Assembly (NCBI RefSeq): GCF_964355755.1
Contig: NC_092674.1
Coordinates: 29,748,001-29,812,000, forward strand
Length of the DNA: 64,000 nt
Direction: 5' to 3'
Source of the DNA: Antedon mediterranea
Lineage: Eukaryota > Echinodermata > Crinoidea > Comatulida > Antedonidae
Shown one piece after another: positions 1 to 64,000 of the stretch. The first letter of the stretch is position 1. Each line of letters begins with the position of its first letter. The notes under the pieces were generated by a model. It ran no database searches, was not told where the DNA came from, and saw nothing but the letters and a program-made list of their open reading frames with translations. A program made the translations under genes and the position numbers.

Positions 1-443
1 CGCTCAGATGATGTCTGCAGCCCGTAAAATTCTTTAGTTAAGACCTGTATAAAAAGTGAAAATATAAAGTTTACTAAGTTTTATAATGTAGCAGAAAATG
101 TACACCTATGTCGGCTTCTTATGTTTCCTGGTTGTATTCAACCATTCATGTCAACCCGATTAAAAAATCAAATATTAGGTTGTCAAAATAACGACTTGAA
201 ATAAAAAAATGGCAGACATTGGACAAAATAGTTTTTAATTATTTTAGCCAAATAAATTAATTTGAAAAATTGCTAAAATAGAAGGGTTATATGTTGATGT
301 AAAGTTTGCGGTACACCACATACTGTTTCTCGGCGTTTTGATCAATATACTTTGATTGTCCTCTATAAACTATATATACATGGTGTACCTCAAACTTTAT
401 ATCAACATTTCATTTCACCTTCAAACTACACGTTGAATCTTAC

Positions 444-3400
444 CTCAACTTTGGTTTGATGTTTGTCACAATCTAGTTGAGTTTGTTTGAGGTTCTGCAG
501 CGTCTCCTGGTGCAACATTTGTGAATGCTCAGCATCGAACATCTTTAATCGAAGCTGATTCTGCAACTCAGAGGTTTTGGTGTCTGCATCCATTTGCAGC
601 TTACGGTACCTAAATAACAATCAAGTCTTTAAGTTAAAGCATACTTCGTCAAACTAGTTTGATAGTGTAAACAGAGCTTTAATTTAATTATTTTTAGTTT
701 GTTTGTTTGTTAATGGAGCTTAACAGTCAATATAAGCAGTTTCTTGAATACAGTTACTATGTACAAGATCACTTACGTGGATAGCATATCTTCAAATTTA
801 GTATCAGATTCTCGCTGGCCTTCAAGCGCCCTCTCTCTTTCCTGAAAAGCTGTATCTCTTGCTTCACGAAGATTTCTACAATCAATTAAAAAGTAAAGAA
901 GTAAACAGTAATATCCGAAAATGTGGTCAATAAATCTTTTCTTTTTAAATTCTTACAAGGGTAGCTCTAACAGCTGTACTACAGCAGTACAGCTGACTTG
1001 AAGAGGCCCTCTACCTTACCTATTCTCGCGTTCGTACAGCTCTCTGGTTGATGTTTTCACTTTATCAACTTCGGTATCCGTCTTCAGTCTTATTTCATCC
1101 AACTCGCGGCGTAATTTAGATTCATATTCAGCTTTAAAACGATCTCTGAAAAAGAAAGTTCAAATCGTTAAAGGGGGATTCTGGGTTTAAAATTGCTTTT
1201 AAATATCGTTTATTTATTAAATAAAAAATATCATAACAATATAGACATGTCAGAATGAAGAAGTAATAACGAAACTCGCGACGTCATGTACGTTGTGTTT
1301 GTTAACTTCAAATCTCTCTCTCTCCCCTGTCAAACGACAACCACCCGATCATTGTGAAATACATTTTTTGTAGATTTTCTAAGCTAGGCCTAAAGTGTAA
1401 TAACAGTAGTAGCATATATTTATTTGACATAAATACAACATTTAGTAAAGATTACGGAGTCTTAAATTATATACTATTTTTATACCTCTCGAATAGTACA
1501 GATCGTATTATCGGCTTCACGTACTAGGCTAGGCCTAGCCTAAATCATTTGTTTTCATGGGTGAGAGCCATTCTGACTAGGGATTCCATGCCACGATGGC
1601 TACGTTAAAAACATTGGGGCCCATCATGGGCCTAGCTAGCCTACTAAACGATTGGCCCATAATAATAAAACTCGGTGGTTTCCAAACCTATCCTATCAAC
1701 CAAACTCCTAAACAATCTAAACCTAAAACATTCTACAAAATCGGCTGTAAATATTGAGGCAAAAAAGGTACGATCGCCGTCCGCACGTATGGTGTCCCGA
1801 TCGTCTAAAAGTAGGCCTAAAACAGGCCTAGTTTACTCTCCAAAAAAGCAGATACTGCATCAAGCAAGTAGACCAGGTAGTAGGAAGGCGACCTAGCCGA
1901 TTCGGCCCAGTTAAAAATTGAGCTAGCTAGTGTAGTAGACCCTATATGCGAATTGATACTACCAGGCCTTTTAATAAAGTATTATAGGCTTGTTAAAATT
2001 AGCAATATACTTATGTTTACAAATATTCCAACTCTCTCATTCGAGCTATATTATCTATACCATTCCGGTAGGTCGAGTCGACCTTCAACCAAATACTGTA
2101 CATTGTTCATGTTGTGATTATAGACGGGGTATACTCGACCCGACCAGTTTGGTATTGTATACTGTATCTGCTTATCACGTGACATGCCAGGCATGGGCAG
2201 GTAGAGCACGTGTATTGTCGTCTCGCTCTCCTCGCTCAGCAGGAATGCATACGTTACGCTTCATTGATTTTGAAGGCTTTCCCTAAGTCAGTGCGAAAAT
2301 CGGCAAACGTAAAGTGCAAACATATCTAATTTTTCACTGTTTTGATGAATTTTCATAGAAAATTGACTTTATAAATGGGAAGACCGACTAAAATTACATT
2401 AGATAAGTATAATTTCACAAAAGTAATTAATATGGTTAATGATAACGAGTCGTCGGAACATTGACCATTTCACGAATTTCCTATTCTGTAAACACAGTGT
2501 CATATCGCCGTAGCTGCACTTGCAATCTGGCCTCATTTCACAGCCTTCGTTCTGCTTCACTGGGCGCTTATATAAATTGAAACTTTTACCGTTCAAGAGA
2601 CAAACAAATATATTTTACATTTTTTACTATTCATTTTAAACCCGGAACCCCCCTTTAAGTGAAAGTGTCTCTATCTACTCTATCTAACTTTACACAGGGT
2701 CTATTTTTTCTGTGTTTTTAACATATATATTTATATCTAAATATTGTTAAGGCATCCTAGAATTGGCAATTTATCACTGTTGGATGTAGTTAAAATAGAA
2801 CAATAAAATTATTAAGACCAATAAACAAAAATAAAACGAATGAAACAAATTCTTACCTTGATTCAACATATTTGTCATACAATTCTTCCCTAGCCTTCTT
2901 TATTCTCTCAATCTCAATAGAAGCCTGGCCTAGCTTTTCTTCTGCAAAACCATATTTACCAGTTAAATCAGACAGCTGACGACTTAGGTAATCTTTATCT
3001 TGGTTTAATAGGCTCAATTCTTGCCGAACGGTTGAAAGCTGAAAATTAAGCAAGCGTTTAAATATATAATAAGGTGTATTTAAGCACATTCAAATAAAAT
3101 GTTATTCAAATAATATGCAAATTAGTTTTGTTAGATACCACTGTATATAGAGTTTAGAAACAGTGATAATTTTGGAGGATTTTTATACAGTACTGAAAGT
3201 TTAAAGGTATGCATTGTTTTGTATGTTTACATATACTGTACATTTAAATTAGATTCTGAAACCATCTTTCATGAAATGTACTATTATAACAAAGTATTAG
3301 GTAGAGTCTTGTATTCATTTTAAATGTAGGAAGAAATAAGCCATCAGAAGCGAATTGTACTAAGCATCTTCATTATGTGGTAGAGAGGCCAGTTCCTTTT

Positions 3401-6400
3401 CATGCCACATTATGATCCATTATTTTTTTTTTCCAGCTGAGTGGACTAGAAGTTTAATGTTATGTATGCACTTGAATCTGAAATATAAGAAGCTTATGTA
3501 ATATTACCTCTTTGTGGACCTCATCTCTCTCCTTGGCAGCAGCTTGATGGGCCGCACTGACGTACGCGTACTGCTTCTTCACCTCCATCAGCTCATGTTC
3601 AAGTCCATCACGCTCTCTAAAAAAGCAAATCAATTAAAATCAATGAAATCAATCAAAATCAATTTATTTCATAAAACTAAGGATATGTATAGTACAAATA
3701 TGTCATCATAGAAAGGGAACCCAAAATAAACAAAGCTTTAAGACGAGAGTCTTAACAAAACAATAAGGTAATAAGAAGATGTGTTGAGCCCAAATATGGT
3801 AGTGATACACCTAAATATGGTTGTGATATGACATCATCATGTCCATATATGGGCACATCACATTTAGTTTGATAGAGTAGAAAGAGCTTTACTCAATTTC
3901 ATAGACAATATTTAAATCAAGTGATTACAATACCTTCTAACATGGTCATAGTTTTCCTTCTTGTAATCTCCTTGCTGTATTGATGATTTCAAGTCCGTAA
4001 GCTCGAAAGTTAGTTTTCTACTTTGTGTTTCAAACTGTATTCTTTCCTTATGTTCTACGTTCAAACTCTGTAAAAACAGAATAGCATTTTACAAAGTAAT
4101 ACTTCCACATATGGTCCTGTACTCATGAGAGGTTACATACAGCCAGCAATTGTATTTAAACTGGTTAATGTACATCTGGCCAGTACAATAGTTAATGTCC
4201 ATTTAAACTGGTTAATGTACATCTGGCCAGTCCAACTAATTAATTTCCATTTAAACTGGTTAATGTCCATTTAAACTGGTTAATGTCCATCTAGCCAGTC
4301 CAACTGTATGGGTCACAAGGTACAATATCCACAGGAATGGACCTCCATGAAATTTACTCAAACATTGTGAGTGTACTGCAAAATGTCCTTATTTTAATCA
4401 GTATAGTTCTAATAAGTATACTGTACAACACAATACACAATACCACTTCATTTTATAGTATTTACTTCTTGTACAGTAGTAGTAGTAAAGAACGACTAAG
4501 TAAACATATGCTCTTCTGCACTGGCATACAATTTATTACGCAACATACTATATATTAAATGTCTATATTTCTCAAACTACTTAGCTGGATAGCCGCAGGA
4601 TAATGTCAGTAAATAAGCCAATAATGAGTTTGTAGTTTAGTTGAACAGGTTCTATGACACGGCAATACCCCAGGGAAATTAGGTGTCATGAATAAATATT
4701 ACGAAGCCAAATAAAATATGTTTATGATAATTAGCAGCAAGTCTGCTCCACTGTCTAACATTAAAATAGATTATCACGTTTGTATGTATATGTTGGTTCA
4801 GTTATTATTTTTAAAACAATACATAATTATTTAATTATTATTAATTTCTAATTATTAAACCAGTTTGATTGAAAACTATTATTTAACTTTGTATGCATCA
4901 CACATTGTTAGCATAAAGCTATAGCCAGTAGTGGAGCACTACCAGTACAGTCCCAGAAGACATGAAAAAGGCCAAGGTCATACCTCTTTATAAAAAAGGT
5001 AGTAGAACCGATATTGGAAACTATCGCCCTATAAGTATACTCAGTACAATGTCTAAAATTTTAGAGAAGGCTGTTTTTATTCAAATCGAAAAATACCTTA
5101 CTGAAAACAACGTATTGTATAAATATCAATCTGGATTTCGAGCTGCCTTCTCTACTGACACATGTTTGATAGACTTAGTTGATTCCCTTAAAACCCAAAC
5201 TTCTAAGGGAAATTTCTCGGGTATGGTGTTGGTCGATTTAAAGAAGGCATTTGACACTGTAGATCATGACATTTTATGTAATAAGCTTAAATTAATGGGT
5301 ATTGGATCTATTGAATGGTTCAAATCTTACTTATCAATAAGAAAGCAAATAGTAACTGTTGATGATCATTGCTCTCAATCTTGTACTGTTACATGCGGGG
5401 TTCCTCAAGGAAGTATCCTTGGACCCCTTTTGTTCTTATGTTTTGTTAATGACATGGTAACTTGTATTGATCCTGATTGTAAACTCCTTCTATACGCTGA
5501 TGACAGTGCAATTGTTTATTCACACAGAAATCCAGATATTATTTCTAAGAAGCTAGGGTCAACACTAGACTCCTTGTGTGATTGGCTTGTAGACAATAAG
5601 TTAACAATTAACCTGGATAAAACTGAGTGTATACTATTTGGTTCTAAGAGAAAAACTAAAAATGTTAACAATTTTAATGTCTCAACAAATGGTAACAATA
5701 TCAACACTAGTAATTGTGTCAAGTATCTGGGTATTGAAATAGATCAAAATTTAACGTGTTCTGAATATGCATGTAAAACCATTAAGAAAATTAATAATAG
5801 GCTTAAGTTTATGTACCGCCAACGTAAGATACTAAGTTGTAAGAATCGTAAACTATTATGCTCTGCTCTCATCCAATGTGTTTTTGATTATGCTGCATCT
5901 TCTTGGTTCTGTGGAACCAGTAAAGCTATCCAAAGAAAACTACAAATTGCTCAAAACAAAATGGTTAGACTCATAAAAGGAGTTGAACCCAGAAGACATA
6001 TAGGTGCTGATCAATTAGACGATTATGGATTGTTAAATGTAAAATATCGAGTAAAGTTCTTGCAAATTAGCCAAGTTCATAAAATATTTATGGGCAGAAG
6101 TGCTTCATACCTAAACGAAAACTTTCGTAGAGTTAATAACTTACATGGTCACTTCACTCGTGGTAGTAAACTCAATTTTGTTGTACCTAAAGTCCAAGGC
6201 ATAGTATGTAATACGTTCTATTTTAATGCAATCAGAGAATGGAATAACCTTAATATAATAACCTATTAAACAAATTTCCAACACATCTAAATTTAAAACT
6301 GAATTGAAACAATATTACAAAATTAAACATAGATAAATTATTATTGTGCCATTATATCAGATGTTTTGCTTATATGCTTATATATTTATGAACCCCGTCT

Positions 6401-9400
6401 TATAATGTTTGTTTTGTTAAAATTATAATTACTATCTTTTTAGGGACCACATTGGAATTAAGTTGTTTTACTTTAAACGACTTTATGTGTTTTCCCGTGC
6501 ATCGTCAGACTTCATTAATCCCGCCATTTTTATTTGCTTTTTTGATGTACATGTATATTAATATTTAAGGTGATTTTATATATTATTGATGTATTTTTAA
6601 TGTTATTTATTGAGATGCCAAATAAATGAAAGAAAGAAAGAAAGAAAGCTTAAACTATGAAGTTTTCTCCTAAATGGAAGAAGAAGAATTCCATGCTAAA
6701 AATTACACACAAAAAATGTTAAAATGTTAACTGTTTGGTGGCGAAAGCTGGTAAGCATTACTTCATCAATTTTTATACAGTAATTGTACATACCTCCTGT
6801 AGTTTGTGGACATCTTGTTTCCACTTGTCCACTTGCTCTTCTAACGATTTGTTCCACTCTCTTAAATCTTTGACTTCAACCGATAGAGGATGATTACTTT
6901 CATAGAATTTTATCTACAAAAATAAGAAATTTCAAATTAAGATTATGAACAGCTTACTTATTAAAGATACAATTGTCCCCATACACAATTTAATTAAATT
7001 TTTAAATTTTTTGTTGTTGAATATGCCTTTTTAATGCCAAGTAATAGTTACTCACTTTCACCAAAAACTGGATTAAAATAAATGATTTACCTGAAAATTG
7101 TCTGTTAGAAAATGGGTTTTGGATAAAATTTAAAAACGTTTCGTTTGTCTTTTTTATAAGTGAAATAATTGTTGTTTTTTTTTACAGAAGTGAATAACTT
7201 TATTAACGTTGTAAAATGGCCTAGTTAAAGTCTGATTTTAGTAATCTTCATTTTTCATGTTTTGGGGGACAATACATCTTTAAGTATCAAAACAACCTGA
7301 TAATGTTGATTTAACTTATTTTGCTAAACTAGAATGCTGTTATTTAAAAATGTTCATGAATTTATTCAGTAGACGTGTAACATTATACAGGATACACAGT
7401 ACTAACCATGACCTCAACTAAACAATTATAATCTACTGACTGCAACAAAAATGTGTAAAATGAAATCACTACAGGGGAGCTCTGGGTCGTTAATTAAGTA
7501 CAGTAAACGAACACACAAACTTTACATACGGTATTGTTATCGTTAAACCATGGTAGAAGATTATTGAAAAAGTTTGAACATGGAGAAATTATTTTTTTGC
7601 GCATGACTTGTTTGTCCTGATAACTTAATAATAATATTATTGTGAACTATATATTTCCACAGTATGTGTCACTATATATATGGGTTAACCAAATAATTTC
7701 TAATGAAAATGATTTGAAAAGCTGGTTAAATTTAAATTTTAAAATGTTACTACTATTAATAATAAAAATAATGTTTAATACTGAGTAACTAAAAAGTGAC
7801 ATTATTTCCTATTGAATTGTAATGTAATACCTGTTAATTATATAGAAAAATATTTAGAATATTAAAGAATTAACATTGTTTATTATGATAAATAATCAAT
7901 ATACTACTGTAAATATTAAAAATAATGTTTAATACTAAAGTAAAAAGTGACATTATTTCCAGTATTACAGTACATTTTAAAATGTAATATCTGTAAATTA
8001 TATTGAATAGGATTTGGAATTTTAAAGAATTAACATTGTATGTTATGCTAAATAATCAATATGCTACTGAAAATAATAAAAACAATGTTTAATACTGCAG
8101 AAAAAAAGGACATTATTTCCTATTGAATTGGAATATGATTTTGAATTTTAAAGAATTAACATTTTGTATATTATGATAAATAATCAATATAGAATATATT
8201 AAATGTACCACAGCGAGATTGGTTGTACTGAACTCAATACTATTAATAATTAATCTAACTTTAATAATATTCTGAACTGAAATCAATTTTAAATAAAGCA
8301 CAATGCACAATATTGAGACCGAGACACAAAACATATAATCCTAAGGGGGAATTTAAATAAACTTTTAACACTGCACAAAATATTTCCCCAAACAACTCCT
8401 GAACAAACATGCCTAGCTGTACTAACCTGTGACAATCGAGTGCACAGCGTAAAAAGAAATTGGCAAATAAAGATTAGAACAGGAAACCGAAGACAGGACG
8501 TGAGAAAGGTCACATGACCTAGTTGCAGGCATGTGTTACAAAGTGTTTCAGCCAATCAGAGAGAAGTTCAATTGTATGTGCACAATATTTGAAACTCGAT
8601 TATTTATTCTCGATTTAAAAAAGTATCTTGACTTTCCGTCTTTATACAGTATAAATAATATGATTTTTTTTGTAGAAATTAAATGTTTTACTTTTCTTGG
8701 AAATATTGGAATCTGTAGACAGAAAAACATGCCACATTCACAATTAACTTGAAAAAAAAACTCTTTTAGCAAAGAAAAAATGGTACTAAAAGTTGTTTTT
8801 TCTTTAAATAAAGCTATTTTATTGTTATTTATTCACACAGAAACCCAATAGAACAGTGGGCAAGGTTTATATTCATGTTCCTAGAAATACAGTAAATAAG
8901 TAAGTCAATTGCTAGCATTAAATTCTAAAGTTAGATTTTGTATGACTTTATTTTTTTAAATATAATAGCATGCAGAGAGTAAACTGGGTGATCGAGAAAA
9001 ATTTGATCAAAAAATTGGTCTGAATTTTAACTTTGTGCTAGCTACAGTAATCATATCATAATGCTATCCAAAAAAAAGGGAAAATTGTGAACAAAATTGC
9101 AGATGGGATGGGAGGGCTTCAGCATTCGTCTACGGGTTCCAGTGTGAATTGTAAAACTTACGGCCACAAAGTCTCGGAGAGATAATTCTGAATCAGTTCT
9201 TGCTTTCAATTCGATAAATTCTTCTTCGGATAAATATAGATTCTGCATTGATTCCCTGATGTTGCCAGCTCTCTGCAACAATTCTTGATTTGTTTTCTCC
9301 AATTCCAATTGCCTCTTTGCTATTAATTCAAGTTCTGTACGCATTTTACTTTGTCGTCGACTAGAATCGTCTCTCTGAATGTTTAATTGGGCCTCTAATT

Positions 9401-9749
9401 TCGCCTGCAAAACATTTTTTCTGTGGAGGGCATCGTTTAATTTTTCTTCTAATTCTTCTAACTTAGACATATGTTCAGCCTTTAAATTATCAATTATCTG
9501 ATTTTTCTGTGATAGTTCTATTTTTAAAAGTTGCACATCGTGAAGCAACTGTTTTCGTTCGATAAGCTGTTTTGTAACCTTTTTCGATGCACCCGTCGCA
9601 GAGCGTTTTTTCGGGTGTCCCTCCTCGAAATCGCTTGCATCTTTACTCAGGCTTAGATCTAAAGAATTGGTTAGGTCACTTGCAAGCGACGTACTGATAT
9701 CTTCAGTATCTAGCTCACTAAAATCACCTGATATATCCCTTCTAGCCAT
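444..9749 (-). CDS. PIBF1: PIBF1 (CEP90), progesterone-induced-blocking factor 1 / centrosomal coiled-coil protein; 5' eight coding exons
   Basis: Coding exons in transcript order: 9749-9162, 6913-6794, 4067-3934, 3616-3508, 3038-2857, 1145-1020, 875-777, 609-444. All junctions are GT-AG and stay in frame, giving 508 codons; the 3' part of the gene lies left of the window. The start is the ATG at 9749, whose Met-Ala-Arg-Arg opening resembles the human N-terminus. Near residue 60 the run KQLIERKQLLHDVQLLKIEL is almost identical to human PIBF1, and later blocks such as SIQQGDYKKENYDHV and KAREELYDKYVESR also align. The protein is nearly all predicted coiled coil, with no catalytic domain. The family (CEP90) acts at centriolar satellites and distal appendages in ciliogenesis. 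It shares a 471-bp head-to-head interval with GSTCD. Introns carry a TTAA element, a LINE and a MITE. The assignment is sequence-based; the function is from the family. Confidence 0.95.
648..683. repeat. Fold-back MITE family A, right-end fragment
   Basis: Only the terminal motif remains: paired AAACTAGTTT followed by GATAGTGTAAACAGAGCTTT, which is the family-A terminal inverted repeat. It lies in a PIBF1 intron between exons 777-875 and 444-609. Confidence 0.7.
1168..2658. mobile_element. Non-autonomous TTAA-flanked DNA element with 22-bp terminal inverted repeats
   Basis: TTAA at 1168-1171 is followed by AGGGGGATTCTGGGTTTAAA. The right end at 2633-2654 is its inverted counterpart (CCCGGAACCCCCCT) followed by TTAA at 2655-2658. 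The terminal repeats are about 22 bp with roughly three mismatches. The 1483-bp interior has only short ORFs and no recognisable transposase. TTAA duplication is the hallmark of piggyBac-type transposition, so a piggyBac-mobilised derivative is inferred. It sits 22 bp upstream of a PIBF1 splice acceptor. Confidence 0.75.
3781..3892. repeat. Fold-back MITE family A, left-truncated copy
   Basis: It contains the internal family motifs (AAATATGGTAGTGATA; ATGACATCATCATGTCCATA) and ends in a diverged right terminus, TTTGATAGAGTAGAAAGAGCTTT. It lies in a PIBF1 intron. Confidence 0.75.
4150..4303. repeat. Irregular tandem repeat
   Basis: The motif TTTAAACTGGTTAATGT occurs four times, alternating with variants of ACATCTGGCCAGTCCAACT. 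Spacing is uneven, which suggests repeated slippage or deletion. It lies in a PIBF1 intron. Confidence 0.7.
4925..6649 (+). mobile_element. 5'-truncated non-LTR retrotransposon (CR1/Jockey-superfamily-like RT), with (GAAA)n tail
   Basis: An ORF of 435 codons (4962-6269, with in-frame coding sequence just upstream of the ATG) encodes the reverse-transcriptase palm and thumb. Visible motifs are NYRPISILS, a YQSGFR block, a FDTVDHDIL block carrying the first catalytic Asp, GVPQGSILGP, and the YADD catalytic pair near residue 174. The endonuclease half is missing. The normal stop at 6267 comes early: a different frame from about 6262 continues the typical basic C-terminus to 6336, so one small frameshift is present. 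The copy ends in AATAAATG and a (GAAA)n microsatellite at 6628-6649. It is inserted antisense in a PIBF1 intron. The RT is otherwise open, which implies a fairly young insertion. The clade is inferred from motif style only. Confidence 0.88.
7768..8215. repeat. Three tandem copies of an AT-rich unit of about 155-160 bp
   Basis: The motif AATAATGTTTAATACT begins at 7768, at 7921 and (as AACAATGTTTAATACT) at 8083. Each is followed by AAAGTGACATTATTTCC-like and TAAAGAATTAACATTGT-like blocks. Copies differ by point changes and small indels. It lies in the first PIBF1 intron. Confidence 0.8.
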
Positions 9750-10220
9750 ATTTATAAATATTATACCATTTTTCTTTAGATATAAATATACTTTAAATAC
9801 TTTTTTCTAGGCCTCTTCAATTTCGCGCTGACACGACAACAAAAACAAGTTGGCAAATTATGAATTTAAGAAATCGCGCCCTCTGTTATTAGGAATTTTC
9901 ATTATGAGAGGCCACATGTTATTGGATAGTTTGATAAAATTATCTATTAAGAGACCAATCAAAAGAGCTCTAAAGTGCCATCATAATTCAACAACAGAAG
10001 CACATGTCACACACAGCAGCAGCTGTGTAATTTTTCCAGTCCAACATTTTTTACAAAAAAACAATTTTAGATCACTTTATAAATGGGTTTACTAAACTGA
10101 GAGTGTTAAGATAATGTTAATGTTGTAAAAATTGATTTGCGTCGATGAAAGAATAATGTGATTTATTAAAATTTAAGAAATAGAAGCAGTTGACTGACCC
10201 AGCACCACGTTATTTTCACA
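9750..10220. promoter_or_regulatory. PIBF1/GSTCD bidirectional promoter interval
   Basis: The two start codons point away from each other with 471 bp between them, so both promoters and 5' UTRs must fit here unless there are upstream non-coding exons. No TATA box is convincing on either side. The segment nearest PIBF1 has a few CpGs in an otherwise CpG-poor region. Confidence 0.6.
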
Positions 10221-13200
10221 ATGAAGGCTTCGAAAAACAGCTGTGGTAAAGAAAAATATTTGTTTGTACATCTTTGTGATCTGATCATAGAATGTCAGTC
10301 AGTGACCTGGTAACCATGACATATGATGTAAAAAAATCATACAATTTGAATCCAATTGAAAGTATTCCAAGAATGTTGATACATTTTCAGTAATTAATGT
10401 CTAATGAGGCCTACTGTAATTAATTGTATTCTGTTTTCATTTTTAGGTAATGATATTTTGAAAAAAACATCTTTTGAATCAGAAAACCTTTATCTTGAAG
10501 GCTGCCATGAAAACTTAACAATTCGTTCCCGCATCGTAATCTTTGTTCTCAACTATTGTAAAACTGACAATGACATCTTTCGAGTGTTCCTCTGTGACCC
10601 CTCGGTCAACAAGACAACATCGACATCCCCCACACCACTATGCATACTTAATGAACTAAAATGTGAACGGTTGAAATCTGAAGATATACCAGATGTTGTT
10701 CTTCAGAGCAAGTTGCCGGCTATCCTCTCATCGGATAGGTTATTGTGCTCCGTTGGTCTGTGTATTGTGTTGCGGAAAATTGTACGTCAAAGTCACAACA
10801 AATCCCCAGAAAGAAATTTAATCGCCTTGTTGGTATGCTTTCTGCTGTTTGATTTGTAGATACATTTTTAATCAATTTTCTTCCATTTTCGATTATTTTA
10901 TTAACATTTGAAATTTATTTTACAGGGTCATCAGCAAAGTTGCTTGAGAGGGTTTGCAGAGGGAAGTAGCTGGACAAAGTACTGCGAGATAGAATTACCA
11001 GCTGATGTTGACCAATGTTTTCATAACAAAAATATTCCTACATCCATCCTGAAATTTGAGAAATGTTTATCTCTGCCAGTCAGAATATCTAACCGAAAGA
11101 AACATCAAAGAATTTTGAAAAAGTCAATGTCAGATAGAAAACTTAAAGAGGAAGAACTTAAAGGTGCTACTGGGGTATCGTTGAGTGCAAGTACGAGTGT
11201 TGACTCTAAAGGCAACAGTAGTTGTTCAGAGATGGCAGGTGACATTTTGAAACATGGTGCAATAAATTGTTCTCCAAAACCTTCAAAGAAACCTAAAGTT
11301 ATCTCGGAACCAGAAATAGATATTAATAGTGACAGTAGTATTTCAGACAATACATCAAAACCATATACTACAGGTATATCTAAGAAGCAGTGTACCACAT
11401 CTAAACCGGTTTCTGAAGAATTTCTACCTCAACTGGAACACATCTTTGCAGAAGGTATCAACATGTCGCTAATTGATCTTGTGGTTTTTCCATGCGTTCA
11501 TCTGATTCTTCATCAAGCAGTTCAAAGTAACCAAATGACCCTTTTTTGGAGGATACCTCTGGTTCTGACTTGGTATCGTAGGATGTGGGACGTGAAGGAA
11601 GTTAAGAACTCTGCTAAAGCGTGTAAAATGACTATGGTTACGCCAATGTCAAAGGTGATAAAAAGTCCCAGTAATCATGAAGAAATGGAAGTAGAATTAG
11701 ATGCACCAAATACTGAAGGCACTGGGATGAAAGAGGCAAAACCTGTCTCAAAGTAAGTATCATTTAGCCGCGATAGTGAACGCTTACATTCAAATATGAT
11801 GCGATGGCTGTGTTGAATTCACAGGTGAAACCATTAAAAAAAGCTTATATTTTGTATCTGGTTTGACAGGTTTTTCCAAAAACATTTTATTTTTAATTGT
11901 ATTCAAAATAGGCGTGGTATGCGAATGGGAATTCAACGTAAAGCTGCGACTTTACTGGAAACACTAAATGATAAAGAACTCGTACTTAAGTTTGTAAAGC
12001 ATCCATCCTCCAGCATCAAGATACTCTGGGACCAGCTCCAACCTCAGGTTCATCCTGCCTATGGTGTGTACTCTATTATTTCAGTATGAATAGTAAGAAT
12101 TGATCATAAGATTTGTAGTGGAGCTGTAGCTTGGTGGTTAACATACTTGCCTTCCAATCTCAAGGTCTGGGGTTCAATCCTGACATGGTGCCAGAGTTGT
12201 ATTGTAACTCATGACTCTTTCAACTTCACTCCCTAAGTCTCAAATGAGACTTAGTTTATAAGAATGATAAATTATAAAATATATTTATCCATCCTGTAAT
12301 TGGCGAGTTACTCGATCTCTGTTGGCTGCGTATGTAAAAAAAATTTAAATATAAGATGCCAAATTGTATTTGTTGTAGGTGATGTGCCTGGCGAGCGTTC
12401 ACAACGAAAATGCCAGCAGATAGAAAATATTGTTGCAGCTGTGAAAATGATTGCCAAGGCTGGAGACTATGTTGTTGACTTTTGTAGTGGTGGGGTAAGA
12501 ACACTTTGTGTGCCTTATGCTCTGTCTACACTATCAAACTAGTGTGGTGAGTCCAAATATGGTAGTGATTTACCCAAATATGTTAGTGATATGACACCAT
12601 TATGTCCATACATGGGCACATTATTTTTGTCATATAAAGTTTGATAGTGTAAACAGAACTTAATATTTATCCAATAGTGTGTGTCCTGAACAGTATGTGT
12701 GAGCTTTCACAGCTCAATGACTAATTTGTCACCCAGTTTTTTTGTTTTTCTTTTACTTTATTGCATCGTAAACTGTGATGAAGACAAATAATTAAAATTC
12801 AGAACATTTAACAGATATAATATAAAAGTAATTTGTCACTTGTTATGCTAATATGCAATTTGTTTCTTTTAGGGTCACCTTGGTATTGTCTTAGCTGCTG
12901 TGTTACCAGACTGTCACATCATATTGGTTGAAAGTAAAGAAGTGTCAATCATTAAGGGTCTAAACCGAGTTAAAGAATTAGAATTGAAAAATGTTACATT
13001 CTACTTGGGAAATATTGACTACTACCATGGAAAGTTTGATATTGGGGTAAGATTATATCTTGATTTAATATAAACAAGGTTTGTTGCTTCCATTTCGTCA
13101 GGGATATACCACTAAACATCCACTTATTCAAATTAAAATGTCTACTTTTAAAAGCTGATCAATTTCACATCGCCTATCAAACTTCATAGTTCAACACACA

Positions 13201-15626
13201 CTGTATGGTGTATGCCCCAGTGTATGTAAACGTAGTTTTGCTAGGCAATGAATGGGGTAGTAGATTCCAAGTAGAATCCATATATCCAGTCTAGCATACA
13301 CAATTCTAGCATACACAATTATATACTGTTGTAAAGTTACAGAATACTGCCCTCTATATGATTATGCAATATTGCAACTTCCGTCTTGCGTTAGGTTTAC
13401 TGTTGGTGACAGGTTGCAAACGTTTGAAAGCTATTGCATGTGACAGAGCACCAGCTGATTTTCTGTTGCCCCAAAAAAGTATAATCATTATGCTCAACTG
13501 AATTTCCCATCGCCCCTCTCTTACATCCTGTTGTATAAGCTTATTTGAAGCCGTGAGAATTATGCATTTGTGGACATAAACAGATTGCCAACAGTTTGCA
13601 TATTCTGTGTCATATTTTTTTCGCTTCTGAACGTTTTTCCAATCAAATTTATCACTATATCTTCGATAGTGATAGAAAGAATGGAAGATTGCAAAAGAAT
13701 GTCCATGCATTGTTAAACACCATGCACTTGATCATGGTAAAAACAAGCAGGCTATATCATTACTAATGTCTGGCAGACTTCCACTCAATTCCATCCAAGA
13801 ACTAATTAATTATTCGTCAGTCATTAGCTATTAGTTTTGTTGTTGACAGATGAGTTAATGAATTTATAACAGACATTTGAATGTAAAAATAAAGTTTCAT
13901 AACAATGAATTTAAATCTGGAATTGGTGTGTTAGACTATCACAATCTAAAACAACATCTATTGATTAACATCTTTTACAGGTGTCATTGCACGCATGTGG
14001 TGTAGCAACAGATATGGTAATTACAAGATGTATCCAAAATGATGCTTCGTTCGTTTCAAGTCCTTGTTGCTATGGGGCTGTGAGGGATACGCACGTTATA
14101 ACGTATCCAAGGAGTAAAAGATTACGAGAGAAACCCCTCTGTTTTGAGGTAAATTTTGATACATCGATTGGTTTTTTATTTGTAACTCAAATGCCAACTT
14201 TAAGTCAATGGCTACCAGATGTCTCTGTGAGACGGTTATTTGAACCAGTACCAGTACCAGTACCATAATTGAAATATGCTACTCCACTAAATTATATAAT
14301 TTTCACCAGTATCATTTCTCAGGGCTCATGTTTTTTATTTAATTTTTTTTTTGTAGGATTATAGAATATTGGCTCACGCTGCTGAGCATACAACATGGGA
14401 TTTTGACAGTGACGCTGCCAAACAAGGTAATTTTTTTAAATCCTAACAAAGCGTTTGCATTTTTCTTCTGATCGTCAATTTTAAATTGGATTAAATCTTA
14501 TAAATACCTGTAAACAATAAATAAAACATTGACATAGTCATGAAAAATTAAAAATAATGCTATAAGTGATTGAACTAGTAATCTATTTTGATTTTGGTAA
14601 TTTTATAAACACAGTGTAACTGTAATATGTCCTTTGTCGTAAATTTCAAACAGATTATTTCTGAATTCTAAGAGGACAGGTTACACATGTAATTAAAACT
14701 TCCTTCCAGTTGGATGTAATCGTTGCAAGATCTAGTAATGTTTATGTAAACTCTAGTCTGCCTTTCTTACTCATTCGCCATATAGTACTGATCACGTTTG
14801 TATAATTTATAACGGAAGCAAGCATTTCCCAAAGTGCTGACTCACCCGTCCAACAAATATCAAACATATCTATTTTTTTGTCGGCTCTACAGTGTATAGA
14901 TTAAAGTTTTACAGCTTATAATTTTTAATGAAATTTATGTTCAAAATAATATTATGGAAACATGTGATTTGAATTGTTGCTTAAATGATTTTAAAGGAAA
15001 AACATGAATCGAAAGATAAACTAGAATGCTGTAATTGACAAGGCTGAATATAATTTCCTAACAACTCTATAAATACTTTAAATTCTGTTCTATTATTTAT
15101 ATTTCATCTGTTTTAGGTTTATGTGCCTTTCTCCTTCATTCAACATTATTTTAAAGTTAATATTTCTATTTTTATAAAGCTATTTCAACACTTTGTTGAT
15201 GTGTGATGCCCAAATATGGTAGTGATATGCCCAAATTTATGGTAGTGATATGACATCATCATGTCCATATGGGCACATCATATTTTTTGTCACATAAAGT
15301 TTGATAGTGTAGACAGAGCTTAACATACTGACCTGCGAGTTAAGAACAAAATAATCTTTATGCTTCAAAATCCATGAAAGACTATCACTACATACTTTGT
15401 GGCGTTTAAGTTTTAGTGGTGTATTTTATGTCTTATACGATTTTAAATTTACTTTTTAATTTCAGCTAAATCATGCATGGCCTGTATTGATTCTGATAGG
15501 CTTTTTTATTCTATGGAACACGGATACCAGGTGTGGATGACAACAATGGAACCATTTACATGCACTCCTAAGAACAACTTACTGATTGGTGTCAATAAAA
15601 ACAGAGCAGATAAGCTACATATATGA
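10221..15626 (+). CDS. GSTCD: GSTCD, glutathione S-transferase C-terminal domain-containing protein with a class I methyltransferase domain
   Basis: Nine coding exons: 10221-10245, 10447-10832, 10926-11752, 11912-12063, 12379-12494, 12873-13046, 13981-14148, 14357-14426, 15466-15626, giving 692 aa (human is about 630). The 25-bp first exon was chosen because it is the only nearby ATG that splices in frame to 10447 and gives a human-like N-terminus. The middle carries the GST-C-like segment (PQLEHIFAEGINMSLIDLVV, near residues 310-330). The C-terminal half is a class I methyltransferase fold: VVDFCSGG at the end of the fifth exon with GHLGIVLAA after it, then LHACGVATDMVI and SPCCYG. A linker rich in Ser/Lys between the two is longer than in human, which explains the extra length. 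Its biochemical function is not established; human variants near GSTCD associate with lung function. It is head-to-head with PIBF1 and convergent with the PKS. Confidence 0.94.
12115..12315 (+). mobile_element. tRNA-derived SINE
   Basis: The head resembles a tRNA gene: an A-box-like TAGCTTGGTGGTTAACAT at 12127 and a B box GGTTCAATCC at 12171-12180, about 45 bp apart. The body (CTCCCTAAGTCTCAAATGAG) recurs at 44733-44850 in reverse. The 3' part CATCCTGTAATTGGCGAGTT recurs alone near 39995. It lies in a GSTCD intron. Confidence 0.75.
12519..12661. repeat. Fold-back MITE family A, near-complete copy
   Basis: The left end is GCTCTGTCTACACTATCAAA and the right end is TTTGATAGTGTAAACAGAACTT, with the usual CATATC/GATATG palindromic core. 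It begins about 24 bp after the GSTCD splice donor at 12495. Confidence 0.85.
15197..15322. repeat. Fold-back MITE family A, left-truncated copy
   Basis: It starts within the GTGTGATGCCCAAATATGG arm and ends in AGTTTGATAGTGTAGACAGA. It is in the last GSTCD intron. Confidence 0.8.
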
Positions 15627-15655
15627 AGGCAAACTTTAACTTAATATTGTAGTAG

Positions 15656-15766
15656 TAAGGGAGTGGGGTGGGAGTAAGGGAGTAAGGGAGTGGGGTGGGA
15701 GTAAGGGAGTAAGGGATTGGGGTGGGAGTAAGGGAGTGGGGTGGGAGTAAGGGAGTGGGGTGGGAT
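15656..15766 (+). repeat. G-rich minisatellite in the GSTCD 3' UTR
   Basis: Alternating GTAAGGGA and GTGGGGTGGGA units form a run of about 110 bp with dozens of G3-G4 tracts, beginning 30 bp after the GSTCD stop. On the mRNA-sense strand this is a strong potential G-quadruplex former. Confidence 0.85.
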
Positions 15767-16013
15767 AAATGGTAGTGCTGATAGTGCAGGTGTATTGCTA
15801 TTCTTTTTAAAACAGTAGCATTAATGCTATTAACTCTATCGTTCTGGTAGTATAACATTTCCTCTTCTATAAGGGCAATACACTATATAGGCCAATTGTA
15901 CACAGTTTATTTGTTTACAAAGCCAACTGAAAACAGTGCCTAGACCCATCCGTAGAAGAAGTTTGGCCAGAAAACTCAAATTTTAGCATGCGACACATTT
16001 TAATATAATATTC

Positions 16014-16019
16014 AATAAA
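16014..16019 (+). terminator. GSTCD poly(A) signal AATAAA
   Basis: This is a canonical hexamer about 390 bp after the GSTCD stop. The facing PKS transcript has its own signal about 560 bp away, so the two genes converge without obvious overlap. Confidence 0.55.
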
Positions 16020-16574
16020 CAGCAATTTAAACTTTGAATACTGTTGTCATTTATTTATACAAACATTGTTTATAATGTCACCTCTTACGTTCTCGTAATA
16101 TAAATAGACATTAAATGGTGCCAATTTTAAGAATGACTATGATGAGAGTTATTTACATCTAACAAATCCTATGACATTACAATCATTTATTGATATTAGT
16201 CATGCTTGCTAGCTCAAATATGTCACAATGTTGCTTACAAATTATGTATTAAATTGTAAAACAGATTGATTGAAATTGAAATATTTTGATTAAAAAAGAT
16301 ATAAAAACAAACTACTACTCTTTTTACTTTATTCATGATTCAATTTACTTTTTATCAAATACATAAATGTCAATCTGAAATGCTTCCTGTTGTTTGTTTA
16401 ATCTACTTATGGCAATCAATTTCTAGGATAGCATTCCACACAAAACCGTTCCACATTGCATACTTCATTCGAAACATCATCGTTTATAAAAACCCATTAT
16501 TTTACACACACTGTAGCATCTCTAACATTAAACTCCCCTCAATACAAAAAAATATCTTATGAATTATAGATATA

Positions 16575-16580
16575 TTTATT
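16575..16580 (-). terminator. PKS poly(A) signal AATAAA (minus strand)
   Basis: TTTATT on the plus strand is AATAAA in the PKS sense direction, 97 bp after the stop codon at 16677. Confidence 0.55.
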
Positions 16581-16676
16581 TAATATTAAAAACTCTCTTT
16601 TTCAGATTTTTTAAATGTAACATGCAGTTTATTATCGCTAACAATTTGACAGTTGCTCTTTCAGTATTGTAATATT

Positions 16677-19600
16677 TTATTTTCTGATAATGGTTGTTGC
16701 GCTGGCACGGGATAGCGTTCCAATCTTGATGTTGACTCCTGGTAATGCGTTGCCGACTTCTTTTACAATGTTCTTCCATGCTGTGTTGATGTACATATGT
16801 TTTCCTGGAAGAATAATCTTCTTGAATTTTTTGCCTTCTTGTTGCTGTAGGTGCCAATCGTCCAAAAGGTGTGGGTTGATGAACGGATCACTCTTTCCGC
16901 CAAAGGTCGTGATATTGCAAGGTAGACGATCTTTGTGACGGCATCTGTACTTCTTGCATGTCATGATGGCTGCCTCGATTGATGGTATCATTCGGCTCAT
17001 TAGACGCGAGTTGTTCAAGGTGGCTTGATCTAAGAAACTGAACTTGACGTTTTCTTGTTCCAGATTCTTTGCAACGTTGCCTCGTGAAGAAATTACTCGT
17101 CGAAGCTTTCGATATACTGATGTTGGTGCGTCTAATTCTTCTGGATGTGGATACGGCAAAGTTGGTGCGTACCATGCACTGATAAATAATTGAATAGGAC
17201 TTGAATTGAACTTTTTCATAATGTGATGGGCTGTTTCAAAAGCGATCAAAGCACCAAGGCTGTGACCAAAGAACACAAAACGATTTTTAATAAGCCGTGG
17301 AGCAAGAGCTTCGGATAGTTTTGTTACAATCTCTTGCATATCGTGTTGAGGTTTTTCTCGCTCTCTACCTTCCCATCCAGGAAACTGTAGCATGATTGTC
17401 TGAATGTTGTACTGAGCAAATAAATTCCTCCAGTGACTAAACATAGATGGGCCTCCTCCCACTGACGGGAAGCATACAACCTGTCCATGTGGTGCTGTTA
17501 TGTTGTCATCAATTCGGTACCATATCTCACCAGGTGTTGGAGAAATCGCTTGGTCAGCTCCATCGTTTTGATCTTGTTCTGTAGAGCCTGACATGATCTT
17601 TTTGTAGATGGACTGTGTGAGATTCCTCATAGTAAGGTTGTCGTTAAGGAGTTCAATAGCCACAACTGACACTCCAAAGTTCTCGTGAATTATACCGCTT
17701 AGCTCAGACGACATATGTGAATCAAGACCTAAACCGACTGGGGAAGTATCTTCAGATATATCATTAGTGATGCCAAGTCTTTGGGCAATGTGATTAGATA
17801 CTGTCTCAAATATCATGTTTGTCGCTTCAGTCGGGCTTAGAAGTCTAATTTTCATCTTTAGGTCATGTTCTGTAGCTAGAAATGTGTCTCTGTTTGAGAA
17901 CAAGTTCTTAAATATTGATAGTGTTCCTGCTGCTTCTTTGAAATGTTGAGAAAGCATCACACGATTGTTTTCGGCATACATTTTACGGTTGACTGAACCG
18001 GTCAATCCTAGCTCAGGATAATCTGTAACCAGCATGCATCCTAATCCTCTAAGAACATCTGAAGGAGAAAGACTCATCAACCCATTTTTCTCCCATTGGT
18101 CTACGTAACCTTTTCTAGCAGCGAATCCTGATGTGTTGATAACACCAGGACAAATCACAGTAGCCGGTAGCCCCATCTTCCTCCTCATGCTACAAAGAGA
18201 TGACAGAAAAGCGTTGGCAGCGCAATAGCTTCCTTGGCCGCCATTACCAATCATCTCAACAATGGATGAGAACATAACAAAGTACTTTATTGGAAGATTC
18301 ATGCGCATGCTCAGTTGATGTAATGATAGAGCGCCAAAGCCCTTCGTTGCTACAACTTCTTTCCATCTGTCTGGGTGTATTTGCCTTATAGCCATGTCAT
18401 GATAAACAGTAGCGCAATGGAAGATGCCTTCAAGTGGTAGTTCGCCATTATCTTTGATTGCACATAGAGCCTTTTCAAGATTTCCAAACCTCATTAAATC
18501 AGCTTTTAGATGAGTTATTCTGGCACCACTATCACGGAATATCTTGAATCGACTTATCGCTTCCTCTTCCGGTGTGAACCGGGAAACGACATATATGTGA
18601 CTTGCTCCGCAGTTGACCAACCATTCGATGAGTTCAAGACCAATGCCCTTTGACCCTCCAGTTACTAGATATGAAGCGTCTGGGTTGGCTTGGAAACCAA
18701 TATCTTCAAAATTTAGAGTTGCCGAAATAGTGTCTTCGTCAACACAAACGGTTGTATCATCAAGAGACGCGTGAGTGGCCTTTGCGAGTTTCGACATCTG
18801 AGCCGTTGGAATAGCAAGTGACTTGAGAGCCTGGAAGTCGTTATGAACGCTGAACATCTGCAGCAGACGAGTCATTGAATCTTGTAGTCGTACGCGCATC
18901 TGATCATACTTTCCAAGACCCATATCAATACCAATGTAGTAAATGTTTGGTGGTAGTACCCCGATTTTGCACTCGTTTTCGCCATTCTTTCCCGGAATCT
19001 GTACAATCGTACCGAATGGTTTGAGCTTGGCAATAAGTCTGTCAAGATGGTACCCATTGTCAATCATACCACCAGCAAACAGGAGGACATCAACCTCATT
19101 ATCTTGAATCATACTTTCAAAGTTATCTGGTGACGTTATAACCACACGTGAATCGCCAAGTATACCAAGAAGTTTCTCCACAGGAAATATGTTTTCATCA
19201 TTCTCCACATGGATGAAAACGTTTGCCCCTTGTTCTAACGCCAAGTGTGTCGTTGCAAGTCCGATCCTATCACTTAATGAGGACAAATAGACAATTACTG
19301 ACCCGTTTTCATTAAGTTTTAATGTATCATGAAATGCAACAAACGCGGGTAAATAGTCCTTTACAATATTAATGGCCTCAGTTGGTGTTAGGTTGCCTGG
19401 AACTGGGACAAGCTCGTTAGCTGCTGTACATATTGTCGATGTAACTACGCCATCTGCTTTGAATCCTAGAACAGTGTTTCGCGTCCTAAGCATGACGTGT
19501 ACTTCTTCTGTGCAGTGTACTATCTTCCCGGAATACAGATATCCTTGTAGGCTATTACCATCAGCTTCATCGTATTGATATTGCGCGGCAAATGCCCCGG

Positions 19601-22600
19601 CTTTTACAAGAACATCTTCAGGTCGTCTGACAAGTGGTGGATCGCTGTCCTGTTTCACCAGAAGACGTTTAGCTTTCACTGATTGTTCAATATTTACAAT
19701 CCAGTTTGATGATTGTGTTGGAGCAGAGAAGCTTGACTGTGGTTCCATAACAACTCTTGGTGCGTAAACCTCAAACGTCATCTCTCTAGGGAAGTCTGCT
19801 GAAGGTCGTCGTGGTACTCGTCTTCTCATTACAACATGATTTTCATCAGTTGGGATTGCTTTCATATAGTTGTACAGCCAAATAGCTGATTCCTCTTGAT
19901 CAATATGTGCAGGCAAGTCTATTGTGAACACTTGTAGTTCAGGATCCTCGTGCATAAGTGTCATTCCTAATGCTTGTACAGTGGATGACATCGGGTCGAT
20001 GGGGTCAATATCAAGAACTGCGTGCGCACTTCTAGTCACAAGCCATATTCTAGGCTTAACCTTTGCGTCATGTTTGCTTACAGCTTTGTAAAGGCTTATC
20101 GGGGCAATTGCGCTGATATTCTGTGCTTCATCGAAGTTTTCTTCTGTAATAGCATCTATTGACCCAAGTTCACGAACATCTAGTGTTGAAAGAACGATTA
20201 AATCGGTGACCATACCAAGAGAACGCAGTACCCGACGGAAGCGCTCATCTGAATCTGCTAAAATACGCGGGTCAAGCATACTGACAACATTTTCAACTTC
20301 TAGACGTTTCTTTAAATCAAAACAAACGCCGTTCTTGTCTTTAAATATCACTATTGCGCCTGCTTCTTCAGGGTTGTTCGGAATGTAGCTGATTGTTCGT
20401 CTGTTTTTAGATGTGGAGGCCGTTGGTATTTCGACTTCAGCCTTCTTTACGTAGACTGGAACCCATTCACGTCTCCAAAGTTGTATACTTTCATCTGGCT
20501 CTGGTGAATTCACATTTTCAAATATAAGTCTGTCGAACTGGGCGAATATTTTATGGTTGGCGGCATCAGCAACAACAATATATCCAACGGTTGTGTCTCC
20601 CTCCAACATCATCTGCACGTTAAAAACTATTCTTGTTGGTGATTTACCTTTCATTAATATTCGTTCCACAGCTCTTGGAACTTTGAACCATTTTGTGAAA
20701 CCACCGGTCTCGTTCCGTGCTCTCTGTTGCTCTTGTAACATAATGCAAAGACCAAATCCTTGGAATACGCTATCGAGGAAAGCGGGATGGAAGACAAAAT
20801 TGTCGAATTCTCGTACAAGTGTCTCTTGAGCAGTGGCGTAAACCAGTGCTTCGTTACAGTCGTGACTGAAATAAGCCTTTGTGGTGCTTTTAAAGTTGTC
20901 ACCAAGTTCAAAACCACCTTTCCATAATGTTGCATAAAACTCGTCTTTTTCCATTTCTCTTGGGCAACGTCTTCTGATATCATCTGTTGCAAGTTTTGAT
21001 TCTAACTCCTCAGTTTGTTCCAAGATGTTCACGTTCGTATTTCGTCGTTTGCCGATTGTATCAACAAGTGCACTACCGTGCAATGTCCATCCCTTTTCTG
21101 TAGGATTATAACTTCGAAGTGAAAACTTTGCCTCTTTAGATCTTAGTTCAACGGTAGTCTCCAAGGTACCTTTGACATCAGGTGTGAAGATGAATCTTTC
21201 AAAATTAACCCACCTCAGAGTGAGTATATCTGCGTCTGGTAAAACTGCACGAGCAGCTGCTAGAGCAGTTTCTGTGTGGGCTGCTGCAGGTATCACAGCA
21301 CTTCCTTGTAAGATATGATCTCTTAACCAAGGTACAGAACCAATTGTGAATTCAGAACGCCATACTTTCAAAGTACTCTCGTCATGGAAGTGAGATGTTT
21401 CCAAAGGTTTGCCCAGAAGAGGGTGATCTTTCAATGGGAACAAAAACATTTCCTTCGCTGTCTCTGTAGTAGCACTACAATGAACTCTTTGCCATGGGTA
21501 CGTCGGAAGTGACATCACCTTGTACTCTTGTTCATTGAATAACAACTCTGTTTCCAATGAGTAACCCTCTACGTGTAGTTTTGCTAGCGAGCGTAGGACA
21601 TTAACCCGATCGTCTGCTAAATCGCGCGTATCAGTTGGTCGTCTGAGAGAACCAGTAATAAAAATAGATTTTGATCTGTTTAAATTTGAGTTTATTACGT
21701 CTCTGACAGCAGGTGACAGCGATGGATGAGGACCAACCTCCAAAAAGCAATTGTATCCTTCTTGGAGAAGTTTTTCAACACCAGACATAAATTTCACTTG
21801 TCCTCTTATGTTCTTCCACCAGTAAGCCCCGGTGTTTGTGTCGTCCCTTGTAAGGTACTGATTTGTAACTGTTGACATCATCGGTATGACAGGGCTAGAT
21901 TCAAGTGATTGTCTGTTTGTACTGTTTGGAGATAGAAACTTAACTTTCTTTAAAAAGTCTTTTCGTATGTGATCTTGTTGGTAGCTGTGAAATGCGTTTG
22001 CAACGTGCAAGCGCGTACAGCGTAATCCCTCCTCACGCAGGCCATCTGCAAACGTTGTCAGTGCTTCTGTTTCACCAGACAAAACAATCTGAGTTGGACT
22101 ATTTACTGCGGCAACATCAACAACACTTACACACTCACTGCCATCAAGTCGGGTCTGGATGTCCTCTACTGAATGTAGAACTGCGACCATAGTACCACGT
22201 CCTGTAGTCTTGCGTAACTGACGACCTCTGTGGTAGATTATCTTGATGGCATCGTCTAGGGTAATCAAACCTGCTACGTGAGCTGCAGCAACTTCACCGA
22301 CACTATGACCGATGACGGCATCCGGCGTAACTCCGCGCTGGCGGTATAGTTCTGCTAAACCAATCTGGACGGCAAATATTGATGGTTGGGCAATTTCTGT
22401 GGAATAGAACATGTTTTTTATTAGATTAAGCTTCACGTATTGAACTGAATGTAAGAAGCAGTAATAGATGGTCAGGTTCAATCTACTTACCAGTAATATT
22501 GACTGTTTCCTTGTCTGTTTCTTTGGTTAGTGTGTGGACGAGTGACCACTTTGCGCCACATTTGGTCAATGCTTTGTCGATACGCTGTAAAACATAGAAA

Positions 22601-25116
22601 TAGTTCCATGAATAATACTTTTAAAATGCATTAGAATTGAGTTGAAAGTTTCCCTCTACAATGACAACATAAGCGATCACCTCTCGTTATAGATCTGTCA
22701 ATTAGTACACAGAGGATAATTTCAGGAATAATGAAAAACACTGAATGTTTTAATTGGACATACCTTGATGACATTTCGGAAAGTTGGTTCATCTTCCATC
22801 AGATTTCTTGCCATTCCCCACCACTGTGTGCCCATACCAGAGAACACAAACACCAGACGGTGCCCTGATGTCCCATCTGCCATCTTTCCTTCCACAACAT
22901 TAGTAGCAGCTCTAGGATCATGGTCAAGTTTCAGTCTGATTTGGTCAACAGCTTCTCTGGCAGATCTAGCAATGATACCCATCCTGTATTGATGATGGTA
23001 CGACCGGACAGATGCTGTGTAAAGAGAATTTGTGAACGCCCGGTGGTCGTTACCTATTGTATTGTTCAAGTATGTTACCCAGTCATCCAGTCGTTTCAAT
23101 AGCGCATCTTTATTGGCAGCAGAAAGAAATAGTATTCTTGGTTCTGGGGTATCGAGGGTATTGTGCACTTCAATGCGGTGTGATGGATCTGGTATTCTAG
23201 GCCCATAATATGGAAATGCTTCCATTACAATGTGAGCGTTTGCACCTCCAAAGCCAAAGGAACTGCAACCTGCAAGTCGTTTCTTTACCTTAGGCCAGCG
23301 TGTCAGTTCTGTCGGTACGCGTAAATTCAGTCCCTCAAAATCAACTGCTTCGTTTCCTTCCCGAAAATGGACAGCTTTTGGAATTTGTTCAAAGTATAAG
23401 CTAAGAGCAGTTTTGATTACCCCTGATACGCCAGAAGCTCCTTCCGAATGTCCTATGTTGGATTTGACTGACGCCATGTAAAGAGGCGGTTGATCAGGCC
23501 GTCTATTTAACCCCATAGCTTGACCGATTGCATTCGCTTCGGTTTTATCACCAATCTGGGTGCCGGTGCCGTGCGCTTCAACATATTGAACTTCTTCTGG
23601 GTGTACCTTAGCGTTCAAGTACGCCGACTCAATAAGTGCAACCTGGGCCTCAAAGCTTGGGTTGGCAATACCGGGAGTACGTCCATCGTTGCACAAGGAT
23701 CCACCACGTATCACACTGTATATCCTATCGCCATCATTTAACGCTCTTTGTAATGATTTCAAGATTACAACCCCAGCGCCCTCTGCTCTAGCGTATCCGT
23801 CGGCTGACTTGTCAAAGCTTTTACATTTTCCATCTGGTGACAACATACCGGCTTGACAGAAGCCGATACTTGTTACAGGCATGAGTGAAATATTGGCGCC
23901 ACCTGCCACCGCCATGTCACAGTCACCTGATCGTATAGCTTCGCAGGCAAGATGAACAGAGTACATAGAAGAAGAGCATGCGGTATCAATCACATAACTG
24001 GGGCCGTGGAAATCAAATTCATACGAAATTCTATTTGCAGCCATCGCGGAATTAATGCCAGAGTTTGTATACTGATTAATGTTTTCATTGGGTATGCTTG
24101 TCAGTATTCCGTACTCGCTGGCTGTCAGTCCAATATAAACGCCTGTATTTGAACCTCGCGCAGACGATGCTGGTATTCCCGCGTTTTCTAAAGATTCCCA
24201 AACAACTTCCAGTAGAAGACGAACTTGTGGATCAAGATGATTTGCCTCCTCTAAATTAAAAAAATAGAAATTTATTCAGTTTTAGTTGGTTTTGAAATTT
24301 AAAAATAAAAAAAAAACTTGAAAGTTCGTAACAGTATAGGCAAAGTAAAATTATTGAGTGATTTTGCTATATTAAGAGAAATCATGTACTTAGGTTTGGG
24401 TGCTGACGTGAACCTTAAGCTCTGTCTACATTATCAAACTTTTTGTGACAAAAAAATCTGATGTGTCCATATATGAACATGATGATGTCATATCACTACC
24501 ATATTTAGGCATTTCACCACTATATCGACTCTAGTTTGACAGTGTTGAGACAGGGCTTTGCTTCCCCATTAATTTTACTTGTTTTTCACAGCGCTTCGAG
24601 ACTGTTTTTTGCGCTTTATGAATTTAAAACCATTAAATGAATATTGCGAAGTAGAAGTCTCTTTCAAATGATTGTGATTAAACTATGCTACCTTAAATGT
24701 TTGTACAATTTACCTGGTGACATCTTGAAGAACTGTCTGTCAAACTTGAGAGGATCCTGTGTCAAATATCCGCCATTTTTGTTGTACATTTTTCCGGGAA
24801 TTTTTTTGCCTGGATACAAGAAATAAGATGTGTCGAACCTGTCGTCTGGTGGAGGAATCGAACAATCTAGTCCTTTGGCCAACATATCCCAAAACTTGGC
24901 AACAGTGTCCACACCATTGGCATATCGACACCCAATTCCAACAATGGCTATTTTTCTATCAAGGCTTAGTGTCGGGTCATGGCTTGGACTCTGACCTCGT
25001 TTTGGTCTTGCTCCTTCTTCAAACTTCATATTGTAGGATGATTTTGACCGTACTGGAAAGCTGAGCGCGCGACGCCGTCTCAGCGTACTCGAGCTGTAAT
25101 GTTCAATATGCTCCAT
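16677..25116 (-). CDS. Animal type I polyketide synthase, KS-AT-DH-(degenerate ER)-KR-ACP-TE
   Basis: Coding exons: 25116-24714, 24250-22764, 22584-22491, 22396-16677 (2567 aa, all GT-AG, in frame). A basic leader of about 54 residues precedes the ketosynthase (Cys226 in DTACSSS, His361 in EAHGTGT, His402 in NIGHS). The acyltransferase follows (Ser693 in GHSVGE, His798 in NAFHS; the AFHS form suggests malonyl-CoA). The dehydratase has His1022 in DHILQGSAVIP and Asp1203 in HPAFLDSVFQ. Next come a structural linker and an ER-like region at about 1580-1870 whose nucleotide loop is altered. The ketoreductase has GGSKGIG at 1908, Ser2039, Tyr2052 and Asn2056. The carrier-protein Ser2221 lies in GLDSHMS. 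A C-terminal thioesterase has Ser2374 in GHSLG, Asp2498 and His2528. The product should be an iteratively built, partly reduced polyketide released by the TE. Related sea urchin Pks genes make larval pigment and affect skeletogenesis; orthology here is not proven. The product is unknown. Confidence 0.95.
24417..24557. repeat. Fold-back MITE family A
   Basis: The left end is AAGCTCTGTCTACATTATCA and the right end is a diverged GACAGTGTTGAGACAGGGCT. It is in the first coding intron of the PKS, orientation-neutral because the element is palindromic. Confidence 0.8.
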
Positions 25117-25155
25117 GTTGTTTCCACAATTAAAACTTGCGGTGAATTAGCAGTT
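25117..25155 (-). other. Probable PKS 5' UTR piece in the first coding exon
   Basis: A pyrimidine-rich TTTATTTTCCCTCAG acceptor on the minus strand ends at 25156, 39 bp before the PKS ATG. A good donor (AAG|GTAAGT) at 27013 on the same strand could end an upstream non-coding exon, giving a 5' UTR intron of about 1.86 kb. Inferred from splice signals alone. Confidence 0.4.
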
Positions 25156-28100
25156 CTGAGGGAAAATAAACAACAGTGTAATATATAAACAAACATTTTG
25201 CAAGAATTGTAATTTGAAAATGGCATTTCATGATCTGTTATATTACATCTGTGTCATCACCGATGATACATCGCCTTGACATTTCAGTGTCAAAGTTCAT
25301 CAAACAGCTATGTTAATATTTAATTTACATCATCAGTTGTAGTCAATCTTACCGGTATTTAAATAATTGAAAGAAATGTATACAAATAATAAAACATGCA
25401 TATTACCGTATAGGCCTACTATAATAAGCATACACATACAGACGAATAAAATATATGTACGCGCTGTTAACCTCTGGCAGGGAACGTAAGTCGAAAGGAT
25501 TACCGTAAACAATTAGCATCACGGTGTCGATGCGATGGTCGAATCCCTGTGTCTATTTTGAGGTCTGGACTCTGACAAGCAGACACACAGACAGACAGAC
25601 ACATACTATGATAGACGGAAGTCCGATAAGCCTTGGACTTACGCCAAGGTATATTGACAGAATAAGTTCGAGAAACAAGCATAACTTAGCTACTTACTTA
25701 AAACTACTGTAGTTTTTTTTAAAGATTAATGCATATGTTCCACTAGATACGCACACAAAAATAATCAATGCCGGCTAATTTTGTTCACACTAACATGCCT
25801 TTCACGTTAAGCTCACAATATTGTGGAGTTCGATGACAAAAAACTAATCATTTTCGTTGTACCGAAGAATACTATAATGAATATGTGATTACTATACTTA
25901 TTGATACGGCAAGACTGAAATAATACCGAAGGTATCACAACGCAGAATGATTTGTAAGCACGCGTGGTAATGATTATTGCTTAGTAGCCTTTGTTGACGC
26001 ATGTTATGCAATGACGTTAAAGATTACAATTAGTGATTAAGTTGCACTGTAATACTGTTTCAAAGTCAAAGTAAAATTCGTACAATAGATCATAGAAGTC
26101 GATGTATTGTTCTAATTTCCAATCACGGAGAGACAATAAACAGTTATGCAAGAAATATGTGACAATTAATACAGGTGATTGAATTATCTGCACTAACAAA
26201 AGATTCCATTAGTCATTGTGTAAGATATGATATTGATCTAAGTACAAACAGACGCGTGAGATGATGGTGGATATAGGCTAAGAATGTCATGCCAAGATTA
26301 TGAATTCAAAGGATGTTCTACATTTAAATATTGCCACGTAGGCTGAACTCAGCTCACTGTGAAAAGTTACTAATTTAGTACTTTATCTTAAATTGAATTT
26401 CATCATAGTTAAATATAGAGAGAGAGTATGTCAATTATACAATCTTTTGGAAACACTGCACAAGAATCCTTGAAAATACAAACTTTTTACATGACAAATT
26501 TGATCAATTTTCCTACTTTTATAAGGGAGTAATAAAAATATAGGGTAGGTGTGAGCCTAGAAAATACGGTAACATTCTTAGGCGCGGTCCAAATATTAAC
26601 TTAACTATTTACAAACTTTCAACAAGAAAACTGCAATACCAGACTATAGGCATTGTTACGTCAACCAAACGATAAATCTCTCTATTTTAAATAGGTATTA
26701 AATAGGAATACCAATCTGCGGATACTCTTTACCATTAGGTTAAGTTAAAGTCTCTGACTGAAGATATTTGTAACAATCTCTATTTTGAATCGATCTTCAC
26801 TAAGGCCTTGTAAAGTACTTAGGCCTACAGGTTCTTATACAATACCGACTTAAATTATATTTATAACGTAAAGTTGCTATAAAATCTTTGGAAAATAGTT
26901 ACCTAACTAAGTAAGTATATCATAATAAATGTTCATCGCAGTTTCATTAACAGTAATGCATCTAACCATAATATCATTAAGATTGAACGTGAATATAAAC
27001 TTTGAAACTTACCTTGAATTTTCGTTAAAACCCAGAATTCGTCGATAGCTGTTCCATAACTTGCTTTCTGAATCTCAACATAAACAAAGCAAATTGCAGG
27101 TGATAAAACAAGATTAATATCTGTATAAATATCAATTTATTAGAGATTCATTTGAAGAAGTCTTAACCCGCTTGCAGGTTGTCTTCGAGTGAACGCTATT
27201 TACATCGCTCTCAGGCTCTACAACAGCATCTAATTAATTTGGTCAACAATTTCCATTTCCCGCTGACCCTGTTATGTAAAAGAACTGAAGACTTGTCTGC
27301 ATTTCCTGCCGATGACTAAACTTTGTGATTTCCAGTCGTTTCTCGCTTTCCTTTAATTTTCTGTCCATGTTTATTTAAAGAGGAAATTGAAAAGGTCCGC
27401 CTTGGCTGAATCGTTACGTTGTCTGTAACTTGAAAGTTAATGAAATAATCACAAATTAAAGACGCTGTTTACGCAACTTAAATAATAAATAGGATTCGTT
27501 ATTGACGCTTAGTGTTATTTGGAATCAGTTTTATACTATGTTATTGAACGTATGTATCTATTGGTTTTTATAAGTGTTAAACGTACTGTTCAATGTAAAT
27601 GAACTAAAAATGTGTAGATAATGTTAACAGAACAAACCATTTCTTTATAACATTAGGTATAAATGAAAGAATTAAAAACAATTTGTCATCAAGATTGAAG
27701 AAAGGTGAATAATGAAATTAGACGAAAATCATGATAACAATTGTAAAATAAAAAGGTCGAAAATGAAATTTGAAAATATTACTTCATTGATAAAGGCCGT
27801 ACAATACAATTAATTAGTTAGTTTAAAACATGGAATTTTCCTTAAACAGTGGACATAATTATCTAACAGACGAAGTATCTAAAAGTAATAATTCTTTGTT
27901 TTCAGAACAATTGCAAAGGACGCATTTTAATTGCTAACTAATGGTTTCTCTGACGTATATTATCAATGTAATGTATTCATATGGGTTCGTGATTACGTAC
28001 AATGTTTTTTAGATTGTAAACATATTTTAAACATTATTTATATCTTGATTTTATTTCGACGTTTTAAGAAGCTCTAGAGCACATACTTTGGTTAACAAGC

Positions 28101-28547
28101 TTGTAGTAGCGGATGTTGTGCAACACAATCAATGTAAATTCAAGGTAAAGTATTTGTAATACAATAATTAATAATATCTCTACAAGCAATAGGCCTACAC
28201 AAAGTCCGCCTAATTTAATGAATTTCTAAATACAATGATATCAAGTCTAAATTGAAATTTTCGACAACATCAAGATATCACATAGTGGTTTGCCTCTACT
28301 CTTGAATATTGTTTGCGGGAACAAGTTGGCTAAACAAGTATGATGATTAAGTAACTATATAATACGAAGTATCTTTAAAAAAAGAGAGCAGATGCTTGCC
28401 TTTCTCTGACGCAATTGTAGGCGTACTGAATGATCAGTAGGCTAATCAGGGCATAGCTACAAGTTGTTGAAAACATTTTGCGATTAAAAAAAAAAATAAC
28501 GTCTGATGTAAAGCTCGGAATACACTATAAACCTTTAAGTCAAGGTT

Positions 28548-28660
28548 TAGTCCAGGACTAAAGTTAGTCCTCTTTCATGAATACCATTTCGAGATAGTCC
28601 AGGACTAAATCCAGAGATAGTCCAGGACTAAAGTTAGTCCCCTTTCATGAATACGGGCCT
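28548..28660. repeat. Direct repeat with AGTCCAGGACTAA and TTTCATGAATAC
   Basis: Two units of about 65 bp share AGTCCAGGACTAAAGTTAGT and then CTTTCATGAATAC. The core TAGTCCAGGACTA is itself palindromic. The array directly abuts a MITE fragment at 28661. Confidence 0.65.
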
Positions 28661-28734
28661 ATGTGACTAAAAAATGTGATGTGCCCATATCATACATGGA
28701 CACGATGATGTTTGATAGTGTAGACAGAGCTTTA
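28661..28734. repeat. Fold-back MITE family A, internally deleted
   Basis: It has an AAAATGTGATGTGCCCATAT arm joined to a short core, then TTTGATAGTGTAGACAGAGC. It is about half the length of full copies. Confidence 0.75.
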
Positions 28735-28958
28735 CGTCTAAAAAAACGAAAAATCGAGTATAAAAATTAAGTTTGAAATTGTAAATAGGTCACGTGATAA
28801 TATAACATTAATATTCTATTCAAGTTATCAAGTGTATTTGTGACGCAATCTTCATACCCACGTGGTTGTACATATTAAGTTGATGAGTAAAGTTAATTAC
28901 TTAATTAATTACGGTAGTTTCTGCTTTGACAGGATACGTAGATAAATGTTGTTTTAAG

Positions 28959-29138
28959 TTTGGTTCCCACTAGAACGTAACGCAAGGACGTAAACGCAAC
29001 GTAAGCGTGTTGACCAATGACAAGCGAAGTTATAGACAGTTAGCAATCACAAGCAAATAAGCCATCGCTTGTGATTGGTCAATTCACTTGCGTTGCGTTA
29101 CGTCCTTGTGTTGCGTCGCTAGTGGGAACCACGCTTTA
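28959..29138. mobile_element. Fold-back element family B (GGTTCCCACTAG termini)
   Basis: It opens with GGTTCCCACTAGAACGTAAC and closes with its approximate inverse (GTCGCTAGTGGGAACC). Internal arms GACCAATGACAAGCG and CGCTTGTGATTGGTC are also inverted. It is about 180 bp with no ORF. Further diverged relatives lie at 29795-30003 and 49080-49204. Confidence 0.75.
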
Positions 29139-29188
29139 GGGAATAAAAAACATAACAAATACAATCATAGCCTAAGTATCTTATTCTT

Positions 29189-29319
29189 AAGCTCTGTCTA
29201 CACTATCAAACTTTATGTGATAACAAAATGTGACGTCGTGCCCATATAGGTCACATCACAACCCTATTTGGGAACGTCACACTTTTTTTTTACTAGTTTG
29301 ATAGTGTAAACAGAGCTTT
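29189..29319. repeat. Fold-back MITE family A, near-complete copy
   Basis: AAGCTCTGTCTACACTATCA on the left and TTTGATAGTGTAAACAGAGC on the right. It lies 50 bp from a family B element. Confidence 0.88.
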
Positions 29320-29794
29320 AGGGAGACCAAGTCCCCATCTCCATTAAAATAACATAGCTTTTTGGGAAGAGGGTTTAAGTGTGGTAATGCGATAGTCGAC
29401 GACAATAATAATCACGAATTTAAACATTAATTTAAGCACGATAATGTAGGCCTCCGCACGGGTACGCTGATTCTACTGTTTTCCTGTATAATACAACTAA
29501 TTACAAATGTTAGGTAATTTTCTTGAGAATAAACTTATGACGTAACTTTGACAATTATAATTAAATTTGTATTTTGACAAAAAAAGAAAGGAAACTTATC
29601 CGCATCCTCTTTCGTTTGTCTCTCGAAATAAACGAGAACATCCTTTATTAATCTCCGCAACTGCAATTGCTTTATTTATAACTATGCTATTTCTGCTTTG
29701 AAAGTTACAATAACGGAATAACGGAGTACGGAAGATGTCACACACAGCGCGCAGAGTGGTGGCTTATACGCGTTATCTCAAGCTTTCCACTTGT

Positions 29795-30003
29795 GTGTGT
29801 GGACGCAACGACGTACGTAGGCACAACGCAAAGTTTACCAATCACACAAGCGACAATCCGAATAATCAATCGCGTCGTGATTGGTTAGATTAATTGCGTT
29901 TTGCGCTTACGTATTGCTGGCGTTGTGTCAAAGTGGGAACTAACTTAAGTTGACCAATCACAAGCGCAGTTCAGATGATCTATCGCGTCATGATTGGTCA
30001 AAT
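29795..30003. repeat. Family B fold-back element, diverged copy plus an adjoining partial copy
   Basis: ACGCAACGACGTACGTAGGC and a GTGATTGGTTAGATTAATTG arm are followed by GTGTCAAAGTGGGAAC (end of copy one). A second partial, TTGACCAATCACAAGCGCAG to TCATGATTGGTCAA, follows at 29951-30003. Confidence 0.6.
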
Positions 30004-30830
30004 TACTTTACTCTTTTTTATTTGCTGCGCCACAATATTATGTTACAGTACTCTATAAACACAAGTACATTACAAAAATACATCGCACAGATAATAGCAA
30101 TGTAATAATGTATTTAGAAATAAACTACCTGTATTTAAAAAATATGAAAATAATATTGCATTACTATTCAACTTGGAAGGCCATTGACCCACAATTATAA
30201 CCGTATTAAAGCACTTCCTTCCCATACATTACTTTACACTATAAAATAATAAAATGTCATTAGTATTGGAAGTGTATAGGTAGGTGTACCCACAAAAGCA
30301 AATACATCCAAATCAAATCCTAATCCACACATCCCGTACATATCAATATGGGTGTGTTGAACTGCTGACTAAGCAATTTAATCGAAATACTTTGTTTGTG
30401 TATAAGTGGGTATTCGCAGGAATTCTGGTTGGCTGGTGCGTATAATAACATTGTTAGTTCACTTCTACTTGTATTGGACGACTAGGTAGACACGTGTCAT
30501 CCAGTCTACACGTCGTATAAGTACGGGTACATTCTTTTTTACATGCAAACTTCTGGGGAAAATGCTGCTGTTATCAGTCAGTGATTGGATCTCAATTTAA
30601 AATACGTACTTTTTATATTAATAACAAAGTAAAATACCATTTATCAGTTATTGACAAAATGCTATTGATTGGTTATTGATAAAATATTATTGATAACTTA
30701 TTGATAAAAAATTATTTTTAATTACTAATAATTAACATGCACGATTATTGATAACATAATATAGATATATGTTGTGCAGACTAGATAGGTAATATTCATC
30801 AAAATTATATTTTGAAATGTTAATAGAACT

Positions 30831-30836
30831 TTTATT
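30831..30836 (-). terminator. TBCK poly(A) signal AATAAA (minus strand)
   Basis: The hexamer lies 103 bp after the TBCK stop codon at 30939, in the TBCK sense direction. Confidence 0.5.
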
Positions 30837-30938
30837 TTAAAATATATTACACAATTTATAGAATATTTGCACTTTGATACAAAATAGTGATGAACTATAT
30901 CAATAGGTGTCCAATGTCGGGTGTTATACGGTCAGGGG

Positions 30939-33900
30939 TCAGATGTCCGGTGTCGATACTGTCAGTATACCTGATGTCTTCAGACAGTCAATCCCACCAT
31001 GCATCACACAAACTTTTGGGAAGTTGAGTCGAACAAGTTGAGTTGCAAACTAAAAAAGAAAGAATTGAAATATATCAGTTAGTCTAGGTTCTAGACGGGG
31101 ATTTGGCTCAGTATTAGTAAGAAGATAAATATTTTGGCACACACAGTGTGTCATACATATACTCGTGTTGGAATCTCCTAATTATGGACAAAAATTAATG
31201 GAATTTTATAAAATAAAAAGACAAAAACTACAGACTAGGGAAAGTCTATATATCAGTGTAGAGTAACAATATTATAGACTGTATCTTCTGAATAAGAAAA
31301 TTAATAATTAAAATTAAAACATTTTAATGAAGTCTCACATTTGAAGCGTTCTTTCCCCTGTTGCCCACAATGACGATCACCCTGCCTTTTTGCATGTTCA
31401 AGGCGGTCACAGCTGGACATTGGACAAGGTCACCTTCTGGGGAGAAGGCTTGGTCAAAGGGAACATTGTAACTGCCAGGAATCTGACCTCTTGCGAAACT
31501 GGACACAAACAAATTAAGGAAAATACTGAACAATAAGTACAGAAAATATTTGATTGATTAACTCAAAATTTGGTTTAATACAGAATATTGAAACTTTAGT
31601 GGTCTCGTATAAAATATACAAGAAATCAATACGTTGTCAGCACCTCATAAAAAAACATAAAAACACTTAAATAATATAATAATTCTCGACTTTCAAATAT
31701 ATTTCTGTATATAATGAAGATATGACTTATGAAAATATACAGTGATACACAAACCAAATTAAAGAATCTGATCTTTAGGGCTAAAGCTCTGTCTACACTA
31801 GTTTGACAAAAAAAGTGTAATGTGCCTAAATATGCTAGTGATATGACATCATCATGTTCATATATCGGCAAATCATATTTTTTTGTCACATAAAGTTTGA
31901 TAGCATAGAGAGAGCTTCATACAAAGCCTATGTTTAGACTCAATTTGTGGAAATACATGATTGGCTCATTTAATTTGACAGGTTAATGAATTGTGAGTGT
32001 GGACGCACTTTATACATAAAACTATACAAACAGAAAATGGCTTAATTTATATATTAACAATACAATTGAACACATAATATACAGTATAATATTCAATACA
32101 ATTGAACACATAATATACAGTATAATATTCAATACAATTGAACACATAATATACAGTATAATATTCAATACAATTGAACACATAATATACGGTATAATAT
32201 TCAGATATATTTACATTCATTATCTTTCTTACTAAGTTTTAATAAAAATAATAATTAATAAATTGGAAAGTTGTCAAGCACTATCAAATTAGAAAATTAA
32301 ACACATCCAAGAAAACAGGAAATAATCTATTAAAGTAAAATGTTTTGAACGTAGTCAATTACAAAGGATACTCTTCACTGCTACGTACATCTACAATCAG
32401 TATCATCGGCTTGCCAGATTTCGTCTTCTTTGTCGGACTGCGCGAAATCATTCCGCGGAGTCCGCATAGCTCAAGTAGATCCTCTGCTGAAATTCTTGGA
32501 CTCTTCTCGGATTTTAGATCTTGTAGGGTCATAGCATCGCGGGACTACAACCATAAACATTATTTACGTTAACATTTAAAACAGTAATTTGTATGTATTT
32601 CTTTATCTATTATCTATTTTATGTCTACAGTATGTCTACTAATATGTGTTTATCTATATATAAATTTACGTAAGGGCAAAATTCGGTAAATCGCGCCTTA
32701 CTTCTATAATTTTTACTCGATGGTATATAAAGTTGGTTCGTACTTTCGGTACTGATTTTAACCACCTGATGTAACCCTGTTTACTAATTAAATTAAGTTA
32801 GATAATAAGTTATTGACGGTTAAAACGAATTTAGGTTCCAAGATTTGCCCCAAATAGGGGTGTTTTCCGACCGTGGTATACACTGTATAATGGATGTCCG
32901 TCTTGAAAAATACCCGCCACAAAAATGCGAGGAGGCTTCGCATTTTCCTATCTCCTCCTACGATAATTGTTTTTAATAGCTGAAAACCGGTTGAACAGCT
33001 AGAGTACACCATCATAATGTTGAAGACAGGCCGATTTTCTTTAAAAAATACTATTTTGATAGATTTAATATACGATTATACAAATCTATTGATTTGCGAT
33101 GAATGGAACATCCCAATCTCTCAGTCTGCCAGAGTTTGGTTTAACACAAGTACAGTAGGTAAATTTATGAGCCCTTGGTTTAACACATACGGTAGGTAAA
33201 TATATGGGCCCTTTGAGAATAAACTTGCGAGATTGTGGATAGGCTCTACTGTTAGATATATAAACACATTATTATATACAAATAAACTTTATACTGACAG
33301 TTCTTTCTCAACGTTTGTATTAATTAATAATTACCAAATATAAACGTCGTAGTGGTGTATCGTGACATGGTACTTTAATATTTCAATCGATTATGACAGT
33401 GACAGTTTTAACTAAACTAAATAAAGAATGTTCTCTAATATAATTAGGAATCTCTTGCCATACACGGGGAAAATTAGTGTACAATGAATATTTAAAAGAA
33501 ATAAATAAATAAATAAAATAAAAAAAGTATTAAATCGCAAATGTTTTACTGTATTTAGAGGTATATTATTTATAGGCCTATAAAACATGAAAAAAATATT
33601 TCGTTACTGAGTGGATAAAGAAAATATTTAAAAATTGTTCCTCTTTGTACCTATCCGCTTTCCCATCCCTCTCAACCCTAATGTTACATACAAAACAAAA
33701 ATTGGGTTTCTTTAAATGAGTCCAAATCAAAAACTTGGACTCATTTTGTGATAAGTTTCTCCTTCGGAAGTAATTCCCAGGGTGCTAATTTTAGTTGACT
33801 ACATAAATCATCGTGTCTATTTATTCGTTTCTGTAAACGACAATGTATAGGCCTATAGTCCTGCGGTACGTACATTTGAAATCGCCAGTTTTGTTACGCT

Positions 33901-36900
33901 GAAATTACTGTGTATTCGAGAACCATCTGTGGGCACGACCTAGATGGTACGCGAGCGAAGCGAGCGTACCATCTAGTATTTACAATTTTATGAACGGTGT
34001 GATACTTACTAATTCCGAACGTGGAACATCATGACAATCCGTACTGTAGTAGGAGACAGGTTTTATTTGCGAGTAAGCACTATCAGTTGCGTGACCGCGG
34101 GGAGGATGCGCATGCTGCCGATAAGCGGCGCTTTTCGGGATTCCGCAGAATACTCTTATAGATTCTTTTACACATCTTTCAATGTCAATTTCTACAAAAT
34201 AAAAAATGTTATTGTGTAATATCACTGAGTCAAAAATGGTAGTGATACGCCTACTATGGTCCGTGGAGGGCCTAATTCGAATTTATCTACCAAAAAAAAA
34301 ATCATCATGTTCATATATGGGCACATCACATTTTTGTGTCACATGTTTGATAGTGTAGACAGAGTTTAATATCACTGAATGGATGTGATAAAACGGATGG
34401 GAAAGTGGATGTGATATGTCTGAAGGAGTTTAAAATTAGTTTGAAACTTATAATATTAAAAAATGAACTATGTAACATTATACAAACTTGATTAAATTGG
34501 ATTGTACACAAACTATATTAAGATAGAACTCAAGTTCAAAATACACCGTAATCCCTATGTGTACTGAATTAATTGAGATGTCACATCTGTCGGACAAATA
34601 TGAATATTTATATTATAAATAAATCTTACTAATATATACAGGAGACTAATTTTAGAAAACTAAATAATTATAACAAAGTATTAAGAATATTTAATAAGTT
34701 ACATTTCGGAAACACGCTAAACGTTTTGCAATTTTTGAAGTAGTTTACTCAAACTCACGTTTATCTTAATTTTACTATGCTGTCGGAAGTTCGGCAACAT
34801 TATTGACGACATCACCTTACAACACTTTGGTGTCAATCAAGGACTTACGAAAGTTTGAAAAGCTCTCGGAAAAAATCTGCATACAAAATTGAAATAAGTA
34901 TCAAAACTTACCTGGCATGTCTGAGAACAGCAAGATACATTCATTGAAGCCACTAGCAAGGAGACCAGACCTCAGCTGCTGTAAGATGGCAACACCGATG
35001 CAAAGAGGGAAAGATGAGTTGCCTAGCAACAATGTATCCCATAAATGAAAAAGCTTGTGCAATGGAAAGACATCTGAAAATGAGAAAAATTTGAAATAAT
35101 AAATAAATCTAATAATTAAAAATATTATTAAATAATAGTTAAACATAATAATAAAAGCTAAGATAATAAAGCAGATTTTTGTAAACATTATCGGCTCTAC
35201 TGACTACGACGGCATGTCAAATGTATCCATGTTACATTTGTTTAACGCATGGAGTCTGAACTATGATTTGGTTGTTAATGCCTCTCATATCCTTTTTGTT
35301 TAAACATTTATTTAATATTTTTTATTTTTGTTTTGTGTTTCATTTGTTTACTTGTTGTTATTATTGTGACAATACTATAACGATGAAAGTCAATAAATGA
35401 ATTGAATTGTTTAAAATGTTAATTTGATACTAGATAACAAGAGTTACTAACGAGCAAACATGGTAAGGAACCAAGGTATGGCGTACAGTTCTGGTATGAA
35501 GCCTATACTCTCCATGTGGTTGCTAAGCTCTGGGTCATGAAAGGTTATAAGATGTGAAAAAACAGCCAGATATTCTGAAACAAAGACAAAACAATAGAAT
35601 TACAGATAATCTGTTAAAATAAAGTGGTTATTGTTTGGCTATACAGAGTTATATGATTTAGTTTAAAATTAGCATAAATTAGCATAAATTAGCATAATAC
35701 TACTAAACATTAACATTAGTTAATCATCTTTGTAAATTCAGCAAGATTTCTAAAAAAAGAACAATAATAATAATAATACAGATAATCTGGTAAAATAAAG
35801 TTTTATTTAGTATTTGTGTATACAAATCATGGCCAGGATTTAAAAGTATAATATATATACTACATAATACTACTAAACATTAACTGTTGTTAATCATCTT
35901 TGTAAATACATACCTTGTATTACGGCTGAATTGTCCTTTAAGAAGAATTTATAGAGATATTTAGGAATAAATGCTGACAAACAGGCATATGCTAAAGCTG
36001 TTAAAAACAAACATCTGATCCATTAAAAAGTAGGAAAGTAATAAAAACTACAATAAAATACACTATTCAACTTCAATCAAGTGCAATAGTATAATATATA
36101 AGTACACTATTCAACTTCAATCAAGTGCAATAGTCTAATCTATAAGTACACTATTCAACTTCAATCAAGTGCAATAGTCTAATCTATAAGTACACTATTC
36201 AACTTCAATCAAGTGCAATAGTCTAATCTATAAGTACACTATTCAACTTCAATCAAGTGCAATAGTCAAATCTATAAGTACACTATTAAACTTCAATCAA
36301 GTGCAATAGTCTAATCTAGGCATAGTCCATTGTGAAAAGATAGATACACTATAACATGTAGTAATAATTGCATCCTAGTAAATAGTCCAATGAAATCTTA
36401 AAAATCAATGTAAAAATTAATTAAATATATTGGTTTTATTTCTATATAAACTACTGTACCTTCATTGTTAAAATTTAAGAACAAAAACGGCGCACATAGT
36501 GAATCCAGACCTAAGTTGACAAAGAATATGATAAGATATAAAAACACTACATAGTGAGAATATGATAGTATATTGTTTGAAGGTACATGGCGTAATCAAT
36601 ATGTTGAAATAAATTTAGCGGTACAAGAATATGAAAAATAAGACAGGTTGATAATTGGTGTAAGGGCTTGGAATAAATGCTTGCTTACCCTGCCAATAGA
36701 CTAAATCTGGATGTGACACCACCCAAGCCTTCAGAATCCTCTTAAACTTCAAATGTGCCACTGGAGAGGACAACAGCTCAGAGTACTGGTGACATCGAGG
36801 GATGTCCACCTCAATCTGACGGTCTGTTGATGTCATAGTATCCTTATCTATTGCGCAATACTTCTCCATGTAGTCTCCCTAAAGATAAAAGAAACAAAAA

Positions 36901-39900
36901 AGCATACCTAAATTTATACAGCATGCCTCTTTGCGTAGAAGAGCAGAACCAGATGGTAGAACCCTTAAGGGAACCAGCTGAATTAAAGCATATCGAGTAT
37001 CTCATTATTGTTATGTGGAAAGGAAGCTGAACGAAATGCATGGTACAAGCTGGGTAATGTGCAGCCGTTCACCCACAGAAAAACTACATCTCTTGTTGTT
37101 CTTACCTCAATAATAAGAAGAGCTGCCCAAATCTGGTTCCTAAACAATGGACAACTATCCACCCTGGCTTCTTTGTGGATCTTGTTGACTGTATACGGAT
37201 AACCTTTAAGAAGGCGCTCATACAGTACTACTCTATGAAACTAAAAACAAAACGTACAGATTTAAACATTTTTATTTTTTTGAAAAATAATGTACCATAC
37301 TTTGTTTGCATTGAAATTAAGTAATACGTCCATTTGATGATGGTAAAGTTAAAGTATGTCATACATACCTGATATTCTATGTCTTTTTCTCGTATGATCA
37401 GTGGCAGATTTGCTGTTTCTGATATGCTGTTGTTACTAGTTGAATGCGGTAATGATCCCATACTTTTTCTATTATAATATAACATGATGATTATTAAACA
37501 TTCATAACAGAAACAAGCAGTGATGGATCCAGGATTTTAAAATAAGGGATCAGAGCCTCAAAGTTGTAAACTGAAGTAATAATAATGTTATGTTGTTTGA
37601 TTTATAAAACGCTTATACAATCAAAAGATTGTCCCAAAGCGCTGAGAGAAAAAACAGAAAGAAATTATAAAGAAAAAAGATGGGTTTTTACTTAACCAAT
37701 GTTCTATCCTTTGCATTGTACTCTTTCAAAATTAAAATGAATGGATTTGAAGAAGAATTATAACGTCACTTGATTCAAACTTACATTACACTAATTATTA
37801 CTAATTATAATATATATAATGGAGAATTTAAATAAAGACCTATTTTTTTACGAATAAATAAACTGATATTTATATTTCTTTCTTATTCAATACATATAAG
37901 TAGAAAAGAAAAAAAAGTGGAAATCCAGAAAACAAGACAATCTTACTCATCCTCAAGAAGTGGGTAATATGCTTCTTCGTCAACATTCTGAAGACGTTCT
38001 CTCAATTGGTCCAGTGACAGAGGTATAATGGTGTCATCAAACAATGCACTGGTATCTCTTTCTAAACCAAACACGTCACCATCCACCGTAAATACACTAA
38101 AAGCAAGATAAAATAAATATCAATATGAATCTACTGTATACGCGGTTATCTCTGAGATTATTGCCAAACAGAAATACAACCATAATAAAATGCTATCTTC
38201 AAAAATCTTTTTTTGCAGAAGCATGCAAATTCCTTAGTTAAATTTGATAAATTATTAATGTTAACAAAAAAATAATACCAATATGTGCATTATTTATGCA
38301 GAAATGCTAAAAAAAAAACGTTTAAAAAAGTTAATTTTAATCATTAGTGAAAAACACAAAAAAAATTAAATAAAATCCCATGATGTAGTTATAAAAAACT
38401 GTATCAAAGATTTGTTTAGTTGTGGCGTGGCAAATGCAAGGTCATAGGTCAATTTGTGCAACAGCATGCCATGCTACAGACCTGCTACTTATATTGCTAC
38501 CATGACGATATTGCGCAACAAGTATAGCTCTAAAAAAAATAGTAATTACATAAATCAATCACAATGAGAATAAAGTTTTGATAAAAATTTAAAAAAATTA
38601 TTTTGACAAAAATTTAAAAAAAATATTTTGACAAAAAATACAAAAAACATTTTGACCCATCCAACAGATTGGAGATACACGTACAATACAGTCAACTCTC
38701 TCAATACCAAACACCTTTGGGCAGAGCATATCTAGTTTTCTGGAAAGTGTGGTATTCGGAATGTGTTTCTAACCTCAAGAAAAGTCTGGTTTTGGGAGAG
38801 TTTCCGGTTTTCAGAAATTCCGGTATTGGGAGAGTCCGTAATAACAAAAGTACTGAAATAATCTCACCTTGCTACTCCGCATATTGGTGGATGTGACCTT
38901 ATTAGGGTTTTTTTCTTAAGCTCACTTTCTAAATCTCCTCCAGCTAATCCCCATAAATAATAAACCTCATCTATTGAACGCATGGCTAAGTGATCAATAT
39001 CCTCTGTAACAAATAACATTTTATAATCAATACTTTTCTTGTATTTTCCACAAAAAACATGAAAATGAAGTTTAATAGAAAAAGATTTTGAATAGGTCTT
39101 AATAAAGTTTAGAAAAAATAAATAAATAATTATGTTTTAACTTATAAAAAGACAAAATAAAAGATTAAATTCAACCACAAACCCATTGACTGGCAGCCAA
39201 TAATTTTTACAATTTTTTTGCCAGTTTTTTCAGGTAAATAAATTTTTGTTCATAAAATTTTTAGTTTAGACATTAAAATGGCACATTCAACAACAAAATA
39301 ATTGTTAAGGACAATATATCATTAATATTCAATACTTTTATTATATTTATTCTCATTGATTTATGTAAGCAAATAATGGGTAGAAAGAAAAAGAATCCAT
39401 GTTGATACCTTTATGGTTTGTGTCTATATATTCCTCTAACTCCAGTTTTTCACATCTTATTCCTGTGTACTGGAACATTGTTTTCTGGCTTCTAAAGTCT
39501 GCATCTGCTGGCTCAAAACCTTTAAACACTGGATCTTGTAGGAGCTCACATGGTGTTGGCCTACAAAATTAGAGCCTGATTTCAGAACTTTCGTAATAAA
39601 TAAAAAAAAGTTTGTCCGTATATCTACAAATCCATTTCAGATAAGGTCTATTTTCCTTTTGAATTCTAAAATATTTTTAATCTATTCTTTTTTTTTTAAA
39701 CTGTATGTATATTGGGATATAACAATCTTAGTCATTTATTTCTTTATTCATCATCACTTACCTTTCACTGACAGAAAGTGACAAGCATCGTCTTACAATA
39801 GATTTAAGATTTTCAGGTAACATCTGTAATATAAATTAAAAAAATAATGTTATTTTCCAAAATATACACAAATTATTTATTTTGTATAAAACCTACAGTA

Positions 39901-42291
39901 CATATTTAAATTACACTCAATTTGAATGAATGGCAAGATGGAAGAATTCTTTGAAACAAAATGGAGAATTCTTTTAAATTATTATCTTATCGTATTCATC
40001 CTGTAATTGGCGAGTTTGTGCTAGCTGTGAGAAAATGAGAAATAATGATAATATCACCTAACCTGAAACTTGTTCTGAGCAGAATGGTCACTAAGAATGT
40101 TATCTAACGGATGCTGTTGTTTATCACCTTGTTTTCCTAATAACAGCACCTTAGCAATCTGTTGTTGTAAAGTATACGCAGACCACAACTCAAGGCCTAG
40201 GCATGCTTCAAGCAGTATCAGGCCTAGGGACCAAACGTCTGGCTTGGGTCCCATGTTTTTGCAAGATTTCTTTTTAACTTCAAAGCTTAGGCTCATTTTG
40301 TCTTGTGGTCGGCATACTAGTGGGCCTTGAGCAAGTACCTCTGGTGCTGTGTACTTGGGGTACCTGTGTGGTGATAAGAACTGGCTGTCACAATGGCAGA
40401 TAGGAAATTACGGAGGAAAATAGTCACATAAGTTCTGGTATGTCTACACTAACAAACTTTATGTGGCCATATATACAGTAGATATGATGATGTCATATCA
40501 CTACCATATTTAAGCATATTACTACCATATTTGGGCACATAAAACTTTTTTGTCAAACTAGTTTAATAGTGTAGATAGAGCTTTAGTAAGTAAGTGGTGA
40601 TACATAATATTTGCTCTTACAAATAATTAGATTTGTTGCAAAATCATTACTGCTGATTATTTCAAATTTGATTAATTATGTTTCTATTAGTGAACTGATA
40701 GTGACTAGTAAAACCTGATTACAAAATTTAAAATTTATATTCTTTAACACATAAACTGGTGTACATCATCTATTGATTTCTTTTTAAAGTTGGTTTCTTT
40801 AACGCTCTGTTGCAATATCAGTTGGTTGACTTACCCAATAGGAAATGTAACAGCAGAGCCAGCATCTGTTATGTAATGCATTCCATAGTTACTTAACTTC
40901 ACACTTCCCTTTAAAAAAAAAGAATCATTGAATAAAAAATATAAATGGCAATGGATTTGATGTTAAACATCTCAGCTCACTGATGAAAGATTACATGAAG
41001 CCTACACTAGCAAACTCTGAGTTTCCTCAAGTTTGCAAACTAAATTTTGCTAGTGTAAGCTCTGTCTACACTTTCAAACTAGTTTGACAAAAAAAGTGTG
41101 ATGTGTCCAAATATGGTAGTAATACGACATCATCGTGTCCATATGGACACATATCATTTTTTTTGTCACATAAAGTTTGATAGGGTAGACCGAGCTTTAC
41201 ACAGGCTTACAAACATTAGTGTACTTCTTTTCAATTTCATTAAGGATTTTTTGGGTTTTTTTTGCAATTTTTTGGTTGTTACTTCACATAAAAGTATTTG
41301 TTTGCTTACCTTGTCATCCATAAGAATGTTCTTTGGGGAAAGCAACCTGTGGACTATTCCATTTTCATTTAGGAATCTCAATCCATCTAAAATCTCAAAA
41401 GCTATTTGCAGAATTTGATGATGACTAAAAAGAAAACAATAACAACATTAGAAATATTGATTCATATTATCTATAATATAATTCTATTAATATATTGAAA
41501 GAAATATTTTATTTACACTGGTCAAAGGCTGGTCTCCTAGAGGGCCCAGTTATGATCAGTGATTGTGTGTGTACTAGTACACCAGGGTAACCCCCTACTC
41601 GTCTCAAAAGATGTTCTAGGTTCTTTAAAGTGCACATGAGCTAGATACGGTTATAGTCATTATCCGAGAAGACTTGTTCTGCCACCAGAACCATTGAGCG
41701 AGTGAGCCTCGAACCCTTGCTGATGTTATTGCTATATAACTATATTGAATAGGGAAAGCTAGTATTGTGCCGAGAGTAATTTATGTACAGTAGTTTGTAC
41801 ATACTTTGTAGGGGTTTGTTGGCTGTATGTCTCTTGCACATTATCTTCATAATATTCTGTCACAATCATTAGTCTCTCTGGGTAAAATTAAAAATGTGTT
41901 ATTTAATAGCTTCATAAAATATGAACAAAGAGATAAGTTGATCTGGTCATATTAAACATAGTTGAAATGAATTGCATGATTTGACTGTACATATTGGTGT
42001 CTGCTATGTTACTTGAAAAAGTGTTTTCTAGTGCCAATCTATTTTTTATTATATTGCAAATTTTAGGTAGAGAAGAAGTTCCTTCACCATCAACTTACCA
42101 TGTTTGCCTCTTATGACCTCTATATACTGACATAACCGTGGATGAATAATGGTCTTTAAGTACTGAAAACGTCCATATATTTTGATTGAATTTGGCGTAA
42201 GGGGGAGCCCATCAGATCCACATTGATCATGGGCATGCGAAGCAGCACAGAAAGTTGAAACACCAAGGGACGCTGAGCCTAATGCCTGCAT
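30939..42291 (-). CDS. TBCK: TBCK, TBC1 domain-containing (pseudo)kinase with rhodanese domain
   Basis: Twenty coding exons: 42291-42099, 41877-41805, 41424-41310, 40908-40835, 40363-40063, 39823-39762, 39560-39409, 39003-38868, 38096-37947, 37468-37369, 37240-37106, 36878-36689, 36510-36460, 35997-35914, 35574-35452, 35073-34912, 34191-34010, 32544-32372, 31498-31339, 31049-30939. They give 908 aa (human about 893), with every phase matching. The N-terminal kinase fold is a pseudokinase: HRD is replaced by HRL ([11 protein letters not shown]) and DFG by NYG. The TBC domain keeps the Arg finger ([10 protein letters not shown]) and the Gln finger (YWQGLDS). The C-terminal rhodanese-like domain ([19 protein letters not shown]) follows human TBCK. 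The last 37-codon exon was found by its match to the human C-terminus. The family belongs to the FERRY complex on early endosomes and affects mTOR signalling. It starts head-to-head with AIMP1. Confidence 0.96.
31783..31917. repeat. Fold-back MITE family A
   Basis: AAGCTCTGTCTACACTAGTT on the left and AAAGTTTGATAGCATAGAGA on the right. It is in a TBCK intron. Confidence 0.82.
32059..32203. repeat. 36-bp minisatellite, four copies
   Basis: The unit begins AATACAATTGAACACATAAT and ends with ACAGTATAATATTC. Copies are almost identical; the last has one A-to-G change. It is in a TBCK intron. Confidence 0.92.
33940..33976. repeat. 37-bp perfect-arm hairpin
   Basis: Arms CTAGATGGTACGC (33940-33952) and GCGTACCATCTAG (33964-33976) are exact inverse complements around an 11-nt GAGCGAAGCGA loop. 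It lies 34 bp after the TBCK donor at 34009, on a GC-rich island in an AT-rich intron. Confidence 0.85.
34230..34368. repeat. Fold-back MITE family A, left-truncated copy
   Basis: The internal motif AAAATGGTAGTGATACG and right end TTTGATAGTGTAGACAGAGT are present, with a non-family insertion of about 40 bp in the middle. It is in a TBCK intron. Confidence 0.7.
35600..35909. repeat. Two direct repeats of about 135-140 bp beside a TBCK splice donor
   Basis: Copies at 35600-35740 and 35776-35909 both begin TACAGATAATCT and end TTAATCATCTTTGTAAAT. The second ends 4 bp before the donor at 35913. Confidence 0.75.
36060..36318. repeat. 44-bp minisatellite, six copies
   Basis: The unit begins ACACTATTCAACTTCAATCA and ends TCTAATCTATAAGT. 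Copies are nearly identical, with single-base variants. There are no unique spacers, so it is not a CRISPR array. It is in a TBCK intron. Confidence 0.93.
38689..38838. mobile_element. Short pogo/Tigger-like non-autonomous element
   Basis: TA followed by CAGTCAACTCTCTCAATACC on the left, and CCGGTATTGGGAGAGT with a damaged end on the right. The interior repeats TCCGGTTTTCAG, shared with 52866-53022. It ends about 30 bp from a TBCK splice donor. Confidence 0.65.
40433..40584. repeat. Fold-back MITE family A, diverged
   Basis: TGTCTACACTAACAAACTTT on the left, TTTAATAGTGTAGATAGAGC on the right, with two ACTACCATATTT motifs in the core. It is in a TBCK intron. Confidence 0.78.
41057..41198. repeat. 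Fold-back MITE family A, near-complete copy
   Basis: AAGCTCTGTCTACACTTTCA on the left and AGTTTGATAGGGTAGACCGA on the right. It is in a TBCK intron, with a short partial duplicate of a CAAACT motif just before it. Confidence 0.85.
41521..41735. repeat. Probable dispersed repeat, unclassified
   Basis: The segment is less AT-rich than its intron and contains GGGTAACCCCCTACTCGTCT, TTCTAGGTTCTTTAAAGTGC and CGAACCCTTG. Similar strings occur in interspersed repeats of marine invertebrates as I recall. It has no ORF and no second copy here. Confidence 0.35.
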
Positions 42292-43258
42292 TCTGAAAAA
42301 CAAATCAATTTAAAATATTTTAAAAATGACCATGTTTAGCTAGCTCTGCTATTGCTAAGTATAATTAATATTGTTTTCATTAAAAGTCTTCTTGCCAATG
42401 TGATACAATGAATTTTATGCACCACCACACAACTTGCTTAACTAGGCTCTGCCTACCCCGCACCGGGCTAATTAATAAGCAGGTGCCCCACCCATCCAGC
42501 CAGCAGGAGCCGGTTAAAGATAAGTAGTAGGTAGTAGTGCGAAGGATCTAGGCCTAGGCCTAGAAGTTAGGCCTAGGCCTACGCCTAGCATTTTTCTGGT
42601 ATTACTTCAATCAATTAAATAGGTGAAATAAATAAATTAGCAGCTTTAGTATTTTAATATACATATACATTGAATGCTTTCAACGTCAAAGACACCAAAT
42701 TTCATTAATTTAATCCGTTTTTTCGCCGTCGATGGGCGCTTCCATGTTTGTTGTTGTAATGATTTATGAGGGCGTTCTTTGTTTTTTAGTATTGAACTTT
42801 GAACTTGGAACAGGGAATTACCGGTACACGTTGTTTGGTCTCGTTTTCTCTCTCTATATAGTAATAAGACTGATTGTAAGAACATATTTTGGTATTTTTA
42901 TCGGAATGTTAGTTGTTTTTCTGATATTTTATGCAATCAAATATATTATGTGTTAACTAGTCTAAATGTACTTTAATATTATTAACTTTTTGCTAGAGTA
43001 AGCCTCGACTGCTTTCTCTAGCAAGAATGTCATTCCATACTGCACATTCCATCAGTCGATCACTGCAAGAGGTCAGTTCAGTGGGGTGGCTTTCATAATC
43101 CAGCCAGCACAGCCACAGCTATTTCGTGGAAAAGCCTTGCTACTAGGGTTTAGACCGTTTGGCTTTTTACCAATCTGAGATTGATCTTCCATCTAATCTA
43201 CCTACTTTTCAGGTTTTTATTGAGGTCTGCTGCTGCAAGAAGACTGAATCTAAGAAGT
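42292..43258. promoter_or_regulatory. TBCK/AIMP1 bidirectional promoter and 5' UTR region
   Basis: The TBCK start codon lies 1 bp inside an exon with a clear acceptor (TTTTTCAG, AG at 42293-42294), so its first exon is non-coding and farther right. A CpG-bearing patch around 42715-42765 is the best candidate for that exon or promoter. The AIMP1 start exon has an acceptor-like CTACTTTTCAG ending at 43212. A block of overlapping CTAGGCCTAG palindromes fills 42549-42588. Confidence 0.55.
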
Positions 43259-46200
43259 ATGGCAAGTGCAGAGGTAAAGCAAAGACTAGAACAAAGGTCA
43301 CGGGAGGCAGATCAACTGATAGCACAGCTGAAACAACAAGTGGACAACCTGAGAACATGTGCAGGTAGTGTGACAACATATCCTTTGCAATATTATTTAA
43401 TTCTTTGTTATTGCATTATTGAATTGCTAATATGTTTTTTTTTTCTTTTCTAGTTGCAGCATCTGGTGGTAGCTCATTAGAAAAAGAAAATGCCGATCTG
43501 CGATTGAAAGTTGACAGTCTGAAGGCAAAGTTAATTGACCTGGAAGAAAGAAATGGATGTATGTATAACAACCCACAAATTTGTCTTGTCTTTATAGTAT
43601 AATAGATTTTAAACAATCTAAAATCAGTGGTTTGTAATTAGTTAAATTATTGCATTTTAGTATAATAATTTTACTAATTGGCAATTTATTAGACAGTTAA
43701 TTACTTTTCAGGATTTCTCACCAAAAAATTGGTAATTTAACACCATTGTAATCAAACTTTGCTTAAACTTGTTTATTTATAGCGGTGCAAGTCAGTCTAC
43801 CGAATGTAAAAGTTAATGCTGCACCAACTGTTACTACCTCACCAGTTGCTAAGGAACAGCCGCCATCCATAGCCCAGCCTAAAAAGGCGGCGGAAGCAAA
43901 ACCAAAGAAAGAGAAAAAAGGTACAGTCAAGATTAATGTAGCTTTGATTGATAGTAAAATGACCATAATTTTAATTTTATTAAATCTAAACCAGTACATT
44001 GTTTTTAAAAAAAATATAATTATAGAAAAGAAAGGCAGTGGAACGCCTCAAGAAAAGAAAGAAGATGTTCCCGTAACGATATCAATGATGGATCTTCGAA
44101 TCGGCAAAATTGTAGATGTGAAAAAGCACCCTGATGCAGACTCATTGTACGTTGAAGTGATTGAATGCGGTGAACAAGTTCCCCGGACGGTAGTCTCCGG
44201 GCTAGTGAAGCATGTACCTATTGAAGAGGTGAGAAACTGCAGGGCTTGCTAACTTGTATGGGATGTGCAAAGATATGATATATAGAATACACTGCTGTAG
44301 CCACCAGCATGGTTGGTAAGGTTTCAACCTGACCACTTTTATACAGACAATTTTGAAAACACTGTGGCTTAAACAGAGACTGTACCCTTTTCTTGCAAAA
44401 AAAAACCACACCACTTTATTTTTTGTGGCTACATCACTGAAATATAACTACAATATTAACTGTCAAACCTTGTATAGTTCAATGTACAATTACTAGCTTT
44501 CTCTCATCTTTTAGATGCAAGACCGTACCGTAATTATTTGCTGTAATTTGAAACCAGCTAAGATGCGTGGAATTCTAAGCCAAGCAATGGTGATGTGTGC
44601 AAGTGGTGATACAATAGAATTAATCACTCCCCCTGCTGGAAGTGTTCCAGGCGATCGTATAAGCTTTGATGGTTACCCTCGTAAGTTACAAATATTAAAT
44701 ATTTTTAATGCAACTAAAATTAATTTAAAAATAAACTAAGTCTCATTTGAGGCTTAGGGAGTGGAGTTGAAAGAGTTTTGAGTTACAATCCTGGCACTAG
44801 GTCAGGATTGAACCGTGGGATTGCAATAACCACCAGCTCCACTACCTGTGACAACCCTGGCACTAGGTAAGAATTTGAAAATAAAACTAGATTTGAACTC
44901 GTCACTTTGACGAGTTCGGGTTATCCGCGCATACGCAACATGCACGTACTTTAAACTATATGAACCTCGACAATTATTATGCCATCCTTTGACATGAAAT
45001 AAAAATGTTTACAGTGCTGAATTGTACCTATTATGTAGCATACACCATATTACAGTATTTTACAGAATAAACTGTATATATGTTATATACAGTGTAGCAT
45101 AGACGGAATTACGAGACCCATCTTTTAAATCCAATTATTAACATGATGACATCATCAAATTGACATATAAAGATAACCACTTTAGAAGATAATTATCTAA
45201 ATAATTACATTAAAACAAATTTGAAGAATTTTGGGAACGTAAAAGTGAGATGCGCTCTCGTTTAAACGCAATGAACTTTGACGCAAGAGATGAAAATATG
45301 ACTTTTTTAATTCAACTGGCCATATGATGACGTCACAACATCTGATTGGCAAAATATTCACATCAATTCATATCTACAATCCAATAGCTTCCAGAAAACG
45401 TTTTAATCATGATTATCACTTTTTAATCTGACGAGCTATAACAGATTGTTATTTACTGTAAAGATGAAAATAAGTGACCCAAGTTATTTACGTTTTTAGA
45501 CATGATGACGTCATAACAATTTTAAAAATTGTAAATCATGTGAAAGATAATTGATTGACCTAGACAAAATAAAAAAATTGAGTGAAATGGAATACGGATA
45601 AGTAGAGATGCGCTCTATTAAATTTGACGAGCTATGACGAAAGAGAAAAAAATCCTATTTTTATATTTGGGTGGCCATACGATGACGTCACAATGTCCGG
45701 TTAGCAATATTAATGCACGATTCGATATCTACAACTTATCAACTTCCAGAATATGTAATTTTAAAAATGTTCACCACGTAGTTTAGAATTTATGACTGTT
45801 TAAAAAAATGTCTAATTTTGACGAATTTTTGAAGTTTTTCATCAAAAACGTGCCTAAATTGTTCAATTCTACGTGCTCGTATGACGTGATTTTAAGTGGA
45901 AATTGATTGAAAATTGATAAATTTACTAGAAAAGGCTGAAATAACAAAAATCAAGCAAAAAAAAGACGTTTTTGCGCTACGTGCGCACGCGCGCGTAAAA
46001 AAATTGCGAACGCGTGGGAATTTTCCAAATGCTCAAAATGACATGAAACGCGTAGAAAGTTGATTAGAAATTCAATTTTCGCATTTTGAAATTTTAAGCT
46101 TGGCTGCACATCTACAGCTATAGGTCAATCTTATGACAAAGTTATACAATCTTATGTTGGCCAGAATTAGAGATATGCGACCAACAAAATTCGTGGAAAG

Positions 46201-46519
46201 AAAGAAGAACATAGAAAAAAAAAAAAAAAAAGATCCTGACAATAACAAGGGGTTATCCGCCAAGTGCGGATAACCAATAAATAAACTCCACATTCCACTC
46301 CACTCCACTTTCACATTAATTTCACTAATGTTATTTGTGTTTGTTACAGTCGGTGATTTTCCACCTCAAATGAACCCAAAGAAGAAGATCCTGGAACAGA
46401 TTCTGGCAGATCTATTTACAGACGAGAATAAAGTAGCAACTTACAAGGGAGTTCCGTGGAAGGTTGAAGGAAAAGGGATCTGTGTAGCGCCAACGATGGC
46501 CAAGACCAAAATCAAATAA
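43259..46519 (+). CDS. AIMP1: AIMP1 (p43 / EMAP-II precursor), multi-tRNA-synthetase complex component
   Basis: Six coding exons: 43259-43364, 43454-43558, 43783-43920, 44026-44228, 44515-44680, 46350-46519, giving 295 aa (human 312). The start was chosen because Met-Ala-Ser...KQRLEQRSREADQLI aligns with the human N-terminal leucine-zipper region. An in-frame ATG exists at 43181 but lies before an acceptor-like site. Domain order: N-terminal coiled coil (residues 1-75), Lys-rich linker, then the tRNA-binding EMAP-II domain from about 140 (MDLRIGKIVDVKKHPDADSL, VVSGLVKHV, CNLKPAKMRG, SQAMVMCAS). The protein is a scaffold in the synthetase complex and binds tRNA; a cleaved C-terminus acts as a cytokine in vertebrates. 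The last intron (1.67 kb) carries a SINE and a long unclassified repeat. Confidence 0.97.
44733..44850 (-). mobile_element. tRNA-derived SINE, minus-strand copy
   Basis: On the minus strand the order is TAGTGGAGCTGGTGGTTATT (A-box side), GGTTCAATCCTGAC (B box), then CTCCCTAAGCCTCAAATGAG, the same body as the 12115 copy. It is in AIMP1 intron 5. Confidence 0.72.
44860..46270. repeat. Unclassified AIMP1-intron repeat with a duplicated unit of about 355 bp and CRE palindromes
   Basis: Blocks at about 45229-45420 and 45585-45775 match in order: GAGATGCGCTCT, then GACGAGCTATGAC-like text, then GGCCATA(T/C)GATGACGTCACAA, then TATCTACAA with CTTCCAGAA. The palindrome TGACGTCA occurs twice, plus one TGACGTCAT form at about 45505. 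The right end has an A-run at 46214-46231 and GGTTATCCGC facing GCGGATAACC at 46251-46275. There is no ORF. Confidence 0.6.
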
Positions 46520-46641
46520 ACAATGACAAATATGAATACTGTGTAGTATTCCATATATCTCTTTAAATCTTCTATTTTATTTTTGTGTATGTAGTAGATG
46601 ATGGTTATAATCTATAAATTTTTTCATTCATATCTGCAGTA

Positions 46642-46647
46642 AATAAA
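46642..46647 (+). terminator. AIMP1 poly(A) signal AATAAA
   Basis: It lies 122 bp after the AIMP1 stop, in AAATAAAAATAAATC. Confidence 0.6.
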
Positions 46648-47028
46648 AATAAATCAAATCAAACAAATTCCTACGATTAAAGATTTCCACAATACAGTTG
46701 TGTTTATGGTACAGTATTATACAAATTTTAGTCATTTTTGCATGCTTTTGTGGTGATGCTTTGTTTTATACATTTATTGTTAGGTGTGTTGAGACTGTAA
46801 TTTTACTGTTTGTCTAATATCTTTGGAAGTAGATAATATCTCCTATTAATAATTTAATAGAGTTACTGTATTATATTTTCTCTTCTGAATAAATAACATT
46901 TAAATGAACAGAAACAAAAATGTTTGTATCATTTGATAATGTTTTTATTGCACACATTACAATGTAACAAAAGAACAGAATACATTTTACATGCTTATCA
47001 CATGAACCCAAAACATGCAGCCAAGACC

Positions 47029-47216
47029 ACACGCCGCTGCCCCTAAAACCAGGCAGTTTAAACCACACTACTTTTGCTTTGGGTCTTTCAATCACACGCC
47101 ACAGCCACTAAAACCATGCAGTTCAAACCACATGCTACCCTCGCATTGGGTCTTTCAAACACACGCTGCAGCCCCTACCACCAGGCTTTTTAAACCACAC
47201 ACTACCTCTGCTTTTT
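47029..47216. repeat. Minisatellite of about 68 bp, three diverged copies
   Basis: Each unit carries ACACGC-(C/T)-CAGCC, CTA-A/C-AACCA, TTTAAACCACA and TTGGGTCTTTCAA blocks. The third is truncated. It begins about 510 bp after AIMP1. Confidence 0.8.
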
Positions 47217-49079
47217 CCCATAGTATAAAGAGTATCAAAACATATGCCAATACTACTATTTCCTACAGTATTACATTTTATATTTGTAGAGAAAGTGTAC
47301 TGTCTCATAGCTCAGTATAACTGTACTAACAATATAGGCCTGGACTACACCATAAAATATATGCATACAAATTATGCAAATATAGTATTCAAACAAAAAA
47401 CGAGGATACACAATAATCATATATAGAAAAATTGGATGCAAATATAATATTACGGATATGGTTGCCGCATAGAAGCATAGGGAGCATAACGTTTTTCTCG
47501 CCGAAACAAAATTATTTTCCAATAAATAAAAGAGATTTTTCTCTCTCCGGACACTGCCTTTTTGTAGCATTACTCTTTATAAGGACACACTTCAATTTTT
47601 TTCTCACTGCAAATTGTTCTTCTATATTGTCTGTAACAAGCTATGTTCGCAATCTACAGTATGTCATCACGTACCTATCAAACTCAACATGCACCATCCA
47701 TTAATGGATATATAATCATTCTCAATACGTTCTATCCAAAGACAGACAAATCGATCATTTTTTCCCAGACAATTTTTAAATCTCTCCCTTGTTTTTATCA
47801 TATGCATGCAAGCAATTAATCCATACGATAATATAACTATCCTGAGAACTATTATTATCGCCGATTAAACTACATCAAGTAAATTTATTGTGCGCATCCA
47901 GGAAGTTGTGACGTGCTTGCTTCCTCCCCACCTCGACACTGTTCTGGTGGTTACCAGGTCCAAGCGACGACCGACGACACATTAATTGATCTGACCTAGG
48001 TTGACCCTAGGTCATCAGTTATCGCAAATCGAAAGCACCCTAATATCACAAGAATAATACTCTTCTTTGTTATTCATACGTTAGGCCTTAATGCAATAGA
48101 ACCATTTGATTGTTCCTCTTACCAGGATATGGTTAACTGTGAAGTGTGATATATAGATATAGAAATAAACACTTTAAATAGATGCAACAAAAGTATACAA
48201 AATACAAGAAAGGGCGTACAAAATAATAGGACTTAAATGCTGCAGTAATCATAACACAACAAGGTACAGTACAATAAGAGACCATGTTAAAATGATTCTA
48301 CTGCAGTAACTACTATTTTGTTAACTCTTTAAACTTGTTTATGAAAATATTTAGCAGGCTTTTTGGGGGAAATTATTACAGAGTTTATTTCGGTGACTGC
48401 CTCATAAGCTTAGTACATAATAAACTGATATATATTTTATTACTGTATATGTTTTTATAGATTTTAATAAGAATGACTTTATTACTTTATAATTGTAATT
48501 GCAATATAAACCATTGGCTACAAATGTTACACATGGTATGGTGGTTTGTTGAAATAAAGTGATATACATTTAAACAAATTAAAATAGCCAAAGTGGTTTG
48601 TTTGAAATAAATTTGAACAAACTCAAATTATTTGATATTGCAGTAAAAAATGGAGGTACTACTGCAGTAAACATGTAGTCACTGCAGTATTGTAGGTTTG
48701 ACATGATCTCTAAAACTTATGCAAAGTCATAGTAATAATACATAGTATCAATTAATCGTACAAATATAATTATTTTTAACAGAAACTTAACAAAATAATA
48801 ACTAAACATATTATCTTTAATAAGCACCATTGTAAACCTTTAAAAATAAAAACTCAACCACAAATATGTTTAATACGCTAATTGGGAAACAAAACATTCT
48901 ATAATGTAATTTAATCAAACCTATATTTGGTATGCATGAACAGTTGCAATGGATTGTTTTATTTTGATCATCAATTCATTAATTAATATTATACTTTTTA
49001 AATTAAATGTTCAATTTCTAACATCTTTTACAGAATTTCTTTTCAAGCCTGTTCCTTAAAAAAAACGGTTTCGTAAAAG

Positions 49080-49204
49080 CTTGGTTCTTACTTGAACGCA
49101 ACTTAACAACGTAGGTGTAACGCAAGTGAGCTGAGAAATCAGGTGATCTATCACACCATGATTTTTCAAATGCGATGCGATTACGTCTTTTTGTTGCATC
49201 CAAT
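49080..49204. repeat. Family B fold-back element, diverged copy
   Basis: It opens with GCTTGGTTCTTACTTGAACG and contains ACGTAGGTGTAACGCAAGTG and TGATCTATCACACCATGATT, parallel to the elements near 29-30 kb. Confidence 0.6.
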
Positions 49205-50413
49205 ATTTTTAATCTTTAATTTTGAGTCCCAAAACAAAACATTAATTTGCAATGGTCTTGCTAAAGAGACAGCTGTGTAGTCTAAAGCCGTAATCGCACT
49301 GCACTTTTTTATTTGGCAACACCAACCAAATAGCAAGTTTAATTATAATATATAATATACTGTGTGAACAGGCCAGTAAATTTTCCCTGAGCAGCGAGTA
49401 ACTTTCGCAGAGAATCCAACTTGTACAACAAACTAAGTGCGAATACGGCTTAACATAACATACTGTATATTTTTAACATAATTTCTTCTGGTGTAAAACA
49501 TACAAAATAAGAATTTAGTCTCGATAAAGAAAAACATGATTTTTTACAGTCCATTATCTTTCAATGATTAAGAGTGTACAAAGATTTCTGTAAACAGAAT
49601 GAACAATTTAATTAAAATGGTCTAAAATCAAGGTGCTTTCTTATTTCTTGAGATATTTTGGTTCAAATCTATTTTGAATGTTAACCTGTAAATGTATACC
49701 GTAAATTGATTAAAAAAACTAAATGCCAATTAATTATAATAATATCGTTGTAAAATTGATTATTAAATTGATAAATCTGTTTAAATACTATAAATTGAGT
49801 TAACACACGTCTATGTAGCTATCTTACATATATGGAAACAATATTCTCATATTTTGTTTCTGGGGCAGCTTTCTAAAAGACTTCACTACAAGAGATAACA
49901 AGAACTATGTTTTATAATGTTGTATTATACATCATTAGCAGCATAAACTTAGCCTCTTATATATTCTAACATTTATTAGAATAGTAAATAATATAAAAAT
50001 AAATTTTCTTAAATACTCCCTTTTTTCTCTTAATTCTTTTGTGAGGATAAGTTTCAAGTGTATTTCCGATATTGATGTACATGTTCGCAAACTGACACAC
50101 CTTGATGACTCGTCGTTGGAATGTTGATCATTCTCTTGGTAGAATTCACACATATTGCACACAAGTGGCAAATACGCGTGTGAAATCCTCACATTTGCCA
50201 CGTACGTGTTGCTTGACTGGACGAAAAGTTACTGGGAATATGTGTTCTTTGCACACAGGTCTCATCAGATCTGTGTGAGCATGCTGTATTTTCATGTGAT
50301 CCAACATTTTAGAATCATTGTTAATCTGATCACTCTGCCGTACTGTTTGTATACACGTTTTGCCATCCATACAGATATTCAGATTCATACAACATTTTTT
50401 TTTAATCTATGTG

Positions 50414-50690
50414 ATGTATGAAAATATGCTGCGCTCAGAAATCCAAATGCACATATCATGATGTATGAACATATGCTGCGCTCAGAAATCCAAATGCACA
50501 TATCATGATGAATGAACATATGCTGCGCTCAGAAATCCAAATGCACATATCATAATGTATGAAAATATGCTGCGCTCAGAAATCCAAATGCACATATCAT
50601 GATGAATGAACATATGCTGCGCTCAGAAATCCAAATGCACATATCATGATGAATGAACATATGCTGCGTTCAGAATCCAAATGCACACAA
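50414..50690. repeat. 47-bp minisatellite, six copies, downstream of FBXW7
   Basis: The unit begins ATG(T/A)ATGAACATATGCTGCG and ends GCACATATCATG. Starts are at 50414, 50461, 50508, 50555, 50602 and 50649. It lies 198-474 bp beyond the FBXW7 stop and is probably in its 3' UTR. Confidence 0.93.
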
Positions 50691-50887
50691 ATATATGGGC
50701 TGGGGTGTATCAATATGAAGATAACATTGGTGATTTGCAAACGGATGATACTTTTTCTGATTATCGTGTGTTTGTTGTTGTGAAAATAGTATTTTAATAC
50801 TCAAAGTATACATTGTTTTCCTATCAGTTGTGGATCTCTGTTCAGTTTTTGTCCTTGTGTGCGCACCATATGCGCACAAGGCTAATT

Positions 50888-53800
50888 TCAGAGTTTATGA
50901 TCAGCGTCAAAATCCAAGACTAACAGTTTTGTTTCTTCTGTCCCATTTCTGCTCCCTACTGCACAAATGAGTTTTGTGTGATTTGAGCGTACGCGCCATA
51001 CAACGCCGCCACTACCACCACTGTCTAACGTTACAAGGTTGCGAATAAATTCGCCAGTGTTCAAATCCCAGAGTTTCACTGTTCCGTCATCGGAACTCGT
51101 TATGACAAATTTTTTGTTGAATTGTAAACAAGTAACAGCGCTCTGATGTTTATTTTGTCCTGAATAGAAAAACATATATAAAATGATTGAATCAAAGGGG
51201 AAGTACAAGAAAAATACAAATATCTAATTCACTGTTTCTATTGATAAATGACAGTCAAATATGGATATGCCATTCATTTCCAGATGTGTAAAGCTCTGTC
51301 TACACCATCAAACTTTATGCGACAAACAAATGTGATGTGCCAATATATGGACATGATGACATCACTACCATATTTGGGGACATTACACTTTTTTTGTCAA
51401 ACTAGTTTGATAGTGTAGACAGAGCTTAATAAACATTTCCTTCAAAGTAATTTTGTTTTACCTTGTAATGTTTGAAGGCAGCGACCAGTAGTTATATCCC
51501 ATATCTTAACAGTTGAATCAGCATTGCCGGACACTAGTATATTGTCCTTCAGCTCCATGCCACTGGTCAAGGACTGATGACCCATCAGAGTGTGCTTACA
51601 TTCTCCTGACTCAACATCCCATACACGTATTGACGTGTCTAACGAACCACTCACCACATGAATACCGTCAAACTAAAAATAAAATATCAATTAGAATGGA
51701 TCTCCCACGCACCTAGATTAACATGTGGAGTTGTGGCTTGCTGGTTATAATGGCTACCAATCCAAGATTCCTGGGTTCCAGTCCTGTCAGTGTCAGGATT
51801 TTTTTTTCTAATGACAAATTATAACTCAACTCCCAAAGACTTTGTTTATGTAGAGCATCTTGTGTATATGTTTGTCTTGTGAACAGGATTACCACCTTTA
51901 AGAAGGATAGTGAATGAATTCGCTTATGGTTATCTTTGGCAATTTGCCTAAATGTATAAAAACAAAACAGTAGCCAGTGCTACATTTAATGTTTAGTTTT
52001 CTCCTACCTGTAATGAATACACCCTATTTGTATGACCTGAGAGAGTATGTAGACACTCTTCTGTGTCCGGATTCCAAACACGAACCATATAATCATAAGC
52101 ACCACTGACCACACGCCGGCCATCATACTGGACACAACGGACAGCTGCTAAATGACCCATTAGGACATGTAAGCACTGACCAGTCTCAATGTCCCAAACG
52201 CGTAGAGTTGCATCTCTTGAACCACTAACAACTCTGTAAGAAAAACGTTACAAAAAAAATAAAATTGAAATTTATTGAAGATAATATTTGTTTTAAAATA
52301 AGCTCTACAATATTGCTTACGACCTCTGACCTATTGTTACTTACTTGTTACCACTTAGTGACATGCACCGAACCGTTGAAGTGTGACCATATAATGTGTG
52401 GATGCACTGGCCCGTGTCTGCGTTCCATACTTTTAATGTTCTGTCTGTTGAACCACTGATTATAATATTATTGGCCATTTCTGATGACCAAACTCCACCA
52501 GTGTGTCCAACAAGTGTGCGTAAACACTAAGGATAAAGTTTAAAACCATAGTATTTAATACAGTGTAGATATGTTACAATGCGTTAAGTAGCCTAACCAG
52601 TAACCGTAACTCTCACTCACTTAATGTGTCTAGTTTTTAAGTTACTTCATTTTGTAAGTTGTCAGTAATATGTGTAATAGAGCAAGACAATCATATTTAT
52701 ACTTAATTTCTCTGTAAGTAAATGGGAAATGAAACTATTATGTCAATAAATGTACTATTTTGAAACATATTAATATGTTCTATCGGGAAATATTTCATAA
52801 TACAGCACAATGGACCACTACATCACCAGTTTTTTGTTTTCTTCAGTTCTCCTTTAAATTGTATACGGTCAAATAATTGGGCTGGCCAAATATGTCCGGA
52901 AAGTCTGGTATTCAAAATCTGTTTTTAATGGTAAAGAGAAATTTGGAAACTTTTGGACTTCGAGGAAAGTCTGGTAATGGGAGAGTTTCCGGTTTTCAGT
53001 CCAGTATTGGAAGAGTTGACTGTATACGATTTTGCACATTTTGGCCTGGATGCTTCACCTACAGCCAAACCCAGTATAGTTAAGCTGCAAAGGGAATCAA
53101 TGCACCAATTACGGACTAAGTAACTGTTAAATTAAGATAAGATTGTTGACATACCTTGCCTGTGGATGCTGACCATACTTTTAAGGTGTTATCATCAGAA
53201 CCACTCACAATCCTCTGACCATTGAATTGTAAACATGTGATCACATGATCATCGTGACCTTTGAGCACCTGATGAGATAAATGACCTTTGATGTTAATTA
53301 TGGTAAACAAGTAAATAATTGAATATCAAGGTTCTGTGACCCTAAATTTTAGATTTTGCAAAGCTAACTATTTTGTAGCCTTTAATTTTAATGAAATTAA
53401 TATTAATTTAAATAATTGCAGTGTTATTAATAGTACAGTAAACGCTCCTAGAACAACTAACCAGTTTGTCTGTGTCTGGTTCTCTACCCTACTTTATGAA
53501 ATAAATTGGGACTTTTATTTTTGGAGAGTTTCTATTTTTAAGTTCAGACTAATTTCAGGAGATTAAATTAAAACGTAAAGCTTTTAACAGATTGCTATAA
53601 GTTTCCAACTGTTAAATACGAGCTCTGTGTACGGTATACACCATCAAAAAAGTGTGCTCAAATATGGTAGTGATATGCCCAAATATGGTAGTGGTATGAC
53701 ATAGTGTAGACAGAGCTTTATAGTTTAAGGATAGAATTATATATAACTTCAAAGCAGGAAGCAAATTCTCTGTAAATATATTACAATGCCAATTCAAAAT

Positions 53801-56800
53801 GCGACTCCCACAATTGTCTAAATATCTAAAATTGAACCTATCTAAAACATAACCTTGTATTTCTGAATAAAAACAAAAATTGTATGAATAATTCCATAAT
53901 ATACAAAGACTGTAGGATAAAATACAAGCCACTTAACAAGGAATAGCCTACTTTGATTAGCTAAATGGAATTCATAATGGGTGAATATAAATTGCCATAT
54001 TAACATTAGTTAAGGCATACACCACTACTAACCTTTTTTGGACGAATTTCTGCAAACCGCCAGTTGTACTCAATCTGATGATGTCTAAGGTACGCGCTCT
54101 TCCACGGACTTCTTGGCACACCCGAGTTTGACCGCCTCCTCGTCTGTTTACCATTGACTTCAGCAATACCAGCTTCCCGACATTTTTCGCGCCATAATAG
54201 GTTGTCTTCGCAGAGAATACGCCAATACTGGCAAGTTTGTGCAGCACGTAACAGATCTCTAGGTTCAAGGAAGGCTAGTACATATAGTGCGAGCTACAGA
54301 TAAACAAAAATAATTTACAAATTAATATAAGACAGTTATTTGTGTTGTTTCTAATAAACATTTATTATAGGATGTAATTATCATAAATAAAGACAAAATA
54401 AGAACAATATTTACTAAAGATTTCATAAGGTTATGGGAAATTCAAATATTATACCATTGTTATCATTTCCTACCTACAGTATTTATTAAGTCAATATAGC
54501 TGAGATACTAAATTATATGCTGTGTACTTTCAGGACTTGTAACAATGGGGAAATCCCCTGATATGCTTCACTGATTCCCTGGCATAAACCTTATATTACA
54601 CATTCAACATTCAGTTGACTAAACTTGAAGGTGAATCACGTTTCAGTTCATATGTACTTTAGGGTTTCACTTTTAGTGACAAATATATTCTACTTTAATA
54701 TTTAAATATAATTCAAGCCATTATCAAATACTGTAGATTTGTGTATGAATAGAAGTACAGAAATAATTGTACATGAGTAATTCAATTCACTTGTATACTG
54801 TAATCATTGAAAGCTTTCCCTTACATTGATAAATTTGTATTTTATATTGGTCCAAAATCAACATAGTCACTAAGCACAGACTGCTAATGACAAAATATGT
54901 AACAATTTCCTAACAATAACATACACATTGTTAATTACCATAGGTTTAAATAAAGGATTAATACAACATTTGTAGGCCTACAGTTTGTTGACAGTAGATC
55001 ATTATTGGAAAATGTGAATAAATTAAATACTTCCTCAAAATTTATTATGCAATAATCTATCATGTTGTGTTTCAATATTATTCATTTCCTTTTCTACTTG
55101 GTCTTTCTAAAGCTCTATCCACACTATCAAATTTTATCGGACAAAAACATGTGATGTGCCCATATCATGATGATGTCACTACCATCTTTGGGCATATCAC
55201 TACCATATTTAGAAACATCACACTTTATTTGTCAAACTAGTTTTATAGTGTAGACAGAGCTTAATTGTTTATCAAAGATTCACCAGATAAACAATATAAA
55301 ACACGAATTTCAAAATAGAGACAGGGTGTACGTACATTCCAACATTATATTGTAGAACTAAACATTGCAAAGTAGGTCGTCCAATCTGACCTTTTTCCCA
55401 GTAAATATCTAATTTCCATAGGAACAGTAGATACTCAAAAACTAATTACAATTGTCTATATGTTACGACAAACATATTGACTATAGTATCAGGTTGCTCA
55501 GAGCTTGGTTAGTTTGATTTTTGTTTTCTAAAGATCATAGGGTGAACGCAAAGGTCAATTATTGCCTTGTTGCAGAATTATAATTGTATGTTTACTATTC
55601 ACTCACAATCTCTTCTTCTCTAAATTCTAGACTTCCTACAGTAACTATTGTACAGTAAGGTTTATTAAAATATTCCATGTTATAATTGTCATGTACAATA
55701 TACAATATACAGTAGGAAGGGTTTGTCAAAATATTTTTGTATGTTTTAACAACAAATCTGATTGCATAATTTAATTTAATACATTTTTATTTATACAGAA
55801 ATGTCTTCCCATTATCCTTTTCACATGAATGGATTTTACACACACTGTTCATAGCATTTATTTACATACACAGTACTCTGATATAAAAGATAACATACAA
55901 AGCATTCTCATACAACATTCTCACCCCTGAGGACATAAAAGATGATAACATACAAAGCATTCTCATACAACATTCTCACCCCTGAGGACATAAAAGATGA
56001 TAACATACAAAGCATTCTCATACAACATTCTCACCCCTGAGGACGATCAACGCATATTGATCAAAACGTTGAGAAACTCAACAGTTCTTTTCAGAACTAA
56101 TATAGTGGTGTACCGCAAACTTTACAGTATATCAAGCAATAACAAAATAATATGAGGTCAGAGTTTGAAGGCAGATGCACTGGAAGAAGATGAAAAAAAA
56201 AACATCTTGTGCTGCACTGTGACAATCCCTATCTGTTGGAAGGTTATTTCTCATCATATTGTACACTTGTGTGGGATACATGTAAACATTTATAATCAGT
56301 CAAAATAAAGTTGTTTTTGTGTGCACAGTATTGAACCTACATACTGTAATCTAAACAAGTGAAAAGGATCATAAACAACATAATATTATTTACATTATAT
56401 GATAACAGAGAGAATATAAGATGATGTATGCAACCTTTGTCATAGCTAGATTTATTATTACATAACCGTTAGTAGTACCTAATGTTTGAATTAATTTTAA
56501 TTAATTTTTTAGTTGTTTAAATCAACTACTAGAAGTCAAATTATGTAAAAAATCTAAATAAACACACTAAACAATTTCACCAATTACTTTGTATATAACC
56601 ACCTTCCCCTCAAGTTTTCCTCTTTATCACTTTCTCTACTTGACTGGTGTATTTTTTTTTTTTTTTTCATATTTTTTTACTGATTTCCGTTTTTGCTTAA
56701 AACTGTGTGTGTACACTTTATACGACAATTGAGAAAGTTAATAAGCTTGTGCTATTCCATACTTTATATGTTTTACTATGTGTTTTGTTGCTGACTATAC

Positions 56801-59800
56801 CACTTGTTTCTTAGGACTTGTCTACACTACTGTATCAAACTTTATGTGACAACAAAATGTGCCCATATAAGGACATGATGGTGTCATATCACTACCATAT
56901 TTGGACATATCACTACCATATTTGGACATATCACTACCATATTTGGATATATCACTACCATATTTAGGCACATTACACTCAAACTGGTTTGATATTGTAG
57001 ACAGAGCTTAATAGAGTAAGACTAAGAGAGCTTCGATGATGAAAACCAAGAAAACTGTACTCTGTGGGTTTACAGTAAGTGCCTACTCAGGGTTTAAGAT
57101 TCAAGGCTAACTGATGATGTCATACTTAAAAGTACTGTACTGTGCTAAAAAAATTCTTGGTTGTTCATAATATTTATTCCACTATACTTTAGGAAACAAT
57201 GACATCCTTATTATTATCACCTTCAACTTTATTGGATGTTCAAGAGTATGAATAGGATTTAGATAGATAAGATATTTCAAACGGTCATTGTATATTTCAA
57301 TTAATAACCAATTTATGCTACTATAAATGGATAGCAATACCTTTTACCTATTGTATGGCATTCATTGAACTATTCATGAATACTGGGGAATCTCTTTTGC
57401 CACCCCTTAGTGTGATGTACCCAATTATGGTAGTGGTGATATGCCCAAATATGGTAGTGATGTGACCTCATCATGTCCATATATGGGTACATCACATGTT
57501 TATATCACATACAGTTTTAAAGTGTGGACAGAGCTTTAGTAAACTACAAATGTTGCTGCTGTTTCTTTTGCCAAAATTATTATTTTTTTTGCAAAAATAC
57601 AATAACAACAAATACTGTAAACATACACACACAGAAAGACTAATCAAATTTTTTGACGACCTCCTTGGTGCAGGAAGTGAAAATAGATTTGTATTTATGC
57701 TTATTTTTAGACATATTTTTGGGAAATTTGCAATGCATAAATTATGATATTAGTAATATTTAATGTCAAGTCTACCCCAGTGTTTGACAGGGCTAAACTA
57801 TTTCCCCCCCCCCCCCAAAAATCTTTATAAAAACTCATTTCCTGCATTCCAACGTTCATTGTTGTAAGGTGACATGCTTAGTAGACTCACCAGGAAATTT
57901 GTTTCATAATTTAATCTATTGTATAGCGTATATTATTATATCTTTTGAACGCTGTCAAGGTGAGAAGTTTCAAAGAAGAATATCTTTTGTCACCATTTAA
58001 TTGTGAAATTTTAGTCAAATTTTTTTAGTACTAAACTAAGGCTGACCCTGTGTCAGTTAGTACCTTTTCAGACCATACTTTAGTACCGGTTAACCAGAAT
58101 GACCTCGGGTCTAAAGGACTAAACAGCTTTCATTTATTCCTGATTCTAATAACATTTTTAGGAATTTCTTGTTCTTGAGATTTATGTTAGCGTAAAGCTC
58201 TGTCTACACTATCACTTTATCTTACAAAAAAATGTAATATGCCCATGGACAAATATATCACACATACAGTACACTACCATATTTGGGCACATCACACTTT
58301 TTTTATCTATTTAATTTGATAGTGTAGACAGAGCTTTACTGTATTAAGTACTACCAACTCTAAATAATTACCATATTATACTATGGTAGTTGTATAACCG
58401 GTTTTATATTAATATGTATACATTTTAAATTGAAATTGTTTATGGCATGCTGATCTATGTTTATACATACAGTCGACCTTCTCATTTACGTACCCCTTGG
58501 TCTGAGAGGCGTTTCGTAAATGAAAAAGTTCGTAAATGAGAAGATTGGGAAAAAAGTGCCCTCTATTAAAATCAGTGGTTAAAAACATGTCCAAACAAAT
58601 GCCCTATGTAAAACTTACTGTGCAGCATAGTACAGTAAAAGAACAAACAGTATTAAAAATACAGTTATAAAACAATTAAATTTAACATGTAAATTAACAC
58701 CTTAACTGGCAAAAAGATTGATATTTCTGCTTTTTGTTATGTTACACACATTCTCTGTACCAAAATTCCATCGTTTACTTTTATTATTGCATATTTTGAT
58801 ACCAACTGTGATTTACGAATTTGTTCTTGAAGTAATAATATCAAATCCGTTGTGGACCGCAAATATTTACATTTTTAAGCTACTATGTACTGTATGTGTG
58901 GTGTGTGTGGCCGGACAGCAAGTAAAATGGAATTCCCAGAAAAATGGCTACGCGACAACTGACAACAAAGTTTTAAAATATTAATAAATAAGGGTCAAGT
59001 GTTTTTTTATATCGTAAAAACATGCACAAGCCAAACTAAATTTATAGTATGGTCATCGTAGCTAGCCTTTCTGCAGTTCGCGATCAACCTTTGGTTTTTT
59101 CAAAACATGTGCAGGGTGCTCTCCATGCACTCCAGCAGTGGGGATGATGATCTCCTGACCACTAGCTTAGGCCTAGACTAAACGGCCTAGGCCTAGCTAA
59201 ACGGCCTAGACAACTTTTAAACTAGAAATAAATCGTGGATCGTTTTTAATAAGCTTTGCTTTAGTTATGAAGTAATTGTTTTGGGATAGTTTAATAAATT
59301 AAGAAGATAATAAATTTGTAGGTTACTTTAGGTACGTAAAAGTTTTATTATATTACTGATGACGTCATCGTTCGAACGGCGTTCGTAAAATAGAAGGTTC
59401 GTAATTGAGAAGTATGTAAATGAGAAGGTCGACTGTATATATATTTATATCTGTAATTTATTGTCAACAGTGGTATTGTTTTTATGTTTCAAACCTGTTA
59501 GTGGCGGTAATTATCGCTGTCAGTTTTGATTGAAAAATAAAAATAAAGTAAAATCGACGTCACAAAAATCATGGCACTCCATCAGAATATAAGCGACAAA
59601 AAGAACATATTCTTACCTCTCGGGGTAGTAATGATATAAAATCTCTTTGGAATTGGGGTTCAATGACCGCCATTATGTGGCGTACTTGCGATGGTTCACA
59701 TTTGCCGATTAACTCATCTAGAGCAACAAGTTTCTCTGCACCGCTCCAATTCTGCAAAGCAAAAAAGATGTGTTCAAATGGTTTTTATAGTTAGCGTAAT

Positions 59801-62399
59801 CAGGAGTGAAGAACTGACCATATTTTTTTAAATTTCTGCGAGCCCATTATACTGTATCAGAATTCATGTGTAAAGCTCTGTCTACACTATCAAACTTTAT
59901 GTGACACAAAATTTGGTAGGCTCATATATGGACATGATGATGACATATCACTACCATATTTGGGCATCACTACCATATTTGGGCACATCACACATTTTTT
60001 TTGTCAAACTAGTTTCGATACTTTACACTCAGCTTTATTGGTTCACATGTATTTTTTGTATAGTATTTTATGTCTTTAGCTCGACGATCTAAATATTCTC
60101 GTAACAAACTCGTAAAATATAATACCTGAAATATCTTCAACCAGTTAAGTAGATCAGGTGGTGGGTTGAAATGCGAGGATGACATAAAGCGCCTCCTTGT
60201 AGGACCGTCCAAACTTGATCCACCAAATCGCAAAGCGCTCGGCGTGTATCCATTTTCCAGTGCCCTAAGAAATGCACTGCAATTTAAAAAAAAACATAAT
60301 AATAATAATAAATATTTTTTTTTTCATTTCAGTTATTTATTTTCCATAATAATAAGATACTGATTTCATATCAAACGATTCAGAATTTCAAATATGCAAC
60401 GTGTTTGGACTAATTTTATAAATCATATAATTGTGGTTTTTAATAATAAAGTACTGTATGCCTCATACAAATTTCAATTTATGAACCATTTTATACAGTT
60501 TTACTACTTTCCTATAGTATTTCATTTTAATGATTATAGCTACAGAATCAATTTCAAGTGAAAATGTCCCCTGACGATGGAGGATGTCAAGAAAAATATG
60601 TAGTCTGCTATAAAGTTAGTTATCTAGTGATTCCCATATGATTATGATCTACCATATGCAGCAATGGATTAAAAATAACATTGCTTGGATATAAGATAGG
60701 AATTAGATTTATTGATTACAGTATTTCATATTTTTTCTCATGATTATGTTTGCTGCAGAGAATAATGTTACGACAATTTTTTTTTGACAACATTTCATTT
60801 AGTGAAGTCACTTTACATAGTAATGTAGTATTGCTTTGCAGATGATAAAAAAATGATACTATACAGTAAATAATGTTGGTGTGTTGGTTGGTCAGTAGGG
60901 ACATCCACCTTCTATTGTACCTTACGTTTTCCATTCCACCCAGTCTTAAGATTTTTTCAAGCCTTCTACCTTTATTATAGCACCCACTAAAACAACTCTA
61001 GAATCTAGGTACTGAAATATTCTTTTTTTCCGACCCACCCTTTTTAACACATTCCTAGACATTCACTAGGGCTAAATGTAAATCTCTATGAACATGAAAC
61101 TAACCCACATATTCCTAGATATTCACTCTAGCTAACCGTACATCTCTATGGACATACTGTAGACTAACACACTTTTCTAACATTCACTCTATAGTAGCTA
61201 ACTGTACATCTCTATGGACATGGGACAGCATATTCCAACTCTAGGTGAACACAGCAACCCATTAGAAGAAGGTTAAAGGTCAGTTTCCAAACTATCTGGT
61301 TATTTTTATAACTCCTAAGCGGATATATTAAACGCTGAATGAGGCTCTTAAAGGAGTTTTTTTCTCAAGAAATTCTTTGGTGGGGTGATTTTAGATTGTG
61401 AAGAATTTATTTTCCCAGGCAACCAAATATTTTAGGATTATGCAAAGTCTCAGAAAGGTGTAAAAAATTGAAAATGAATATTGTAAACTCTTTGCACAGC
61501 ATGAATTTATGAATATCAGACAGCTTGCTTCCAAATGTATCTCCCACTTATGGTTGATTTAAATAATGAATGTATTTTCTGTTTTGCACTGTTTGTTAGC
61601 AGCCAGCGGAAATTATGCAAACATCATTCTCTAAGGGTGCAAAAATCATTCTCATGCGTGTTTGTGGCACACTTAGTGTGAACTGTTTAAATGTCCATAA
61701 TGTTGTAGCAATAGTAAGCCATTAACTTAAACAAATGTTTACTGTACATCCTGCAATTAAGCATTATAACAACAAACACTCCATTACATCTGAACATACT
61801 GAATACCAGTAGCTAGCTATAATATTAATACAGTATGCTGACACTCTCCTAAAAATCATGGATTTTTCTTGATATGCATCAATAAAGTTCTGTCTAGTTT
61901 GCGTGGCGTGCCCAAATATGGTAGTGATATACCCAAATATGGTATGGTCAATTCACATTTTGTCACTTAAAGTTTGATAGTGTAGACAGAGCTTAAAGCT
62001 CTACACTATAAAAGTTTGTGACAAAAATTTGATGTGCCCCTTATGGACAGGATGATGTCATATCACTACTATATTTGGTCACATCACTACCATATTTGGG
62101 CACACCATACAGTATGTTTTTTGTCAAACTATTTTGATAGTGTTGACAGGCTTAAAGGTACAAGTTCTCCTCTTTTTTTAAATGTACAGATTTAAGCCCT
62201 ATACAGTAACTACTAGGCCCTAAATAAAGGGGAGATCAGTGAGCACAGGGCTACAGTACATAGGAAAGCTACATCATAACTTATATGATTTTGAAAAAAA
62301 AAACAAAGATTAAGTCTCTTACTTTTGTATCTCAGCTGAACGACATGGCTTCTTGCCTGGAGATCCCCCTTTTTCTTTAATTTCTGATTTCCGTTTCAT
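50888..62399 (-). CDS. FBXW7: FBXW7 (Fbw7/archipelago/SEL-10), F-box and WD40 substrate receptor of an SCF ubiquitin ligase; common exons
   Basis: Coding exons: 62399-62323, 60276-60126, 59751-59617, 54293-54033, 53268-53155, 52526-52345, 52233-52008, 51672-51462, 51159-50888, giving 542 aa in the window. The first listed exon begins right after an acceptor with [12 protein letters not shown], matching the MKRK opening of the human common exon. An isoform-specific first exon is therefore expected to the right and is not visible. A dimerisation segment ([14 protein letters not shown]) precedes the F-box ([19 protein letters not shown]), which binds SKP1. Eight WD40 blades follow, at near-human identity. 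The phosphodegron-binding arginines are present in [17 protein letters not shown] and [10 protein letters not shown]. The family degrades cyclin E, Notch, Myc and Jun. The 5.3-kb intron at 54294-59616 is packed with repeats. Confidence 0.97.
51291..51427. repeat. Fold-back MITE family A, near-complete copy
   Basis: AAGCTCTGTCTACACCATCA on the left and AGTTTGATAGTGTAGACAGA on the right. It ends 34 bp from an FBXW7 splice donor. Confidence 0.9.
51722..51905 (+). mobile_element. tRNA-derived SINE, diverged copy
   Basis: GTGGAGTTGTGGCTTGCTGG is the A-box side and GGGTTCCAGTCC the B box at 51774-51785, followed by a CAACTCCCAAAGACTTTG body resembling the 12115 SINE. It is in an FBXW7 intron. Confidence 0.6.
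52866..53022. mobile_element. Short pogo/Tigger-like non-autonomous element
   Basis: The right end is TATTGGAAGAGTTGACTG followed by TA, and the left begins TA-CGGTCAAATAATTGG. The interior GGGAGAGTTTCCGGTTTTCA is shared with the 38689 copy. It is in an FBXW7 intron. Confidence 0.65.
53620..53719. repeat. Fold-back MITE family A, internally deleted
   Basis: GAGCTCTGTGTACGGTATAC on the left, two AAATATGGTAGTG units, and ATAGTGTAGACAGAGCTTTA on the right. It is in an FBXW7 intron. Confidence 0.75.
55109..55262. repeat. Fold-back MITE family A, near-complete copy
   Basis: AAGCTCTATCCACACTATCA on the left and TTATAGTGTAGACAGAGCTT on the right, with a doubled ACTACCAT core. It is in the large FBXW7 intron. 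Confidence 0.87.
55889..56045. repeat. 55-bp minisatellite, three copies
   Basis: Units starting at 55889, 55944 and 55999 carry GATAACATACAAAGCATTCT and CACCCCTGAGGACATAAAAG. They are essentially identical. Confidence 0.92.
56814..57009. repeat. Fold-back MITE family A with internal tandem expansion
   Basis: The ends are TTGTCTACACTACTGTATCA and TTGATATTGTAGACAGAGCT. The core ATCACTACCATATTTGGACA is repeated about four times, which lengthens this copy by about 60 bp. Confidence 0.85.
57409..57537. repeat. Fold-back MITE family A, left-truncated copy
   Basis: It runs from AGTGTGATGTACCCAATTAT to AAAGTGTGGACAGAGCTTTA. It is in the large FBXW7 intron. Confidence 0.75.
58195..58336. repeat. 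Fold-back MITE family A, near-complete copy
   Basis: AAGCTCTGTCTACACTATCA on the left and TTTGATAGTGTAGACAGAGC on the right. It is in the large FBXW7 intron. Confidence 0.9.
58470..59435. mobile_element. 966-bp pogo/Tigger-like element with terminal inverted repeats, no transposase
   Basis: It begins CAGTCGACCTTCTCATTTAC after TA and ends with the inverse GTAAATGAGAAGGTCGACTG before TA. Sub-terminal copies of TTCGTAAATGAGAAG add further inverted structure on each side. The CAGTxGAC start and TA flanks fit the pogo/Tigger group. The longest internal ORF (58718-58984) has no DDE or helix-turn-helix features that I can see. Confidence 0.8.
59873..60036. repeat. Fold-back MITE family A
   Basis: AAGCTCTGTCTACACTATCA on the left is intact. 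The right end is decayed (TTTCGATACTTTACACTCAG). It lies between FBXW7 exons 59751-59617 and 60276-60126. Confidence 0.82.
61884..61994. repeat. Fold-back MITE family A, first of an adjacent pair
   Basis: A short-core copy ending AGTTTGATAGTGTAGACAGA. The next copy begins within 2 bp. Confidence 0.78.
61996..62153. repeat. Fold-back MITE family A, second of an adjacent pair
   Basis: It begins AAGCTCTACACTATAAAAGT and ends TTTTGATAGTGTTGACAGGC. It shares a boundary with the preceding copy, so one inserted at the end of the other or they moved as a pair. Confidence 0.78.
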
Positions 62400-63221
62400 C
62401 TGAAAGAAAAACCATCATTGATATATAAGACAGGTAAATGATAAGACGTCGTTACAATGTCACTGTCAATACATGTTATAATAAAACGCTAACAATCACT
62501 GACATTCTATTGCAAAAATGTGACAATCACAAATCACCATACAAAACCGTAAAAAAACGTTAAGAAATTAGGAAATCCAAAAACACTGTCTGAGTAGTAC
62601 ATACTAAGTGCATGGATATGATTAATATTTACTGTATTTATTTCTCCTTTCAATAACTATTTTATTACTTTCTTTTGTTAAAAATATTTCAATTTTGTTT
62701 TCAGATTTTTCGTTTTTCAGATCAGTTATTTTCAGATCAGTTACAAAATTTACCAACTAGATTAATAATAGACCAACATGAACAATTTTAAAGAGTGAAA
62801 ACTCAGTGTGCAGAGTTGCTTGAGAAGTTTATCAAATACCTTTTAATATCGATATTATAATTCCTGTAAACATTTCAAGCCATACTTGTCCTAAAATACA
62901 TTTTCACAGTGAATAATTTGATTTTTCTCACCCAGTTATTAGGGGAACAAGTCATATAGCCTTGAACTGTGTGAGTTCTACTCCATGGAGACATACAATG
63001 ATTTGATTTTACGAAAAATACTCGATGGTACTACAGTAATATAGTCAAGTAACTAACTGTAACTCAGCTTAGAAATACTGTATAAGCAATTCTACGATTT
63101 TAAATATATTAATTCCTTCTTTCTCCCCAATTAATAATTAAATTTATAACTAATTACATACATACATACAGGTAATGCAAGACTGGTTTTTCTTTTCATT
63201 GCAAAATGTATGATAAAGATC

Positions 63222-63563
63222 TATCAAATTAGTTTGACAAAAAAAGTGTGATGTTTTTAAAGCATACTTTTATTCCATCGATGTTATGCACATGTATAGA
63301 TATAGTGCCTTTTTAACTACTCTATTGAATTTTATTGTTTTATATTTTTACAAAAATGTATGTATACTATATAATATATATTTGTAAAAGGAATGAATAA
63401 ATGTGGGTGACCCCCACGAAAGAGAAAAAAAAAAGTGTGATGTGCCCATATATGGATTGGTAGTGATATGTTTAAATTTTGGCAGTGATATGACAACATC
63501 ATGTCCATATATGGTCACATCACATTTTGTTGTCACATAAAGTTTGATAGTGTAAACAGAGCT
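63222..63563. repeat. Fold-back MITE family A interrupted by a nested retro-insertion
   Basis: The left arm (TATCAAATTAGTTTGAC) and right part (GTGTGATGTGCCCATATATG through TTTGATAGTGTAAACAGAGC) are separated by about 173 bp of unrelated DNA at 63255-63427. Confidence 0.8.
63255..63427 (+). mobile_element. 173-bp retro-insertion with A-tail and 16-bp target-site duplication
   Basis: The same 16-mer AAAAAAAGTGTGATGT flanks it at 63239-63254 and 63428-63443. The insert ends ATGAATAAATGTGGGTGACC, a short CCCCCACGAAAGAG stretch and an A-run, as expected for a 5'-truncated LINE or SINE copied by target-primed reverse transcription. Its family is unknown. Confidence 0.78.
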
Positions 63564-64000
63564 TAACATGTCATACTGTTTATTATCCAACAATGCAATG
63601 AAGAATGGATTTATACTTTAGTATAATTGTAGTAAGTCATTTTTTGTCATTTCAAACTAATGTTACTTTACTGCAAATTGTAAATTGAGCACAAAAAAAA
63701 AGAAGTCAACAAGAGAGTCAAGGCAAGATCTTTAAATTTCCTTTAAAGTATGTTCTGTGAAAGTAAGACTAGTTGTGTCTGTCCATGGGGTCTTTAGCAG
63801 ATGTGGAAAGATGAGTGTTAAGTTGTCATGTCACCAAATGCCCCGGATGTATCTTACTTCCTTCAAATTACAAATGTGAACACACACTTAATTGCCAATA
63901 GCAGTGAAGACTATCAGTAAGCATACTGTAGACTAGTAGTAGGACAATGCACCTTGCTAAGGAGTTTATGTACTTTATTCTAATTTTACAGATTTTTCTA

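Follow-up and report, generated by a model that had tools for sequence, protein, structure and literature searches.

Several animal type I polyketide synthases (PKSs) distinct from fatty acid synthase (FAS) have been described. Sea urchin PKS-2, which is required for the larval spicules, is listed with the domains ketosynthase (KS), acyltransferase (AT), dehydratase (DH), ketoreductase (KR), acyl carrier protein (ACP) and thioesterase (TE) in the order KS-AT-DH*-KR-ACP-TE, its DH being marked as without one active-site residue, and an enoylreductase (ER) is included in the accompanying discussion (PMC4604110). The same work lists coral PKSs ending in a TE, with Acropora aug_v2a.12941 and aug_v2a.16843 given as KS-AT-DH-KR-(ACP)-TE plus an extra N-terminal part. 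The echinoderm Pks1 type (SpPks1, CrPKS) is without a TE and carries a GMMD or GLMD motif in the KS, the GLMD form being found in 17 of 18 crinoid genomes and GMMD in other echinoderm classes; the KS, AT and ACP of SpPks1 suffice for product formation, and echinoderm PKSs are stated to lack a thioesterase (PMC11414698). Medaka OlPKS has the order KS-AT-DH-KR-ACP, with neither a recognised ER nor a TE, and a budgerigar enzyme is a polyene PKS, a bird PKS making polyenes also being mentioned in PMC10764717. For Pks2-class enzymes, we found no report of a product in the open-access literature searched.

The window analyzed here, a stretch of 64,000 nt from the crinoid Antedon mediterranea, encodes a PKS on its minus strand. 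Four exons of 403, 1487, 94 and 5720 nt yield 7704 nt of coding sequence for 2567 residues with a single terminal stop; when we re-derived every exon and junction from the window, this reconstruction, first proposed in an earlier note on the locus, was recovered in full. All three junctions have canonical GT/AG sites (donors GTAAAT, GTATGT and GTAAGT; acceptors TTTAG, TACAG and CACAG). Four paralogues in other parts of the genome have the same four-exon structure, with junction phases 1, 0 and 1 and a third exon of just 94-97 nt (4/4), and so support the junctions independently of RNA-seq, although the window protein guided the building of their gene models. Elsewhere in the window, a 445-aa open frame at 4932-6269 on the plus strand contains a LINE-like reverse transcriptase domain (RVT_1, 127.7 bits). 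An Rfam search of the whole 64,000-nt window gave no match; a let-7 gene is present in the host genome, in keeping with a bilaterian, and mitochondrial COX1 had no match in the assembly.

Pfam detected KS (285.5 bits; KS-C, 116.7), AT (224.4), DH (PKS_DH_N, 56.2; PS-DH, 51.4), KR (142.4), ACP and TE (89.8) in that order, with the ACP barely at threshold (PP-binding, 20.9 bits against a Pfam cut-off of 20.8). The catalytic residues checked in all six domains are present in the one polypeptide (Table 1), as had been claimed. That so long an open frame should also contain these domains is far beyond chance. The AT motif, NAFHS, resembles that of CurL (HAFHS), unlike that of EryAII (YASHS), and this malonyl-type signature suggests malonyl use.

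Table 1. Features of the window PKS gene (positions refer to the window)
Feature	Residues	Position	Strand	Basis
Exon 1: N-terminal extension and KS start	aa 1-134	24714..25116	-	splice sites, frame; paralogue phase
Exon 2: remaining KS, linker, AT start	aa 136-630	22764..24250	-	splice sites, Pfam
Exon 3: 94 nt within AT	aa 631-661	22491..22584	-	splice sites; paralogue exon size
Exon 4: remaining AT, DH, degenerate ER region, KR, ACP, TE, stop codon		16677..22396	-	open frame, Pfam
Ketosynthase (intron 24713-24251 included)	aa 50-482; Cys226, His361, His402	23208..24969	-	Pfam PF00109/PF02801, motif alignment, tree
Acyltransferase (introns included)	aa 601-939; Ser693, His798	21564..22853	-	Pfam PF00698, motif alignment
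Dehydratase	aa 986-1287; His1022, Asp1203	20520..21425	-	Pfam PF21089/PF14765, motif alignment
DH-KR interval: probably structural KR and dead enoylreductase	aa 1291-1890	18711..20510	-	Pfam blank, weak hhalign match, motif row
Ketoreductase	aa 1902-2079; TGGSKGIG, Lys2013, Ser2038/2039, Tyr2052, Asn2056	18144..18677	-	Pfam PF08659, motif alignment
Acyl carrier protein	aa 2193-2255; Ser2221	17616..17804	-	Pfam PF00550, motif alignment
Thioesterase, type II TE family	aa 2300-2542; Ser2374, Asp2498, His2528	16755..17483	-	Pfam PF00975, PDB matches, fold

The window protein has the order KS-AT-DH-(ER)-KR-ACP-TE of Pks2 (Pfam domains compared with Table 2 and the discussion of PMC4604110), and sea urchin Pks2 (SpPks2, NP_001239013.1; HpPKS-2) is likewise a non-FAS enzyme, the two being likened by architecture alone. 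They differ in that the window DH retains both its His and its Asp, and in that the host genome contains several TE-bearing PKS (TE-PKS) genes. Compared by description, medaka OlPKS and the budgerigar enzyme are like the window gene in being non-FAS animal PKSs, OlPKS also in its lack of a recognised ER, and the Acropora proteins are like it in domain order. The earlier note had thought the architecture worth characterising; it is not unusual for the lineage, with the layout already published for sea urchin PKS-2 and three further intact TE-PKSs in the same genome; the gene is a new, divergent member of this published architecture.

The position of the KS was assessed in a tree of 41 rows, in which the host's own genes were set beside 30 bacterial KSs, CurL, EryAII and human FAS. 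With support of 100/100, the window KS grouped with those of four host paralogues, three of which also have the TE layout, apart from host and human FAS, and forcing the window KS into the FAS group cost 51 log units (AU test, p-AU 0.00014). Placement within ordinary FAS, which the earlier note had named as grounds for giving up its reading, is thus ruled out for the KS by the tree and the AU test. A single clade for all host PKSs, of both the TE-PKS and Pks1 types, was not rejected (AU p 0.42). With a KS outside the animal FAS clade, and KS, AT and ACP with their catalytic residues in one polypeptide, the window protein has the features of an animal type I PKS. AFPKs are distinguished by a FAS-like KS that bridges FAS and PKS; compared with CurL and FAS, the KS-AT part of the window protein is far nearer to the PKS.

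The TE has other relatives than that of FAS. Searched against the PDB, the window TE matched RedJ, RifR, OLAH, TesA and further type II TEs, and the FAS thioesterase was absent among the matches at E 0.001; the host FAS TE matched the human and pig FAS TEs. Foldseek ranked RedJ and RifR first for the predicted structure of the window TE, with low TM-scores and from a low-confidence model (pLDDT 60) that informs on overall fold only. The synthase thus seems to carry a fused thioesterase of type II rather than of the FAS type. Its best matches RedJ, RifR and OLAH are free proteins, whereas the window TE is fused behind the ACP. In two Paenibacillus genomes (L049 and L058, near 12430-12510), a similar TE lies just behind the end of a PKS frame, outside the frame; the KS of these PKSs is 47% identical to the window KS.

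Between the DH and KR, approximately 600 residues gave no Pfam match and contained no recognisable enoylreductase. Aligned by hhalign to the ER of host Pks1, this interval matched it weakly, though collinearly (E 0.0048, probability 7%), with SDRIG standing where the Pks1 ER has its nucleotide-binding GGVG. The absent Pfam ER match and the replaced GGVG set the sequence apart from the working enoylreductase of animal FAS. The interval is only 21-23% identical to the paralogues, compared to 63-66% for the KS and 46-49% for the KR, and its AlphaFold model (mean pLDDT 44) was too poor for use. We infer that it probably comprises the structural part of the KR together with a dead ER. The description of the protein as a full iterative synthase stands in that the type I PKS is complete, distinct from FAS and equipped with a TE of its own; it overlooked the probable ER loss, and iteration and release mode are predictions.

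We searched the host genome (G000; 354 Mb, 18 contigs) for relatives. Four TE-PKSs are intact: the window gene, which has diverged the furthest among intact members, a tandem pair at C1:4.19-4.21 Mb and one gene at C1:30.46-30.48 Mb. A further copy, C1b (L031/L032, C1:30549890-30557408; C1:30.55 Mb), encodes 2185 aa and stops after the ACP; no TE relic was found in the 5.6 kb that follow. At least three copies have decayed. One of these (L038/L039, C11:9515927-9526904) bears a TE, which is 90% identical to that of the C1:30.47 Mb copy and in which the His preceding the TE serine has become Asn; its exon 4 contains in-frame stops as well as a change of frame, and the copy is apparently a pseudogene. 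For C11a, no gene model could be built owing to in-frame stops. In two KS-AT remnants (L040, C11:9620644-9623660; L034, C1:30660014-30667848), the active-site Cys of the KS is replaced by Ser (DTASSSS). The genome also contains two Pks1-type genes (L042 and L043, C4:27561457-27568344 and 27606385-27613284) approximately 45 kb apart and coded almost in one frame, with the GLMD motif, an ER with GGVG and no TE; they match the pigment type, and their GLMD fits a crinoid host. The host FAS gene lies at C1:22.737-22.754 Mb; in its intron between KS exons, there is a long low-complexity repeat that is open in three frames (L044, C1:22740841-22742825).

These observations probably identify an animal type I PKS of the Pks2 type, intact but divergent, whose TE would release an unsaturated acid that is reduced only in part, with orthology to Pks2 suggested by architecture only. 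In the proposed cycle, the AT would load malonyl-CoA onto the ACP, the single KS would condense iteratively, and the KR and DH would reduce and then dehydrate each beta-keto group. Because the KR and DH would work without an ER, double bonds would be left in the chain. The C-terminal TE, a putative fused type II thioesterase, would then hydrolyze the finished chain from the ACP, and the expected product would be a polyene-like, unsaturated carboxylic acid or the corresponding lactone.

Other readings of the gene were weighed against this one. We give almost no credence to its being a fatty acid synthase, for although the general domain order is alike, a TE is terminal and the host does possess a FAS, the KS-AT part matches CurL at 565 bits and FAS at 368, whereas the host FAS KS scores 652 bits to human FAS; the host FAS gene has many exons compared to four in the window gene, the TE differs from the FAS type and the AU test rejects a grouping of the KS with FAS. 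It is also very improbable that the gene is a decaying copy, open by chance and no longer encoding a working enzyme like those on C11 and at C1:30.66 Mb. The decay of at least three relatives in the same genome is in line with this idea, as are the DH and middle regions of the window gene, just 21-33% identical to the paralogues, but the 7.7 kb coding sequence is open and all catalytic residues are kept. In addition, third-position differences exceed second-position differences in every comparison between the window gene and a paralogue (for example, 0.657 and 0.363), the pattern that selection acting on the protein would produce; dS to the paralogues was saturated, so no dN/dS value is given.

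An association of echinoderm Pks genes with pigment and skeleton, cited by the earlier note, is published, with pigment belonging to the TE-less Pks1 type and skeleton to Pks2; for the window gene, either role would be putative. As a Pks1-like pigment synthase, the enzyme would make aromatic naphthalene or naphthopyrone precursors with idle reducing domains. Some observations are compatible with such a role: the gene is an echinoderm PKS, a single clade of all host PKSs is not rejected, and the reducing domains need not be used, because SpPks1 makes aromatics using the KS, AT and ACP alone (PMC11414698). The role is nevertheless improbable, as the Pks1-type genes of the host are separate (C4:27.57 and 27.61 Mb), and the window KS has TASEY where Pks1 has GMMD or GLMD, in a protein that ends in a TE with an intact triad. 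The window KS has alanine at the Pks1 chain-length residue; going by the mutants described in PMC11414698, our guess is that the pocket may be wider as a result. A less remote but still unlikely alternative is that the TE is an editing enzyme that removes stalled or wrong acyl groups, with the product leaving otherwise, for instance by pyrone formation. The TE belongs to the family of the editing type II TEs, the sister copy C1b has neither a TE nor a relic of one, and animal PKSs without a TE are able to release their products (PMC10764717). Nonetheless, every intact copy but C1b has the TE fused behind the ACP, where a release domain usually sits. Free type II TEs edit chains, but the animal relative OLAH frees acyl chains from FAS. 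We continue to favor a Pks2-type synthase with TE-mediated release.

More tentatively, a gene of the Pks2 type, fused to a type II TE, may have expanded in this crinoid lineage into a functionally diverged family; the window gene would then make its own unsaturated polyketide acid, one that is not known in other echinoderms, with a TE recruited from outside FAS; we regard this as possible, though doubtful. No description of a TE-PKS family that has expanded, with loss of the TE and decay of copies, or of the TE as belonging to type II, was found in the open-access literature, which is not proof of novelty. Given the host genome and sea urchin PKS-2 (PMC4604110), the statement that echinoderm PKSs lack a TE (PMC11414698) holds just for the Pks1 type. 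Several natural variants of one enzyme class, with and without a TE, are available in the TE-PKS family, and the apparent type II nature of this domain would raise a testable point, namely whether such synthases use it for chain release or for editing.
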